From an uncultured Acidimicrobiales bacterium (lineage in GTDB: Bacteria > Actinomycetota > Acidimicrobiia > Acidimicrobiales > SZUA-35), in NCBI GenBank assembly GCA_937925335.1, contig CALEWY010000106.1, forward strand, positions 1-64,000: 64,000 nt of DNA. Reading direction: 5' to 3'. Below, in pieces: positions 1 through 64,000 of this stretch. The position numbers and the translations under genes were made by a program. The stretch's first letter is position 1, and each line of letters opens with the position of its first letter. The notes below the pieces were generated by a model. The model did no database searches, was not told the origin of the DNA, and saw nothing but the letters and a program-made list of their open reading frames with translations.

Positions 1-379
1 GGCGCTGATCAGAGCGGCCATCGCTGGCCAGCTTGAGACGTTGCAGGTGCTGATCGATGACGGCGCTGATCTTGATGCGCGAGAGGTCAGCCCTGGCCGC
101 ACGGCGATGCAGCTCGTGATCGATGGCGGAGGACCGATCGAGTCGGTCACCGTGCTCATCGACGCCGGCTCAGATCTTGATGCAGCCGACGAGCGCGGTG
201 AGACGGCATTGGCATCGGCGGCGTTCACGGGCGATCTCGCGGCCACTGAGCTGCTCATCGAACGGGGAGCGAACGTGAACAGCGAAAACAACGAGGGCAT
301 CACGCCGCTCGGCTGGGCCATCTCGAAGAGCAACGACGAGATCATCGCCGTGCTCGAAGCAGCCGGGGCGACCGAGTAG
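1..379 (+). CDS. Ankyrin-repeat protein, 5' truncated by the window edge
   Basis: ORF 41..379 reads ankyrin-like repeats (TALASAAFTGDLAATELLIERGANVNSENNEGITPLGWA); the frame is open to the window start. Confidence 0.8.
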   Translation, partial: ALIRAAIAGQLETLQVLIDDGADLDAREVSPGRTAMQLVIDGGGPIESVTVLIDAGSDLDAADERGETALASAAFTGDLAATELLIERGANVNSENNEGITPLGWAISKSNDEIIAVLEAAGATE

Positions 380-443
380 GACGAGCGATTGGGGGCGTTC
401 GGACGCGCCACCTTGCTGGTGTGGCCGGCGCAGACGCAGGATC

Positions 444-989
444 TCAGTCCAGCGAACGGATCGCCTCGACCACATCGTCGACCGAGGGGCGATCGTCTGG
501 ACCGGCCCCGGCATAGCGCCATACCAGCGTGCCGTCAGCGTCGAGGACGACATTGCCGCCCAGCTGGAGCGTGTCTTCATCAACCTTCTCCAGCTTGGCT
601 CCGCCACGCAGGATCGGGATGTACGCCTTGACCATCTTCAGACCCCACACCCGGCGAACCGACCCTCGGCCAAATCCCATCGCCGCATAGAGCTGGAGTT
701 CGGTGTCTGCGACGACGGTGAACGGTTCGGCAAAGCGACGTCGGTAGCCCTTGAGATTCCGGGCCTTCGTGAACGTGACGACAACGACGTCCACGGCATC
801 GCCGTTCGAGGCGACGAATTCGTCGATTCGGTCGCGCACGGCGCCGATGTGATCCCGGCAGGGGAGTCAGGCGAGGTGTCGCGTGAAGATCAACGCCAGG
901 GGTCGACCTCGATGGTGCGAGGCGCGCCATACTTCTCCGTCGTGGTCGACGAGTTGGATCTCAGGGAAGGGCTCGCCGAGCGGCAACAT
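444..989 (-). CDS. Peroxiredoxin-like (AhpC/TSA, PRXL2-type) protein, probable selenoprotein with Sec encoded by in-frame TGA at 867-869
   Basis: ORFs 444..839(-) and 867..1604(-) share a frame separated by one TGA. Joined from ATG 987-989: MLPLGEPFPEIQLVDHDGEVWRASHHRGRPLALIFTRHLA-U-LPC-RDHIGAVRDRIDEFVASNG...; the UGA replaces the first Cys of a CxxC redox motif. Confidence 0.8.
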
Positions 990-1013
990 CTCGCCGACTC
1001 TAGAGCAGCTCTG

Positions 1014-1856
1014 ATGAGCTGGTTCGACACAACCGGCCGCGACCTGCCGTGGCGGAACACTCGCGACCCGTGGGTGATCCTCGTGTCTGAGCTCATGCTT
1101 CAGCAAACGCAGGTTTCTCGCGTGGTCGATCGGCTCGCTCGCTTCATCGATCGATTCCCGACACCTTCGGCGTGCGCGGCGAAACCAAGTGCGGACGTGA
1201 TCGACGAATGGAAGGGGCTCGGCTACAACCGTCGAGCCGTCAACCTGCACCGTGCGGCCACGGCCATCGCCGACGAACACGCTGGTGTTGTGCCGGACGA
1301 TCTCGCACGGCTTCTCGCTCTTCCAGGTGTTGGCGCCTACACAGCCCGAGCGGTGATGGCCTTTGCGTTCGAACGAGATGTTGGAGTCGTCGACACCAAC
1401 ATTGCCCGCGTGCTGGCTCGAATCGAAGGAGAGCGACTCACGCCTGGAGTCGTGCAACGCATGGCCGACGAGTTGGTTCCTGCCGGTGCGGGATGGCGAT
1501 GGAACCAGTCGATCATGGAGCTCGGCGCTCTCGTGTGTCGTCCAGCCCCAACCTGTGCCACTTGCCCTGTGGCTGACTCGTGCACGTGGCATCTCGCCGC
1601 CCACTCAAACCCAGACCCATCGGTCGGTTCGGCAAAGGTTTCAAAAGGTCAGAGCCGTTTCGAAGGGTCCGATCGCCAGGGCAGAGGTCGACTCGTCGAT
1701 GCACTTCGGGCAGGTTCGGTGCCTGACGTAGAGATCGCCGTCGTCATGGGCTGGCCCGACGATCGAGTGCGGGCAGAACGAGTCGCCCTCACGCTGCTCA
1801 CCGACGGACTCGCTGAACTGAGCCCGGGCGGCGACACGTGGTGTCTTCCGTCATGA
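1014..1856 (+). CDS. mutY: A/G-specific adenine glycosylase
   Basis: SELMLQQTQV, LPGVGAYTARAVMAFAF, VVDTNIARVLARI and C-terminal Fe-S cysteines; ORF opens at 849 but homology starts near MSWFDTTGRDLPWRN (ATG 1014). Confidence 0.88.
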   Translation: MSWFDTTGRDLPWRNTRDPWVILVSELMLQQTQVSRVVDRLARFIDRFPTPSACAAKPSADVIDEWKGLGYNRRAVNLHRAATAIADEHAGVVPDDLARLLALPGVGAYTARAVMAFAFERDVGVVDTNIARVLARIEGERLTPGVVQRMADELVPAGAGWRWNQSIMELGALVCRPAPTCATCPVADSCTWHLAAHSNPDPSVGSAKVSKGQSRFEGSDRQGRGRLVDALRAGSVPDVEIAVVMGWPDDRVRAERVALTLLTDGLAELSPGGDTWCLPS

Positions 1857-3118
1857 TCTCGATCCTCGGGAAGACCCGCTCCGACCGGAAACCCCTCACG
1901 CCTCATGAACTCGCCGCTGCGGCGGTGCTGGCTGATCTCTCAGTGCTCACCGTGGTGATGGCTCGCCTGACACCGCTCGCTGCAATGGCGTCGGTTCTTG
2001 GGTCGGTGCCCTATGCCGTGCTCGCCCGCAATCATCGCGGGCGTGTAGTTCTCACAGCGTTCTGGGTCGGCTTGATCTTGACCTTCCTGCTTGCCGGTTT
2101 TGGTGCCGCCACCCAGGTCGTTGTGATGGCGCTCTTCGGGTTTGTCGCTGGTCGAGCCAGCAGGGACGGACGAAGCCGGCTGTGGAGTGTCGGTATGTCC
2201 GTGCTCATCGGTTGGACGGTGGTCGCCAGCCTCACTTTCGGCTTTCTTTTCCTCTTCGACGACTTCCGCAGGTTGTCGTTCGAGGCCGCACTCGTGCAGA
2301 TCGATGGAGCGAGCGTTGCGCTTGAACGCATCGGACTCGGCTCTCTCGGCGACGGAGCTGTTCGCGCTGCGCAATGGATGGTCGAGTATTGGATGATTGG
2401 CGTGCCGCTCTTCCAACTCGGTGTGTCTGTCTTTCTCGCTCTGTTCCTTCGGCGGGTCGCTGGACCGGTGCTTCATCTCGTCGCCCGATCGACGCCGCGC
2501 GATCGTCCCAAGATCGAGTTCGATGCTGAGCTCGCTGAAACCTTGACAGCCCCTGGCCTCACGGTCGTCGTCGGCGAGAACGGTTCGGGTAAGACGACAC
2601 TGCTCAACACGCTCGCTCATCAATCCATCGACCTGGAAGACGGCGAATCCGACCTCGGCTTACCCGGCGGCGTCGCCATCATCGGGCAGCGTCCGGAGAG
2701 CCAGATCGTCGGTGCGCGAGTCCGCGATGATCTGTCTTGGGGGCTGGTCGACCAGCCCTCACCAGAAGCGCTCGCCGTGGTGCTCGACCGAGTTGGCCTC
2801 GCCGGATTCGAAGATGTCGAAACCACCACACTGTCGGGTGGGCAGATGCAACGGTTGGCCATTGCCGCGGCCATCCTGCGCAAGCCGCGGCTTCTGCTTT
2901 CCGATGAGTCGACAGCGATGCTCGACCCCGATACCCGAACGATGGTGCGCAACCTCTTGATCGAAACGGCGAAGGATGGGGCCGTGGTGCACACCAGTCA
3001 TCTCCCAGCAGACCGAAACATTGGGAGCCGGCTGCTCGACCTCGATGCCGACCTCGGCTCGAATCACGATGGAGAGCTCCTCGGCCCGTTCATCAGCGAA
3101 GGAAACGAAAGCGGATGA
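1853..3118 (+). CDS. ECF-type transporter: membrane S-like domain fused to ABC ATPase
   Basis: N-terminal multi-TM segment, then Walker A GENGSGKTT, signature LSGGQMQRLAIA, Walker B LLLSDEST; ATG at 1853 overlaps the mutY stop. Confidence 0.75.
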   Translation: MISILGKTRSDRKPLTPHELAAAAVLADLSVLTVVMARLTPLAAMASVLGSVPYAVLARNHRGRVVLTAFWVGLILTFLLAGFGAATQVVVMALFGFVAGRASRDGRSRLWSVGMSVLIGWTVVASLTFGFLFLFDDFRRLSFEAALVQIDGASVALERIGLGSLGDGAVRAAQWMVEYWMIGVPLFQLGVSVFLALFLRRVAGPVLHLVARSTPRDRPKIEFDAELAETLTAPGLTVVVGENGSGKTTLLNTLAHQSIDLEDGESDLGLPGGVAIIGQRPESQIVGARVRDDLSWGLVDQPSPEALAVVLDRVGLAGFEDVETTTLSGGQMQRLAIAAAILRKPRLLLSDESTAMLDPDTRTMVRNLLIETAKDGAVVHTSHLPADRNIGSRLLDLDADLGSNHDGELLGPFISEGNESG

Positions 3119-3822
3119 TCGAACTTCGCAACGTTGGTTACGTCCACGATGACGGAACACCGTGGGCCAGCCGCGCGCTCGAGGGCGTCGACTTGGATGT
3201 GGGCGCCGGCGAGCGAGTCCTCGTGACCGGACCGAACGGGTCGGGCAAGTCGACGCTGGCATGGGTGCTGGCCGGTCATGTCGCACCCACGGAGGGCCGG
3301 GCGCTGGTCGATGGCAAGCCAGCGACCGACGCGTTGACCAAGACGGGCTTCTTGTTGCAGCACACCCGACTGCAGATCTTGGCGCCGACGGTTCTCGCTG
3401 AAGGCGAGCGATACGGGATCGATAAGGACTGGTTCCGTCAATCGCTGTTCAGCCTGGGGTTCGATGACTCGATCCTTCCAAGAAAGATCGACGAGATGTC
3501 ACTCGGTCAACAGCGACGGGTCGCTCTCGCTGGGCTGCTGGCTCGATCGTGTTCGCTGCTCGTGCTCGACGAACCGCTCGCTGGTCTCGACCGCAAGAGT
3601 GTCGGTCAGCTGATCGATGCCGTCGAGGCGTTGCCGAAATCGACGACCGTCGTCACGATCACCCATGACATCGAAGCATCCGCCCGCCTCGGATCTCGAA
3701 CCGTGTCGCTTGACGAAGGCCGGCTCGTCAACGATGTGAGCACCGTTGCGAGCACAGACGAACACACTGATGCGGACACAAGCACTGATGTGAACGGGAA
3801 CGTCGGCGGCCAACCATCGTGA
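3115..3822 (+). CDS. ECF/ABC transporter ATPase
   Basis: GPNGSGKST, MSLGQQRRVALAG, LLVLDEPLAGLD; ATGA overlap with upstream gene. Confidence 0.85.
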   Translation: MIELRNVGYVHDDGTPWASRALEGVDLDVGAGERVLVTGPNGSGKSTLAWVLAGHVAPTEGRALVDGKPATDALTKTGFLLQHTRLQILAPTVLAEGERYGIDKDWFRQSLFSLGFDDSILPRKIDEMSLGQQRRVALAGLLARSCSLLVLDEPLAGLDRKSVGQLIDAVEALPKSTTVVTITHDIEASARLGSRTVSLDEGRLVNDVSTVASTDEHTDADTSTDVNGNVGGQPS

Positions 3823-4583
3823 TGTCTCGACTGCATCTCCTGCGGTTCGTCGATCGGCCCTCGGTGCTCCATCGCGCCGGTGCTCGGAGCAAGGTCCTCG
3901 TCCTGATCGGCTTGGTGTTCGCCCTGTCGTTCAACCCCGGATGGCCATCGGTTGGCATCGTGTGGGCCACCGTCGTGGTGGGCATCGTGATCGGTCGGCT
4001 CGGATTCGGTGTTGTGCCCCGTCCGCCAAACGCTTTGTTGTTGGCGATTGGGTTCTCGCTCGTGTTCGGCTTGTTGTCTGGCGGCGAACCGTTCGTGCAG
4101 TTTGGTTCCAGTGAGATCGGCCTCGGCGGGATCCTCCTTCAGCTCCGGCTCTTCGGTCTGACACTCGGGCTGCTCGGCCTCACGCTCCTCATGGGTTGGA
4201 CGACAAGAGCAGCCGACCTTCCCGTTGCCGCGTCGTGGATCATGAAGCCACTTCGAGCGGTCGGCATCCCAACGGGTGAAGTTGTGGCGGCACTCACACT
4301 CGCGGTGCGGGCACTGCCCCTCGTCGCCGATGAGTTTGCGACCGTCGCCAGGATGGCCCGGAGCGAACCGCCTGGTCGCAGCCCGATCGACAAGGGCATG
4401 GCCGTCGTGTCGACCGCCACCGTTGCGACCGTTCGGCGAGCGACCGAGTTTGGCCAGTCGATCGAAGCCCGTGGCCCGATCGTGGTCAACGAGCAATCGC
4501 CGCGCTGGAACGTGTCCGATGCGGTCGTGCTCGTTGCAGGGATGGCGCTGGTCGCCGCCGTCGCCCTTGCGCCCGGCCCATGA
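3819..4583 (+). CDS. ECF transporter T component, EcfT/CbiQ-like
   Basis: HRAGARSKVLVLIGLVFALSF; conserved EcfT-like ARMARSEPPGRSP and TEFGQSIEARG regions; multi-TM; overlaps the preceding gene. Confidence 0.8.
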   Translation: MMSRLHLLRFVDRPSVLHRAGARSKVLVLIGLVFALSFNPGWPSVGIVWATVVVGIVIGRLGFGVVPRPPNALLLAIGFSLVFGLLSGGEPFVQFGSSEIGLGGILLQLRLFGLTLGLLGLTLLMGWTTRAADLPVAASWIMKPLRAVGIPTGEVVAALTLAVRALPLVADEFATVARMARSEPPGRSPIDKGMAVVSTATVATVRRATEFGQSIEARGPIVVNEQSPRWNVSDAVVLVAGMALVAAVALAPGP

Positions 4584-5521
4584 ACGGCGAGGCCTTCTCG
4601 TCGATGTCGGAGCCGTTGATGTCAGAGCCGTTGATCTCAGAGCCAGAGGTGGCTGACCTCGCCGGCTGGGTCGCTGATGAGATCGGCCAGAAGCCAGCAA
4701 GTCATCGGGTGATCGAAGGCGGGCTGACGGCAGTTGTGCACCGATTCGGCTTCGCCGAGCACGACGACGTGATCGTGAAAGTTGTCAGCCAAGTCGGCGA
4801 GGAGAACGAACTCCTCGCGTCACGAGAGTGCACGGGTCTGCTGGCGGCGGCGGCGATCGATTCATTGCCAACACCTGCGTTGATCGCTCGTCGCAACAAG
4901 ACAGAACTCATGATGTCGGCGATGTCCGGTGATCGAGTCCTCGCTGCGATCGACCTGATCGATCGACTCCAACCCCTTGCGGAGACGGTTGCCTCGATCC
5001 ATCAACACAGCGTTGACCCCGAAGTTGCGAACCTCGAGACATGGCAGCCATGGGGGCCGACGGCATCGCTGATACCCGATGGTCAGCCGTCCGATGGCCC
5101 ATGGGGCGAACTCTCAACTCGGTGGGACTCGTTGCATCAGCCCGACGGTCCAACCCGGCTGCTCCATCGAGATCTCCAACCGCTCAACCTGCTCTGGGAC
5201 GGGCGAACGATCACCGGCGTCATCGATTGGGCCAACTGCTGTGTTGGCCACCCTCATGCCGACCTTTCCCATCTGCGATGGAACCTTGCGGTACTCGCTG
5301 GCCAAGACGCCGCCGACGAACTCCTCGAGCGCTACCTCGACATGACCGACTTTGGGCCGTATGACCACTACTGGGATCTGGCCACGATCAAAGGGCTCGG
5401 CAACTTCGCCGGGGAGGGGGCAGGGTGGCACGCTGCGGGCCGAACCGACCTCACCCGCCGAGACGTCGTGGACGCGACAAAGCGCTTCTGTTCAGAAGCG
5501 CTTCGTCAAGAATCTCCGTAG
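4580..5521 (+). CDS. Aminoglycoside phosphotransferase-fold kinase
   Basis: LLHRDLQPLNLLWDGRTITGVIDWANCCVGHPHADLSHL (HxDxxxxN and DW motifs); ATGA-coupled to the ECF operon. Confidence 0.8.
   Translation: MNGEAFSSMSEPLMSEPLISEPEVADLAGWVADEIGQKPASHRVIEGGLTAVVHRFGFAEHDDVIVKVVSQVGEENELLASRECTGLLAAAAIDSLPTPALIARRNKTELMMSAMSGDRVLAAIDLIDRLQPLAETVASIHQHSVDPEVANLETWQPWGPTASLIPDGQPSDGPWGELSTRWDSLHQPDGPTRLLHRDLQPLNLLWDGRTITGVIDWANCCVGHPHADLSHLRWNLAVLAGQDAADELLERYLDMTDFGPYDHYWDLATIKGLGNFAGEGAGWHAAGRTDLTRRDVVDATKRFCSEALRQESP
5480..5503. repeat. Perfect inverted repeat AAGCGCTTCTG-TT-CAGAAGCGCTT within the 3' end of the kinase gene
   Basis: 11-bp arms read directly; no T-tract. Confidence 0.6.
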
Positions 5522-5565
5522 CCCTCGCTCCGCAGCCGAATGGCTGAGGCGGAACGAGCTGTTGC

Positions 5566-6081
5566 CTAGGAAGCGGTCAGCTTCTCGACGAGTGCGTCGA
5601 ACGCCTTGTCGGCAAGGGTGATCATCTCGTCGTCGGTGCGATCCTGAATCGGATGCTCGACGAAGAGGCGATCGGGCTGGAAGCCGAGTGCTTCGCCCTG
5701 CCGCTGTGCAGCGTCGATAAACACGCTGCTTGCGACGAACACGCCGGGAACTCCGCGACGCTCAAGATCGGTGATGTCGTGCACACTGCACGACGTGCAG
5801 CTGCCTCAATCGGCGAGCGCTTCGATCACCGCATCGCAGCTGGTGGCGATCTCGTGGCGCAAGTCGACGGGAGCCGGCTTGGCAAACGTCGGCTTCTTGA
5901 ACCGGGCCACGGTTGCACCGTGATCGGTCAATCGCTCCTCAAGCCTGGAGAGGAACACGTCGCCTCGAGGCTTTGAGATATCGAGCAGGCCGACGGTCAA
6001 ACCATCGAGCGAGGAGGGTCGAGCCACCTGTTCGATCGACGCTGCGGTTTTGCGAGCTGTGGGGTCGAGCACGGTCGTCAT
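5566..6081 (-). CDS. UGSC-family probable selenoprotein, Sec encoded by in-frame TGA at 5806-5808
   Basis: ORFs 5566..5784(-) and 5806..6081(-) are in one frame; joined sequence ...SCDAVIEALAD-U-GSCTSCSVHDITDLERRGVPGVFVASSVFIDAAQRQGEALGF..., the UGSC motif. Confidence 0.88.
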
Positions 6082-6136
6082 GACGACATCTTCCTCCTGC
6101 TTTGGTGATCTGTCACGTTCATCGTGGGAAAGAGGC

Positions 6137-7585
6137 TCATCGAGTGATGGCTTTCGTCACGGGATCGGAGCCCATTTCGCCGCCGACCCAACCGGTGATG
6201 ACCGATGAGAAGAGCCCGGCATCGCCACCGGCGTAGGCGATGAGCAGCCCGCCTGGCCGGAACTTCGGAAGCTGCGTTCCTGCCAATGACTCGGGGACGC
6301 CCTCTTCGATTCCGCCAGCACCGCGGATGAGGCCATCGGAGTCGAGAAGGAGAAGTTTTTCGAGTTCGGAACGAAGGCGAGCCTTGTCCCAGCCGGCCTC
6401 GGCAAAGATGCGTCCGTGTTCGGGCGAGACGACGAGCATGGCATCGATCCCGATGACGAGCTTCGTGTGGTTGCTCGCCTTGAGGACCTCGGCGAATGAG
6501 CGCGTGAGCGACTCGGGCGTGCGAGAGATCTGATCGACGATGGGTGACGGGCCCTGGCCGGCGAACAGCGTGACTGCGTCGGTCCCGGGCTCGAGACCTC
6601 GTTCGGTTGCGAGCGATTCGAACGGTGAATCGTGCTCGCGCTCGGGGAAGCAGAACGAAAGCTTGCCGGGGGAGCCCTGCATCGACATGTCGACTTCGCC
6701 GGGTCGGCCGCCGCCGAGGTTTCGGACGACAAGCTGAAGTGCTCGGCCGATCGTCATGTTGGCGCGATTGCCCTGACCGAACACGTTGTGCTCGGCGTTC
6801 ATGCCGATCCGTTGTGCGATCGGCCCGTTGACCACGATGACGGGCCCAGACCAGAACGTGGTGGCGAGCAGACCATGCATGTTGAACTCGTTGCTGCACG
6901 CCGCTTCCACCGCTGCGAGAACGACGGGGAAGTACTCGGGCTTGCAGCCGGCCATCACGGCGTTGACGGCGATCTGCTCGACCGTGACGTCGACGAGGTC
7001 TGGGGGAATCGGGCAGACGATTTCGTCGGCTGCACGCGTGGTGCCTTCGAGCATGCGGAGCACACGTGCCTCGGTCGGTGGAACCACGGGCAAGCCGTCG
7101 GTCCAACCGCGGTCAAAGGCGGCTTCGAATTCGTCTTCGAGTGATGCGAGTTCGATGCGTCGGCTTTGCAGCGTAGAGCCGGTGAACCGAACGGTGAGTT
7201 CATCGACGAGGTTGGGGTCGACTGACAGCGAGCCGCAGCCGGGCCGCATCTCAGGCAGTTCAGATCCAAGCGAATCCATACCCGTGAACGCCTGCCACTG
7301 CTCGCGAGACCAGCCGACGATGCGCTCGGTCTCGGCACCGTCGATGACGCGAATGAGCGTTGGGACCGTCTCGATGTCGTGATGCCAGGAGACGGCGAGA
7401 TCGGTGTCGTCGGTGACCGAGGCCATCGATTCGGGGAAGGTTGGATCGTCCTGGGAGTAGACGGCGAGGCCGACGCTGGCGCTGATGTCGGCCAGGATTG
7501 GATCGACCATCACGCAGGTCGCACAGTCTCGTTTGACGATGGCGACGAGCCCATCAGGAAGCTGCGGGGCAGTGGTTGCTGACAT
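6137..7585 (-). CDS. Thioredoxin-like N-terminus (CATC) plus conserved domain of unknown function; operon partner of the UGSC gene
   Basis: N-terminal LVAIVKRDCATCVMVDPILADI; C-terminal GWTDGLPVVPPTEARVLRMLEGT...NVFGQGNRANMTIGRALQLVVRNLGG. Confidence 0.75.
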   Translation of the reverse strand: MSATTAPQLPDGLVAIVKRDCATCVMVDPILADISASVGLAVYSQDDPTFPESMASVTDDTDLAVSWHHDIETVPTLIRVIDGAETERIVGWSREQWQAFTGMDSLGSELPEMRPGCGSLSVDPNLVDELTVRFTGSTLQSRRIELASLEDEFEAAFDRGWTDGLPVVPPTEARVLRMLEGTTRAADEIVCPIPPDLVDVTVEQIAVNAVMAGCKPEYFPVVLAAVEAACSNEFNMHGLLATTFWSGPVIVVNGPIAQRIGMNAEHNVFGQGNRANMTIGRALQLVVRNLGGGRPGEVDMSMQGSPGKLSFCFPEREHDSPFESLATERGLEPGTDAVTLFAGQGPSPIVDQISRTPESLTRSFAEVLKASNHTKLVIGIDAMLVVSPEHGRIFAEAGWDKARLRSELEKLLLLDSDGLIRGAGGIEEGVPESLAGTQLPKFRPGGLLIAYAGGDAGLFSSVITGWVGGEMGSDPVTKAITR

Positions 7586-7715
7586 GTCCGGACACTAGTC
7601 ACGCCGAGTGATGTTCTTCACATGGTCTATCGCTCGTCGTGACCATTGACTAGCTTCGTTTTCCGTTGCTGCTCGGTGAATCGTCCATCGGCTGAGTGGC
7701 CGGGGGTCAACTTTC

Positions 7716-8603
7716 ATGCTGGAAATCGAGTTCTTTGGTGTTCGGGGATCGACGCCATGCTCATGCCCAACGACGGTCGGTGTCGGCGGTAACACGTCGT
7801 GCGTCAGCGTCAGGGTCGACGATGAGGCACCCATCGTTTGCGACATGGGAACGGGGTTTCGTTACCTCGGTTCAAAGCTCGACGCCCAACGGGTCATGAT
7901 GAACGGATCGGGAGTGCCCTTTGAGGGGACGGCACTTCTCACCCACCTTCATTGGGATCACGTGCAAGGGCTTCCGTTCTTCACTCCGCTTCTTCAACCG
8001 GGCGCACATCTCAGCGTCATCGGTCCTCGCCAAGACGATGGCAAGAACCTCGCAGACGAAGTTGCCGCATTCGTGCAACCGCCACTGTTTCCCGTCGGCC
8101 TGGATGATCTCCCCGGATCGATTGAGTTTCGCGAGATCAGCGACGAGACCTTCACGATCGGTTCGGCGACGGTCACCGCTCAAAGCGTGTCGCACTGCGG
8201 CCCAACCAACGGCTACCGAATCGAAGCCGGCGGGTCGTCTGTTGTTTACATCCCTGATCATCAAGAGCCGGTCGCCGACACATCTGATCGCAGCGAGATC
8301 GTGCCCGAGTCGGTCCGAGAATTCTGCAAGGACGCAGACGTCCTCATTCACGACGCGCAATACGACGAAGCCGAATTCGCGCTTCGCTCAACGTGGGGTC
8401 ATTCAACGGTTCGGTATGCAGCCGAGGTCGCTCGCCAGTCCGGCGTCGCCAAACTCGTTCTGTTCCATCACGATCCAACACACGGTGACGAGTGGGTCGC
8501 CAACGCTGTCGTCGAAGCCCAGGCCATCGCCGGTCCCGACGTTGAAGTCATCGCGGCAACCGAAGGTCTCGTCGTTGGCGTTGACGCCAGCGTGACCGTC
8601 TGA
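7716..8603 (+). CDS. MBL-fold metallo-hydrolase
   Basis: LLTHLHWDHVQGLPFF, VVYIPDHQEP, VLIHDAQYD, LVLFHHDPTH. Confidence 0.85.
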   Translation: MLEIEFFGVRGSTPCSCPTTVGVGGNTSCVSVRVDDEAPIVCDMGTGFRYLGSKLDAQRVMMNGSGVPFEGTALLTHLHWDHVQGLPFFTPLLQPGAHLSVIGPRQDDGKNLADEVAAFVQPPLFPVGLDDLPGSIEFREISDETFTIGSATVTAQSVSHCGPTNGYRIEAGGSSVVYIPDHQEPVADTSDRSEIVPESVREFCKDADVLIHDAQYDEAEFALRSTWGHSTVRYAAEVARQSGVAKLVLFHHDPTHGDEWVANAVVEAQAIAGPDVEVIAATEGLVVGVDASVTV

Positions 8604-8751
8604 CATTCCCACCGCGCAACCGCAGGCTCAGCCGCAGTGCCGTTCCACCGTTCTCGTCTGCTCCTGCCAGATGATGTCGTGGCGGGTCGTGTGATCTGAT
8701 CGGCGAACTGACATGGTCCGGTGTCTGCCCGTTCCGGTAGTCTCGCCGACC

Positions 8752-9252
8752 ATGAGTTCTGACGCTGCCGCCATCGATCCAGCCGACTACCGACGAGTGC
8801 TCGGTCACTTCCCGACGGGTGTCACCGTCGTGACTGCGCTTGGTGATGACGGTCCAGTCGGTGTCGCCATCGGTTCGTTCGCTTCGATTTCGTTGGAGCC
8901 ACCGCTCGTTGGATTCTTCCTTGGCACACAATCATCGAGTGGAGCCGCCATCCAGGCAGCGGGATCGTTCTGCGTCAATGTCTTGGGTGCCGATCAGCTG
9001 GCGCTGTGTGGTGTCATGGCGTCGAAGTCAGACGACAAGTTCGCTGACGTCGACACCACGCCCGCCCCCGGATCGGGCGCTCCGATGTTGCCCGGTGTTG
9101 TGGCCGTGATCGATTGTGAGCTCGATCAAATGGTGGAGCTCGGCGACCACAACCTCATCGTCGGGCGCGTCCTCGGGCTCGACACTCCGAACGCTGACGT
9201 TGATCCGATGGTGTTCTTCACCGGCGCCTACGGCACGTTCGCTGGCTCCTGA
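8752..9252 (+). CDS. Flavin reductase family protein
   Basis: RRVLGHFPTGVTVVTAL...GVAIGSFASISLEPPLVGFFL...FCVNVLGADQ. Confidence 0.88.
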   Translation: MSSDAAAIDPADYRRVLGHFPTGVTVVTALGDDGPVGVAIGSFASISLEPPLVGFFLGTQSSSGAAIQAAGSFCVNVLGADQLALCGVMASKSDDKFADVDTTPAPGSGAPMLPGVVAVIDCELDQMVELGDHNLIVGRVLGLDTPNADVDPMVFFTGAYGTFAGS

Positions 9253-9291
9253 TTGCGCACACGCCTGCCGGCTGGTGAACGCCGCTCGCAA

Positions 9292-9969
9292 CTAGGCCGT
9301 GACCCTTGCCTGATCGAGGTCCGCCTCGGTCCCGGCAACATCGCCACGCTCGAAGTCGAGCCCGTCGACCTTCACCGATGCCCGGGATACGCGGATTCCT
9401 GACTGGGCCAACTGCGCGTAGAGATCTTCGGTCGCCGCGTCGTTGGTCGGGACGAGCGACGTCGTCGTTGAGTAAGCGATTGCCTGTGCTGCCTCGAGTC
9501 GCTGCACAACTTTGACTGCCCACCCGAGCGAGTAGGACTTGCGTGAGCGAGGCTTGTCTCGCGACAGATCGCGCCGGAGCTGGGGGAGGAGATGGTCGAG
9601 CATGAGCTCAACGTTCTCCCGCTGGCTCGTGGTGGTGTGAACGGTCGCATAGTGGCGCCGACTGATGACACCTCGAACGCCTGCACCTCCGAATAGGTTC
9701 GCAAGGCCGACGGCGAGCGTTGCTGCGCCCATCCCTGCGTTGCCCATGTGGCCCATATCGATCTCGTCGGATTCGAAGCCGCTCGCGGCGCGCAGTTCAC
9801 GTTCTTCGATCTCGAATGCCGCCATGATCTCGAGCGCCTTCGCCTCGAACGACTCGGCTTCTTCCTCGTGTTCGGTCGAAGCAGCCTTGGCGAGCATCGC
9901 CCGCACCTGCTCGACTTTCTTCGCCCGTCGCTCGCTTCCCGCCGCTGTGCTTCCAGCTGCTGTGGTCAT
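9292..9969 (-). CDS. DUF2786-like protein
   Basis: KKVEQVRAMLAKAASTEHEEEAESFEAKALEIMAAFEIEE; ATG at 9967-9969. Confidence 0.65.
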   Translation of the reverse strand: MTTAAGSTAAGSERRAKKVEQVRAMLAKAASTEHEEEAESFEAKALEIMAAFEIEERELRAASGFESDEIDMGHMGNAGMGAATLAVGLANLFGGAGVRGVISRRHYATVHTTTSQRENVELMLDHLLPQLRRDLSRDKPRSRKSYSLGWAVKVVQRLEAAQAIAYSTTTSLVPTNDAATEDLYAQLAQSGIRVSRASVKVDGLDFERGDVAGTEADLDQARVTA

Positions 9970-10034
9970 GATCTCAGTCCTGCTCGTGTTGGCGTTGTCC
10001 GGGGAAGGCGGCGCCGATTGGCGAAGACTCGACC

Positions 10035-10871
10035 CTACGACGGCGGTGAGACAGTGCAGACTTCCGCTGCAGCGGGAACGATCACGATGATCGGCTGGGA
10101 CCGACTCATCGCCGGACGTCGATCGTGTGCGTCGAGCGTGGTTCTGAGTTGCCAATGAACAGCGTTGTGGCGCCCTGCCTCAAACGTCGGTAGTGCCGTC
10201 GCACGCACGGGGAATGTGAGGGAGTTGACACCTCGGACAAGTTCGAACCTCTGCTCGCTCACCACCGTTTGTCGGACGTAGCTGCTCTCGGAACCCTCGG
10301 CTCGATCCCAACGGATCGAGCGCAGTCCAAGAGAAGCGGGGGCTGACTGGCCGTTCGTCGCGCTGACCACGAGGTTGGAGCCAAGCGCGACTGGGTCGGC
10401 GGCCGTGCTCACCACAATTGCATCGAGCGGCTTCGTCGCTGCCCTCCTCCCATGCTCATCGAGCCTGGCGTGCCACGCACGGGTGAGCCGGCCACGTTCA
10501 GCATCCGACAACAACTGCCCATCCGTGGGAACGTCGATTGTGATGTTCACCTCACAGCCAATCTGGCTGATCGCCCGAGTTCGGCGGGCGAGCAGCGAGT
10601 AGCCGTTAGCGGCCCGGCCATCTCCGACGGAGGGGATGAGGTCGATCGGTGCGGTCAGTGCAAAGCGCAGGCTCGAGCCGGCCTCAAGTCGCTCGACGGA
10701 CTCGGTGTATCGAGCGACCTCTCTCGAGCCTTGCTGGAGGATGACCTCAATCGTGTTGTGCTCAATCGTCTTCTTCGCAATGAGCGTGCCGGTGATCGTG
10801 TCGCCAGCTCTGACGCGCGCGGCATCTGGTTCGATCACGAACGCTCCGTACATATGAGCTGATTCGACCAC
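10035..10871 (-). CDS. Arrestin-like beta-sandwich protein, hypothetical
   Basis: DAARVRAGDTITGTLIAKKTIEHNTIEVILQQ...LRFALTAPIDLIPSV. Confidence 0.5.
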   Translation of the reverse strand: MVESAHMYGAFVIEPDAARVRAGDTITGTLIAKKTIEHNTIEVILQQGSREVARYTESVERLEAGSSLRFALTAPIDLIPSVGDGRAANGYSLLARRTRAISQIGCEVNITIDVPTDGQLLSDAERGRLTRAWHARLDEHGRRAATKPLDAIVVSTAADPVALGSNLVVSATNGQSAPASLGLRSIRWDRAEGSESSYVRQTVVSEQRFELVRGVNSLTFPVRATALPTFEAGRHNAVHWQLRTTLDAHDRRPAMSRSQPIIVIVPAAAEVCTVSPPS

Positions 10872-10919
10872 TTCTCGCCGCTGCTTGAGCGGCCGCTGTC
10901 GAGTCGCGGGAAACTTGAT

Positions 10920-10948
10920 AGGTGAACGCGCCTAATCGGCGTTCACCT
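10920..10948. repeat. Inverted repeat AGGTGAACGC-N9-GCGTTCACCT
   Basis: 10-bp perfect arms in the intergenic gap upstream of two divergent genes. Confidence 0.6.
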
Positions 10949-11094
10949 CTATTCAAGGGTGCTCCGGCTGTGGTGGACTGCCCTCAAGCGAGTGCGTGCT
11001 CGCTGCCCGCGTGGAGGCAGGCCTAGGCGATGGCGGAGTCCCAGTTGTATTTCGTAATTCAGTCGTTTGATCTCGGAGACATGGCGGTGTCTCG

Positions 11095-12021
11095 ATGACG
11101 GCAATCACTTCTCGACCAAGTCGAACGGTCACGAACGTCCGTGTTTCTCCCATCTGGGGAGCGATCACCGTTCTGTCGATCATCGCTCTTGGTTTGTTGG
11201 CGCCGAGCGCGCTTTGGCTCCTCGCCTTCATCGGCGTGATCGTTCTGTTCCACGAAGGTGGCCACTTGGTTGCCGCTCGTAAGTCGGGCATGGAACCCAC
11301 CGAGTACTTCTGGGGATTTGGTCCCGAGATCGTTGGCTTCGATGTCAACGGCTGCCGATACGGCCTGAAGGCCATCTTCCTTGGCGGCTACGTGAAGCTG
11401 CACGGCATGACGCCGACGTCGGTCCTTCCCGACGGTGTCTCCGAAGCGGGCACGTATCGGGCAGCCAGTCACCGAGGTCGGCTCGCAACGATTCTCGCCG
11501 GTCCGTTCACCAACCTGGCGATGGCGGTTGGCGCCTTCTTCCTCGCCGAGATGATCGAGGGCAACACGCTCATCGGCTCGACGACCGCTGCGTTCGAGTG
11601 GGTGTGGTTCGTCATCGCATCGACTGGCGAGGCGCTTTGGCAACTGGTTTCCCAGTTCAAGCCATACCTCGGCGCCCTGTTCGACTCGTCGACCGAAGCA
11701 CCCGTTCGGTTCATGTCGCCCGTCTCGCAGGCCACGACGACCGGAACCGTTGTCGAGCTCGGCTTCGTCACGTCGCTTCGTTGGTTTGCAATCCTCTCCG
11801 CGGCCATCGGCATCGTGAACCTTCTTCCGCTGCCACCGCTCGACGGTGCGCACGCACTCGTGGCCGCAAGTGAGCGAGTCGTGCAGTTCTTCACGAAGGA
11901 CCGCTCACGCACGGTCGACGTTCGCCGCCTCGAGCCCCTCGCCTACATCACCATCGGTTTCCTGGTGATCTTGTCGGTGACCGCACTCGTCTTCGACGTG
12001 CGCGATCTCATCGCCGCCTGA
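11095..12021 (+). CDS. Site-2 protease family M50 metalloprotease
   Basis: VLFHEGGHLVAARKSG, GLKAIFLGGYVKLHG, ILAGPFTNLAMA, LLPLPPLDGAHAL. Confidence 0.9.
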   Translation: MTAITSRPSRTVTNVRVSPIWGAITVLSIIALGLLAPSALWLLAFIGVIVLFHEGGHLVAARKSGMEPTEYFWGFGPEIVGFDVNGCRYGLKAIFLGGYVKLHGMTPTSVLPDGVSEAGTYRAASHRGRLATILAGPFTNLAMAVGAFFLAEMIEGNTLIGSTTAAFEWVWFVIASTGEALWQLVSQFKPYLGALFDSSTEAPVRFMSPVSQATTTGTVVELGFVTSLRWFAILSAAIGIVNLLPLPPLDGAHALVAASERVVQFFTKDRSRTVDVRRLEPLAYITIGFLVILSVTALVFDVRDLIAA

Positions 12022-12105
12022 CCGCTTCGATCGTCACCGGAGCCCGAGGTTCGTCGATGCCGCGGCTTTCTCTGACGAAGCCGCCCGCCGGTAGGGTCTG
12101 GCGCC

Positions 12106-12624
12106 ATGCCTATCTACGCACTCGGCGATCTCGAACCCCAGATTCACCCGGACGCATTCGTCCATCCAGATGCGGTTGTCATCGGTGATGTTCGGATTGG
12201 TGCTGGTTCGTCGATCTGGCCCTGTGCGGTCTTGCGAGGCGACGGCGGCTACATCTCCATCGGGGAGCGAACCTCGATTCAAGACGGCTCCGTCCTCCAC
12301 ACAACACCGGAAGATCCAACGACGGTTGGCAACGACTGCCTCGTCGGCCACATCGTTCACCTCGAGGGATGCACACTCGAAGATGGTGCCTTTGTCGGCA
12401 ACGGTGCGATCGTGCTGCACCGCGTGATCGTTCGCTCGGGTGCGCTGGTTGGTGCCAACGCGGTCGTGAACAACGACATGGAAGTCCCGAGCGGAGCGAT
12501 GGCGCTCGGCATCCCCGCCAAGATCCGCCCCGATTCAGTGCCCGAGGGCATGATCAAGTTTGGCGTCGACGCCTACATCGAGCGAGCCCAGTTCTTCAAG
12601 AAGAACCTTCGCCGCATCGACTGA
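12106..12624 (+). CDS. Gamma carbonic anhydrase family protein
   Basis: Left-handed beta-helix hexapeptides: SSIWPCAVLRGDGGYISIGERTSIQDGSVLH...NDCLVGHIVHLEGCTLEDGAFVGNGAIVL. Confidence 0.9.
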   Translation: MPIYALGDLEPQIHPDAFVHPDAVVIGDVRIGAGSSIWPCAVLRGDGGYISIGERTSIQDGSVLHTTPEDPTTVGNDCLVGHIVHLEGCTLEDGAFVGNGAIVLHRVIVRSGALVGANAVVNNDMEVPSGAMALGIPAKIRPDSVPEGMIKFGVDAYIERAQFFKKNLRRID

Positions 12625-12804
12625 CCAACAGCGTCGAGCGTCTGCCCAACCAGTGTGCGCTGGGTTGCCGAGGCGCGATTGGGCGCCCGCAAACGTGCTG
12701 GCTGGCTCCACCGTCGTCGACGAGCGCTACGGTTTCTGTCGTGGCTGAACTCTTGAGTCGTGCATTGTTGAAGCGACTCGAGTCGGAGCAACGACGAGGA
12801 CGAT

Positions 12805-14166
12805 GTGGCCAAGCCTGAAAGCGGTCTGACGGGCGACGTTCTCCGCAACATGTCGCTGGCCATGGGGGAGCCCGACTGGATGCTCGACCTGCGTCTGCAA
12901 TCTCTCAGCGATCTCGACCAGCGTTCTGACGTCACATGGAGTCGTGAGGCGCACCACAGCTTCGCTGGCGACCCGTTTCCGCGCAGCGAAGCCGGCGATG
13001 GCGTCGGTGCGACCGGGGACGAACTTCTGGGTGTGATCAACGGCGCGTTCGAGAGGGCCACGAACACAGAGTTCGAGCGCACCGATCGTTCTGAGCGCGC
13101 CGATCGTGACGTTGACGTTGGCATCGCCGAGTCAGCGTCTGATTCCGAGGTCGCCTTACATCGCAACCGCGAAGAGCTTGAGCGACAGGGCGTGCTGTTT
13201 ACCGACATGGCCACGGCCCTTCGTGAACATCCAGATCTCGTCAAGCCCTACTTCGGGACGATCGTGCAGCCGAACGACAGCACGTTCTCATTGCTGAATA
13301 CTTCTGGCTGGTCTGGCGGCGTGTTCATCTACGTGCCGCCCGGCGTTGAAGTCGACATGCCGTTGCAGACCTCATATGGCGTTGACGCCGAGAAGGGTCA
13401 GTTCGAGCGCACCCTCGTCGTTGCTGATGAGGGTGCGAAGGTGAGCTACATCGAGGGTTGCTCCGCTCCGATCTATACCGCTGACTCGTTGCGCTCGTCG
13501 GTGGTTGAAGTGGTCGTGAAGCCGGGCGCACACGTCACCTACGCGACGATTCAGAACTGGTCATCGAACGTTTTCAACCTCGTGGCGAAGGGCGCCAACG
13601 TCGAGGCCGAGGGCAACATGACGTGGATCGACGGCAACATCGGCAGCCGTCACACCATGAAGTATCCGGCGATTCGTCTCGTTGGGCCGAAGGCGACCGG
13701 TGAGGTTCATTCCGTGGCCTACGCCGGAAGAGGCCAGTATCAGGACACCGGAGCGAACGTGATCCACGCCGCTCCGGAGACCTCGTCGACGATCGTCTCG
13801 CGTTCGATCGCAAAGGACGGCGGGCACTCGAACTACCGAAGCCTCGTTCGAGTCGAAGCCGGCGCCACGAGCTGCGAAAGCCATGTTCGGTGTGATGCGT
13901 TGGTCCTCGACGATGCATCCGTCGCTGAAGCGCACCCCTTCGAAGAACTCAGCGAGCCCACTGCGAACCTCCGTCATGAGGCGACCGTGTCAACGGTTGG
14001 CGACGACCAGCTCTTCTACCTCATGAGTCGAGGACTCTCGGAGGAGCAGGCCATCGCCATGGTCGTGAACGGGTTCGTCCAACCTGTGACCGCCATGCTC
14101 CCCATCGAGTACAGCGTCGAGTTGAGTCGCTTGATCGAGCTCCAAATCGACGGCTCGGTCGGCTAG
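12805..14166 (+). CDS. SufB-like Fe-S scaffold protein
   Basis: SGWSGGVFIYVPPGVEVDMPLQ, YIEGCSAPIYTADSLRSSVVEVVVKPGAHVTYATIQNWSSNVFNL, DDQLFYLMSRGLSEEQAIAMVVNGFV. Confidence 0.88.
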   Translation: MAKPESGLTGDVLRNMSLAMGEPDWMLDLRLQSLSDLDQRSDVTWSREAHHSFAGDPFPRSEAGDGVGATGDELLGVINGAFERATNTEFERTDRSERADRDVDVGIAESASDSEVALHRNREELERQGVLFTDMATALREHPDLVKPYFGTIVQPNDSTFSLLNTSGWSGGVFIYVPPGVEVDMPLQTSYGVDAEKGQFERTLVVADEGAKVSYIEGCSAPIYTADSLRSSVVEVVVKPGAHVTYATIQNWSSNVFNLVAKGANVEAEGNMTWIDGNIGSRHTMKYPAIRLVGPKATGEVHSVAYAGRGQYQDTGANVIHAAPETSSTIVSRSIAKDGGHSNYRSLVRVEAGATSCESHVRCDALVLDDASVAEAHPFEELSEPTANLRHEATVSTVGDDQLFYLMSRGLSEEQAIAMVVNGFVQPVTAMLPIEYSVELSRLIELQIDGSVG

Positions 14167-14184
14167 CAGGTTGCTGAAAACGAG

Positions 14185-14213
14185 AACGGCCCCTGGCGAA
14201 GCCAGGGGCCGTT
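14185..14213. terminator. Hairpin AACGGCCCCTGGC-GAA-GCCAGGGGCCGTT between convergent genes
   Basis: 13-bp perfect stem between the sufB-like gene (+) and the small gene at 14236 (-). Confidence 0.8.
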
Positions 14214-14235
14214 TCAGAGCGTTTGCTCGGCGGTG

Positions 14236-14433
14236 TTACTCGCCGCCGCCCGGGAGCTTGTCGGTGAGACCGTCGAGCTTGTCGCCGTGCTCGTCGAGCA
14301 TCTCGCTGGCCTTGTCACCAAGACCACCGGGGAGCTTGTCGCCGTGCTCGGCAACTGCGTCCTTGGCCTTGTCGGCGAGTCCGCCGAGGTCGGCGCCCTC
14401 AGCCATGTCTTTTGCCTTGTCGAAGATGCCCAT
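14236..14433 (-). CDS. Small antitoxin/CsbD-like charged helical protein
   Basis: MGIFDKAKDMAEGADLGGLADKAKDAVAEHGDKLPGGLGDKASEMLDEHGDKLDGLTDKLPGGGE. Confidence 0.65.
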   Translation of the reverse strand: MGIFDKAKDMAEGADLGGLADKAKDAVAEHGDKLPGGLGDKASEMLDEHGDKLDGLTDKLPGGGE

Positions 14434-14685
14434 TTTGGAGCTCCTTGTTTTCTTTGTTTGGGGTGTTCAGGGGTTATGACGCCGGATCGTGGAGATTTGT
14501 CGCGACAAATCTGCAAGATCGTGCGACTGTCAAGGGGAGAGCATGGGCAATACACCCTGCTTGAACCTTGTGTGACAAACTACACAAAAGAACCCGGAGA
14601 GTGGCGACGCTCCCAGGCCCCAGCTGGCCTTTCCCTTGCTGGGACCGATCTGGTTCCGCCACCTCCTCCGACAACCGAGGAGCAC

Positions 14686-15780
14686 ATGGACGTCTTACGG
14701 AAGGCCGACCGGCGAGTTCTCTGGTGGGCGATCGCAGCCTTCGTTCTGCTGTGGTTACTCGGCGCGTTCTGGGTGATGCACGGGGTTGAAGACCCGCTCA
14801 CCGAACGAGCACAAGGAATCGATTCGTTTGAAGCAGTCGACGGAGCAACGATCGAGTTCAACGGCCGCGATGGCTATCTCGCCGTTCCTGAAGGCACGGC
14901 AAACGCTGAACAGATCGCATCCGACATTGCCGACATCCGCGGAGTCCGCGATGTCGAGATCGAAGTTCTCGGAGCAGCAACCGGGCAGATGGACGAGGTC
15001 GAGGAGCCACCAACGACTCAGGCCCTCGACCCTGAGCCAGAAGAAGCAGTGGTCGAATCCACTCCTGCGGTCTTCGGCGTGACGTGGGACGAAGCCGGTG
15101 CAACACAGAGCGGTGATGCACCGGACGACCTGAGCGGTGCTGTCGCTGCCCTCGGTGTGGCTTCACCGCTCACCGGGTCCGACCTCACCGTTGGACCGGC
15201 GGTTGATCCAACGCTGTCGGCACTGGCGCCGCTCATCGGTACGGACCTGCAAACAGGCAGTGTCGATGTCGACGACGGAACAGTTGTGATCCGAGGCACC
15301 GCCGCAGATCAAGCGGCGTTCGATCGGGCGACCGAGGCGCTGGCTGATGTTGACGCCACCGTCGAACTCGACATTGCTGCTCCACCGGAGGACGACGGAG
15401 CTCTCGAGGCAGACTCCGCCCAGACGGCATTCGACGAACTGTTGGCACTCGACAAGATCGAGTTCGTCACTGCGACGTCGATCCCGACCGATGCGACCGA
15501 GACGATCATCGACGAAGTCGCCGCAACGCTGACCGAGTTCCCGGACGTTTCCGTTGTGATCACCGGTCACACCGATGCGCAGGGCCCCGAACCGGCGAAT
15601 CAGCTCCTGAGCGAACAGCGAGCACAAGCCGTCGTTGACGGTCTCGTCGCACGGGGCATCGATCCCGCACGACTGCAAGCGAGCGGTAAGGGCGAAACCG
15701 AACCGATCGAAACGAATGACACCCCAGAAGGTCGGCAGAGCAATCGCCGAGTGGAAATCGACGTTGAGGAGAATGGCTGA
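14686..15780 (+). CDS. Membrane-anchored OmpA-family peptidoglycan-binding protein
   Basis: N-terminal TM LWWAIAAFVLLWLLGAFWVM; OmpA core VSVVITGHTDAQGPEPANQLLSEQRAQAVVDGLVARGIDPARLQASGKGETEPIETNDTPEGRQSNRRVEI. Confidence 0.88.
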   Translation: MDVLRKADRRVLWWAIAAFVLLWLLGAFWVMHGVEDPLTERAQGIDSFEAVDGATIEFNGRDGYLAVPEGTANAEQIASDIADIRGVRDVEIEVLGAATGQMDEVEEPPTTQALDPEPEEAVVESTPAVFGVTWDEAGATQSGDAPDDLSGAVAALGVASPLTGSDLTVGPAVDPTLSALAPLIGTDLQTGSVDVDDGTVVIRGTAADQAAFDRATEALADVDATVELDIAAPPEDDGALEADSAQTAFDELLALDKIEFVTATSIPTDATETIIDEVAATLTEFPDVSVVITGHTDAQGPEPANQLLSEQRAQAVVDGLVARGIDPARLQASGKGETEPIETNDTPEGRQSNRRVEIDVEENG

Positions 15781-18700
15781 TGAGTTGGTTCCCGGACATG
15801 TTTTGGTTGTTTGGCGAATGGTGGCTGTGGATGCTCTTGCCGTTGTTGGCGGGCCTTGCCATCGGCTGGTGGTTCTGGCGCCGTCCATGGCGTCTCGGTC
15901 TTGCCGACCACGAAACGCAGATCACGGGCTTGCGCCACGAGCAAGCTGGGTTGCGGTTTGATCTCGACGAAGCGCGTACGCAGCTCGGCGAGCGCGACAG
16001 TTCGATCCTGGCACTCAACGGTCAGGTCGGAGAGTTGCAAACGACGAAGACCTCGTTGATGGATGTGCGCGGCGAGCGCGATCAGATGTCGGCTCGTATC
16101 GGTGAGCTGGAAGGTGATCTGACCGCTCGCGAATCTGCTGCATCGGCGCTTGAACGCGACCTTGCAGGCGTGCGGACGAACCTTTCGACGACGGAGAGCG
16201 AACTCGTTGGCAGCCGCGAACGAGCTGATGGGCTGGCAGCTGAGCTCGCCGGAGCGCAGGATCGCATCGGCGTGCTCGAGGGAGAGCTCAACGGCGCCAA
16301 CGCTCGAGTTGGAAGGCTTGAAACCGAACTGGGCGATGCTCGTTCTCACGCTGGTCAACTCGAGGGTGAGTTGTCTGGTCGGAATGCGGAGTTTGGTGAG
16401 TTGCAGGGCTTGATGGGCTCGACGACGCAGCGTTCGGGTGAGCTCGAAAATGAACTTGCTGGCGCTCACGAGCGAACTGCGGCTGTTCAGTCAGAACTCG
16501 ACGGATTGCGAGCTTCGTCGGCCGAGCTCGAGTCGACCGTGAACGACCTACGTTCCGGTTTGGCTGAGCGTGAAGGTCGGATTGCTGAGTTGGAGTCCGA
16601 AGCTGCCGTGCTCGGGACCGAGGTCATCGATCTGCGCTCGAGCGTTGATGAGCGTTCGCAGCGGGCGAGTGCGTTGCAGTCAGAGCTCGCCGGAAGAGAC
16701 GCACGAATCAGCGAACTCGAAGGCGCTGCTGCTGGGCTCCAGAGTGATGTCGATTCGAACGTCGAGCGAGCTGCGATTCTCGAGCGGAACTTCTCCGGGA
16801 GCCAGGGTCGAATCAGCGAGCTGGAGAACGAACTCGCCGGCAGCGGCACCCGTATCGGTGAGCTCGAAGGAGAGCTCGCCGCCCGAAACGGCCGCATCGG
16901 TGAGCTCGAAGGTGAGTTGTCAGGGCGTGATGGCCGGATTGGTGAGCTTGAAGGTGAGTTGTCCGGGCGTGATGCGCGGATTGGTGAGTTGCAGGGCCTG
17001 GTCGGCACCTCTGACCAACGAAGCTCTGAACTCGAGGCAGAGCTCTCGACTGCATCGAGCCGCATCGGCGAACTCGAGATTGCACTCACGACCACTCGTT
17101 CTCAAGTCACCAGCCTCGAAGACGACATATCCGGGCGAGACGGTCGGATCGTTGAGCTGGAAGGTCAGCTCAGTCGTATCGATGAGCTCGAAGGTGAGCT
17201 GGCCGGACGCAACGGCAGAGTCGACGAGCTTGAGAACGAGCTTGCTGGCCGTTCGAGTCGGGTCGGCGAGCTTGAAGGTGAACTTGCCGGCAGTAGCGGA
17301 CGGATCGCTGAGCTCGAAGGTCAGCTCGGCCGCATCGGTGAATTGGAGACCGAGCTTGCTGGTCGTTCGAGTCGAGTTGCTGAGCTCGAAGGTCAGCTCG
17401 GCCGCATCGGTGAGCTGGAGAACGAGCTTGATGGTCGTTCGAGTCGAGTTGCTGAACTTGAGGGTCAGCTCGGCCGCATCGGTGAATTGGAAGCCGAGTT
17501 GGTCGGTCGATCGAGTCAGGTTGCCGAGCTGGAGAGCGAACTCGCCGGCAGTAGTCATCAGGTCGGCGAACTCCAACGTCTCGTCGGGTCGGCAGACCAA
17601 CGGGCAACCAAACTCGACGGGGAGTTGGCGAACGCCTCCAACAGAGTGTCCGAGCTCGAAGGCGCACTCGCCGAGGCAACAAACCGCGCCGGTGATCTGC
17701 AAGGTCGGATCGAAACGGGTGACGGTCGAATCGAAGAACTCGAACGCGTGCTTGCAGCGCGTAATGGTCGGATTGGTGAGCTCGAAAACCTCGCCAACCG
17801 GATCCCTGGTTTCGAAGCCGATCTCGCCGGCCGTGACGGACGCATCGCTGAACTGGAGGGCGAGCTCGATGGGCGTTCGGCCCAGATCGGCGAGCTTGAG
17901 GCTGAGGTCTCGAACATCGCCGGGTTACAGAGCAACATGGCGAGCCTCGAGGGTCGGATTATCGAGCGTGACTCTGAGCTTGCTGCACTGCGGGCTCAGC
18001 TCGCCGAAGCAGAGGCTCGTCCGGCCTTCGAACCCCTCGTTGGTGACGGGCAACCGGACAACGATGCGTTCGCTCGTCGACTCGCTCTCGTCCGAGCAGA
18101 CCGAGACCTCGGCTACACCGACGATCTCAAGTTGATCAAGGGCGTCGGACCGAAGATGGAGGAGCTACTGAACAACAACGGCCTCGAGACCTTCTACGAA
18201 GTGGCGTTGCTCGACGCCGATGCTGTGGAAGCCCTCGAAGGTCGCCTCGATGCATTCCCCGGCCGCATCGTGCGAGACGAATGGGTCCCACAGGCCGCCG
18301 GCCTCCACGGGGTCCATCACGGCGAGGACATTGCCGATCAAGTCACCATCGCCCCGTCGGCTGAACGCCAGGCGCTTGCCGAGGCGGGTCATGCCGACTT
18401 CTTCGAGGCTCGGATGGCCTCGATCTCGTCGGATCGCGATCTCGACTACACCGATGATCTCAAGTTGATCAAGGGTGTTGGGCCGAAGTTGGAAGGTGTG
18501 CTGCACGACAACGGGCTCACGACCTTCTTCCAGGTTGCGATGCTCGACGACGCAGCGGTGGACGACCTCGAAGAACGCATCGACACGTTCCCTGGGCGAG
18601 TGCGTCGTGACGACTGGGTGCCACAGGCCGGCCGGCTGCACGGCACACATCACGACGAGGACATCGAAGCGGATGTTGTCATCCCGTGGTTTGCTGGCGA

Positions 18701-19253
18701 ACCGCCGGCCGAATCGAAGTCATCAGCACCGGCTGACTATGTCGATGACCTGAAGCCGATCAAGGGTGTCGGGAAGAAGATGTCCGAAGCGCTGGCGGGG
18801 GAGGGGATCACCAACTTTTACCAGTTGGCGGTGCTCACCGATGCCGAGGTCGATGCGCTCGAAAGCCGAATGGGTGTCAGCGGCGGGCGAATCCGCTCGG
18901 AGAACTGGATCCCTCAGGCTGCGCAGCTCCACTATGAGCAGTACGACGTCGAGATCTATGACCTCGTCACGGTCGAAGGGGTCTATGCCGACGAGTTCGA
19001 ACGCCAGTTGATGACCAACGCTCGAGGTCGGAAGTTCAACTACGTGGACGACCTCAAGTTGATCAAGGGGGTCGGCCCCAAGATGGAGAAGCTCCTCAAC
19101 AGCAACGGGCTCAAGACCTTCCTGCAAGTCTCGCTACTCAATGAGGCTGGGGTCTCAGCGCTCAACGACCGGCTCGAGTTCTTCCCGGGCAGGATCCTGC
19201 GAGATGACTGGGTCGGACAGGCCGGGTCGCTCCACGGCGAACACCACGGTTGA
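15780..19253 (+). CDS. Giant membrane-anchored coiled-coil repeat protein with four C-terminal HhH-like modules
   Basis: N-terminal TM WLWMLLPLLAGLAIGWWFW; long (R)IGELEGELxGR repeats; four D-D-L-K-x-I-K-G-V-G-x-K modules; overlaps the OmpA-gene stop. Confidence 0.85.
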   Translation: MSWFPDMFWLFGEWWLWMLLPLLAGLAIGWWFWRRPWRLGLADHETQITGLRHEQAGLRFDLDEARTQLGERDSSILALNGQVGELQTTKTSLMDVRGERDQMSARIGELEGDLTARESAASALERDLAGVRTNLSTTESELVGSRERADGLAAELAGAQDRIGVLEGELNGANARVGRLETELGDARSHAGQLEGELSGRNAEFGELQGLMGSTTQRSGELENELAGAHERTAAVQSELDGLRASSAELESTVNDLRSGLAEREGRIAELESEAAVLGTEVIDLRSSVDERSQRASALQSELAGRDARISELEGAAAGLQSDVDSNVERAAILERNFSGSQGRISELENELAGSGTRIGELEGELAARNGRIGELEGELSGRDGRIGELEGELSGRDARIGELQGLVGTSDQRSSELEAELSTASSRIGELEIALTTTRSQVTSLEDDISGRDGRIVELEGQLSRIDELEGELAGRNGRVDELENELAGRSSRVGELEGELAGSSGRIAELEGQLGRIGELETELAGRSSRVAELEGQLGRIGELENELDGRSSRVAELEGQLGRIGELEAELVGRSSQVAELESELAGSSHQVGELQRLVGSADQRATKLDGELANASNRVSELEGALAEATNRAGDLQGRIETGDGRIEELERVLAARNGRIGELENLANRIPGFEADLAGRDGRIAELEGELDGRSAQIGELEAEVSNIAGLQSNMASLEGRIIERDSELAALRAQLAEAEARPAFEPLVGDGQPDNDAFARRLALVRADRDLGYTDDLKLIKGVGPKMEELLNNNGLETFYEVALLDADAVEALEGRLDAFPGRIVRDEWVPQAAGLHGVHHGEDIADQVTIAPSAERQALAEAGHADFFEARMASISSDRDLDYTDDLKLIKGVGPKLEGVLHDNGLTTFFQVAMLDDAAVDDLEERIDTFPGRVRRDDWVPQAGRLHGTHHDEDIEADVVIPWFAGEPPAESKSSAPADYVDDLKPIKGVGKKMSEALAGEGITNFYQLAVLTDAEVDALESRMGVSGGRIRSENWIPQAAQLHYEQYDVEIYDLVTVEGVYADEFERQLMTNARGRKFNYVDDLKLIKGVGPKMEKLLNSNGLKTFLQVSLLNEAGVSALNDRLEFFPGRILRDDWVGQAGSLHGEHHG
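17328..17543 (+). repeat. 72-bp tandem repeat, 3 copies, in coiled-coil gene
   Basis: GGCCGCATCGGTGA.. copies start at 17328, 17400 and 17472, encoding GRIGELExELxGRSSxVAELExxL. Confidence 0.85.
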
Positions 19254-19299
19254 GCTCGGCCATGCGGTGAACGCTCGAGCGTCACCGGCGTTGTTTCAT

Positions 19300-19339
19300 A
19301 GAGAGCGTGATGAGTGGGGAACCACTCATCACGCTCTCT
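19300..19339. terminator. 18-bp perfect hairpin AGAGAGCGTGATGAGTGG-GGAA-CCACTCATCACGCTCTCT
   Basis: Read directly, about 47 bp after the coiled-coil stop; followed by GCAGTTTTGG. Confidence 0.8.
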
Positions 19340-19511
19340 GCAGTTTTGGTGTGGCTGTAGTTTTGGCTCTGTGGGGTGTGGTTTCTGGGGCGGTGGGTTG
19401 TGGGCCTGGTTTTGCGTGACGACAGGTCGTGTTACTGCGGTTTCGTGACCCGTAGATGACGAAGCTGTGACGGGGGGAACCCGTTCGGCTTGGTGGTCGC
19501 CGAAGCTGATC

Positions 19512-21302
19512 ATGAACACGCAGCGAACTACCTCATCTCCCACATCGACCGCACGATCGAAAGCCCTTGAGCTTCGTAAGGTCGCCGCCCTCACTCTTGC
19601 CCTCGCACTCGGTGCAACCGCCTGTGGCGGCTCGAGCGACTCGGACACCGACGCCGAGAGCTCCTTCACCGAGGAATCACAATCGTCCTCCGGTGCTGAC
19701 GACGGCGATTCCAGCGAATCCGCCGATGCGGAGTCCGACTTCACCATCGTCGCTGGCGATGAGAGCGAGGCAAGTGACGAGGAGGCCATGGAGGACGATG
19801 CCATGGAGGAGTCATTCGGAGCCGCCGATTCGGACAGCGACGACGGATTCTCGATCGTCGAAGGTGGAGAGAGTCGCGAGGCCGTCGAAGCCGAAGAGGG
19901 CTTCTTTTGTGAGACCGAAGCAGAGCCGGACCCGAACCAGCTTGAGAACAACTTCTTTGAGACCTATGGCGTCCGAGACTTCGTGGAGACCGACCGTGAT
20001 CCACTCTCGACCTTCGCCCTCGATGTCGACACCGCGAGCTATTCGATCGCAGGACAGTGGTTGAACCAAGGCACGTTGCCTCCGAGTGAAGCAATCCGAG
20101 TCGAGGAGTTCGTCAACTCCTTCGACTACGACTACGACGCACCTCGTGACGGTCTCAACGCCGTCGTCGACGGCGGCCCCTCACCATTCAACGAGGGCAA
20201 TGTCATCGTCCGTGTTGGTGTCCAGGGTGAGATCGTGCGTGATGCCGATCGTCCCCAGGCCAACCTCACGTTCGTCGTCGACACGTCCGGCTCGATGGAC
20301 CGTCAAGACCGCCTCGGTCTGGTCAAGGAATCACTCGAAACGCTCGTGAGCGAACTCGACGATGACGACACCGTCGCAATCGTGACCTACTCCGACAACG
20401 CACAGATCATCCTCGAGCCGACCTCGGTTCGTGATTCACGAGACATCTTCCGAGCCATCGACCGTCTCGAGCCGAACGGTTCGACCAACCTCGAAGCCGG
20501 CCTCGAAGCCGCCTACGACCTTGCGAACGAATCGTTCGACCGTGATGGCATCAATCGAGTCATCCTCGCCAGCGACGGTGTCGCAAACGTTGGTCTCACC
20601 GACCCGGATGGCCTCGTTGACTTGATCCGTCGTGACGCCGACCGTGGCATCCAGCTTGTCACCCTCGGTGTTGGCATGGGCAACTTCAACGACGTGGTCA
20701 TGGAAACACTCGCCGATGACGGTGACGGCTTCTACGCATACGTCAACACCATCGACGAAGCCGACCGTCTCTTCCGTGAGGAGCTCGTCTCAACCCTGCT
20801 CACCGTCGCAATCGACGGCAAGATCCAGGTTGAGTTCGACGAAGACACCGTCGAGGCCTACCGCCTCATCGGCTTCGAGAACCGAGCGATCCTCGACGAC
20901 GACTTTCGCAACGACGGTGTCGATGCTGGCGAACTCGGTGCTGGACACCAGGTGACCGCAATCTACGAACTCGAGCTCGCTCGAGGCGTTGGTGGCAACG
21001 ACAACCTCGGAACCGTCGCCCTTCGTTGGGAAGATCCTGAGACCGGTGACGTGATCGAAGGCCAGATCGACATCGATGCCTCTGACATCGAGGAGAACTG
21101 GAACCGCACGTCGGAAGACTTCCGTCTCGCCGTGGTCGTGGCTTCCTTCGCCGAGATCCTGCGAGACAGCCCCTTCGCCGACACGATCACTCTTCAAGAG
21201 GTTGCTCGGGAAGCCGAAGCCCTGGTCGGCAGCACAACCGCTGACGACGAAGACGTCGAGAACCTCGTCGACCTCGTCTGGACCGCAGAGACCCTGAAGT
21301 AG
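19512..21302 (+). CDS. vWA domain lipoprotein (YfbK-like)
   Basis: Lipobox LGATACGGSS; LTFVVDTSGSMDRQDRLGLVKESLETL; C-terminal FRLAVVVASFAEILRDSPFADTITLQEVAREAE. Confidence 0.88.
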   Translation: MNTQRTTSSPTSTARSKALELRKVAALTLALALGATACGGSSDSDTDAESSFTEESQSSSGADDGDSSESADAESDFTIVAGDESEASDEEAMEDDAMEESFGAADSDSDDGFSIVEGGESREAVEAEEGFFCETEAEPDPNQLENNFFETYGVRDFVETDRDPLSTFALDVDTASYSIAGQWLNQGTLPPSEAIRVEEFVNSFDYDYDAPRDGLNAVVDGGPSPFNEGNVIVRVGVQGEIVRDADRPQANLTFVVDTSGSMDRQDRLGLVKESLETLVSELDDDDTVAIVTYSDNAQIILEPTSVRDSRDIFRAIDRLEPNGSTNLEAGLEAAYDLANESFDRDGINRVILASDGVANVGLTDPDGLVDLIRRDADRGIQLVTLGVGMGNFNDVVMETLADDGDGFYAYVNTIDEADRLFREELVSTLLTVAIDGKIQVEFDEDTVEAYRLIGFENRAILDDDFRNDGVDAGELGAGHQVTAIYELELARGVGGNDNLGTVALRWEDPETGDVIEGQIDIDASDIEENWNRTSEDFRLAVVVASFAEILRDSPFADTITLQEVAREAEALVGSTTADDEDVENLVDLVWTAETLK

Positions 21303-21398
21303 TCCTGGCTTCTCCGCCGAGGTGACCGGTCACGAACACGAGCACGCTGCCTCGGTTCGTGACCGGAGCTGGGGTTTCAGCCGGAAGGGGAGAGCCGG

Positions 21399-22115
21399 CT
21401 AGGAAGCCCCTGTGGTGACCGCCTCGAGGACCAGCCCGATCATGTCATCGAACGTGGTCTGGCGGTCCTCGGCGGTCATCGCTTCTTCTCGTTTGATGTG
21501 ATCACTCACGGTGCACACGGCGAGCGCAGCGATTCCCTCTTCCGCAGCGAGGCCGTAGAGGCCAGCAGCTTCCATCTCGACCGCAAGGAAGCCGTATCGG
21601 TCCAGCAGGTCGAAGAGGCCCTCGTCGGGTCCGTAGAAGAAGTCCGACGTGAACAGGCGACCCGCCTTCACATCGACTCCCCGACGTTCAGCGGCCGCCG
21701 CAGCTGCTGTGAGCAGGCCAAAGTCGGCCGTGGCCGCAAAGTCTCGGCCACCCAAGCGTGATCGGTTGACGGTTGAGTCCGTCCCGGCGCTGACGGCCAG
21801 CAGCACGTCGCCAAGGTTGATGTCGTCCTTGATCGCACCACAGGAGCCGACCCGGACGATGGTGGTCACGCCGTATTCACGGATGAGCTCGGTGGCGTAG
21901 ATCGAGATCGACGGGATGCCCATGCCGGAGCCTTGAACCGAGATCGGAACACCGTTGACCGTGCCCGTGAAACCAAGCATGTTTCGGACGTCGGTGACGA
22001 GGCGAGCATCGTCGAGGTAGTTATCGGCGATGAATTTGGCTCGGAGGGGGTCGCCAGGCATCAAGACGATGGGGGCGAAATCTCCAGGTTCTGCGCTCAG
22101 GTGAGGGGTTGGCAT
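21399..22115 (-). CDS. deoD: Purine-nucleoside phosphorylase, DeoD type
   Basis: MPTPHLSAEPGDFAPIVLMPGDPLRAKFIADNYL...RVGSCGAI...AVEMEAAGLYGLA; alternative upstream start present. Confidence 0.92.
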   Translation of the reverse strand: MPTPHLSAEPGDFAPIVLMPGDPLRAKFIADNYLDDARLVTDVRNMLGFTGTVNGVPISVQGSGMGIPSISIYATELIREYGVTTIVRVGSCGAIKDDINLGDVLLAVSAGTDSTVNRSRLGGRDFAATADFGLLTAAAAAAERRGVDVKAGRLFTSDFFYGPDEGLFDLLDRYGFLAVEMEAAGLYGLAAEEGIAALAVCTVSDHIKREEAMTAEDRQTTFDDMIGLVLEAVTTGAS

Positions 22116-22140
22116 CGCATGAGGATGGCACAATGGAACG

Positions 22141-22497
22141 ATGGCTATGCGCCAAGACTGCAAGCACTTCCAGAGTCGGGCTTACGCAAGTGGTGACACG
22201 ATGCGCAAGTGCGCACTCGATCTCGCCCCCGAAGCACCGTGGCACTGTCCAGCCGATTGCACGGGATACGAACCGCGGCGAGCCGACGTCAACTGGCGGC
22301 ACGGCACGTTGATCACCCCGTCGACGCCGGAACCGCCGTCGAGCGTTGGCGAAGACCCCTCGATCGCTGCACTTCTCGATTCGGCAGAAGACATCATCAA
22401 CAACGCTGGCCCAGAGATTCGCGAGCAGGTCGACATCGAACGCGAGCGTGAACAACGGCGCAATCGCAAGCGTCCCCGTTGGTGGCCATTCGGCTGA
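22141..22497 (+). CDS. Small Cys-containing hypothetical protein
   Basis: MAMRQDCKHFQSRAYASGDTMRKCALDLAPEAPWHCPADCTGYEPRR with charged C-terminus. Confidence 0.65.
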   Translation: MAMRQDCKHFQSRAYASGDTMRKCALDLAPEAPWHCPADCTGYEPRRADVNWRHGTLITPSTPEPPSSVGEDPSIAALLDSAEDIINNAGPEIREQVDIEREREQRRNRKRPRWWPFG

Positions 22498-22794
22498 CTT
22501 CCCCAAGAACGTTTCGCCGTGCTGACGGCGCTGCGTGGCGGTCTTCTCATGTCGTACGGTCTTTTCTGCGAAGTGCTCACAATCTGACCGCATTGTGACG
22601 ATAGTTAGTTGTTGAAGCAGTTAACTGCAACAACGTACATATCGGTCAGCGCGAAGCCGTCCAACTTTTCGTTGTCCGCAAACTCCAACGTGTGTCACAG
22701 CGAGGGCGGCCAGAACTCCGGGCTGTCCTCGCTGCACGTTTTGGTCGCCTGGTGGCGCAGATCGAGCCCTCAGCTGTGCGAGGCTTACCCCACC

Positions 22795-24423
22795 ATGCTT
22801 CGCCTCGCCTTCCCGCGTTCTCTCACGCTGCGTTCCCTCATCTTGCTCGTCGCGTTCGCGCTCGTCGCATCTGCATGCTCCGGTGGTGACGAGGCGGTTG
22901 AACCCGCCGAGGAGGGCGCAAGCGGTTCGAGCGAAGCGGAGCAACGAGAACCATCCAACGGCGAGCCGGTCGAAACCGGAGCGGGTGGACTCGGCGCTGA
23001 TGCCATTCCTGATGGAGTCGACGACGCGCTCGTCTACTCCTGTGCCGGCCGAGTCGTCGATGTCGATTCACTGATCGCCGGGCTTGAGTCCGATGTCCCA
23101 GGTGACGATGATCTGACCGCCGCCGGCTTCGATCCGACCATGATCGGTAACACCTCGGCCTGGCGGTTGGTCGCTGAAGCAAACCTCTTGATCGGTGCGG
23201 AGCCTTTGGCGACGTCGCCCCCGGCGCTTGTCGTCATCGAGCCAGGAGGGGCCCCGTTTGGCTGTGTCGCAACCCGCGCCGGTGCCTTCGATCTTCGCCA
23301 GGTCGCCTTTGAACCGATCGACGGCGGTCTTGCGATCGAGTCGTGCGTCGATCCATCGAGTGTCACCGTCGATCGGCGCGACATCGACGGCGTCGACGTC
23401 ATCTCTGTTCTCGCTCCGATCAGCGACGATCTCGCCGACTCGTGTGAGGTCGACGGCACCGTCGTGGTCGATGCGGCCGCTGCCGGAGGTGAGGTTGGCG
23501 ATGGGGCACTCACCAGCTTCACGTTCCCCTTCGCCCCGGCGCAGCCATCGGTCTGGCACCGGCTCGGATTTGTGGCATCACCAACATCACTCGATGGCAC
23601 AGGGCTCGACTCAACCCCGCTTTTGACCGTCGAGTGCGCGGCGACGTCGTTGCCCACCGAAGCATTCGTCGAGTGGAGCGATGTTGAGCCCGGCTTCGAC
23701 GTGACGGTCGTGGCGGGAGGGGAAGACCTGTTCACGGTTGAGTTCGTCAGCCTCGACGGTTCCAACTCGTTGACCCGAGCGGCCCAGGCCTACGTCACCA
23801 ACGCCGGTGGAGAGGTCGCACAACCGATCGCCAGCGGCTTCTTGAATGGATTCAGCGACTACGCGGCGCCGCTCGAGCCTCGGCCCTACTCACTACGCAT
23901 CGACGGTGGTGGCGGCGACCCGGTCGAGATCTCGTGCGGTGAAGCTGGCGTGTCCGGCGCCGATATCGCCGGATCGGATAGTGGCCAGGTGCCACTCGTG
24001 CCGCTCGGTGGCGATCTCGCGGCGGCACAAGCAACGTTTGACAACGCCGCCGTATCGCCCTTCGCCTACCTGCGATTGGTTCCGATCTGCAACGGGTGTG
24101 GCAACGGCCCGCTCGAGTTGCAGATGACACCAAGCTCGAACTCATCTGGCGTCTCGCATCTGTTCGATCCGCCGCTGTCTGAGCAAGCGGGTGCCGCGGC
24201 TTCGGCGATCGTCAACCCATTCGAGATCCACGATGTGCTCGCCCAAGCAGAAGCCGATGGCAAAGACGTCCAGTACACGCTCGACCCGCTGTCAGGGCTG
24301 CCGACTCGATGGACGATCGACGGCGTTGGTGGCGAGATCCTCTGCTTCGAGGTCGACACGGCGCCGCCAGACCTTCGCCCTGATCAAGTGTGCGAGACGA
24401 CGAGAGACTTGATGTCGAGCTAA
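22795..24423 (+). CDS. Lipoprotein of unknown function
   Basis: MLRLAFPRSLTLRSLILLVAFALVASACSGGDEAVEP lipoprotein signal; ATG at 22795. Confidence 0.7.
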   Translation: MLRLAFPRSLTLRSLILLVAFALVASACSGGDEAVEPAEEGASGSSEAEQREPSNGEPVETGAGGLGADAIPDGVDDALVYSCAGRVVDVDSLIAGLESDVPGDDDLTAAGFDPTMIGNTSAWRLVAEANLLIGAEPLATSPPALVVIEPGGAPFGCVATRAGAFDLRQVAFEPIDGGLAIESCVDPSSVTVDRRDIDGVDVISVLAPISDDLADSCEVDGTVVVDAAAAGGEVGDGALTSFTFPFAPAQPSVWHRLGFVASPTSLDGTGLDSTPLLTVECAATSLPTEAFVEWSDVEPGFDVTVVAGGEDLFTVEFVSLDGSNSLTRAAQAYVTNAGGEVAQPIASGFLNGFSDYAAPLEPRPYSLRIDGGGGDPVEISCGEAGVSGADIAGSDSGQVPLVPLGGDLAAAQATFDNAAVSPFAYLRLVPICNGCGNGPLELQMTPSSNSSGVSHLFDPPLSEQAGAAASAIVNPFEIHDVLAQAEADGKDVQYTLDPLSGLPTRWTIDGVGGEILCFEVDTAPPDLRPDQVCETTRDLMSS

Positions 24424-24524
24424 GCGGTCGCAGCTCGGAGCCCAGGCAGGCAACGCCAGACTTGAACGCTCAGACTGAAACGTGCTTGGCGGAAGCGCCT
24501 CGATCCGGTGTCCAACGTTGAACG

Positions 24525-25016
24525 TTACGCGTTGGCTTCGTCGATCTCGTCGAACGCTTGGGTCAGCGTGTTCCAGCTGAGCGTGGCGCACTTGATGCGC
24601 GTGGGGTACTTCACCACTCCCTGAAGAGCCTCGAGATCACCGAGGTCGATTTCGGGGTCGATCTCATCGGCTGGATCGGCTTCGGCTTCGGAGCCGTCGC
24701 CGCCGACGTTGGTCTCGTGAATGCTCATCAGCGACTTGAAGGCGCTGGTGATCTTTCGAGCTTCGTCGATGGTCTTGCCTTTGACAGCGGCCGACATCAT
24801 CGACGCCGATGACTGGCTGATCGAGCAACCCTGCCCGCCGATCTTGATGTCAACGATCGTGCCGTCTGCGGCATCGACGTAGACGACGATCTCATCACCA
24901 CACAGCGGGTTGAACCCCTCGGTCCGGTGCGCGGGTGGTTCGAGCTCACCGCTATTTCGCGGGGTTCGGTAGTGGTCGAGAATGATTTCTCGGTAGAGGT
25001 CTTCGAGTCCGGCCAT
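24525..25016 (-). CDS. sufU: SufU Fe-S assembly protein
   Basis: LYREIILDHYRTPRNSGEL...NPLCGDEIVVYV...GQGCSISQSSASMMS. Confidence 0.93.
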   Translation of the reverse strand: MAGLEDLYREIILDHYRTPRNSGELEPPAHRTEGFNPLCGDEIVVYVDAADGTIVDIKIGGQGCSISQSSASMMSAAVKGKTIDEARKITSAFKSLMSIHETNVGGDGSEAEADPADEIDPEIDLGDLEALQGVVKYPTRIKCATLSWNTLTQAFDEIDEANA

Positions 25017-25025
25017 GGTGATCTC

Positions 25026-26264
25026 CTACAGGGCGAAGAAGTCTCGGGCGGCGATGAGCGCATCAGCGAGCGCATCGACGTCGTCGTTGTCGTTGTAGAT
25101 GTAAAAGCTGGCCCGAGCCGTCGCATTTGTGTCGAAGCGACGCATGAGCGGCTTTGCACAGTGATGCCCGGGACGAATACACACAGCGTGCTCGTCGAGG
25201 ATCTGGCTGATGTCGTGCGCATGCACGCCATCGAGGCTGAGCGACAAGACGCCACCTCGCTCGCTTGGCTCCGATGGGCCGAGGATCGTGAGCGATGGGC
25301 CAACTCGTTCGGTCAGCGTTCGAAGGGCGTAAGCGGTGAGCTCAACTTCATGCTGGCGAACGTTCTCCATGCCGATGTTGCTGAGGTAGTCGACCGCAGC
25401 GCCCAGGCCGACGGCCTCGGCGATCGGCGGCGTGCCGGCCTCGAACTTCGCCGGAACAGCGTCCGCTGTGAAGCCTTCGGTGGTGACATTGACGATCATG
25501 CCGCCACCGCCGAGGAAGGGCGGCATCTCGTTCAAGAGCTCCATGCGGCCCCAGAGAACGCCGATGCCGGAGGGCCCGAGCATTTTGTGGCCGCTGAAGA
25601 CGACAAAGTCAGCGCCCATCTCTTCGACGTTCGTCGGAAGGTGAGGGACCGACTGGCAGGCGTCGACCAGCACGGTTGCCCCTGCGGCCTTCGCTGCGGC
25701 GGCGAGACGGGGAACGTCGACGAGCGTGCCGAGCACGTTCGACATCGCCGTGAACGAAACGAGCTTGGCGCCGTCGAGCAGAAGGTCGAGATCGCTGAGG
25801 TCGAGATGGCCGTCGTCAGTGACGCCGATCCAGCGAATCTCAAACCCGATCTCGGCGGCGAGCATCTGCCACGGAACGATGTTGGCGTGATGCTCCATCA
25901 GGGTAAGCACAACCGCGTCGCCAGCCTTGAGGTTGGCTCGACCCCACGAGAAGGCGACGAGGTTCACGGCCTCGGTGGCATTCTTCGTGAAGATGACTTC
26001 GTTGGTGTCTGGCGCGCCGATGAAGGCGGCGACTTTCGAGCGAGCGCCTTCGTATCCGTTCGTTGCCCGCTCGGCGAGCTGGTACACGCCACGGTGCACG
26101 TTTGCGTAGCTCGTCTCGTAGATCTCGTTCATCGCGTCGAGCACCTGGCGAGGGTGCTGAGACGATGCCGCGGAGTCGAGAAAGACGAGGCGGCGATCGT
26201 TCTGCTCTTGATTGAGAATTGGGAAGTCGGCCCGGATGGCCGCGACATCGATATCGGTGCTCAC
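25026..26264 (-). CDS. sufS: Cysteine desulfurase SufS
   Basis: IRADFPILNQ...FLDSAASSQHPRQVLDAM...FSGHKMLGPSGIGVLWGR...RPGHHCAKPLMRRF. Confidence 0.95.
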   Translation of the reverse strand: MSTDIDVAAIRADFPILNQEQNDRRLVFLDSAASSQHPRQVLDAMNEIYETSYANVHRGVYQLAERATNGYEGARSKVAAFIGAPDTNEVIFTKNATEAVNLVAFSWGRANLKAGDAVVLTLMEHHANIVPWQMLAAEIGFEIRWIGVTDDGHLDLSDLDLLLDGAKLVSFTAMSNVLGTLVDVPRLAAAAKAAGATVLVDACQSVPHLPTNVEEMGADFVVFSGHKMLGPSGIGVLWGRMELLNEMPPFLGGGGMIVNVTTEGFTADAVPAKFEAGTPPIAEAVGLGAAVDYLSNIGMENVRQHEVELTAYALRTLTERVGPSLTILGPSEPSERGGVLSLSLDGVHAHDISQILDEHAVCIRPGHHCAKPLMRRFDTNATARASFYIYNDNDDVDALADALIAARDFFAL

Positions 26265-27154
26265 TGGAAGCTCCTGTCAGCGCTGGTCTCAAGCGCAGTG
26301 TGGGTCTCGAAATGCAGTGCTGTGTCCAAATGCTGTGCGGTGTCGAAATGCTGTGCTGTGTCGAAATGCTGTGCGGTCTCGAAATGCTGTGCGATCTCGA
26401 CGCCACCGGAGGCGGTGATGGCCCCATCGACCATCACGTGCACGAAATCGGGATTGAGATGCTCGACGAGGCGGTGATGATCACCGATGGCAAGCGTGCC
26501 GAGGTTTGCTCGATCGGTACGGATCTCGTCAATGCCTGCTGCAACGACCCGAAGTGTTTCGAGATCGGAGTTGGTCTCATCAAAAATGGCGACCTTCGGT
26601 TCGAGAACGGCCATCTGGAGAAGCTCGTTGCGCTTCTTCTCATGATCGGAGAAACCGTCGTTGAGATGACGCTCGACGAAATCGTCGTTCATCCCGAGTC
26701 GCTCGACCCATGCCAACAGCTGATGGCGGAGCTCAGAGATGCCAACCTCGGTGCCCGTTCGTGCACTAATCGACTGATGCATGAAGTTCAGCACGTTCAC
26801 CCCGGCGATCGCTGGAGGGAAGGGGAAGGCGAGGAACAGGCCGGCTTTCGCCCGTACGTCGGCGCCCCACGTGGTGATGTCATCGCCGTTGAAGAGGATT
26901 CGCCCGCTGGTCACCTCGTGGTGGGGCGATCCGAGGAGAACCGATGCGAGGGTTGACGTTTCGTTGCCGTTCGAGCCGAGGAGTGCGTGCACCTCGCCGT
27001 GGTACACGGTCAGAGAAACACCGTTGAGCACGCGAGCGACGGGGCGGCCGGCCGAGGACCCTGCAGATGACCCAGAAGAGGACCCAGAGGAAGACACTGT
27101 GCTGACGACGAGGTCGTCAATTTCGAACAGTGGTGTTCTGGCCGGCTCGGACAT
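26261..27154 (-). CDS. SufC-like ABC ATPase homologue with degenerate nucleotide-binding motifs
   Basis: Overall SufC-like (LFLAFPFPPAIAGVNVLNFM, EKKRNELLQMAVLEPKVAIFDET, DFVHVMVDGAI) but Walker A GSNGNETST, signature FSDHE, D-loop SDLE; overlaps sufS start. Confidence 0.85.
   Translation of the reverse strand: MSEPARTPLFEIDDLVVSTVSSSGSSSGSSAGSSAGRPVARVLNGVSLTVYHGEVHALLGSNGNETSTLASVLLGSPHHEVTSGRILFNGDDITTWGADVRAKAGLFLAFPFPPAIAGVNVLNFMHQSISARTGTEVGISELRHQLLAWVERLGMNDDFVERHLNDGFSDHEKKRNELLQMAVLEPKVAIFDETNSDLETLRVVAAGIDEIRTDRANLGTLAIGDHHRLVEHLNPDFVHVMVDGAITASGGVEIAQHFETAQHFDTAQHFDTAQHLDTALHFETHTALETSADRSFQ
26304..26393. repeat. 18-bp tandem repeat, 5 copies, encoding the C-terminal QHFDTA-like tail of the SufC homologue
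   Basis: Units GTGTCGAAATGCTGTGCG and near-identical variants at 26304, 26322, 26340, 26358 and 26376. Confidence 0.9.
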
Positions 27155-27187
27155 TGGCCGATTCTACGGCTCGCTTTGAAGTAAGCC

Positions 27188-29674
27188 CTATCCCGGTAGG
27201 GGAATTCCATCGCCATCGAAGAGCTCGGGAACCTGCTCAGCAGCGAGGGGTTTGGAGACGAAATAGCCCTGCAACGTGTCGCACCCGCGAGCGGCGAGCC
27301 ACGCAGCCTGTTCGGGCTGTTCCACGCCTTCCCCAACGGTCTGGAGGCCGAGCGATTTGGCCAGTGCGAGAACGGTGCTGGTCAATGGCTCGTCGTGTTG
27401 GCCCACGATGCGGTTCACGAAGCTACGGTCGATCTTCAAGATGTCGACGGGGAGTTCGGGCAACACGCTCAAGGCGGACTGGCCAACGCCGAAGTCATCG
27501 ACTGCCACTCGCAGACCGAGCGCCTGGATCTCCCGCAGCTGTGTCTTGAGTTGCTCTGGCCGATCGGTCACGGCCGTCTCCGTCACCTCGATCACGATGT
27601 CGGCTGGTGAGAGGCCGTGGGTTGCCAGCGAGTCGCGCAGCTGTTGCACGAGGCAGGGGGAGTTGAACTGCACGCGTGAGACGTTCAAGGCGAGGTAGAG
27701 GTCGCTCGCCTGTGGGAACGCCTTTCGCCACGCCGCGAGCTGGCGACACCCCTCGTCGATGACCCACGATCCAACCGGGATGATGAGGCTCGTCTCTTCG
27801 AGGTAAGGGAGGAAGGAAGAGGGGAACGCGAGCGGATCCCCTGGGCGATCCCAACGAACCAGGGCCTCGAAGCCTCGCAACGCGCCGGTGACGGAGTCGA
27901 CGACCGGTTGGTAGTGGAGGACGAACTCCATCTCGTCGACCGCTCGGCGGATCCGCATCTGCTTGTCGAGTTCATGATCGGCCGCCTTGCGCATGGACGG
28001 CTCGAAGAGGACGGCCTGTCGTTTGCCCGAGGCTTTTGCGACGTACAACGCGATGTCGGCATCGCGGAAGACTTCGTCGGGTTCTTTGTGTACGGACTCT
28101 CCCGTCACGATTCCGATGCTGGCGGTCGTGTACATCTCGAGCCCCCAGATCTTGAACGGTGTGCTGATTGCCTCTTGGAGTTCGTCAGCCAGCTGCAGTG
28201 CTCGTTCGGCAGTATTTGAGGTGAGCAAGATTGCGAACTCGTCGCCACCGAGGCGGGCGAACGTCGCATCGGCGTCGATCACACCTCGAAGCCGTGATGT
28301 CACGGCTCGCAACATCTCGTCGCCGGCTTGGTGGCCCAGCGAATCGTTGATGACCTTGAACGAGTCGAGGTCGAGGTAGAGCAACGACCCTGGCCGGGTC
28401 GCGATGGCTTCCATGAGAGCTCGGCGATTGGCCAGTCCGGTGAGATCGTCGTGCCGGGCCTGGAAACGAAGCTGTTGCTCTCGTTGGTGCTCGATGGTGA
28501 CGTCGGCGACCGACCCGACCAGCTTGGTCGTGACCCCGTTCGTCCGAAGCGCCATGCCGACGATGCTGATCCAGCGAGATGTGCCATCGCTGAGCACGAT
28601 CGGGAAGTCGACATCGAGTCGCTGGCCCGGGTCGGATCTGAGCATCCGGGCTTGATCGACGATCATCGTTGCGTTGTCTTCCCCGATTTGATCCAGGAAG
28701 TCGTCGACCATTGTTCGCTGGTTGTCGACGGGGATGTCGAGCAACTGTGCACAGCGCGGTGTCATCGAGAGGGTGCGTTCCACCATGTCGTAGTCCCAGA
28801 TGCCGTCGCGTGTTGCCTGCGCGGCGAGGGCGTAGCGCTGCTCGCTGTTGCGAAGGGCCTCGCTCACCCGTGTTGGTTCGGTGACGTCCGCCGAGTAGCC
28901 CATCAACCCGACGATGTCGCCGGAACTGTTGCGAATCGGAAGTTTGGTGGTCCGAACCACTTCAACTGAGCCGTCGGACCGAGTCTGCGACTCGACGAGG
29001 TCGTAAATGGGCTCGCCCGTGCGAATGATCTGGCGGTCGATCTCCAGGTACACCTCGGCTTCGCTTGCCGGGTGAACGTCGAAGTCGGTTTTGCCATAGA
29101 GCTCGGCGACGGAGCTGAATCCCAACGTTTGGAGCAGCTGGTGGTTCGCATTGATGAACCGTGCGTCGGCATCCTTGATGAACACGGCGCACGGAACGAT
29201 GTTGAGCATCGTGCGGGCGATTCGCAATTCGTCGATAAGCGGATCGGTTTGGGGCGTTTGGCCTGATGAGGATTGGGCGTCATCAGCCCGTGCTCGACGC
29301 TCACCGGTCTTGATGCCGGTCACGTTGATCGTTGAGGCTCGCCCGATTCCGCTTGGGGAAACCCGGACCGCAAGGAGTTCGGACGACGAGGTGTCGAAGG
29401 CGATCGTGAGATGTTGCGGCGACCCACTCTCGCGAGAGCGGTCGATGGCAGCGCTCAACGCAACTCGATCGTCGGGCAGTGCCAGCTCGATGATCGACTT
29501 GTCCGTCGTGACCAATCCGAGCGGGGCGATGTCGACACGATCGACGATCAGGTTCTCATCGGTTGTCAGAGCGAGATCGACAACGAGCGCGGCGGGTTGT
29601 TCCCGAGAGGGTTGTCGGCGGGCGACGACCGCTGTTTCAGCTGCTGAATCGCCCGTGTTCTCGCTGGAGACCAC
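27188..29674 (-). CDS. PAS-GGDEF-EAL cyclic-di-GMP signalling protein
   Basis: PAS region CAVFIKDADARFINANHQLL; RLGGDEFAILL; FEALVRW; AVDDFGVGQSALS. Confidence 0.93.
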   Translation of the reverse strand: MVSSENTGDSAAETAVVARRQPSREQPAALVVDLALTTDENLIVDRVDIAPLGLVTTDKSIIELALPDDRVALSAAIDRSRESGSPQHLTIAFDTSSSELLAVRVSPSGIGRASTINVTGIKTGERRARADDAQSSSGQTPQTDPLIDELRIARTMLNIVPCAVFIKDADARFINANHQLLQTLGFSSVAELYGKTDFDVHPASEAEVYLEIDRQIIRTGEPIYDLVESQTRSDGSVEVVRTTKLPIRNSSGDIVGLMGYSADVTEPTRVSEALRNSEQRYALAAQATRDGIWDYDMVERTLSMTPRCAQLLDIPVDNQRTMVDDFLDQIGEDNATMIVDQARMLRSDPGQRLDVDFPIVLSDGTSRWISIVGMALRTNGVTTKLVGSVADVTIEHQREQQLRFQARHDDLTGLANRRALMEAIATRPGSLLYLDLDSFKVINDSLGHQAGDEMLRAVTSRLRGVIDADATFARLGGDEFAILLTSNTAERALQLADELQEAISTPFKIWGLEMYTTASIGIVTGESVHKEPDEVFRDADIALYVAKASGKRQAVLFEPSMRKAADHELDKQMRIRRAVDEMEFVLHYQPVVDSVTGALRGFEALVRWDRPGDPLAFPSSFLPYLEETSLIIPVGSWVIDEGCRQLAAWRKAFPQASDLYLALNVSRVQFNSPCLVQQLRDSLATHGLSPADIVIEVTETAVTDRPEQLKTQLREIQALGLRVAVDDFGVGQSALSVLPELPVDILKIDRSFVNRIVGQHDEPLTSTVLALAKSLGLQTVGEGVEQPEQAAWLAARGCDTLQGYFVSKPLAAEQVPELFDGDGIPLPG

Positions 29675-29680
29675 ACATGA

Positions 29681-30976
29681 TCATCGGCGCGTTCTGGCAG
29701 GGGATTGAGGAATCGCTTCTTCGCCGACCGTCTCTCCTGGTTCCAGTTTGACGATCGCCCCCAGGGTGAGCGCGGCGAGTGCGCTGCCAGCCATCACGGT
29801 CGACACCGACGTGAGGTCAGCGATCGCGCCAGAGAAGAGGTTTGTGATGGAAATGATGCCGCCAAACGAGATGACCCAAAGCGCCATCACTCGCCCGCGC
29901 ACCTCGTCTGCCAGGTGCTCCTGCAAGAAGGTGCTGAGTGCCGTTGGGAACGTGAAGTAGAAGAGCCCGACGAAGAAGATCGCCGGGTAGACGAACGTTG
30001 GTCCTCTGAGCGTGGCCAGCGTCGCAAGCGACACGGCGAACCCGGCGAGCGTGATGCGCACAACCAGCGGCTTCGAAGCCCGCAAGAGGATGGTGCCAAC
30101 GGACAACGAACCAATGAATGCGCCGGCGCCGAATGCGAGGTAGATCCAGCCGTAGGTGGTGCTCTTTGAGTCGACTCCCCAGTTGCGTTCCGCGATCACC
30201 GGCATCAGGCCGATGAATGGAAGACAGAACAACGAAAAGGCAACCATTGCGAGCAGCGGCTGTCGGATCTGGGGGACTGCCCGAGCGAGTCGGAGCCCGC
30301 CGAGGAGGCGTTCTGAAGCCGTGCCTTGCTTTTTCGAGAGAGCCGGGAGTGGCACGGTGAGCAACGCCATGATGATCACGATGTAGGTCACCCCATTGAT
30401 GGCGAACACCTCGGAGAAGCCGAAGGTGACAACCAGCCAACTGCCGATGACCGGGCCGATCATCCTCGACAAGTTGACCTGGGCCGAGTTGAGTGAAATG
30501 GCCGCCGACAGATTCTCGCGGCCGACGAGGCTCGGCAGCACAGCCGTGAAGGCTGGCGCAAACAACGCTTGGCCGAGACCGGTCATAAAGACGATGAACA
30601 ACAGCAGCGGACGGGAGATGTCGTCGTCGAGAACCTGCCACGCCAGGACCAGCGCCCAAAGCGCCTGCCAAGCTTGGGTGATCACGAGCAGCTTGCGCCG
30701 GTCGACGGTGTCGGCCAACGATCCGCCGACGAGGCTCAACGTCAAGAGTGGGAAGAGCTGAGCAAAGATCGTGAATGTCGTGAAGGCTGCTGAATCAGTG
30801 AGCTTGAACGCAAAGACACCGAGCGCGACGTTCTGCATCCATCGACCGATGCTCGACGCAAAGGTGGCGAGGAACACGCGTCGAAACTGCGGAACTCGGA
30901 ACGCATCGGCGGCGGTGCCTTGATTGGTGGGAGCAGACGGGGAGGTGCTGTTGGTCACCAACCGCGGTCGACCCAA
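29681..30976 (-). CDS. MFS transporter
   Basis: Multi-TM, FRRVFLATFASSIGRWMQNVALGVFAFKLT, MfsEnterobactin-like. Confidence 0.88.
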   Translation of the reverse strand: MGRPRLVTNSTSPSAPTNQGTAADAFRVPQFRRVFLATFASSIGRWMQNVALGVFAFKLTDSAAFTTFTIFAQLFPLLTLSLVGGSLADTVDRRKLLVITQAWQALWALVLAWQVLDDDISRPLLLFIVFMTGLGQALFAPAFTAVLPSLVGRENLSAAISLNSAQVNLSRMIGPVIGSWLVVTFGFSEVFAINGVTYIVIIMALLTVPLPALSKKQGTASERLLGGLRLARAVPQIRQPLLAMVAFSLFCLPFIGLMPVIAERNWGVDSKSTTYGWIYLAFGAGAFIGSLSVGTILLRASKPLVVRITLAGFAVSLATLATLRGPTFVYPAIFFVGLFYFTFPTALSTFLQEHLADEVRGRVMALWVISFGGIISITNLFSGAIADLTSVSTVMAGSALAALTLGAIVKLEPGETVGEEAIPQSPARTRR

Positions 30977-31575
30977 TGATCGAGATGCGGGCGCTCGGTT
31001 CCGATCGTGGTGTCGTCACCGTGACCGGGCAACACGATCGTGTCGGGCGTGTACTGAAAGAGCCGTCGGTCGATCGAATCGATGATCGTGTCGAAACTCG
31101 AATACTCCCACTTCGTCGCCCCCGGGCCGCCGGGGAAAAGGGTGTCGCCGGTGAACAAAAGCGGCTTGTCGACCAACTTGAAACAGATCGAGCCGGGTGT
31201 GTGGCCTGGCGTGGTGATCGTGTGGAGTCGAAGGTCGCCGATCTCGATCATCGTGTCGTCTTCGAGGATGTAGTCGTAGCTCGGGAGCATCTCGGCGTCG
31301 GCGGCGGTGATGCCTACTTCGAAGCCAGCGTCTCGCACGGCGGGAACCGCCTGGATGTGATCCCAATGACCGTGAGTTTCGAGGACGGTCCGCACACCGA
31401 GGCCTTGACAAAGCTCGAGCAAGAGTTCGTGTTCATTTGCTGCATCGAGCATCGCCGCTTCACCGGTGGCCTTGCACTGCACGACAAAAACGTTGTTGTC
31501 ATAGGGGCCGACGACGACCTTGTGGACGGCCACGTCGGTGTCGGACCAGTGAAGGGTCGAGTCGAAGTCGATCAT
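30955..31575 (-). CDS. MBL-fold hydrolase, glyoxalase-II like
   Basis: VLETHGHWDHIQAV, TPGHTPGSICF, LLFTGDTLF, VLPGHGDDTTIG; ATG at 31573-31575. Confidence 0.88.
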   Translation of the reverse strand: MIDFDSTLHWSDTDVAVHKVVVGPYDNNVFVVQCKATGEAAMLDAANEHELLLELCQGLGVRTVLETHGHWDHIQAVPAVRDAGFEVGITAADAEMLPSYDYILEDDTMIEIGDLRLHTITTPGHTPGSICFKLVDKPLLFTGDTLFPGGPGATKWEYSSFDTIIDSIDRRLFQYTPDTIVLPGHGDDTTIGTERPHLDHWVDRGW

Positions 31576-31747
31576 GGCCTTTGAGGCTACTGCGGGTCTG
31601 GCCAGACGCTCGATTTGGGAGGGCCTGACGGGCTGGTGTGGCCGCAGCACCGCCGGGCACTTCTTCTCTCGGTCGGTGGTGGGTTCTCACCTACGGTGAT
31701 GGGCGGCGAAGGCGATGGCCGGTGTGTAACCGGCGGTGGAGGCAGTG

Positions 31748-31960
31748 ATGGTTCGGTGGTCGACGATGGCGATCACACTCGGTGTGATAGCAGGCGGTTC
31801 GTGGTGGGCAACCCTCGCGATTCGTGACGGAGAACCCTCCGCGTTCCTGCTGCGATTCTTGCTCGTCGTTCTTCTCGGCACGTACTACCTCGTGCTCGTT
31901 CGGGTGCAGACCCGAGAGATTCACCGAAACCGACAGGCCGCTTCGAACCTCGCGCCGTAG
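31748..31960 (+). CDS. Small membrane protein, hypothetical
   Basis: Two hydrophobic helices: MAITLGVIAGGSWWATLAI and AFLLRFLLVVLLGTYYLVLV. Confidence 0.5.
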   Translation: MVRWSTMAITLGVIAGGSWWATLAIRDGEPSAFLLRFLLVVLLGTYYLVLVRVQTREIHRNRQAASNLAP

Positions 31961-32015
31961 CGAGCCCGCAAGCGTTCAATCTGACCAACGCTCGGACTTC
32001 GGCCATCATCGGCGG

Positions 32016-35000
32016 ATGTTCCGCCGAATCCTCATTGCCAACCGAGGCGAGATCGCCTGTCGTTTGATCCGAGCTGCATCAGAGCTCGATATCGAAACGG
32101 TGGCGCTGTTTTCAGCCGACGATGCCGGTTCGCGACACATCACACTTGCCGACCGAGCGTTCGAGGTTCCGGGCGCTGGCTCGTCGACCTTTCTCGATCC
32201 TCAAGCCATCGTCGCTCTCGCGCTCGAGCACGAATGTGATGCGTTACATCCGGGCTACGGGTTCTTGAGTGAGAACGAATCGCTGGCAATTGCCTGTGCC
32301 GAAGCCGGGGTTGTGTTCATCGGCCCGTCGCCCGATGCGCTGGCTCGATTCGGCAACAAGGAATCGGCCCGGTCCCTCGCTGCCGAGCTTGGCATCGCAA
32401 CGCTGCAGGGGTCGGGACTTCTCGAGAATCGCGACGCGGCGCGAGCGTGGGTTGACGCACACGGCCCAACGATGCTGAAGGCCGTCGCCGGCGGCGGCGG
32501 GCGGGGTATGCGCCCCGTCACCGCTGTTGATGATGTGGAAGCTGCGTTTGATCGAGCAGCGTCGGAGGCCTCCGGGGCCTTTGGTGACGGTGCGCTGTAC
32601 GCCGAAGCGCTCGTCGTCGATGCGCGACACATCGAAGTCCAGATCCTTGGCGATGAGTCTGGCCAGGTCGTCGTCCTCGGTGATCGAGACTGTTCGGTGC
32701 AGCGCCAGAACCAAAAGATCATCGAGATCGCCCCAGCGGACCTGAGCGACGAACTTCGCGACACCGTTTCGGCCGCTGCTCGTGCATTGGCCGAGGCGGT
32801 TGGATACGTCGGGCTTGGGACCTTTGAGTTCTTGGTCGACCGGTCGAACGACGCTGCCTTCTTCATCGAAGCGAACGCTCGACTGCAGGTCGAACACACG
32901 GTCACCGAAGAGGTGACCGGTCTCGACCTGGTCCAGTTGCAGATTCAGGTCGCCGATGGCGAGACGCTCGATTCGCTTGGGGTCGCCGAGACTCCTCCGG
33001 TGGTCGGCCACGCGATCCAACTACGGATCAACACCGAGACGATCGATGAAACCGGCGTCGCTCGTCCAACAGGTGGAACGCTCAGCCGGTTCGATCCGCC
33101 GAGTGGGATGGGCGTTCGGGTCGAGACGCACGCCCACTCCAGCTACACCACATCGCCGAGCTACGACTCGCTGCTCGCCAAGGTCATCGTGCATTCGCGT
33201 TCGGGAGGTTTCCCGGGCGCAGTGCGCAAAGCGAGCCGCGCGCTCGGCGAACTCGAAATCGCCGGGGTTGCGACGAACGCGCCGTTCCTGGCAGCGATCC
33301 TCACAACGGACGAGTTCGGCGCCGGACCGGTTGCCACACGCTTCGTCCAAGACAACGCTGTCGCTCTGGTCGCCGCAAGCGCGGGTTTCGAACCGGCTTC
33401 GCAAACAGCCCAGGGCGCCGACTCAACCTCGGGTGACGAGCGAGAGAGTCGAGCCGGCGTCGTCGTCGACTCCTCAGACCCTTTGGCGGTGCTGGCGCTC
33501 GGAAAGCAGGTGAGCGAGACCGCCGGTGTGTCGGCGAGTGAGTCGTGGTTGGCGACAGCCGGCTCGCTGGTCAGCGCTCCGATGCAGGGAACGATCGTCA
33601 CGATCGAGGTCGAACCTGGCCAGGAGGTCGTGGAGGGTGCAGCCCTCATCGTGATGGAAGCGATGAAGATGGAACACGTCATCACCGCAACCGAGAGCGG
33701 GCTGATCACGGCACTCCACGTTGCACAGGGCGAAGCCGTGTTTGACGACGCCCCTCTGGTCTCGATCGAGCCGAGGATGGTCGATGGGGGAGGCGAGACA
33801 GCCGTCGCCGAAGTCGACTTGGATGTGATCCGCCCGGACCTGGCCGAAGTGAATACTCGACACGGCTTCGGACTGGACAAAAACCGACCCGAAGCGGTCG
33901 CCAAACGTCATGCGAAGGGCAAACGAACCGCACGAGAAAACCTGGCCGACCTCGTCGATGGTGACTCCTTCGTCGAGTGGGGCGGGTTGGCTGTTGCTGC
34001 GCAGCGCAAGCGGCGCTCGATCGAGGATCTGATCGAGCGGACGCCCGGGGATGGGCTTGTCGGCGGGATCGGCACCGTCAACGGCGAACTCTTTACGCCC
34101 CAAGAGCGTGCCTCGGACCACGATGTGCAAGCGGTGGTCGTGTCGTATGACTACATGGTGTTGGCCGGCACCCAGGGCTTGCAGAACCATCGAAAGAAGG
34201 ATCGACTCTTCGAATTGGCGCATGAGCTCCGTCTTCCCGTCGTGTTGTTCGCTGAAGGTGGCGGTGGGCGACCGGGCGATACCGACGGCATCGGTGTTGC
34301 TGGCCTCGACTGCTTGGCATTCGCACTATTCGGCGAGCTGAGCGGTCTGGTGCCGTTGATCGGCATCAACGCCGGTTACTGCTTCGCCGGAAACGCCGCG
34401 TTGCTCGGTTGTTGCGACGTGGTCATCGCAACGGCTGACTCGAACCTTGGGATGGGCGGCCCAGCGATGATCGAAGGCGGAGGCCTCGGTGTCTTCCACC
34501 CGAGTGAGGTTGGGCCGGCATCGGTGCAGTCGGAGAACGGCGTGATCGACGTCGTGGTTGCGGACGAAGCAGAGGCCGTAGCGGTCGCCAAGCAATATCT
34601 GTCCTACTTCCAGGGCCCCCTTTCGGACTGGGAAGCTGCTGATCAGCGGCGGCTTCGCCACGTGATCCCGGAGAATCGTCTGCGGATCTACGACGTGCGC
34701 GAAGTCATCGACACGATGTTTGACGCCGATTCGGTCTTGGAGCTGCGTCGTGAGTTTGGGCTCGGGATGATCACGGCCTTTGCCCGGATCGAAGGACGAC
34801 CCGTTGGTGTCGTTGCAAACAACCCGACCCACCTCGCCGGCGCGATCGATGCGGATGCCGCAGACAAGGCGAGTCGCTTCATGCAGCTGTGTGATGCCTT
34901 CGACATCCCGATCGTCTTCCTCTGCGACACACCCGGAATCATGGTGGGGCCCGAGGCCGAGAAGTCGGCACTCGTGCGGCATGCGAGCCGCATGTTTGTC

Positions 35001-35402
35001 ACCGGAGCCGGTCTCGATGTGCCGGTCTGCACCATCGTGTTGCGAAAGGGCTACGGGTTGGGTGCGCAGGCGATGGCGGCCGGCGGCTTCAAGTCGAACC
35101 TCTTCACCGTGTCGTGGCCAACCGGGGAGTTCGGTGGCATGGGGCTTGAGGGTGCGGTGAAGCTCGGCTACCGAAACGAGCTGGCCGCCATCGATGACCC
35201 AGCCGAGCGACTCGCAACGTTCGAGACGATGGTCGATCGTATGTACGAAGTGGGGAAGGGCGTCAGCATGGCTGACCACTTCGAGATCGATGACGTGATC
35301 GACCCGGTCGAGAGCCGGCGGTGGATCGCGACGGCATTTGCCTCCGCACCGCCGAAGCCTCCTCGTACGGGCAAGAAGCGCCCAAACGTCGACACCTGGT
35401 GA
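32016..35402 (+). CDS. Single-polypeptide biotin-dependent acyl-CoA carboxylase (BC-BCCP-CT)
   Basis: BC start MFRRILIANRGEIACRLIRAA; biotin site VMEAMKMEHV; CT region GGGGRPGDTDG, FGLGMITAFARIEGRPVGVVANNP; ATG at 32016. Confidence 0.92.
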   Translation: MFRRILIANRGEIACRLIRAASELDIETVALFSADDAGSRHITLADRAFEVPGAGSSTFLDPQAIVALALEHECDALHPGYGFLSENESLAIACAEAGVVFIGPSPDALARFGNKESARSLAAELGIATLQGSGLLENRDAARAWVDAHGPTMLKAVAGGGGRGMRPVTAVDDVEAAFDRAASEASGAFGDGALYAEALVVDARHIEVQILGDESGQVVVLGDRDCSVQRQNQKIIEIAPADLSDELRDTVSAAARALAEAVGYVGLGTFEFLVDRSNDAAFFIEANARLQVEHTVTEEVTGLDLVQLQIQVADGETLDSLGVAETPPVVGHAIQLRINTETIDETGVARPTGGTLSRFDPPSGMGVRVETHAHSSYTTSPSYDSLLAKVIVHSRSGGFPGAVRKASRALGELEIAGVATNAPFLAAILTTDEFGAGPVATRFVQDNAVALVAASAGFEPASQTAQGADSTSGDERESRAGVVVDSSDPLAVLALGKQVSETAGVSASESWLATAGSLVSAPMQGTIVTIEVEPGQEVVEGAALIVMEAMKMEHVITATESGLITALHVAQGEAVFDDAPLVSIEPRMVDGGGETAVAEVDLDVIRPDLAEVNTRHGFGLDKNRPEAVAKRHAKGKRTARENLADLVDGDSFVEWGGLAVAAQRKRRSIEDLIERTPGDGLVGGIGTVNGELFTPQERASDHDVQAVVVSYDYMVLAGTQGLQNHRKKDRLFELAHELRLPVVLFAEGGGGRPGDTDGIGVAGLDCLAFALFGELSGLVPLIGINAGYCFAGNAALLGCCDVVIATADSNLGMGGPAMIEGGGLGVFHPSEVGPASVQSENGVIDVVVADEAEAVAVAKQYLSYFQGPLSDWEAADQRRLRHVIPENRLRIYDVREVIDTMFDADSVLELRREFGLGMITAFARIEGRPVGVVANNPTHLAGAIDADAADKASRFMQLCDAFDIPIVFLCDTPGIMVGPEAEKSALVRHASRMFVTGAGLDVPVCTIVLRKGYGLGAQAMAAGGFKSNLFTVSWPTGEFGGMGLEGAVKLGYRNELAAIDDPAERLATFETMVDRMYEVGKGVSMADHFEIDDVIDPVESRRWIATAFASAPPKPPRTGKKRPNVDTW

Positions 35403-35416
35403 TGTCGGGGTGAACA

Positions 35417-35555
35417 CCCTGAGGGTTCTCACAGGGCCCGGATCCCACTCGGCAGTAGGGGGTCGAGTCGCTGCTCAGGGTCGAACCTGAGTATCCCCCT
35501 AGTGGTTCCCCTACGAACCCGGGGTTCCCCCGATTCGAGAATCCTCAGGGTTTTC
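35417..35555. promoter_or_regulatory. Structured upstream region with repeated CCCCTA-type boxes and inverted repeats
   Basis: CAGTAGGGGG (35453ff) vs CCCCCTAGTG (35495ff); CTCAGG-GTCGAA-CCTGAG (35474-35491); TCCCCCTAG, TTCCCCTACG, TTCCCCCGAT. Confidence 0.4.
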
Positions 35556-35615
35556 TAGTTTCTCTTTCAACGCACCGGACACCACGGAGGGCCCGGGCGA
35601 ACAAGGGAGAAACCA

Positions 35616-35945
35616 ATGACCATCGAATTCACCGCCAACCGCCAGAACCACCCAAGCAACACCAAGAACGCCACCGAAGCCGCCGAGTCCGCAAGCAACA
35701 CAGCCGGCGCATTCTGGTCAGTCGTGACCGATCACGACGGCCCATCCGCCATCTCGTTCGACCGCTGCGTCGACTGGCTGCTCGACCTTCACCAGAGCAC
35801 TGCTGACGCTGGTCTTCGCATGCTCATCACCGACGTGCTCGAAGACCTCCGGGAGCTCGGCCCCATCGAGGGCGAGTTCGAAGATGTTGTCCTCGGCGCC
35901 CTCGCCTCTGTCGAAGTTGCCTTCGAGATGGTGATGGAGCGATGA
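35616..35945 (+). CDS. Hypothetical protein
   Basis: 109-aa ORF with good codon bias, ATGA-coupled to the next ORF. Confidence 0.6.
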   Translation: MTIEFTANRQNHPSNTKNATEAAESASNTAGAFWSVVTDHDGPSAISFDRCVDWLLDLHQSTADAGLRMLITDVLEDLRELGPIEGEFEDVVLGALASVEVAFEMVMER

Positions 35946-36238
35946 GCACCTTTGGTCTCAGCATGCCGGTCGACCTCGTGATCGGCCGCCGCACCGCAGC
36001 CGCCCCGGCGCACACGTCCGCCTCAACAACATCCATCTCAACAGCATCCATCTCAACAACATCCATCTCAAACGAAGCAACGTCCGCCCCAATGGTCTCG
36101 GCCACGATCTCTGATCTCGTCGCCGCCGAAGCCGACCTTTCCTACCAGGCACACCTCGGAGATCTCCACCCAACCCATGCGACACGGCTCGCGGCTGTGA
36201 CCGCAGAACTCGATCGGCGGTGGTCAACCTTTTGCTGA
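35942..36238 (+). CDS. Hypothetical protein, DUF2630-like C-terminus, N-terminal low-complexity
   Basis: ISDLVAAEADLSYQAHLGDLHPTHATRLAAVTAELDRRWSTF. Confidence 0.5.
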   Translation: MSTFGLSMPVDLVIGRRTAAAPAHTSASTTSISTASISTTSISNEATSAPMVSATISDLVAAEADLSYQAHLGDLHPTHATRLAAVTAELDRRWSTFC

Positions 36239-36301
36239 TCGCCCCACACCACACACGCTGGGTTTGGCTCCCCTGAACCCAGTCCCCTGAATTCTGCTTC
36301 C

Positions 36302-36313
36302 GGGCTTCGGCCC
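36302..36313 (+). terminator. GGGC-UUCG-GCCC tetraloop hairpin
   Basis: Short stem with UUCG loop 64 bp after the 36238 stop; weak without T-tract. Confidence 0.35.
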
Positions 36314-36566
36314 ACCCACAAGAACGAGCGCTCATCGTGCAGGTTTGTCTCCCCTTGACTGCCGCGGTGAGTGCTCGTTTCTGCGTTTTCCAGCACTCTG
36401 TTCGTTGTGACCAACGCGTAGCGCGCAGATGCTGCCATCAACGATTCAGATTCGTTGGTTACCCGCAAGAAACCTTGCTGCCCGATCAGAATGGGTAAGT
36501 GAAGTATCCCTAGGATGAGGGCCGATTCGGAAAGCTCGGATCGCACACACACGCAAGGAATGTTCA

Positions 36567-36767
36567 ATGCACACCGGAACCGTCAAATTCTTCAACGCCG
36601 AAAAGGGCTACGGATTCATCTCTCGTACCGACGGCGACGATGTTTTCGTTCACTACTCAAACATCGATGGCAGTGGCTACCGCTCGCTTGAAGAGGGCCA
36701 GAACGTCGAGTTCGAAATCGGCCCCGGTCGTAAGGGCGACGAAGCCCTCAAGGTTCGAGTCATTTGA
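36567..36767 (+). CDS. Cold-shock protein
   Basis: [66 protein letters not shown]. Confidence 0.96.
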
Positions 36768-36936
36768 TTCACCCGGGCTCGGCGCCTCGCTCGCGCCAGC
36801 CCCTTTCACAACCGAGTTCTTGAAGGCGGCGCAGTTTTTGCTGCGCCGCTTTCGCGTCCACCCGCAGCAGCGCCGTGCACCAGCGCCGTTCAACAGCGCC
36901 GTGGACCAGCATGAGCCGAGAACGTCCGGGCGAAGC

Positions 36937-37740
36937 TCAGGGCGCGAACCGCAGGCTGTTCGAGATCGTTGCCATCCGCTCGAGAGCGACGTCATCTGCC
37001 GGGCGGGCCACGGTGATGGTGAGCTCATGCACGAACACGTCGCCGTAGAGCAAGATGATCATCTGATCGACGAGCAGTTGTCCGTTGACCGCACTGGCAA
37101 GCTGCAGCGTGACGGCTTCGCGTCCGTCAACCACTCCGACATCAGCACTCGTGACCTCGCCTCCACCGTTGATCACCTGGGTGCGATAGATGTCGGCGAG
37201 CTCGGCTGGATCCGGGACCGCCGAGCGGTCATAGCGAATGACCAGCACGTTGTCGGTTCGCTCTGAGCCGGTGTTGAAGTCAAACGAGACAAACGCGAAG
37301 TCGCCTCGACCAACTTGTTGTTCGAGAGCGAGGAGACCGGCTCGCCCTGCCTCGTCCACGTTGAGCGCATCGGCTTGTGGACCAAACGGCGCGTAGGGCT
37401 CGATCTGATCGAAGCTCTCCGGCATGGCGAAGGTGATTCCTTCGCTGGATTGGTTTGTTCCGACCGCGACGTAACCAGCGGGGGTTGCAGACGGAGTGGT
37501 CGTTTCGATCGTGGTGACAGGAACGGTTGGTTCGGTGCCGGTTGAGAGCTCGCTGCCGAGCGTGGAGTTCGTTGCGTTGTCCTCGACGGGTGCACTCGTC
37601 TGCGGCGTATCAGCCGACGGGAGTGCGTCGAGAGATCCGGTGTCGTCGATGCCACCGCTACCACATGCGCCGAGGATCAACGCTCCAGCGGTCGCAAGAA
37701 CCGCGGGGCGAAGAAGTGAGCCGTGTCGTGGTGAACCCAT
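36937..37740 (-). CDS. Lipoprotein, hypothetical
   Basis: LRPAVLATAGALILGACGSGG lipobox and Thr/Ser-rich linker. Confidence 0.75.
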   Translation of the reverse strand: MGSPRHGSLLRPAVLATAGALILGACGSGGIDDTGSLDALPSADTPQTSAPVEDNATNSTLGSELSTGTEPTVPVTTIETTTPSATPAGYVAVGTNQSSEGITFAMPESFDQIEPYAPFGPQADALNVDEAGRAGLLALEQQVGRGDFAFVSFDFNTGSERTDNVLVIRYDRSAVPDPAELADIYRTQVINGGGEVTSADVGVVDGREAVTLQLASAVNGQLLVDQMIILLYGDVFVHELTITVARPADDVALERMATISNSLRFAP

Positions 37741-37840
37741 GGGAGGTTCATCGGTCCCTCATTTGGGGTGCTGTAGCCGTTTCGCTCGGCGCTCCCCGCG
37801 CCCGCTCCCCGTTACTGGGCGAGGCGTCAGGTCTGTGCCG

Positions 37841-38662
37841 TCAGGTCTGTGCCGTCAAGAAGTCGATGATCGTCGGAAACGCCGTGCGATCTTGGACCAT
37901 GAAGAAGTGCCCGCCATCGAACATGCGAAGTTGAGCGTTCGCCAAGCCCTCGGCGAGCTCTTCGACATTGCGCGGGGGAGCGAGGTCGTCATAGAGGCCG
38001 CCACAAACGAGGGTCTCGTGTTCGATACGCCCGAGCCGCCGCTGAAGATCGTGATGGCTGCGTGCTTCGAGTTGCGCCATGTAGCCACGGAGGGATTCGC
38101 CGGTCCGCTCGATCCGTGAGCCTTCGATGAGTTGATCGTAAAAGGCGGTCCAAAGACCAGGGATTGGCTCGTCTTGCCCAGGGTCCCAGCGGTAGTCCCA
38201 CAATCCGAGCTTCAGTTCGAGCTTGGCTTCGACGTCGAGCGGTTCGATCGTGTGGAGCGGAAAGCTTGCCCGGGTCCCTCCTGGTGAGGTGCAGCACAAG
38301 ACGAGCCGCTCGATGCGTTCCGGGTGGCGGATCGCCATGTGCTGGGCAACCATTCCTCCGAAGCTGGTACCGACGACGTGTGCTGTTTCCCAGCCGAGGT
38401 GATCCATGAGCGCTGCTGCGTCGTCCGCGTACTCTGCGAGGGTGTAGGGCTCGACGGGGATGGTGGACTGCCCGAGCCCCCGCTGGTCATAGTGGGCGAC
38501 GGTGAATGACTTGTTGAAGGGATGCCGCTCCGGTCGTGAGGTACGGAGGTCGTTTCCAGACCCGCTGATGTTGAGCAGCGGCACGGATGCCGCATCGCCA
38601 GCATCGGCGGGTTCGTGGATCTCGTAGTAGAGCTCGATCGAGTGTCGGGTCGTTAACGGCAT
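37841..38662 (-). CDS. Alpha/beta hydrolase
   Basis: VAHYDQRGLGQS, HVVGTSFGGMVAQHMAIRHPERIERLVL, FDGGHFFMVQD. Confidence 0.9.
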   Translation of the reverse strand: MPLTTRHSIELYYEIHEPADAGDAASVPLLNISGSGNDLRTSRPERHPFNKSFTVAHYDQRGLGQSTIPVEPYTLAEYADDAAALMDHLGWETAHVVGTSFGGMVAQHMAIRHPERIERLVLCCTSPGGTRASFPLHTIEPLDVEAKLELKLGLWDYRWDPGQDEPIPGLWTAFYDQLIEGSRIERTGESLRGYMAQLEARSHHDLQRRLGRIEHETLVCGGLYDDLAPPRNVEELAEGLANAQLRMFDGGHFFMVQDRTAFPTIIDFLTAQT

Positions 38663-38733
38663 CAGGCATTCCTGCGGATTCGAAGGCGTTGGTCAAGGGC
38701 GGCGATTGGTCGGCTGCGGCTGGCTGTGACCGC

Positions 38734-39945
38734 TCACGCAGCCGTTGGCGAGGGCCTCATCGGCTGCTGATCACCGGACCAGTCTCGTGTCTCGCCGACC
38801 CCAAACACAAAGAGGCCAACCGCACCAAGGGCGATCACGCCGAGCACGAACGATGAGGTCGAGAGGCTGGCGTTGTCGGCCAAGATGCCCACGATGATCG
38901 GGCCGGCCACTTTCCCGCTGTCGCGAATCGTGCCCAATGCTCCAAGAAACTCGCTCGGAGCGTGACGGGGTGCAAGGTCGGACGAGACCGTGAGCATCGA
39001 ACCTGAGCCGATCCCGTTCCCGATGCCCATCACGACGGCGGCCGCGATGATTCCGCCAGTCGTCGGCCGGGCTGAGAGGAGGAAGAGGCCCGCAGCGAGC
39101 AATCCGAAAGCCGGCACGATCGCTGCAAGGCGACCGAATCGATCCATCGTGTAACCCGCAACAGGGAAGAGAACGAGGTCGGCAAAGCTCCCGACCCCGA
39201 CGAGAAGACCGATCTGCTCGACGTCGAGGCCGGCGTCTCGACCGAGGAGGGGCAAGACAACGAATCGTCCCTGGCGTGCTGCCATGACACAGATCTGTCC
39301 GCCACCCGCAAGTGCCAGAATGCGGCGATACCGCCGAAGGTCGAGCGGTTGTCGAGATTGGTTGGTCGGCTCGGCCTCGGTTGTCGGCGAGGCCCGCCAG
39401 AGCGCAAGTGGAACAAGACCAGCAATGGTGACGACACCGGTAGCCACGAACGCCGCCTCGATACTGATCCGTGCCGCGATGACACCGCTCAGGATCGGGC
39501 CGGCAAGTACTGCACCGCGTGTGACGCCACCAAAAACCGACATCGCTCGCCCTCGGACGCATGAATCGACGGTTCGAGTGAGGAAGGTTTGTCGAGAGAG
39601 GAGCCAGCCAACGCTGCCGACACCCCACGCCAATCGAAGCGCAACAAGAACCACTGCTGTAGCGGTTGCGCCGAAGAGCGCTGCCGTCACCGCCATCGCA
39701 ACGACCGACATCGCCATCGTTTTGGTTTCGCCAATCCGCGCGATCAGGCGACCGAACGGAACCTGCGTGAGCACTCCGCCGACGCCCGAGGCCGCAATCA
39801 CGATCGACAGCATGGTGACGGAGAAGCCCTCGTCGCGGAGATAGATCGGAATGATCGGAACGAGCATCGCAGTGCCGCCGTTGACGGCGAAGGCTGGTAG
39901 GTAAACCGGCAAGGCAAGCCGAGTGAGCACGTCGCGGGTCTTCAC
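38734..39945 (-). CDS. MFS transporter
   Basis: 12-TM-like region from VKTRDVLTRLALPVYLPAF; ORF extends to 40254 but that part overlaps a divergent gene. Confidence 0.85.
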   Translation of the reverse strand: MKTRDVLTRLALPVYLPAFAVNGGTAMLVPIIPIYLRDEGFSVTMLSIVIAASGVGGVLTQVPFGRLIARIGETKTMAMSVVAMAVTAALFGATATAVVLVALRLAWGVGSVGWLLSRQTFLTRTVDSCVRGRAMSVFGGVTRGAVLAGPILSGVIAARISIEAAFVATGVVTIAGLVPLALWRASPTTEAEPTNQSRQPLDLRRYRRILALAGGGQICVMAARQGRFVVLPLLGRDAGLDVEQIGLLVGVGSFADLVLFPVAGYTMDRFGRLAAIVPAFGLLAAGLFLLSARPTTGGIIAAAVVMGIGNGIGSGSMLTVSSDLAPRHAPSEFLGALGTIRDSGKVAGPIIVGILADNASLSTSSFVLGVIALGAVGLFVFGVGETRDWSGDQQPMRPSPTAA

Positions 39946-40007
39946 TGCGACGTCTGGCTCGGGGTGCACCGCGTCGACCGTACCGACATCTGCTTGACTG
40001 GCCGCTG

Positions 40008-40760
40008 GTGAGTAGCTCTTCTGAATCCGAAACCACGTCTTCCTCGGCCTCCAAGCCCGAACGCAAACATGACAGTCGTGCGCTGCGCGAGTGGGCGTTC
40101 GAAACCGGCGACAAGAAATCGTCGCTGCGCGTCTACCGCTCACTACGAGCCATCCTGCGCCGCACGCTTCTTCCGTATCTGAAGGTTGTGTCGCAGAACA
40201 CCGAGGTGCTCGATCTGCCTGGCCCGACGATCCTCGCTCCCGTACATCGGTCAAACCTCGACAGCGTGGTTTTGGCCTGCCTGTGTGAACGCCGCATCCG
40301 TGCGCTCGGTAAGGAGTCGCTCTTCACGGTGCCGGTGCTTCGCTACTTCTGCGCTGCGCTGGGAGCGATCCCTGTTCGCCGAGGCGAAGCAGACCGCGAG
40401 GCGCTCGCAGCAGCGAAGCTCCTCCTCGACCGAGGCGAGTCGATGATCGTGTTCCCCGAAGGGGGTCGACAGGCCGGGCACGAAGTTCAAGAGTTGTTCG
40501 ACGGAGCAGCGTGGTTGGCCGCTCGAACCGGCGCCAGCGTTGTGCCGATCGGGATCTCGGGAACGGGTGAGGCAATGCCCGAGGGATCGAAGGGGCTTCG
40601 CCGTTCGGGCATCGGAATCGTCGTTGGTGACCCGATCGACCCGCCGGTTGGCCCGGACGGCAAACGAGCAAGCCGAGATCAACTTCGTGAGTTCACCCTC
40701 GACCTGCGCCAGGAAATCCAGACGGTGCAGGACCACGCCCGAGATCTTCGTCCGAGTTGA
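40008..40760 (+). CDS. 1-acyl-sn-glycerol-3-phosphate acyltransferase (PlsC-like)
   Basis: APVHRSNLDSVVLA, VFPEGGRQAG. Confidence 0.85.
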   Translation: MSSSSESETTSSSASKPERKHDSRALREWAFETGDKKSSLRVYRSLRAILRRTLLPYLKVVSQNTEVLDLPGPTILAPVHRSNLDSVVLACLCERRIRALGKESLFTVPVLRYFCAALGAIPVRRGEADREALAAAKLLLDRGESMIVFPEGGRQAGHEVQELFDGAAWLAARTGASVVPIGISGTGEAMPEGSKGLRRSGIGIVVGDPIDPPVGPDGKRASRDQLREFTLDLRQEIQTVQDHARDLRPS

Positions 40761-40820
40761 CGCTGCCGGCATCGACGCAGATTCGAGGGAACCCTTCTGA
40801 CGCCTCGATCGTTTGGCTTT

Positions 40821-41213
40821 GTGATGAAGCGATCTCGGGTGGTGTTGGTGTGTGTCGGTCTCGTGGCAGTGTCGGTTGGTGTGGTCGCAGTGTTGGCGTC
40901 ATCGTCCGACGACGTGCCAAGTGCGCTGAGCGATGAAGGGGCCGCTCGGTTCGAGACGATCTGTGATGAGTTCTTCATCGGTGTGGAGCTCTCGGAGGAT
41001 GACCGTGACCAGGCATGTGAGCTTCTGGTCGAAGGCTGGAGCGAGTTATCCGCCAGGTGCGAAATCAGCGAGGCGAACTTGTTGAGAGCGTTTGAGGCGT
41101 GGATGTTTGAGACCGATGGGGGCGTCATGTTCGCAAGAGTTGCGGGAGCGTCTGAATGTCCATGGTTGGTTCCAGCCGACCTTGAGCGAATCGGCAGCGG
41201 AGTATCTCCATGA
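40821..41213 (+). CDS. Hypothetical membrane-anchored protein
   Basis: N-terminal hydrophobic VVLVCVGLVAVSVGVVAVLA; ATGA overlap with next small ORF. Confidence 0.55.
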   Translation: MMKRSRVVLVCVGLVAVSVGVVAVLASSSDDVPSALSDEGAARFETICDEFFIGVELSEDDRDQACELLVEGWSELSARCEISEANLLRAFEAWMFETDGGVMFARVAGASECPWLVPADLERIGSGVSP

Positions 41214-41383
41214 CGATGAACCGAACTCGTGGTCGGTTGCTGCGGCGTCCGTTCGATCGTCGAGATCTCAAGAAACGTGTGCTGGCAAAGATGGCGGCTG
41301 CCCTCATCGTCCTCGCGCTTGGTCTCGTGGTCGCTGCGGCGGCCAACAACTGGTTCGCCTACATTCCGCTCGCGGCCAAGTAG
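41210..41383 (+). CDS. 57-aa single-TM small protein (below ORF-track cutoff)
   Basis: MTMNRTRGRLLRRPFDRRDLKKRVLAKMAAALIVLALGLVVAAAANNWFAYIPLAAK*; start overlaps previous stop. Confidence 0.5.
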   Translation: MTMNRTRGRLLRRPFDRRDLKKRVLAKMAAALIVLALGLVVAAAANNWFAYIPLAAK

Positions 41384-41428
41384 TACGGTCGTTTCGAACA
41401 TTCGACGTCGATTCATCCAGGGGACCCG

Positions 41429-43078
41429 ATGACCGAACTCAGCACGCTCAGCCACTCGACGGGGCCAACCGACGTCGCGATCATCGAGCAAACGATCGGC
41501 GACAACCTCGCCGCCACCGTTGCCGCTCACGCTGATCGAGAAGCACTCGTGGTTCGGCATCAAGACATTCGCTGGACCTACCAAGAGCTGCAGGACAAGG
41601 TCACCGAGGTCGCCAAGGCGTTGATGGCCCGAGGCTTTGAGAAGGGCGATCGAATCGGGATCTGGTCACCCAACCATGCGGAGTGGGTGCTGACTCAATA
41701 CGCCACCGCCCGCATCGGTGTGATCATGGTGTGCATCAACCCGGCGTATCGCACGCACGAGGTGCAGTACGCACTGCAGCAGTCCGGTTGCAAGGGTCTC
41801 GTCGCCGCGACCGACTTCAAGACGAGCAACTACGTCTCGATGGTCGAAGAGGTTCAGCCGGATCTTCCGGACCTTGAACAGGTCATCTTCATCGGCACCG
41901 ACGATTGGACCGACCTGCTGTCGGCCGCAGGCGCAACGAGCGATGAAGCACTCGCCGAACGCGAGGCCTCGCTGACCAACCGAGACCCGATCAACATCCA
42001 GTACACCTCGGGTACCACCGGCTATCCGAAGGGCGCGACTCTCACCCATCGAAACATCTTGAACAACGGCTATTTCGTTGCTCGAGCGTGCGACTACACC
42101 GAGAACGATCGTGTGTGCATTCCGGTGCCCTTCTATCACTGCTTTGGGATGGTGATGGGCAACCTCGGGTCGACCACCCACGGTGCAACGATGGTGATTC
42201 CTGCTCCTGCGTTCGACCCGGTCGCCACGCTCGAAACCGTCGCCGCTGAGAAGTGCACAAGCCTCTACGGCGTCCCGACGATGTTCATTGCGCAGTTGGC
42301 CGATCCAAGCTTTGGGTCACACGACCTCTCCTCTCTTCGAACCGGAATCATGGCTGGCTCGCCGTGTCCGATCGAGGTGATGAAGCAGTGCATCGAGCAG
42401 ATGAACATGGACGAGGTCACGATCGCGTACGGCATGACGGAGACATCTCCCGTCAGCACCCAAACGGGAACCGATGAAGACATCGATCGCCGGGTGGCAA
42501 CCGTTGGTCAAGTCCATCCACACGTCGAGATCAAGGTGGTCGATCCCGAGACGGGTGCGACGGTGACCCGAGGTGAGTCTGGTGAGTTCTGCACCCGTGG
42601 CTATTCGGTGATGAAGGGCTACTGGAACGACGACGAACGTACGGCGATGGCCATCGACGAAGACGGCTGGATGCACACCGGCGACCTCGCCACGATGGAT
42701 GCCGAGGGTTACGTGAACATCGTTGGCCGGATCAAAGACATGATCATTCGCGGCGGAGAGAACGTGTACCCCCGAGAGATCGAGGAGTTCCTGTACGCCC
42801 ATCCCCGTATCCAGGACGTTCAGGTCGTTGGCGTGCCAGACGCAAAGTACGGCGAAGAGATCCTCGCCTGCGTTCAAACCGAAGACGGAGCAGCCATCAC
42901 GGTCGGCGAGATCAAAGAATTCTGCGATGGCAAGATCGCCCACTTCAAAGTGCCGCGCTACGTGCAACTCGTGTCGGAGTTCCCAATGACCGTCACCGGC
43001 AAGATCCAGAAGTTCAAGCTGCGAGACGACGCGGTGGCTGAGCTCGGGCTCGCCGACCAGATCACCGAAACCGCCTGA
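41429..43078 (+). CDS. AMP-binding acyl-CoA synthetase
   Basis: [47 protein letters not shown]. Confidence 0.95.
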
Positions 43079-43118
43079 CGCTCAGGCCACACCTACACAG
43101 AAATTCGAAAGGGCCGCC

Positions 43119-44408
43119 GTGGCAGCCATCGTGATCGTTGGAGTCATCGCGGCCTTCGTCGGCTCGCTCTTCTCTGGCAAGAAGTCCATGCAGCAAGAGA
43201 ACGCAGCATGGGCCGACGCAGCGCGGGCGCACAGCTTGATCGTCACACCAGGGTCGGGATTGGGCGGTCTCCCATCGATCTCGGGACAGGTCCGAGGGGT
43301 GGCGGTTCACGTCAAAGGCCACATGCGTGGCAGCGGAGACAGCAGGCAGCGCTACACCCGATACACGATCTCCTTTCCATCGGTCGGGCCAGCGGTGACG
43401 ATGAAGCGTCAGGGGTTCGGGGCATCGATTGGCAAGTTGTTTGGCCGGACGGTCGACGTGCAGATCGGTTCCGTTGGATTCGACAACGCAGTGGTGATCG
43501 ACACGAACAATCAGCCCGCTGTCCGGGCGTTTTTGAGCCCTGCTCGACAGAGCGTCGTGCTGGCGTTGTTCGAGCGCTTCCAGTTTGTGACCGTCACCAA
43601 CACGTCGATCGAAGCCGACACTCGCGGACGAGTCTCGTCGGCTCACGAGATGACCTCGACGATCCGCCAGCTGGTCGACATGGCATTGATCATCGGCGCC
43701 CCAACCGACGTCGACGTTGCGCTGACCAAACAAGCCGACGGGATGCTCGGCGAAGCGGTGGCTGAACTTCATGCCATCAACGAAACCTTCGCCGCGAACG
43801 ACCAGCCGAACTCGTTCGCCCAACTGCTCGAGGCGGAAGCTGCGGTGGCTCACGGTGACCCATCGGCTGCAATCGAGGCGCTTGATTCGATCGATCTCGA
43901 GGCTGGCAGTAGCCCAGACGTCGAGGAGTGGCGCGATGTGGCGGCGAGCCACCTGCTGCCGCCGATGCCGCCAGCCCAGGCGATGAACACCGGTGCGACG
44001 TTGCCGCCGCTTCCTCCGCTCGGCGCCGAGACGCCACCCATCGAGGAGGGGCCCGATCAGGACTGGGTCATCACCGACTTGTTGCAGTCAGATCGCACGG
44101 GCGCTGAGGCGGAGGCCCACTTCTTGGATCACTACTCGAACCGAGTCGTTCGCTGGTCGGGCGTTGTCGACAGCGAGCGACCGTTTCGCTACGACAGCGA
44201 CTTCGACGGTGAAGGTTTGCGAGCGGTCATCACCATTGGATCACTCGGTGATGGCGTGTTGATCACCAACCGGGTTCAGGCGGTTGTTCATCTTCCGACG
44301 GGCACGGAACTACGCCGCGGCGATGACATCACCATCGAGGGATCATTGCTGCGATTCGACCGCTACATGCGCAACTTCTACATCGCTGACGGATACCTCG
44401 TCGCCTAA
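43119..44408 (+). CDS. Hypothetical membrane-anchored protein
   Basis: N-terminal TM IVIVGVIAAFVGSLFSGKK; 429 aa. Confidence 0.7.
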   Translation: MAAIVIVGVIAAFVGSLFSGKKSMQQENAAWADAARAHSLIVTPGSGLGGLPSISGQVRGVAVHVKGHMRGSGDSRQRYTRYTISFPSVGPAVTMKRQGFGASIGKLFGRTVDVQIGSVGFDNAVVIDTNNQPAVRAFLSPARQSVVLALFERFQFVTVTNTSIEADTRGRVSSAHEMTSTIRQLVDMALIIGAPTDVDVALTKQADGMLGEAVAELHAINETFAANDQPNSFAQLLEAEAAVAHGDPSAAIEALDSIDLEAGSSPDVEEWRDVAASHLLPPMPPAQAMNTGATLPPLPPLGAETPPIEEGPDQDWVITDLLQSDRTGAEAEAHFLDHYSNRVVRWSGVVDSERPFRYDSDFDGEGLRAVITIGSLGDGVLITNRVQAVVHLPTGTELRRGDDITIEGSLLRFDRYMRNFYIADGYLVA

Positions 44409-46235
44409 CGAATCGACAAGCGCATCGGCCGGCCGAGAGGCTGCAGCGTTGCGCTCAACAACATCTCGTAGGAAGTCATCGATACGCATTGGGCGGCCGA
44501 AGAGATAGCCCTGGAATGCATCGACGCCAAGTGTGCGCATCGTTTGATGATCGGCATCGCTCTCGATTCCCTCGGCGATGACACCGATGTCGGAATCGAG
44601 GCAGAACTGCGTGACGCCTCGCACGATCGCACCAAGCGGCCCGGAGGCTCCCTGCACCATGCTCATATCGAGTTTCAGGTGCGTGATTGGCAGGTGTCGA
44701 AGGCGGGCCACACTTGAGTAGCCAGCGCCAAAGTCATCGATAGCGAGCATGACGCCGAGATCGCGGAGGCCCTGCACGGCACCTTCCCACACTCGATCTT
44801 TGCCAAGTCGTTCCGATTCGGTGATCTCGATCATGAGACGCTCGGGCGAAACACCATGTTCGGCGAGCAGCCGGCTCACCCGGCCGGGAAGTTCGACGTC
44901 GAGCAGGTGGCTTGCCGCCACGTTGGCTGACACGAACAGGTCAATTCCCTGGTCTCGGAACTCGGGCTGCTGCAATCGGGCGGCCAACTTCACCGCATGT
45001 TCGAGCATGACGTCATCGAGCTGGCCGAGCAGACCGTTCTCGGTGAGCATGTCCATGAACTGGGCCGGCGACAAGAGGGTTCCGTCCGGAATCCGCCATC
45101 GGGCGAGCATCTCACATCCGACGACGCCGTGGTCGTTCACGATGACTTGAGTGACAGGGACGATCGGGCTGTCGGCCTGGTCGAGCGATGTCAGTGCAAC
45201 CGAACGATCGAATCGTTCCTGCAGCACACCCTCGCTCTTGACGAGCGGCTGGCCCTCGCGCTTTGCATGACGAAGCGCATGGCCAGCTTCGCTGAGCAAT
45301 CGATCGCCCGTATCGGTGAGGCGCCCGGTCGCGACGCCGGCCGAGAGTGTGACGTTCACCTGCCCCTGGCGGTCGGCGAGCGGCATCTGCAGTGGTGCGA
45401 CGACCTCGAGGTCGAGGAGTGTGTCGCTGTGTGCGACGGCGACGAACTCGTCACCGCCGTGGCGAGCGATTCGCCATTCCGGGGAGAGCGTCGTTCGGAG
45501 GTGCCTGGCGATCGTGACGAGCACCTGATCGCCGACGCCGTGGCCCTGTGTGTCGTTGATCTGTTTGAAGCGGTCGGCATCGAAGATTGCGAGCGTGACG
45601 TCGGCTCCATCGAGCGATGCGAGTTCGGCTTCCAGGCCTCGACGATTGAGCAAGCCCGTGAGCGGATCGGTCCCGACCATTCGTTCGGCGTGGGTCAGTC
45701 GTTCATCGAGCGTGTCACTCATCTGCTTGTTGCGCCCGGCGGTGAGCGTCATGCTCACGAGGAGAGGGATGACGCCGATGACCAGAAATGGGTTGATAAC
45801 CGTGGCGGCCATCACGGTGAGCGCGACCCCGACCGTCGTAGTCCCGAGCCACCACGTCGGAATCTCCAAGTAGGGAAGAACCGCAACCTCGAACGAGATG
45901 TAGGCGATCGCAATCATGGACGCGATCCAGGGTGCGCTTGGATGGTCGGCTCCCCAGACCATCACGGCGCCGCAGATCGACGCGAACAGCGTGGCGGTGC
46001 TGATCGCCCATGCTTGCCAAGCTCGTGGCGATGGCCGAAAGGCGATCACGAGCAAGAACAGAACGCTTTGGGCGAAGTACAAACCGGACCAGGTGATCGG
46101 GAACCAGGCCGGTGTCCAGCTCTTCACGACGAACGGAATCACGACCATTGAGGCCACAACGCCACCACCCGAGACCTTGATCTGGTCGACAAGTCGCACC
46201 AATGGTGGCTTGGAGAGATCTGCAGAGGTGGCCAT
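44343..46235 (-). CDS. Membrane GGDEF-EAL protein (EAL motif as EML)
   Basis: RHGGDEFVAVAH, CEMLARW, MIEITESE, AIDDFGAGYSS; several N-terminal TM helices. Confidence 0.92.
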   Translation of the reverse strand: MATSADLSKPPLVRLVDQIKVSGGGVVASMVVIPFVVKSWTPAWFPITWSGLYFAQSVLFLLVIAFRPSPRAWQAWAISTATLFASICGAVMVWGADHPSAPWIASMIAIAYISFEVAVLPYLEIPTWWLGTTTVGVALTVMAATVINPFLVIGVIPLLVSMTLTAGRNKQMSDTLDERLTHAERMVGTDPLTGLLNRRGLEAELASLDGADVTLAIFDADRFKQINDTQGHGVGDQVLVTIARHLRTTLSPEWRIARHGGDEFVAVAHSDTLLDLEVVAPLQMPLADRQGQVNVTLSAGVATGRLTDTGDRLLSEAGHALRHAKREGQPLVKSEGVLQERFDRSVALTSLDQADSPIVPVTQVIVNDHGVVGCEMLARWRIPDGTLLSPAQFMDMLTENGLLGQLDDVMLEHAVKLAARLQQPEFRDQGIDLFVSANVAASHLLDVELPGRVSRLLAEHGVSPERLMIEITESERLGKDRVWEGAVQGLRDLGVMLAIDDFGAGYSSVARLRHLPITHLKLDMSMVQGASGPLGAIVRGVTQFCLDSDIGVIAEGIESDADHQTMRTLGVDAFQGYLFGRPMRIDDFLRDVVERNAAASRPADALVDSLGDEVSVSDVEVAHVAVESQQ

Positions 46236-46309
46236 CGGAGCATTCTTCGACCGAAAACGGGCCCGGATTGAGTTGTCCCTCTCCCGCTCGCAGAGTGCTC
46301 GTTTCGGGT

Positions 46310-46675
46310 TTAGTCGACGGTGGCCTCGTCAGCGACGGCATCGAGGGTGGACTCCGCCACGAGAAACTTCGCCGCTGCTCGTTCCAATGCTCGGAACTCG
46401 GCTTCATGAACCGTGATGCCGTTTCGAAGCGAATCGTGCCGTTTCTGGGCGTTCTGTTCGTGCGGCTGGTGGGGGAGAACGAGTGAACCGATCGAACCGT
46501 CGTCGATCCGGCTGAGCACGTGTGCGATCGCTGGTTGCCCATCGGCAGCACACTGCATCACGCCGGTTGCCAGCTCGGCAGCGGATCCGGCATCGACACC
46601 GGCAACGCGGAGGATGCGGTTGACGAGATCGACGATCTCCCTCGGGGCGACCGGAATCGCACGTGTTGGAGTCAC
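46310..46675 (-). CDS. Hypothetical protein
   Basis: 121-aa ORF, ATGA-coupled to upstream 599-aa ORF. Confidence 0.55.
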   Translation of the reverse strand: MTPTRAIPVAPREIVDLVNRILRVAGVDAGSAAELATGVMQCAADGQPAIAHVLSRIDDGSIGSLVLPHQPHEQNAQKRHDSLRNGITVHEAEFRALERAAAKFLVAESTLDAVADEATVD

Positions 46676-48471
46676 TGGGTGTCGGGACGAGGGGGCAGGG
46701 GCCAGGCGTCGTCGAGCGACGGGCCGTCAGGCGATGCGGAGCACGCATTGAGATCGGCGACGCGAGGTGCGCCTTGATTGAGCGTGACTCGCAGCCAATC
46801 GGTTGACTTCGGCTTGAAGTGATCCATGCCGTACTGGGCGAGCTGAAAGCGCTGCATTTGGAGCGGGAGGTAGTTGGCCGAGCAAACGTTGTCGCGCGGT
46901 TCGCCGTAGGGATCGCTGGCGGTGGCAAGACGGCGAACGGCCAGCCGGTGCTCTGGCTGCTCATCGAGAAGGTCACCGATGGGGCGATCCGGATCGCCGG
47001 TATCGGCTGTGACGGCATCGCGAAGCCGAGCGATCCGCAGCGCAACATCGATGGCGACATCGCGGCCCTCGGGACCGAGCCGTTCCCTGGGCGCTCGCCG
47101 TGGCTCCTCGGTGTTGTCGGAGATGACCCACCAGAAGGCGTCGGCCTCAGCAGACGACACGTCCAAGTCGTCGATCCATGACCAATGAGCCTCGATCAGC
47201 TGTCTGATGTCGCCAACGCTCGTGCTCGGGGGGAGCGTTGGCTCCTCATCGTCGACGAGGAGCCAGCCATCGACGTCGTCATCATCGAGTTCGCTGAGTT
47301 CGAGTAGGAGCGACACGACCCATTCGGTCGTCTCTGGGTCACCGGTGGCTTCAGCCCATCGATAGAGATCGTCGAACGGTGTCGCAGATGCGCTTTCGCG
47401 CACCGCCGCCCACGCCTCTGTGATGGCGTCGAGCGCAGGGCGAAGCTCTTGCGGTGAGCGGAAGGGTGTGCAGTCGTCTCCGGTGCCGGTTGCCAGGTGG
47501 GCACTCGCTCGGCCGATCCACGAGTCGATGACGTCGGACCGACCTTCGGTGGGGGCCATCGCTCGGACCTCGGCAAGCGCGATCTCGCGAACGGCGATCC
47601 AGCTATTGACGATTCGTGGATGTTTGAACGCGTAGGGGACGAGGCCAAGGCCGGTTGCATTGCCAAGCCCGAAGTAGCGACGCCACTTCTCATCGAATCC
47701 GGCGGCGGTCGTGCCGTCGACGGCGGCCTTTTCGGCTGCGCAGTGCTCGACGATGTCGTAGCTGAGTTCACGAAAGAGCCACGCGCACACGAACTGGGCT
47801 CGGTAGGGAACACCGAGCGGATGGCCGGGCGGATACCCCTCGAACGACCGCATGCCGTACTTGCCGTTGGCGTAGAACGCAGTGCTCCGCATGATGTAGC
47901 CACTGTCGCCGACATGGTCACAGTCAGGTTGGTTGCCCTCGGCGAGGCGATCGACGAGGTACTGGAAGAACCGGACGCTTCGGTTGCCTCGTGTCAGAAC
48001 GAGCACTCGGGGATCGAGGCGCGCCTGCTCCTGCTGGGGAATCTGGGTCCGCAGCGTGTCGGCCAGTTCGTCGGTGAGCGGGCCATCGACGAGACATGCC
48101 GTGATCTCCCACCGGTTGGCGATGACCCGATCGGTGTGTTCGGATTCGTCGAGCAGGCGGGTGAATGCAACAAAGGTAGCCGACCGAGGTTGTCCGTCTT
48201 CGGCCTCGCCGAGGTTGATCTCATACGCAGCCTCGCCGGCACCGAGAGCATCGATCGCAAACCGAGTCCGTCGAACGGTCCAGCCTTCGGTCGAAGCTCG
48301 ACGGAGCATCATTCGATTGAAGCTGTATCGAGTCAGTCTGACGGCTCCGAGCATCTCGGGAGCCATGACAAGCGACGGTGCACGAAGGGCGTCGCGGCGG
48401 GCGTCCAGCTCAGCGGCGAGTTGCGATTGAGCTCCGGCGCCGGATGCGCTCGTGTTTGTCGACAACGTCAT
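46672..48471 (-). CDS. Conserved-looking protein of unknown function, 599 aa
   Basis: Long ORF, strong codon bias, no recognised family (AFYANGKYGMRSFEGYPPGHPLGVPYRAQFVCAWLFRELSYDIVEHCA). Confidence 0.7.
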   Translation of the reverse strand: MTLSTNTSASGAGAQSQLAAELDARRDALRAPSLVMAPEMLGAVRLTRYSFNRMMLRRASTEGWTVRRTRFAIDALGAGEAAYEINLGEAEDGQPRSATFVAFTRLLDESEHTDRVIANRWEITACLVDGPLTDELADTLRTQIPQQEQARLDPRVLVLTRGNRSVRFFQYLVDRLAEGNQPDCDHVGDSGYIMRSTAFYANGKYGMRSFEGYPPGHPLGVPYRAQFVCAWLFRELSYDIVEHCAAEKAAVDGTTAAGFDEKWRRYFGLGNATGLGLVPYAFKHPRIVNSWIAVREIALAEVRAMAPTEGRSDVIDSWIGRASAHLATGTGDDCTPFRSPQELRPALDAITEAWAAVRESASATPFDDLYRWAEATGDPETTEWVVSLLLELSELDDDDVDGWLLVDDEEPTLPPSTSVGDIRQLIEAHWSWIDDLDVSSAEADAFWWVISDNTEEPRRAPRERLGPEGRDVAIDVALRIARLRDAVTADTGDPDRPIGDLLDEQPEHRLAVRRLATASDPYGEPRDNVCSANYLPLQMQRFQLAQYGMDHFKPKSTDWLRVTLNQGAPRVADLNACSASPDGPSLDDAWPLPPRPDTQ

Positions 48472-48582
48472 GGTCCGGCGATTCTGTCAGACTCATTGGC
48501 TCGGCGATAGGTCCGCATGCGAACCTCGCATGGAATTGCCGCCCTGTGAAAGTGGGCGTTCGGGAACAAACCCGGCAGTGAG

Positions 48583-49248
48583 TTGTTGGAGCTGAACATG
48601 CTGGTTGAGATCTGGTCCGATGTTGTCTGTCCGTGGTGCTACATCGGAAAGCGCCGATGGGAGAGTGCGCTGGCGACGTTCGCCGAGGCTCATCCCGAGG
48701 CCGAGGTTGAGGTGGTGTACCGGGCATTCCAGCTCGACCCTGGTGCCGACCCGTCGAAGTCCGGCCCGGTGCGAGAGGCCTACGAAAAGAAGTTCGGTGG
48801 CCCCGACGAGGCCCAGGCGATCATCGATCGTGTGTCTGGTGAGGCAGCGGGCGAGGGCTTGGCGTTCGACATGGACTCTGCGCTGCGGTCGAACACGTTG
48901 TTGGCCCATCGACTGTTGGTTCTCGCCGAGCAGCATGGCTGCCAGCTCGAGATGAAGGAACGGTTGATGGCTGCGTACTTCTGCGAGGGCGAACCGATCG
49001 GCGATCTCGCCGCACTCGTTCGACTCGCGGCCGACGTTGGGATCGACGAAGAGGTGAGCCGGGGGTTCCTTCAGGGTGACGGAGGCCGCGTCGAGGTAGC
49101 AGCACAGCTCGAGTCAGCAGCCGACAACGGGATCTTCTCAGTGCCGACCTTCGTGTTCAATCGCGAGGTGAGCCTGCCGGGTGCACATCCAGCCGAAATG
49201 TTTGGACGGGTGCTCGAGAAGCTCTGGGCGGCTGAAGCGAGCAACTGA
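48583..49248 (+). CDS. DsbA-family oxidoreductase (FrnE-like)
   Basis: VEIWSDVVCPWCYIGKRRWESAL...GIFSVPTFVFNREVSLPGAHPAE. Confidence 0.92.
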   Translation: MLELNMLVEIWSDVVCPWCYIGKRRWESALATFAEAHPEAEVEVVYRAFQLDPGADPSKSGPVREAYEKKFGGPDEAQAIIDRVSGEAAGEGLAFDMDSALRSNTLLAHRLLVLAEQHGCQLEMKERLMAAYFCEGEPIGDLAALVRLAADVGIDEEVSRGFLQGDGGRVEVAAQLESAADNGIFSVPTFVFNREVSLPGAHPAEMFGRVLEKLWAAEASN

Positions 49249-49304
49249 AGTGAGCACCTGAAGCGGGCTGCCGAGTGTCGGAGCCTCCGGACCCCGGCGA
49301 GGGC

Positions 49305-49358
49305 GGAACCCAACGACGGTGGAACCCAACGACGGTGGAACCCAACGACAGTGGAACC
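49305..49358. repeat. 16-bp tandem repeat GGAACCCAACGACGGT, 3 copies plus partial
   Basis: Units at 49305, 49321 and 49337; partial GGAACC at 49353. Confidence 0.9.
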
Positions 49359-49361
49359 TGA

Positions 49362-51413
49362 CTAGGAACGGGCCACACATCCGCCGTAGGGCATCAGGCT
49401 GAGCTCCAGCGACTGCGTCGGGTCCATGTTGATTTCAACGAGTCCGCCACTGTTGGCTTCAACGAGTCCGACGTTGTTGGCTTCGACGAGTCCTGCGTTG
49501 GGATCAACTGCATCACACATGAGAAGCCAGTCGCCCGGTTGGAGCGGCGTTTGTTGGTCGAGGAGTTCGAGGTCGATTGCAACGTCGATGGACTCCGACG
49601 TTCCGTTGATCGCTCCGAGCCACCACGTTTCACCCTGGCGTCGTGCGATCACAACGTGAGACCCGGGCGTGCCGGCGAGGAGGACCGTTTCATCCCATAC
49701 GGCGGGAACGTCGGCAAGGAACTCGACGACCGACGGTGGCTGTGACCGGTAGCTCTCCGGTGTGTCGGCAAAGTGTTGGAGCCCGCTTTCGAACACGACC
49801 GATAGAGCGAGCTCGTGCCCGTCGGTTGTGAGTCGTCCATGCGAGTCTTCGTCGCTGAAGATGACCGGGGTGTAGTCCATGGATCCGATCACGTTTCGGG
49901 TGAATGGGAGGATCGTGTTGTGGGTCGCTGCGTTGGCTGCATATCGAGGATCGAAGGTGTAGGTCTCCGCCCCTCGTACCGATTCCATGGTCATCAGGTT
50001 CGGGTATTGACGTTCCCAACCCCGCGGGATTGTGCTTCCGTGGAAGTTCACCAGCAGCTCGAATTCCGCAGCGTCCTCCAAGATGCCGATGTAGCGGGCG
50101 ATCGATTCCTGTTTGTCGGAGTGGAAGAAATCGACTTTGACGCCGACGATTCCAAGTTCAGCGATGCGAGCGAACTCCGCTCGTCGCAAGTCGGAGTCAA
50201 ACATGAGATCGCGCGGGGCTTCGGTCACGGGATTGTTCGGCCCACCGGAGTTGTACCAAAGGAAGAGGCCGACGCCCAAGCGGTCAGCGAGGTCGACGAG
50301 CGCTTGCAGATCATCGGCTGGAATCTCGTTCCAGTTGGCGTCGATCAGTGAGTATTCCCAACCGATCTCGGCTGCGAACTCGACGTAGGCAGCCATGGAT
50401 TGTGGGTTGCGCGAGCTGTCGTGGTCGGCCCACCAACTCCACGACACACGGCCAGGCGCGATCCAGTCGGGTGGCGCTTCGGGCGAGCTGGTCGGGTCGG
50501 CGCCGAGATGCCGGACGGCATTCGACGCAACGATCGTTTGCAGATCGCCGATGATGGCGACCCGCCACGGCGTTGTGATCGGGAGCGAAGCGGTTGGAGC
50601 GCGCTCTCCGAAACCGTCTCCCTCGCCTTGGTCGGGCAGCGACAGAACGAACTCGCCGTCTGCGGTCTCCGGACCGAGCCGACTGCCGGCGTAGTCGGCG
50701 GTGAGTCCTGCTTCGGTGAGAAGAACCCACGGGGCGGTGGATGAAGCTGGACTGGTCTGGAACAACGCCGGGAATCCCCAGCCGCCATCGGCGTCGCCTG
50801 GGTTGTCAACCTCGAGCCCATTCGTAAAGAACGCCTCGTAGGCGGGTGTGAACCGAGTCGGTCGGTCATAGGGCAAGAGCCACGTGTTGCTCGTCTCTGG
50901 CATCGAGAACGAGGAGCGATCCCACTCGACGGTGAGCGCTCCTCCGCTCGCCCCGTCCGAACTGTCAACCACCCTCGATCGAAAGGCGGCGGCATCGTTC
51001 GACGCCCAGACGTCGATCTCGAGAACGAGGTCTCCCGGCGATTCGAACACGATGGTGCGAACGTTGGCTGCGGTTTCAGATTGGCGGGTCTTGCCGGTCG
51101 GCAGTTCGAACGAGTCAACGATGGTCGATGACGAGCCCGCATCGGCCACCGTGAGGTTGGTTGCCAGCGATCCAGCCGAGGTCTCGAGCCCAAGCCGGGA
51201 TAGCCCGATCACCTCGATGCCGCCCGCTTCCACTCGATACACCGGTTCGCCCGAACTGGTGAGTCCGACCTCGATCGTGATCTGTCCGCTCGGCGAGGTC
51301 GTCGGAGTTGACTCGACCATGGTCCGCGATGCCACTCGATCAAAGACTGGGGCTGACGTGCACGATGCCAGAACGAGCATCAGGACGAGGAATGGAGTCG
51401 CGCGGGCGGTCAT
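49362..51413 (-). CDS. GH97-family glycoside hydrolase lipoprotein
   Basis: LVLMLVLASCTS; WSWWADHDSSRNPQSMAAYVEFAAEIGWEYSLIDANW; GIVGVKVDFFHSDKQ; LVNFHGSTIPRGWERQYPNLMTMESVRGAE. Confidence 0.9.
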   Translation of the reverse strand: MTARATPFLVLMLVLASCTSAPVFDRVASRTMVESTPTTSPSGQITIEVGLTSSGEPVYRVEAGGIEVIGLSRLGLETSAGSLATNLTVADAGSSSTIVDSFELPTGKTRQSETAANVRTIVFESPGDLVLEIDVWASNDAAAFRSRVVDSSDGASGGALTVEWDRSSFSMPETSNTWLLPYDRPTRFTPAYEAFFTNGLEVDNPGDADGGWGFPALFQTSPASSTAPWVLLTEAGLTADYAGSRLGPETADGEFVLSLPDQGEGDGFGERAPTASLPITTPWRVAIIGDLQTIVASNAVRHLGADPTSSPEAPPDWIAPGRVSWSWWADHDSSRNPQSMAAYVEFAAEIGWEYSLIDANWNEIPADDLQALVDLADRLGVGLFLWYNSGGPNNPVTEAPRDLMFDSDLRRAEFARIAELGIVGVKVDFFHSDKQESIARYIGILEDAAEFELLVNFHGSTIPRGWERQYPNLMTMESVRGAETYTFDPRYAANAATHNTILPFTRNVIGSMDYTPVIFSDEDSHGRLTTDGHELALSVVFESGLQHFADTPESYRSQPPSVVEFLADVPAVWDETVLLAGTPGSHVVIARRQGETWWLGAINGTSESIDVAIDLELLDQQTPLQPGDWLLMCDAVDPNAGLVEANNVGLVEANSGGLVEINMDPTQSLELSLMPYGGCVARS
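49429..49500. repeat. 24-bp tandem repeat, 3 copies, in C-terminal GH97 coding region
   Basis: TTGGCTTCAACGAGTCCGACGTTG-type units at 49429, 49453 and 49477. Confidence 0.88.
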
Positions 51414-52177
51414 GGTGTGTCCTCATGACTTCTCGAGTCGATCGTCCCGTCGCTGAGGTGAACGACCCGATCGGCGAAGTCGTCGAGAGCCGGATCATGG
51501 GTTGCCACGACGATGGTCGATCCGGTGGTGTCCACAATGGTTCGTAGGGTGGACAGCACGCTGGACCCGGTCTCGACGTCGAGTTCGCCCGTTGGTTCGT
51601 CGGCGATCACCAGCTGTGCGTCGGCGGCGGTCGCTCGTGCGATGGCGACTCGCTGACGTTGCCCGCCAGACAGTTCATCGGGACGGTGTTCCGACCAATC
51701 GAGAAGGCCGACCATCGCCAAGTGCTCGTTCACCCGATCAGCTCGCTCTCGCCGAGGAATGCCGGCGATACGAAGGGCGACCTCCACGTTCTCGAACGCC
51801 GTCATCGACGTCACGAGCCCGTGGCTCTGAAACACGAACCCGAGCGTGGTTCGGCGCCACTCCGCAGCCGCTGTCTGACCGAGCGACGTCACATCGGTTC
51901 CGAGGACTCGGACACGCCCCTCGGTCGCTTGATCGATGCCCCCAATGATGTTGAGGAGTGTGGTCTTGCCGCTGCCAGATCGACCCCGGAGAGCGACGAG
52001 CGAACCTGGTGCAATGGCAAGCTCGATGCCGCGCAGCGCGTGCACCGCGCCGCCTCGTCCTTCATAGGTTCGGGTCACTCCCTCGAGAAGAATCGCTGAG
52101 GATTCAGGTTTGGCCGGCCCAGTTTTGGTCAGCCCGGTTTTGGTCAGGCCAGAATCGGCCATCTCAGCTTCTGTCAT
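51410..52177 (-). CDS. ABC transporter ATP-binding protein (LolD/MacB-like)
   Basis: RGRSGSGKTTLLN, LSGGQRQRVAIARA, LVIADEPTGELD; ATG at 52175-52177. Confidence 0.9.
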   Translation of the reverse strand: MTEAEMADSGLTKTGLTKTGPAKPESSAILLEGVTRTYEGRGGAVHALRGIELAIAPGSLVALRGRSGSGKTTLLNIIGGIDQATEGRVRVLGTDVTSLGQTAAAEWRRTTLGFVFQSHGLVTSMTAFENVEVALRIAGIPRRERADRVNEHLAMVGLLDWSEHRPDELSGGQRQRVAIARATAADAQLVIADEPTGELDVETGSSVLSTLRTIVDTTGSTIVVATHDPALDDFADRVVHLSDGTIDSRSHEDTP

Positions 52178-53102
52178 CGTCGTCCTCGCTTTCGGATCGT
52201 GGGGGAGACAGCCGAAGCTCACCGTCGACGACTTCGGCTCGGACCCTCCCGGTGATCCCGAGCTGCTCGATGGCATCTGCCGGGAGCTGCAGGCGGCCCT
52301 GGCCATCGACGATCAGCGTCTCTTCGACGGCCTCGGTGCCAGCGGGTGAAGTTTTGTCATGGCCGGACTCGTTCGGTTCGGCCGCATTGCTTTTTCGGGA
52401 CGTCACCATCAACCGACGCTCACTCGCCAGCTGGCCGTCGCTCACCGCGACGACTCGATCGACTCGAGTGGCGATGCCCGGATCATGGCTCACGATGAGC
52501 TGCGTGAGACCCAGCTCGCGGTTGACATCGCGCAGCAGTTGATAGATCGAGTCGGCCGTCTCAGAGTCGAGTTCGCCCGTTGGCTCATCCGCAAGCAGCA
52601 GGGCAGGTTCAGCCGCCAACGCCACGGCGATCGCCACCCGCTGCTGCTCGCCACCGGAGAGTTCGATCGGTCGGTGGTCGGCTCGATCGGTCAGCCCAAC
52701 GAGTTCGAGCAGTTCATTTGCTCGACGTCGTCGATCGCCTCGACCGCTTCGTCGGCCGATCGTGAGCGGCACGGCGATGTTGTCCAGGGCGCTGAGGTAG
52801 GGGATGAGGTTGCTCGATGTCCGCTGCCAGATGAAGCCGACACGTTCGCGGCGGTAGCGAGCGAGCTCGGCCGAGCTGAGTGACGCAAGATCGACGCCGT
52901 CGACCTCGACTCGGCCGGCCGTTGGTGAGGTCAAGCCTCCGAGAATGCTCAGCAGTGTCGACTTGCCACTGCCCGATGCACCGACAACACCCACCATCTC
53001 GCCCGAGCTGACGCTGAACTCGAGGCCCTGCAACGCAACGATCTCGGACTGGCCGACTCGGAAGATCTTCACGAGACGATCGCACTGGATGAGCTCGCTC
53101 AT
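52164..53102 (-). CDS. ABC transporter ATP-binding protein with C-terminal AbrB/SpoVT-like segment
   Basis: GASGSGKSTLLS, LSGGEQQRVAIAVAL, LLADEPTGELD; C-terminal LIVDGQGRLQLPADAIEQLGITGRVRAEVVDGELRLSPP; ATG at 53100-53102. Confidence 0.88.
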   Translation of the reverse strand: MSELIQCDRLVKIFRVGQSEIVALQGLEFSVSSGEMVGVVGASGSGKSTLLSILGGLTSPTAGRVEVDGVDLASLSSAELARYRRERVGFIWQRTSSNLIPYLSALDNIAVPLTIGRRSGRGDRRRRANELLELVGLTDRADHRPIELSGGEQQRVAIAVALAAEPALLLADEPTGELDSETADSIYQLLRDVNRELGLTQLIVSHDPGIATRVDRVVAVSDGQLASERRLMVTSRKSNAAEPNESGHDKTSPAGTEAVEETLIVDGQGRLQLPADAIEQLGITGRVRAEVVDGELRLSPPRSESEDDDDRS

Positions 53103-55936
53103 GACGACTCTCCCAGCTTGATGGCCTCGAACATGCGGAGACGTCGCAGGACCGAGAGCAAGATGATCACGAGCACGGCGAAGAGGGCAGCCAATGTGGC
53201 GGCGATCGCACCAACCGCCGCCCAATCGGTCACGGCCAGGAACTGCGGGGCAGGGGGTTGAGGTCTCGTGTCGAGCAGGACGGGGATGAGCCATCGGCTC
53301 AACCCGACCCCCATCGCGAGCCCGGTCGTGATGCCGACGAGTATGAGGACCCCGAGCTCGATCGCGATGGAGCTGCCGAGTCGGCGATCGCTCAGGCCGA
53401 TCGCTCGCAGTACTCCGAACTCTGCGAGACCTGAGCGCAGGCCAGACAGTGAGTAGAGGCACAGCGCACCGACCGAGATCAGGGTTGCGCTGATGAACCC
53501 GATCGACAGCAGGCCGAACACACCCTGACGGTCTGGCTGATCGAATGCGGCCTCTACCCGGGCGGACGGCGAGAGGTCGGCCAGGGATCGAACGCCGAGT
53601 GACGCGAGGTCCGAATCTTGCTGGAGCGGGTCGATCGGTTCGTCCCCAGCGCGGAGCCAGACATCGAAGAGGCGCTCTTCTCCGGAGAGATTGAACACGT
53701 GGTCGAGATTCATGATGATGGCGGGGTCATCTGAGGCTGGATTCCACGTCGGGAACTGGTCGATGAATCCGACGACGATCACCCGAGTGGTCAACAAACG
53801 TCGACCAAACGTGAGATCGAGTTCGGCCGTGTCGCCCATACGGAGGTCGAGTTGCTGAGCGGTCTCTCGATGAACCAGCACTGCTTCGGGCTGAGCATCG
53901 AGCCGCTCGACCAGCTCGGTTAGGGGCTCGGCGGAGTAGTCGGATCGCCAGAACGCAACGTCGGTGAAACTCTCCGGCTGGATTGCATAGACGGCAACGC
54001 CAGACCGCTGCCCCAACCCGGCCTCGACGGCGCCAGAAAGCTGCCCAACCCGCGTGGCCTGATCGATTCCCCAGACCCGTTCGAACGATTCCACCGGGAC
54101 GGGTTCGGGCTGGAACGACGTTGAAGAACCAAACCCGTCGGACGCGACGCTTGGCGTTGCGATCGCGGCGCCTGCTTCGGTGATGGCTCGGTCGGCGCCG
54201 ATTGCGTGGTGCGCTTCATCGAAGAGCTGAAGGTCGAGGGTTCGGGCCATCGATGCGGTGAACGTGCCAAGCGAGACGGTCATGATGAGCAGGAGGAGCG
54301 GAATCGAGCGTGTTCCCGGACTTCGTGCGAGTCGGCGTAGGGCGAGCAGACCACCAACGCTGTTCGTTCGTGCCACAGCACTTGCCAGCGTCGACAACGT
54401 CGGGCCGATCAGGCGCAGGACGACCAAGCCGGCTCCGAGCGACAGCAGTGCTGGGAGCGCCATGACGGTTGGATCATCGAGCGGTTCGGTGGTTCGTGTT
54501 CGCTGAGAACGGCTGACACTCCAAGCGACAAGCCCCGTCGCAAGGATCACCATGAGATCGATCGAGCTTCGTTGCCACCAAGGGGGCCGAGCCGCGCTGG
54601 ATCGAGAGTTCGGCGAGTCGCCGATCACTGCGCGGGCCGACAACCAAACGGGGATGAGCTGGGCGGCGATCCCGAACAGCGCAATGCAGAATGCAACGAG
54701 GAGCGCGGGCCGAGAAACACCGACCGCGATCCCGGTTTCGTTCGAGAAGTTCAGGAACGACCGAGTGCGTCCCATCAACGCGGCGAGGAAGCGAGCCCCG
54801 ATCAGGCCAAGCACACCAGAAGCCAACGCCAAGATGGCGGACTCGATGGCAGCGGTGAGCACGATGGTCCTTGGCGACGCTCCGCGGTGGCGCAGGGTGA
54901 GGATCTCTCGTCGACGGCTCGTGGTCGCAACAGAAACGATGAGCGAGACGAAGGCCGCGATGAGGCCGAGGAGTGGAACGCCGTATGACAACAGCCGACG
55001 GGTGAGGAGTCCGGCACGACGACGGAAGGTGATGAGCGAGTCGATGGGGTCTGACTCGAGGACGGTTCCCGGGCTGATCTCATCCGCCTCGCGGCGCACT
55101 TCTGCCGCTCGTTCGATGAGCCGGCCGACGTCGTCGGTCTTGAGCGTCGTGCCGTCGAGGATGGCGTACCAGCGAGTCGAGGCGACCGCATCGTCTCGAA
55201 TCTGATCGATCCCCTCGAGCATCGCCTCTTCTGAGATGAAGAGTCGGTTGGCGAGAAGTTCCGGATCGATGATCCAACGGTCGTCATCGGGTTCGGCCTG
55301 CCAAAGGCCGACGACCACAAGCTCCAACGTCCTCCCTGGGTCGGTCGGGTCGATCCTGGCGTCGATGCTCGACAGGCGGTCCCCAACCTGCACATCGTTT
55401 CGCTCGGCTTCTTCCGTCTGCATGATGACGTCGAGAGACAATGACCCGTTCTCGGCGAAGCGAGGAGGTCCGGGCATCGCGCCCGAGGTGAGGGTCATGA
55501 CGCTGGTTGCGTCGCTCATCGTCGCCAGTGGCCGAGGCCCGAGGTCGACCGGGTCAGGGGTCGTCGCTTCGGGGCCGCCCGTTTCCAGGCTGTCGGTCTT
55601 GAGCTCGGTTGGAAAGCGGCTGGTCTCGATCAGTCGCGATGTGTGGCGGGTTGGGAGACCGAGCCGTTCGGTGGCCTCGCCAATGATGTATGCGTCGATC
55701 GATTCGATCTCGCTCCACGACTGATTCTGCGACCGGGCAGCGAAGAGGTACGAGAACGTTGGCCTCGTGTCGGATGAGTTGGCGACTCCGGCGTCGAGCA
55801 GTCGAGCGGTGGAGGCTTCGACGTACATGGGGATCGCTGCCGGGATCGCCACCGCAATCGTGAGGGCGCCAAGAAGTGCTGCGTTGAGGCCGATTCGTGC
55901 TCGCAGCCGTGCCAGTGCGATCGTGATGAGGCTCAC
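53099..55936 (-). CDS. FtsX-family ABC transporter permease
   Basis: VSIVATTSRRREILTLRHRGAS-type FtsX segments duplicated, C-terminal FGVLRAIGLSDRRLGSSIAIELGVLILVGI. Confidence 0.85.
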   Translation of the reverse strand: MSLITIALARLRARIGLNAALLGALTIAVAIPAAIPMYVEASTARLLDAGVANSSDTRPTFSYLFAARSQNQSWSEIESIDAYIIGEATERLGLPTRHTSRLIETSRFPTELKTDSLETGGPEATTPDPVDLGPRPLATMSDATSVMTLTSGAMPGPPRFAENGSLSLDVIMQTEEAERNDVQVGDRLSSIDARIDPTDPGRTLELVVVGLWQAEPDDDRWIIDPELLANRLFISEEAMLEGIDQIRDDAVASTRWYAILDGTTLKTDDVGRLIERAAEVRREADEISPGTVLESDPIDSLITFRRRAGLLTRRLLSYGVPLLGLIAAFVSLIVSVATTSRRREILTLRHRGASPRTIVLTAAIESAILALASGVLGLIGARFLAALMGRTRSFLNFSNETGIAVGVSRPALLVAFCIALFGIAAQLIPVWLSARAVIGDSPNSRSSAARPPWWQRSSIDLMVILATGLVAWSVSRSQRTRTTEPLDDPTVMALPALLSLGAGLVVLRLIGPTLSTLASAVARTNSVGGLLALRRLARSPGTRSIPLLLLIMTVSLGTFTASMARTLDLQLFDEAHHAIGADRAITEAGAAIATPSVASDGFGSSTSFQPEPVPVESFERVWGIDQATRVGQLSGAVEAGLGQRSGVAVYAIQPESFTDVAFWRSDYSAEPLTELVERLDAQPEAVLVHRETAQQLDLRMGDTAELDLTFGRRLLTTRVIVVGFIDQFPTWNPASDDPAIIMNLDHVFNLSGEERLFDVWLRAGDEPIDPLQQDSDLASLGVRSLADLSPSARVEAAFDQPDRQGVFGLLSIGFISATLISVGALCLYSLSGLRSGLAEFGVLRAIGLSDRRLGSSIAIELGVLILVGITTGLAMGVGLSRWLIPVLLDTRPQPPAPQFLAVTDWAAVGAIAATLAALFAVLVIILLSVLRRLRMFEAIKLGESS

Positions 55937-57222
55937 GGCATGACCACCGTGTCTCCAGCAGCGAGGCCCGAGGGCTGCACGATCTCGATTCGGTCATCGG
56001 TGCGGAGGCCGGTTTCGACGGCGACTCGCACCTGTCGATCTTCTCGCTCAACGATCACAAACTGTGCGTCGCCTTGCCCTCGCACGGCATCGGGCCGGAG
56101 CCACAACACCTCAGCGACCGATTCGAGGACGATGGTGATCTCGATGCGGGTCCCGAGTTCGAAGGGCTGATCGACCGACGATTCGGCGTCAGTACTTGTG
56201 GTGGAATCGCTTGCGGTGAAATCGCTTGTGTTGAAATCGACCGTGACGCTCGAGCCGGTTCGGCCGACCGCGCCGCTGCCATCGCCGGCCGTCGCTCGCG
56301 ACCGTTCTGTCACGACACCGGTCGTCGTCTGGTCGAGAGCTCCGGATGCCACGATCGTGGTGTCCATGCCGAGAGCGATCGACTCGAATTGACTCGGCGA
56401 GGTGGTTGCGAAGGCGATGAGATCAGCAGGGTCGCCAATGACGACGATCGGATCGCCGTCGGTGATCGATTGGCCAAAGCGAGCCGTTGTCGATACGACG
56501 ACGCCAGACCGCTGGCTGCGCACTTCGATGGCCCCGAGTTCGGCGGCGTCGAGATCGATGAGTGAGCGATCGACGCCGAGGTCGTCAAGCGCTTGTTCCG
56601 CATCCGACACGCGCTGGTCAAACTCATCGAGCGTGCCGCTGGCTGCGCCGGTCGCCAGCGCAAGATCGCGTTCGCTCATCGCAAGCTTGAGTTCGAGAAT
56701 GGCGACCGATATTGCGTCGCCGAGGTCGATCGTTGCGAGGAGGTCCCCAACCGCAACAGCGTCGCCCTGCAGGACATCGAGCGATGTGACGGTTCCCGGT
56801 GATGGCGCTCGCACGGTTGTTGAGTCCCGAGGGACGATGCGCCCATCGAGCGAGATCTGGCGATCGATCGCACCAACTTGCACGGTGGTGCGATCGGTCG
56901 GCGCAGGAACCGAGAAGTCGATGCCGGCACCATCTTGGCGACCAGCCTGACGGGGCGCTGGGGGAGCGGAGCATGCCGCGACAACCACGAACAGCATCAA
57001 CAGCGGGCAGAGCCATGCCCGGTGCCCGCGATTCAGACGCTGCCGACGCGAGCGCTGCCGACGCGAGCGCTGCCGATTCAGACGGTGGCGATTCAGACGG
57101 TGGCGATTCAGGTGACGGCGGATCTGAGCGCCTCGGCCGCAGCTTCCGGGGCAACGGTGTTGAAGAACTGGCCGGAACCAAGCTCGCCCGCCGCCACGAA
57201 ACGCATCACGCCTTTCGCTCGC
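55933..57222 (-). CDS. HlyD-like efflux periplasmic adaptor; start uncertain
   Basis: DGRIVPRDSTTVRAPSPGTVTSLDVLQGDAVAVGDLLATIDLGDA; lipobox LFVVVAACSAPP; only in-frame ATG starts lie inside galT. Confidence 0.75.
   Translation of the reverse strand, partial: ASERRDAFRGGGRAWFRPVLQHRCPGSCGRGAQIRRHLNRHRLNRHRLNRQRSRRQRSRRQRLNRGHRAWLCPLLMLFVVVAACSAPPAPRQAGRQDGAGIDFSVPAPTDRTTVQVGAIDRQISLDGRIVPRDSTTVRAPSPGTVTSLDVLQGDAVAVGDLLATIDLGDAISVAILELKLAMSERDLALATGAASGTLDEFDQRVSDAEQALDDLGVDRSLIDLDAAELGAIEVRSQRSGVVVSTTARFGQSITDGDPIVVIGDPADLIAFATTSPSQFESIALGMDTTIVASGALDQTTTGVVTERSRATAGDGSGAVGRTGSSVTVDFNTSDFTASDSTTSTDAESSVDQPFELGTRIEITIVLESVAEVLWLRPDAVRGQGDAQFVIVEREDRQVRVAVETGLRTDDRIEIVQPSGLAAGDTVVMP
57030..57119. 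repeat. 15-bp tandem repeat array, six units of two types
   Basis: GATTCAGACGCTGCC, GACGCGAGCGCTGCC x2, GATTCAGACGGTGGC x2, GATTCAGGTGACGGC. Confidence 0.9.
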
Positions 57223-57992
57223 CATGGCGAAACAATATCGATATGCAGACGAGCCTGCGGCCAGCTTCCGCCATCGCACGGGCGCTGATGAATCCACATC
57301 ATGTAGGGCGTCCGCGCATCGAAGAGTGCGTCGAGTCGTTCCAACGCATCCACCAAAATCGCGGCGAGCTCATCACGGCCACCCGAACCGAGTGTTGGGA
57401 GATCCGGCACGGTCTCGCTCGACGCAATACGGATGGCATAGGGATGCGACGTTGCGTACGGCACCCATGATCGCCACGCACCCACGGAGTTGATCAACCG
57501 CTCGCCCGGTTCGTCGAAGGTGTTTCCGCCTTCGAGTTCGGTCGCTGGAAGATCCGGAACGTGGTCGAACGCATAGATCTGGCCGTGCGGGTGTGTGATC
57601 GTTGCGCCCACTTCAGGACCGCGGTTCTCGAATGCGAGCACGTAGCTGACGTCGTCGCGTTCGCCGAGCTCGCTCGTTCGGTCGGCCCAGAGGTCGATCA
57701 CCTTGCGGGCGCCCTGCACGCCAAGCTCCCAGAATGTCGCGTCGTGTTCGGGGCTATAGAGCACAACTTCGGCGCGCCCATCGGGAAGTGCGGGCCAGCG
57801 GTTCTTGAACCACCGAACGTCGTATGGCTCCGGCGCTTCTATACCACCGACGCAGAACGGGCAACCGGTCGACGGTAGGTTGGGCCGCTTCTGTCGCTTG
57901 CGGACGATGTAGGTCGATTCGCCGCTGAGCGGGTCGGTTCGCAGATCGGTGATCGGTTGGTTGTCGGGCTCGGCGCCCACGACGCCGCTCAC
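57108..57992 (-). CDS. galT: Galactose-1-phosphate uridylyltransferase
   Basis: TGCPFCVGG, VYVLAFENRGPEVGATITHPHGQIYAF-like region, WIHQRPCDG; GTG 57990-57992 overlaps DeoR stop. Confidence 0.9.
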   Translation of the reverse strand: MSGVVGAEPDNQPITDLRTDPLSGESTYIVRKRQKRPNLPSTGCPFCVGGIEAPEPYDVRWFKNRWPALPDGRAEVVLYSPEHDATFWELGVQGARKVIDLWADRTSELGERDDVSYVLAFENRGPEVGATITHPHGQIYAFDHVPDLPATELEGGNTFDEPGERLINSVGAWRSWVPYATSHPYAIRIASSETVPDLPTLGSGGRDELAAILVDALERLDALFDARTPYMMWIHQRPCDGGSWPQARLHIDIVSPWRAKGVMRFVAAGELGSGQFFNTVAPEAAAEALRSAVT

Positions 57993-58915
57993 CCGGCTGC
58001 GTCTCGGAGGTGTGCGATCTCGGTCGCATCGCCCGACGGTTCGTGTTCGACCTGGTCCGTGCCGCCGTCGTGGTCGGCGATCAAGAGTTCGCCACACTCG
58101 TCGGCGATTGTTTGCCGAGCGCCTTCGGTGAGCCGGTCGTCGCTGATGACCACGTCGGCGTCGCTGAGTCGAGCGATCGTTCCGAGGCCTCTCGTGTCCC
58201 ACTTGGTGTGATCGGCCAACACCATGAAGCGTTCCGACGACTGGATGAACGCCCGATTGGTTTCGGCTTCGGCGAGGTTGGGAGTCGTGAATCCCGGTTC
58301 GCCAGCCATGCCATGGACACCCATGAAGACAATGTCGACGTAGAGCGAACGCAGTGTGCTCACGGCAATCGGTCCGACGAGCGCATCAGACTTTGTTCGG
58401 GATCCACCGGTCAACACGACGTTGAGCGAAGGGTTATCCGAACCGTGCAAGCCGGCGGCGAGCGAGAGTGAGTTGGTCACGATCGTGAGGTTGTCGACCG
58501 TCCGGAGGTATTGGCTCAGGAGCCACGTCGTGGTGCCGCCGGTGATCCCGATCGCACTCCCCGGTTCAACGAGCGATGCTGCGGTCCGGGCGATCGCGTT
58601 CTTCTCGTCTCGCTGGAGTTCTCGCTTGATCGCGAACCCTGGCTCCTCGGCGCTGCGGGCTTCGAGGCGTGACGCACCGCCGTGCACCTTTCTGATCTGG
58701 CCAGCCGAGGCGAGTTGGTCCAAATCTCGCCGCACGGTCATCTCTGACACATCGAGGAGGGCGGCGAGTTCGCGGACGCGAACGCTGCCTCGGCGATTGA
58801 CCTCACCAACGATGATGGCGTGACGTTGTGGAGCGAGCACCTTCAGAGGGTGCACGACGAAACTGGCCCCGTCAACAAATTCGAACATGTTGTGTGTGGG
58901 GTGGTGTTCAGACAT
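57989..58915 (-). CDS. DeoR-family transcriptional regulator
   Basis: RRGSVRVRELAALLDVSEMTVRRDLDQLASAGQIRKVHGGA. Confidence 0.93.
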   Translation of the reverse strand: MSEHHPTHNMFEFVDGASFVVHPLKVLAPQRHAIIVGEVNRRGSVRVRELAALLDVSEMTVRRDLDQLASAGQIRKVHGGASRLEARSAEEPGFAIKRELQRDEKNAIARTAASLVEPGSAIGITGGTTTWLLSQYLRTVDNLTIVTNSLSLAAGLHGSDNPSLNVVLTGGSRTKSDALVGPIAVSTLRSLYVDIVFMGVHGMAGEPGFTTPNLAEAETNRAFIQSSERFMVLADHTKWDTRGLGTIARLSDADVVISDDRLTEGARQTIADECGELLIADHDGGTDQVEHEPSGDATEIAHLRDAAG

Positions 58916-59200
58916 GACACGTCATAAACAGCGTTGTGCGGATGGTCGTATTGATGACAGGGGCCAGAACACTGGACAGCGGGGGGACAAAGTTTCTTGC
59001 CGACTGCCTTGACGCCATCGCGATTGGGTGACAGATTTTGTCCGGTTCTGATCGCAAGCGTTCGAATCGGTACGGTTCTGTGCGAGAGTACGGGCTGTCT
59101 GATACCGGCATTGCGCTCTACGATGATCCAGGGCTTCGAGGTGCGTGGCCCACACGCTGATCCAGGGGGAGAGCATGGTTAACACGCAAGGTGAGGGCGC

Positions 59201-60133
59201 ATGACGGCTGCCGCACCAAATACGAAACGTGGTGGAACCGATCTTGATGGCGGCTGGAAAATCGCCATCTGGTTCCTGCTCCCAAGCCTCATTGGCTGGG
59301 CGACGTTTATCTTCTTCCCGGTCTTGCGAGGTATCTACCTCAGCTTCACCGACTGGAACCTGCTCGCCAACGACGGAGAGTTCATCGGTACCGACAACTA
59401 CGCCACGCTGTTCAACGACGGTGACTTCGGCCGATCGTTGCTGCGCACGCTCTGGTACGTCCTGTTGAACATTGGTTCGCAGACGATCATGGCGATCGCG
59501 ATCGCCGTCGCGATGGATCGACTCACCCGGTCGGTCGTCATTCGTGGCCTCCTTCTCCTTCCGTGGCTCATGCCAAACGTCGTGGTCGCTCTCCTGTGGC
59601 TCTGGATGCTCGACGGTTCGCTCGGCATCGTGAACACGATCTTGCAGGGCGTCGGATTCGACGAGCCCGTCCGGTTCTTCCAAGACACCGGCAAGGTCAT
59701 CGCAACCGTTGCCGGCATTAACACGTGGAAGTTCACCGGTTACACAGCGCTGCTGATGTTCGCCGGTCTGCAGACCATTCCCGGCACGGTCTATGAGGCA
59801 GCGGCGATGGACGGCGCCACCGAGTGGCAGATGTTCCGTCGGATCACCCTCCCGCTCATGCGCCCGGTGCTCGCTCTCGTGATGGTCCTCACCGTCGTCG
59901 GCTCGTTCCAGGTGTTCGACATCGTGCAGATTGCGACTGGCGGCTTTGGCGGAACACCCGGTGGCCCGGCGCAGGCATCGGAAGTTGTCTACGTCTACAT
60001 CTTCAAGCACGGCTGGCGCTTCGGAGACCTCGGTTACGCCGCTGCCCTGTCCGTCGTTCTCGTCTCGATCCTGCTGGGGGTCACCGCCATCCAGCTTCGT
60101 TTGCTTCGAGCGGGGGAGAGTGACCTCTCATGA
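59201..60133 (+). CDS. Carbohydrate ABC transporter permease (MalF-like)
   Basis: FLLPSLIGWATFIFFPVLRGIYLSFTDWNLL; EAAAMDGATEWQMFRRITLPLMRPV. Confidence 0.93.
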   Translation: MTAAAPNTKRGGTDLDGGWKIAIWFLLPSLIGWATFIFFPVLRGIYLSFTDWNLLANDGEFIGTDNYATLFNDGDFGRSLLRTLWYVLLNIGSQTIMAIAIAVAMDRLTRSVVIRGLLLLPWLMPNVVVALLWLWMLDGSLGIVNTILQGVGFDEPVRFFQDTGKVIATVAGINTWKFTGYTALLMFAGLQTIPGTVYEAAAMDGATEWQMFRRITLPLMRPVLALVMVLTVVGSFQVFDIVQIATGGFGGTPGGPAQASEVVYVYIFKHGWRFGDLGYAAALSVVLVSILLGVTAIQLRLLRAGESDLS

Positions 60134-61059
60134 GCACAACAAGTGCAGGAATGGCCGGCTCAGGTGCTGGCCAATCGACCGGGGCTCGTGTGGGCCGAGG
60201 TGTTGCGTGGGCGCTCTTGATGGTGCTCGTGCTGTTGAGCGTGTTTCCCTTCTACTGGGCGTTTCGAACCGGCTTGAGCCGAACACCGGATCTGCTCGCA
60301 GGCGATACCGGGTTCTTGCCAGACGACCCGACGATCCTCAACTTCAAGCGAGTGGTCGGCGCAGCGTCGGAGGCGGAGGTCATCGAAGCGACCGGTCGAG
60401 CCAACTCGGGGTCGTTCGACTTCGTTCGAGCCTTGATGAACTCGGTGATCATCTCGACGATCATTACGGCGGGCCAGGTGTTCTTCAGCGCCATGGCGGC
60501 CTACGCCTTCGCTCGGTTGAAGTTCCGCTTCCGTGAGCAGCTCTTCTTCCTCTACCTGACCGGGTTGATGGTGCCGCCGATCTTCATCCTCATCCCCAAC
60601 TTGATCCTGATCAAGAACTTGGGGCTGTTGAACACCTACGCCGGGGTCGTCGCACCGTTCTTCTTCATGACACCGTTCGCGGTGTTCTTCCTGCGCCAGT
60701 TCTTCCTGGGGATCAACCGTTCCCTCGAAGAAGCAGCGATCATCGACGGGGCGAATCACTTCACCATCTTCACCAAGGTGATCCTGCCGATCGCCGCCCC
60801 GCAGATGGTCACGCTCGCCGTGCTCACCTACGTCACGGCGTGGAATGAGTACCTGTGGCCGCTCGTCGTCGCTGGCTCAGAAGAGATTCAGCCGCTCACC
60901 GTGGCGCTCGGTTCGTTCTCGTCACAGAACCCTGGAACCTCGCCTGACTGGGCCGGTCTGATGACCGCAACCATTCTTTCCGCACTGCCGATGCTGTTGT
61001 TGTTCATTGCGTTTGGGCGACGACTTGTCGACAGTATTCAGTTCTCGGGCATCAAGTAA
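60130..61059 (+). CDS. Carbohydrate ABC transporter permease (MalG-like)
   Basis: EEAAIIDGANHFTIFTKVILPIAAPQMVTLAVLTYVTAWNEYLWPLV. Confidence 0.93.
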   Translation: MSTTSAGMAGSGAGQSTGARVGRGVAWALLMVLVLLSVFPFYWAFRTGLSRTPDLLAGDTGFLPDDPTILNFKRVVGAASEAEVIEATGRANSGSFDFVRALMNSVIISTIITAGQVFFSAMAAYAFARLKFRFREQLFFLYLTGLMVPPIFILIPNLILIKNLGLLNTYAGVVAPFFFMTPFAVFFLRQFFLGINRSLEEAAIIDGANHFTIFTKVILPIAAPQMVTLAVLTYVTAWNEYLWPLVVAGSEEIQPLTVALGSFSSQNPGTSPDWAGLMTATILSALPMLLLFIAFGRRLVDSIQFSGIK

Positions 61060-61202
61060 GCCACTTGGCGTCCCGTACGTACTAAATTCGCTAGCCGATC
61101 TCCACTGGGCATGCAAGGTGACCCCGCCTTGAACGGTCCAGTGTCAGAAAACCAGAAATACGGGTGGAAACACCACTCGAGGAAGCCCTGGAGGAATCCA
61201 AT

Positions 61203-62594
61203 ATGCGAGAGAGCAAAATGCTCCGTCTCTTCGCCGCATTGCTTGCAATGGCCATGGTCGCCGCTGCATGCGGTGGCAGCGATGGTGAGGCAGAGGGTGG
61301 AGGCGCCGCCAGTGGCGAAGCCCCATCTTTCGATGAGCCAATCACGATTGACTACTGGCTCTGGGACGGTAACCAGCAGCCGTTCTACGAGACCTGCGCA
61401 GCGGACTTCACCGCAAACGTGCAGCCAAACATCACCGTCAACATCGAGCAGTTCGGTTGGGGCGACTACTGGGACGGCATCACCGCCGCCTTCGCTTCTG
61501 ACTCAGCTCCTGACGTCTTCACCGACCACCTCGCTCGTTACCCCGAGTTCGTTGAGTCCGGTGTTCTCGTTTCACTGAACGACTTCGTCGAGCGCGACGG
61601 TGTCGACGTGGATCAGTACTTCCCCGGCCTGGCCGAGCTCTGGACCTCACCTGACGGCGACCGCTTCGGTCTCCCCAAGGACTTTGACACCATCGCAATG
61701 GTGCTCAACGAGGACATGCTCGCCGACGCTGGCATCACCACTGAAGAGTTCGCCAACGCCGAGTGGAACCCCACCGACGGCGGAACCTGGGGTGAGCTCA
61801 TCCAGCGTTTGACCATCGACACCAACGGTGTTCGCGGTAACGAAGAAGGCTTCGACGCCAGCAGCGTCGAGGTGTACGGCTTCGGCCTCGAGGGTGCCTT
61901 CGGCGCCTTTGGTCAGACCACCTTCAGCTCGTTCGCAGCATCGAACGGCTACGTCGCAACCGATGAGCCATGGGCCACCAGCGCGAACTTCGATTCGCCT
62001 GAGCTCGCCGAGACCGTTCAGTTCTTCGCTGACTGGATCGCCGCTGGCTACGTGACCCCCATCGAGGACGTTGAGTCCCTCGGTGGTACCACCATCTTCC
62101 AGTCGGGTGGCGCTGCAACGCAGACCAACGGCTCGTGGATGATCTCGACCCTCAGTGGCGACGCCACCGAGGTTCCGGTTGCCTACGCACCACTTCCCGT
62201 CGGACCTGAGGGCGCTCGCGCTTCCATGTTCAACGGTCTCGCTGACTCGATCACCAAGTCGGCCGAAAACCCTGACGCTGCTTGGGAATGGGTCAAGTAC
62301 ATGGCCTCCCCGGCTTGCCAGGACGTCGTTGGCAGCGGAGCCGTCGTCTTCCCGGCTATCCCTTCAGCCGCAGCAATTGCGCAGGAAGCTCACACCGCAA
62401 ACGGTGTTGACGTCAGCGCCTTCACCGTCCACGTCGATGATGGAACCACGTTCCTCTTCCCGATCACCGATTCCGCTTCGCGGATCGAGGACACCGTTGG
62501 CCCAGTCATGCAGCAGATCCTCCGTAACGAGGGCACCGCTGCTGATCTTCTGGCTCCAGCAGCCGAAGAAGTCAACTCCATCCTCGGTAGCTGA
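61203..62594 (+). CDS. Carbohydrate ABC transporter substrate-binding lipoprotein
   Basis: MRESKMLRLFAALLAMAMVAAACGGSDGEAEG; extracellular solute-binding family 1 layout. Confidence 0.93.
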   Translation: MRESKMLRLFAALLAMAMVAAACGGSDGEAEGGGAASGEAPSFDEPITIDYWLWDGNQQPFYETCAADFTANVQPNITVNIEQFGWGDYWDGITAAFASDSAPDVFTDHLARYPEFVESGVLVSLNDFVERDGVDVDQYFPGLAELWTSPDGDRFGLPKDFDTIAMVLNEDMLADAGITTEEFANAEWNPTDGGTWGELIQRLTIDTNGVRGNEEGFDASSVEVYGFGLEGAFGAFGQTTFSSFAASNGYVATDEPWATSANFDSPELAETVQFFADWIAAGYVTPIEDVESLGGTTIFQSGGAATQTNGSWMISTLSGDATEVPVAYAPLPVGPEGARASMFNGLADSITKSAENPDAAWEWVKYMASPACQDVVGSGAVVFPAIPSAAAIAQEAHTANGVDVSAFTVHVDDGTTFLFPITDSASRIEDTVGPVMQQILRNEGTAADLLAPAAEEVNSILGS

Positions 62595-62640
62595 TCGAGC
62601 GATTGAGCGACGCGCCATCTGGCGCTGACTCACGGTATTC

Positions 62641-64000
62641 ATGATGAGAGCGAGCAGGTTTCGGACAACGCAACCTGCTCGCTCTTGTCTGTTTTCACGA
62701 GCGGTTCTTGTGCTCGTGTTCATCGCTGCAGCGTGTGGCGATGAGGGGCCGGGCGAATCAACACCGAGGCTTCCGCCAGACGCACAAGCCGTCGACGTGG
62801 TGGCGGCTTTCGAATCCCACGGCTCTCAAGAGTGTTCAGGGCGCTTCGTTGCCCGAGACCTCGACCACATCACCGTTGGTCCAGGTAACACCGCGTCGAC
62901 GTTCGACGGAACCGGTGCCGGTGTCGCCATCGGCGATCTCGACAACGATGGCGATCTCGACCTCGTGATGGCGAGTCTCTCTGGCGACACGAACCTCTTT
63001 TGGAACGACGGTTCCGGTTCCTTTGACCGCGAACCATTGATCGAAGGTCGGTTCCGCCAGGCATCGATCGTCGACGTCGAGGGTGATGGCGACCGCGACG
63101 TGGTGTTGACCACCGGGATCGGCCCGCCCGTGTTCTTCGAGAACCTGCTCGTCGATGGCGGTCTTGACGATTCTGGTCTTGACCATTCCAGTCTCGAACG
63201 TGGTGGGGCGAGCTTCGAACGAGTGCCACTTCCCGGCGTCGAAGCAGCGACCTATGCGTTGGCCTGGGGCGACCTTGGTGGTGATGGCGACCTCGACGTT
63301 GTCACAGGGTCCTACAACGCCGAACTGACGATCCTGCGAAACTCGCCCGTTCTTGGGTCTGACACGGGTGTTGTCGTGCACGAGCAAGCCGATGATGGCT
63401 CGTTTGTCGCCACCCGAGTTGCATCGTCATCACAAGCGCTGAGCGTTCTGCTCGTCGATCTCGACGGTGACTTTGCGACCGACATTGCCGTCGGAAACGA
63501 CCTCGCCACTCCCGACGGACTCTGGGTTGACAATGACGGAGGCTGGCTGGCCGTCGAACCCTTCTCGACGACCTCGTTCTCGACGATGAGCCTCGACGGG
63601 GGAGACATCGACAACGACGGCGACATCGACGTCTTCTCCACCGACATGAAACCTCGGTCAGACGATGCCGATGCGGATGAGCGCTATGTCGAGGTGAACG
63701 CTGACATGGATGCGATCGGCCTCGTCGACGATGTGCAGCGCCCGGAGAACGTTCTGTCGCTCGCAACGGGTGAGAGCTTTGACAGCGCCGCTTCAGAGTT
63801 CGGCATCGACGCAACAGGCTGGAGTTGGTCCGGCGTGTTCGGCGATCTCGACTCCGACGGATTGCTCGACCTGTACGTGGTGACCGGAATGCGAAGCGAC
63901 AATCTGTTCGCCGCTCTCGACAATGCTGAGCTGATCGAACCCAATCAGGCCTTCGTCAACACCGGCTCGTCCATGGAGCGCGAACCTTCCTGGGGTCTCG
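62641..64000 (+). CDS. FG-GAP/VCBS-repeat lipoprotein, 3' truncated by window edge
   Basis: MMRASRFRTTQPARSCLFSRAVLVLVFIAAACGDEG; IGDLDNDGDLDLVMASLSGDTNLFWNDGSGSF; frame open to window end. Confidence 0.85.
   Translation, partial: MMRASRFRTTQPARSCLFSRAVLVLVFIAAACGDEGPGESTPRLPPDAQAVDVVAAFESHGSQECSGRFVARDLDHITVGPGNTASTFDGTGAGVAIGDLDNDGDLDLVMASLSGDTNLFWNDGSGSFDREPLIEGRFRQASIVDVEGDGDRDVVLTTGIGPPVFFENLLVDGGLDDSGLDHSSLERGGASFERVPLPGVEAATYALAWGDLGGDGDLDVVTGSYNAELTILRNSPVLGSDTGVVVHEQADDGSFVATRVASSSQALSVLLVDLDGDFATDIAVGNDLATPDGLWVDNDGGWLAVEPFSTTSFSTMSLDGGDIDNDGDIDVFSTDMKPRSDDADADERYVEVNADMDAIGLVDDVQRPENVLSLATGESFDSAASEFGIDATGWSWSGVFGDLDSDGLLDLYVVTGMRSDNLFAALDNAELIEPNQAFVNTGSSMEREPSWGL
62648..62684 (+). 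terminator. Hairpin GAGCGAGCAGGTT-N11-AACCTGCTCGCTC followed by TTGTCTGTTTT
   Basis: 13-bp perfect stem then T-rich tail, 54 bp after the solute-binding protein stop. Confidence 0.75.

Follow-up and report, generated by a model that had tools for sequence, protein, structure and literature searches.

To our knowledge, bacterial devices that mechanically couple peptidoglycan to the cytoplasmic interior are very few. HubP of Vibrio cholerae displays an external peptidoglycan-binding domain, one transmembrane (TM) helix and a large acidic cytosolic part with a C-terminal domain, and it recruits cytoplasmic machinery (PMC8789113). ZapG/YhcB is made of an N-terminal TM helix and a cytoplasmic coiled coil and is linked to envelope synthesis (PMC8163987). 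Rv0899/OmpATb of Mycobacterium tuberculosis has a TM-BON-OmpA layout, and its operon was reported to aid ammonia secretion and acid adaptation (PMC6151718). Meanwhile, only the N-terminal membrane helices of protein-O were resolved in the RC-LH1 structure of Dinoroseobacter shibae, whose authors described the function of this protein as unknown and called its C-terminal domain obscure in function (PMC12079452).

We identified a cassette of two genes within a window of 64,000 nucleotides (the whole stretch of DNA analysed here) from an uncultured Acidimicrobiales bacterium (Table 1). The upstream gene (start ATG at 14686, stop at 15778-15780) encodes an OmpA protein of 364 aa. A first-pass annotation of this DNA had placed the pair at 14686-19253, exactly as found here. 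It had also described the OmpA gene, with its TM helix and peptidoglycan-binding core, as overlapping the start of a gene for a protein with an N-terminal TM helix, about 700 residues of coiled coil and four HhH-like modules, all of which our analyses bear out: the overlap amounts to one shared base and the coiled coil to ~720 residues.

Table 1 Features of the gene pair and its surroundings (positions within the window)
Feature	Position	Strand	Basis
TM-BON-OmpA gene, candidate cell-wall anchor	14686..15780	+	PF00691; 2l26 alignment
OmpA-protein TM helix, K/R ahead of helix (predicted N-in, C-out)	14716..14772	+	hydropathy and flank MDVLRKADRR
BON-like region, weak	15259..15354	+	PF04972 E 0.0011, under cut-off
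OmpA-like peptidoglycan-binding core, HTD and LSxxRA residues	15487..15747	+	Pfam, partner comparison
OmpA stop and partner start sharing one base, TGATG	15778..15782	+	sequence
TM-coiled coil-4x HhH protein, 1157 aa	15780..19253	+	ORF, Pfam
Partner TM helix, followed by RRPWR (predicted N-out, C-in)	15801..15878	+	hydropathy, flanking charge
Coiled-coil rod, acidic (net -74), 13% Gly	15903..18059	+	3.48-residue periodicity
42-bp tandem repeats in rod	16833..16988	+	DNA repeats
72-bp tandem repeats in rod	17307..17530	+	DNA repeats
HhH module 1	18105..18335	+	residues 776-852
HhH module 2	18438..18668	+	residues 887-963
HhH module 3	18729..18959	+	residues 984-1060
HhH module 4	19032..19250	+	residues 1085-1157; AlphaFold pLDDT 93.7
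Perfect 18-bp inverted repeat, GGAA loop, just 3' of gene pair	19300..19339	.	read from sequence

The domain content of the OmpA protein points to a cell-wall anchor. Residues 268-354 matched PF00691 with 75.4 bits (E 4.6e-21; curated cut-off 27.2), which places the protein in the OmpA-like family. The domain displays HTD at residues 295-297 and LSEQRA around 309-312, and the D...R motif is present in 37 of the 41 partners compared across loci. We take this D and R to be the residues of the diaminopimelate site. Gripping of peptidoglycan by this protein is thus strongly predicted. Residues 139-360, spanning the BON region, aligned with the structure of Rv0899/OmpATb (2l26, E 5.6e-17). As for the Rv0899-type layout, the TM helix (residues ~11-29) and the OmpA domain are present, while the BON-like stretch (residues 192-223) stayed below the PF04972 threshold. 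The BON domain was above cut-off in the OmpA partners of Bacteroidota, and the combination of BON and OmpA occurs in partners from Acidimicrobiia, a MAG labelled Deinococcales, Rhodobacteraceae and Bacteroidota.

The residues flanking the TM helices provided insights into the orientation of both proteins. Among 41 OmpA-paired partner proteins, 39 displayed an excess of K/R on the C-terminal side of the TM helix (residues ~8-33 of the protein from the window) and none the opposite, and the charge bias of the OmpA partners was reversed in 28 of 38. Under the positive-inside rule, these charges strongly suggest that OmpA lies outside and that spacer and modules lie inside the cell, supporting the geometry of a tether. 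The first-pass annotation had made its proposal depend on a coiled coil that faces the cytoplasm, and this prediction agrees with it. In addition, a G-x3-G-W pattern recurs in the TM helix of the partners, together with the basic C-flank.

The rod that follows the TM helix has a heptad periodicity. Across residues 42-760 (719 residues), Leu, Ile, Val and Met recur with a period of 3.48 at a power of 40.2, compared to a maximum of 9.3 among 1000 shuffles, and this signal falls to background within the HhH modules. Matches of the rod to crescentin, SMC, Rad50 and tropomyosin-type models of Pfam and NCBIfam were attributed to coiled-coil composition, the Rod_CreS score of 92 bits being below its cut-off of 100. 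The spacer between TM helix and first module measures 85 to 1014 residues across homologues, is either coiled coil or Pro-rich, and is followed by one to four modules. Since both its length and its type vary, the rod is the least conserved part of the system, and the OmpA partner, TM helix and module are what is conserved. The tandem repeats at the DNA level suggest that the rod grows through duplication of repeats; these repeats and the range of spacer lengths rule out a ruler of fixed length. The inverted repeat downstream of the pair probably marks the end of its transcript, as judged from its sequence.

The gene pair was found in at least three bacterial phyla. A TM-spacer-module gene is immediately preceded by an OmpA gene in 28 Acidimicrobiia, 11 Rhodobacteraceae and 8 Bacteroidota loci, as well as in the MAG labelled Deinococcales (L013), so that the conservation survey suggested in the first-pass annotation finds the pair kept across phyla. 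In one paired locus of Acidimicrobiia, which comes on top of the 27 counted below, a frameshift interrupts the rod. The module occurs in 25 of the 39 genomes of the window's family. Of 295 in its class, 90 matched the profile, roughly half of them strongly; weak matches to short ORFs in this survey (~E 1e-6 to 1e-10) were set aside as probably belonging to other HhH families. Among the 54 TM-carrying module loci of Acidimicrobiia with enough upstream sequence, OmpA was directly upstream in 27 and directly downstream in two; the true paired fraction is higher, because these loci include several enzyme fusions. Adjacency by chance would amount to ~0.25% per gene, assuming ~10 OmpA genes per ~4000 genes (a gene number estimated from the genome size of 4.4 Mb).

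The surroundings of the pair differ between clades, suggesting that the two genes are held together on their own account. In the window's clade an M50 peptidase and SUF genes flank them. A search for a third gene that stays with the pair throughout found none, neighbours being conserved only within clades. In another family of Acidimicrobiia, the cassette lies beside dnaK-grpE-dnaJ at ten loci, on the opposite strand in those inspected. In the window, a short ORF preceding the OmpA gene (14214-14435, minus strand) is rich in GDK/LGGLADKAKD repeats; it had no Pfam match at E 0.001 and is presumably MT0933-antitoxin-like. An OmpA-BON and module pair in the same order was also seen in a genome labelled Oceanobacillus (L014), a label that may be wrong or a bin that may be mixed. 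One genome with a paired copy carries a second TM-rod-4-module gene without OmpA neighbour (L143:4791-10277, minus strand; frame of 1829 residues).

The C-terminal modules are members of a recognizable family. HHH_5 (PF14520) matched four stretches of the partner protein (E 2.4e-14; 54 bits, cut-off 27), and the modules are 44-66% identical to module 4 in the module alignment. The AlphaFold model of the single module, with a mean pLDDT of 93.7, shows short helices flanking a GVG hairpin, which makes the HhH assignment sound. For the four modules together, the model gave separate well-formed domains of uncertain mutual placement (pLDDT 83.5, pTM 0.43). A set of residues, D-D-L, G-x-G and GR-x2-RD-x-WV-x-QA, is conserved across phyla and contexts. 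We dismissed the flap endonuclease or 5' nuclease reading given by the COG name, since Pfam and NCBIfam show no nuclease catalytic domain in the 401-residue module region, where models of repair proteins and nucleases match only over short HhH stretches. One gene (L155:2017-3894, minus strand) contains two almost identical modules with their flanks, resulting from a very recent internal duplication.

The same module, of a type that we take to be COG3743, is carried by a diverse set of other proteins. It matched NCBIfam NF009040 (E 1.5e-66), NF008915 (E 8e-56) and chain O of PDB entry 8yy9 (E 1.7e-12). Profile matches showed it appended to alphaproteobacterial NuoE, bL21, uS2 and phasin PhaH, with NuoE being a carrier in Rhodobacteraceae, and the ~65-residue module is also found in protein-O of D. 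shibae RC-LH1. In Acidimicrobiia it is fused to ribosomal bL20 and to ATP synthase gamma. A membrane Fe-S oxidoreductase that has CCG and nitrate-reductase-gamma-like domains is a further carrier. A module tree, built on few columns, poorly resolved and used only to contrast lineage with context, places modules with others of their lineage (4 changes) and not with others of their context (24).

Several of these fusions were seen at individual loci. The bL20 proteins (L161:5376-6245; L162:2008-2928, minus strand) have an acidic/Pro-rich linker before a C-terminal HhH module, and two ATP synthase gamma subunits (L178:4911-6350; L181:5026-6315) also end in one. Two NuoJ and one NuoC from genomes of the Deinococcales MAG's phylum carry the module (L216:2072-2962 and L217:721-1626, both minus strand; L219:5376-6242). 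Flavobacteriaceae have it at the C-terminus of NrfD-family membrane proteins at four loci and about ten others, and two Bacteroidota bL21 proteins carry it as well. Within complex I alone, the three subunits NuoE, NuoC and NuoJ have been fused to the module in different lineages, making accident hard to credit.

Based on these findings, we postulate, with a probability of roughly 0.5, that the gene pair encodes a wall-anchored cytoplasmic hub split over two proteins, whose modules dock large complexes. The OmpA protein would be held in the cytoplasmic membrane by its uncleaved N-terminal helix and would grip peptidoglycan outside. Its co-translated partner would sit alongside it through a Gly-rich helix, the two proteins presumably being bound TM helix to TM helix, and would extend a variable spacer into the cytoplasm. 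In the window this spacer is a coiled coil, with a maximal reach of ~107 nm were it helical throughout. The HhH-derived modules at its tip may then act as protein-docking domains that cluster or hold large complexes of the cytoplasmic face by the wall; we infer that they bind protein rather than nucleic acid.

The first-pass annotation had instead proposed a tether from envelope to nucleoid, in which cytoplasmic HhH modules would bind the chromosome irrespective of DNA sequence and be joined to the wall via OmpA. The envelope-to-cytoplasm part of this proposal stands and the predicted topology is compatible with it, while its nucleoid end fares poorly. The module is a true member of the HhH fold with a G-V-G hairpin, and four copies could provide avidity. 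A fold search of PDB and viral libraries gave no significant match to the module; the best non-significant ones were N-terminal domains of RadA/RAD51 paralogues, which favour DNA. Since the NusA AR2-SuhB complex and protein-binding SAM domains also appeared in this search, the fold does not by itself decide between DNA and protein.

The residues of the module also bear on DNA binding. In its favour, Lys 12 and Lys 17 are present in most modules, and Arg 54 and Arg 57 are kept in about 90%. However, roughly one module in three has N, S or V in place of the hairpin lysines, and the net charge averages -3.4 over 69 OmpA-paired modules, with only 3 above zero. A DNA-binding (HhH)2 domain has a second hairpin, and here a conserved FPGR-x2-RD-x-W stretch takes its position. 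Thus, of the DNA-binding features on which the nucleoid proposal depended, the pair of hairpins is missing and the net charge is acidic, and the two highly conserved arginines are present. Moreover, the proteins that carry relatives of the module include respiratory and photosynthetic subunits, for which no role in DNA is known, as well as ribosomal and storage-granule (phasin) proteins, contexts unrelated to DNA. Collectively, this makes a nucleoid tether unlikely.

The pair could also be an envelope stress or permeability operon of the OmpATb/ArfA type, the partner being an accessory membrane subunit and its HhH modules only a stabilising or regulatory tail. The best solved relative of the OmpA protein, Rv0899/OmpATb with its TM-BON-OmpA layout, speaks for this; however, the residues of the module are conserved over phyla beyond the needs of a passive tail, and we regard such an operon as improbable. 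Least probable is a tether for ribosomal or other RNA drawing translation to the membrane: fusions to bL20, bL21 and uS2 in several phyla and a weak match to ribosomal protein S13-like HhH folds are consistent with it, but the module occurs just as often on complex I, NrfD, ATP synthase and phasin, and it is acidic.

Some observations also count against the wall-anchored hub. About half of the TM-type module genes of Acidimicrobiia have no OmpA neighbour, and the non-significant fold matches include DNA-binding HhH domains. Profile searches of the window's genome (4.4 Mb, 82% complete) returned no module carrier beyond the TM-rod-HhH protein, so simple docking of module to module is not visible there, and the ligand would be something else or the protein's own module copies. 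In Rhodobacteraceae, 2-5 module copies co-occur, and docking between them is possible. A broader and rather doubtful version of the hub would make the HhH module a docking tag that roams among proteins, repeatedly fused to complex I, ATP synthase, NrfD-type complexes, photosynthetic reaction centres and ribosomes, with the OmpA cassette as the wall-anchored form of this tag. If true, tag and cassette would make up a general system by which large machines are attached to the envelope.

The cassette is common to monoderm Acidimicrobiia and to diderm Rhodobacteraceae and Bacteroidota, and would thus be a widespread coupling device. No description of it was found in the open-access literature searched, and the pair looks like an undescribed way to keep large cell machinery at the envelope. 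It also offers a direct route to the role of the HhH module on NuoE, bL21 and D. shibae protein-O.

Among known systems, proteins of the COG3743 type share the ~65-residue module, and protein-O is likewise membrane-anchored at its N-terminus. They differ from the present protein, from an acidimicrobial MAG, in which four copies end a ~720-residue rod beside OmpA and no known host protein is fused. The OmpA protein resembles Rv0899 (OmpATb/ArfA) in its TM and OmpA parts and, more weakly, in the BON-like one, whereas its partner gene encodes a TM-rod-HhH protein. ZapG/YhcB is much shorter and has neither HhH modules nor an OmpA partner. HubP is a single protein with LysM and TPR, whereas here OmpA and HhH modules are divided between two proteins; LysM, FimV and TPR were not among the Pfam matches listed for either (the best 25 for the TM-rod-HhH protein). 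Because its parts are split over two proteins and its domains are different, the cassette is not a member of the HubP/FimV family but would be HubP-like in its working, and HubP appears to be its closest working analogue.
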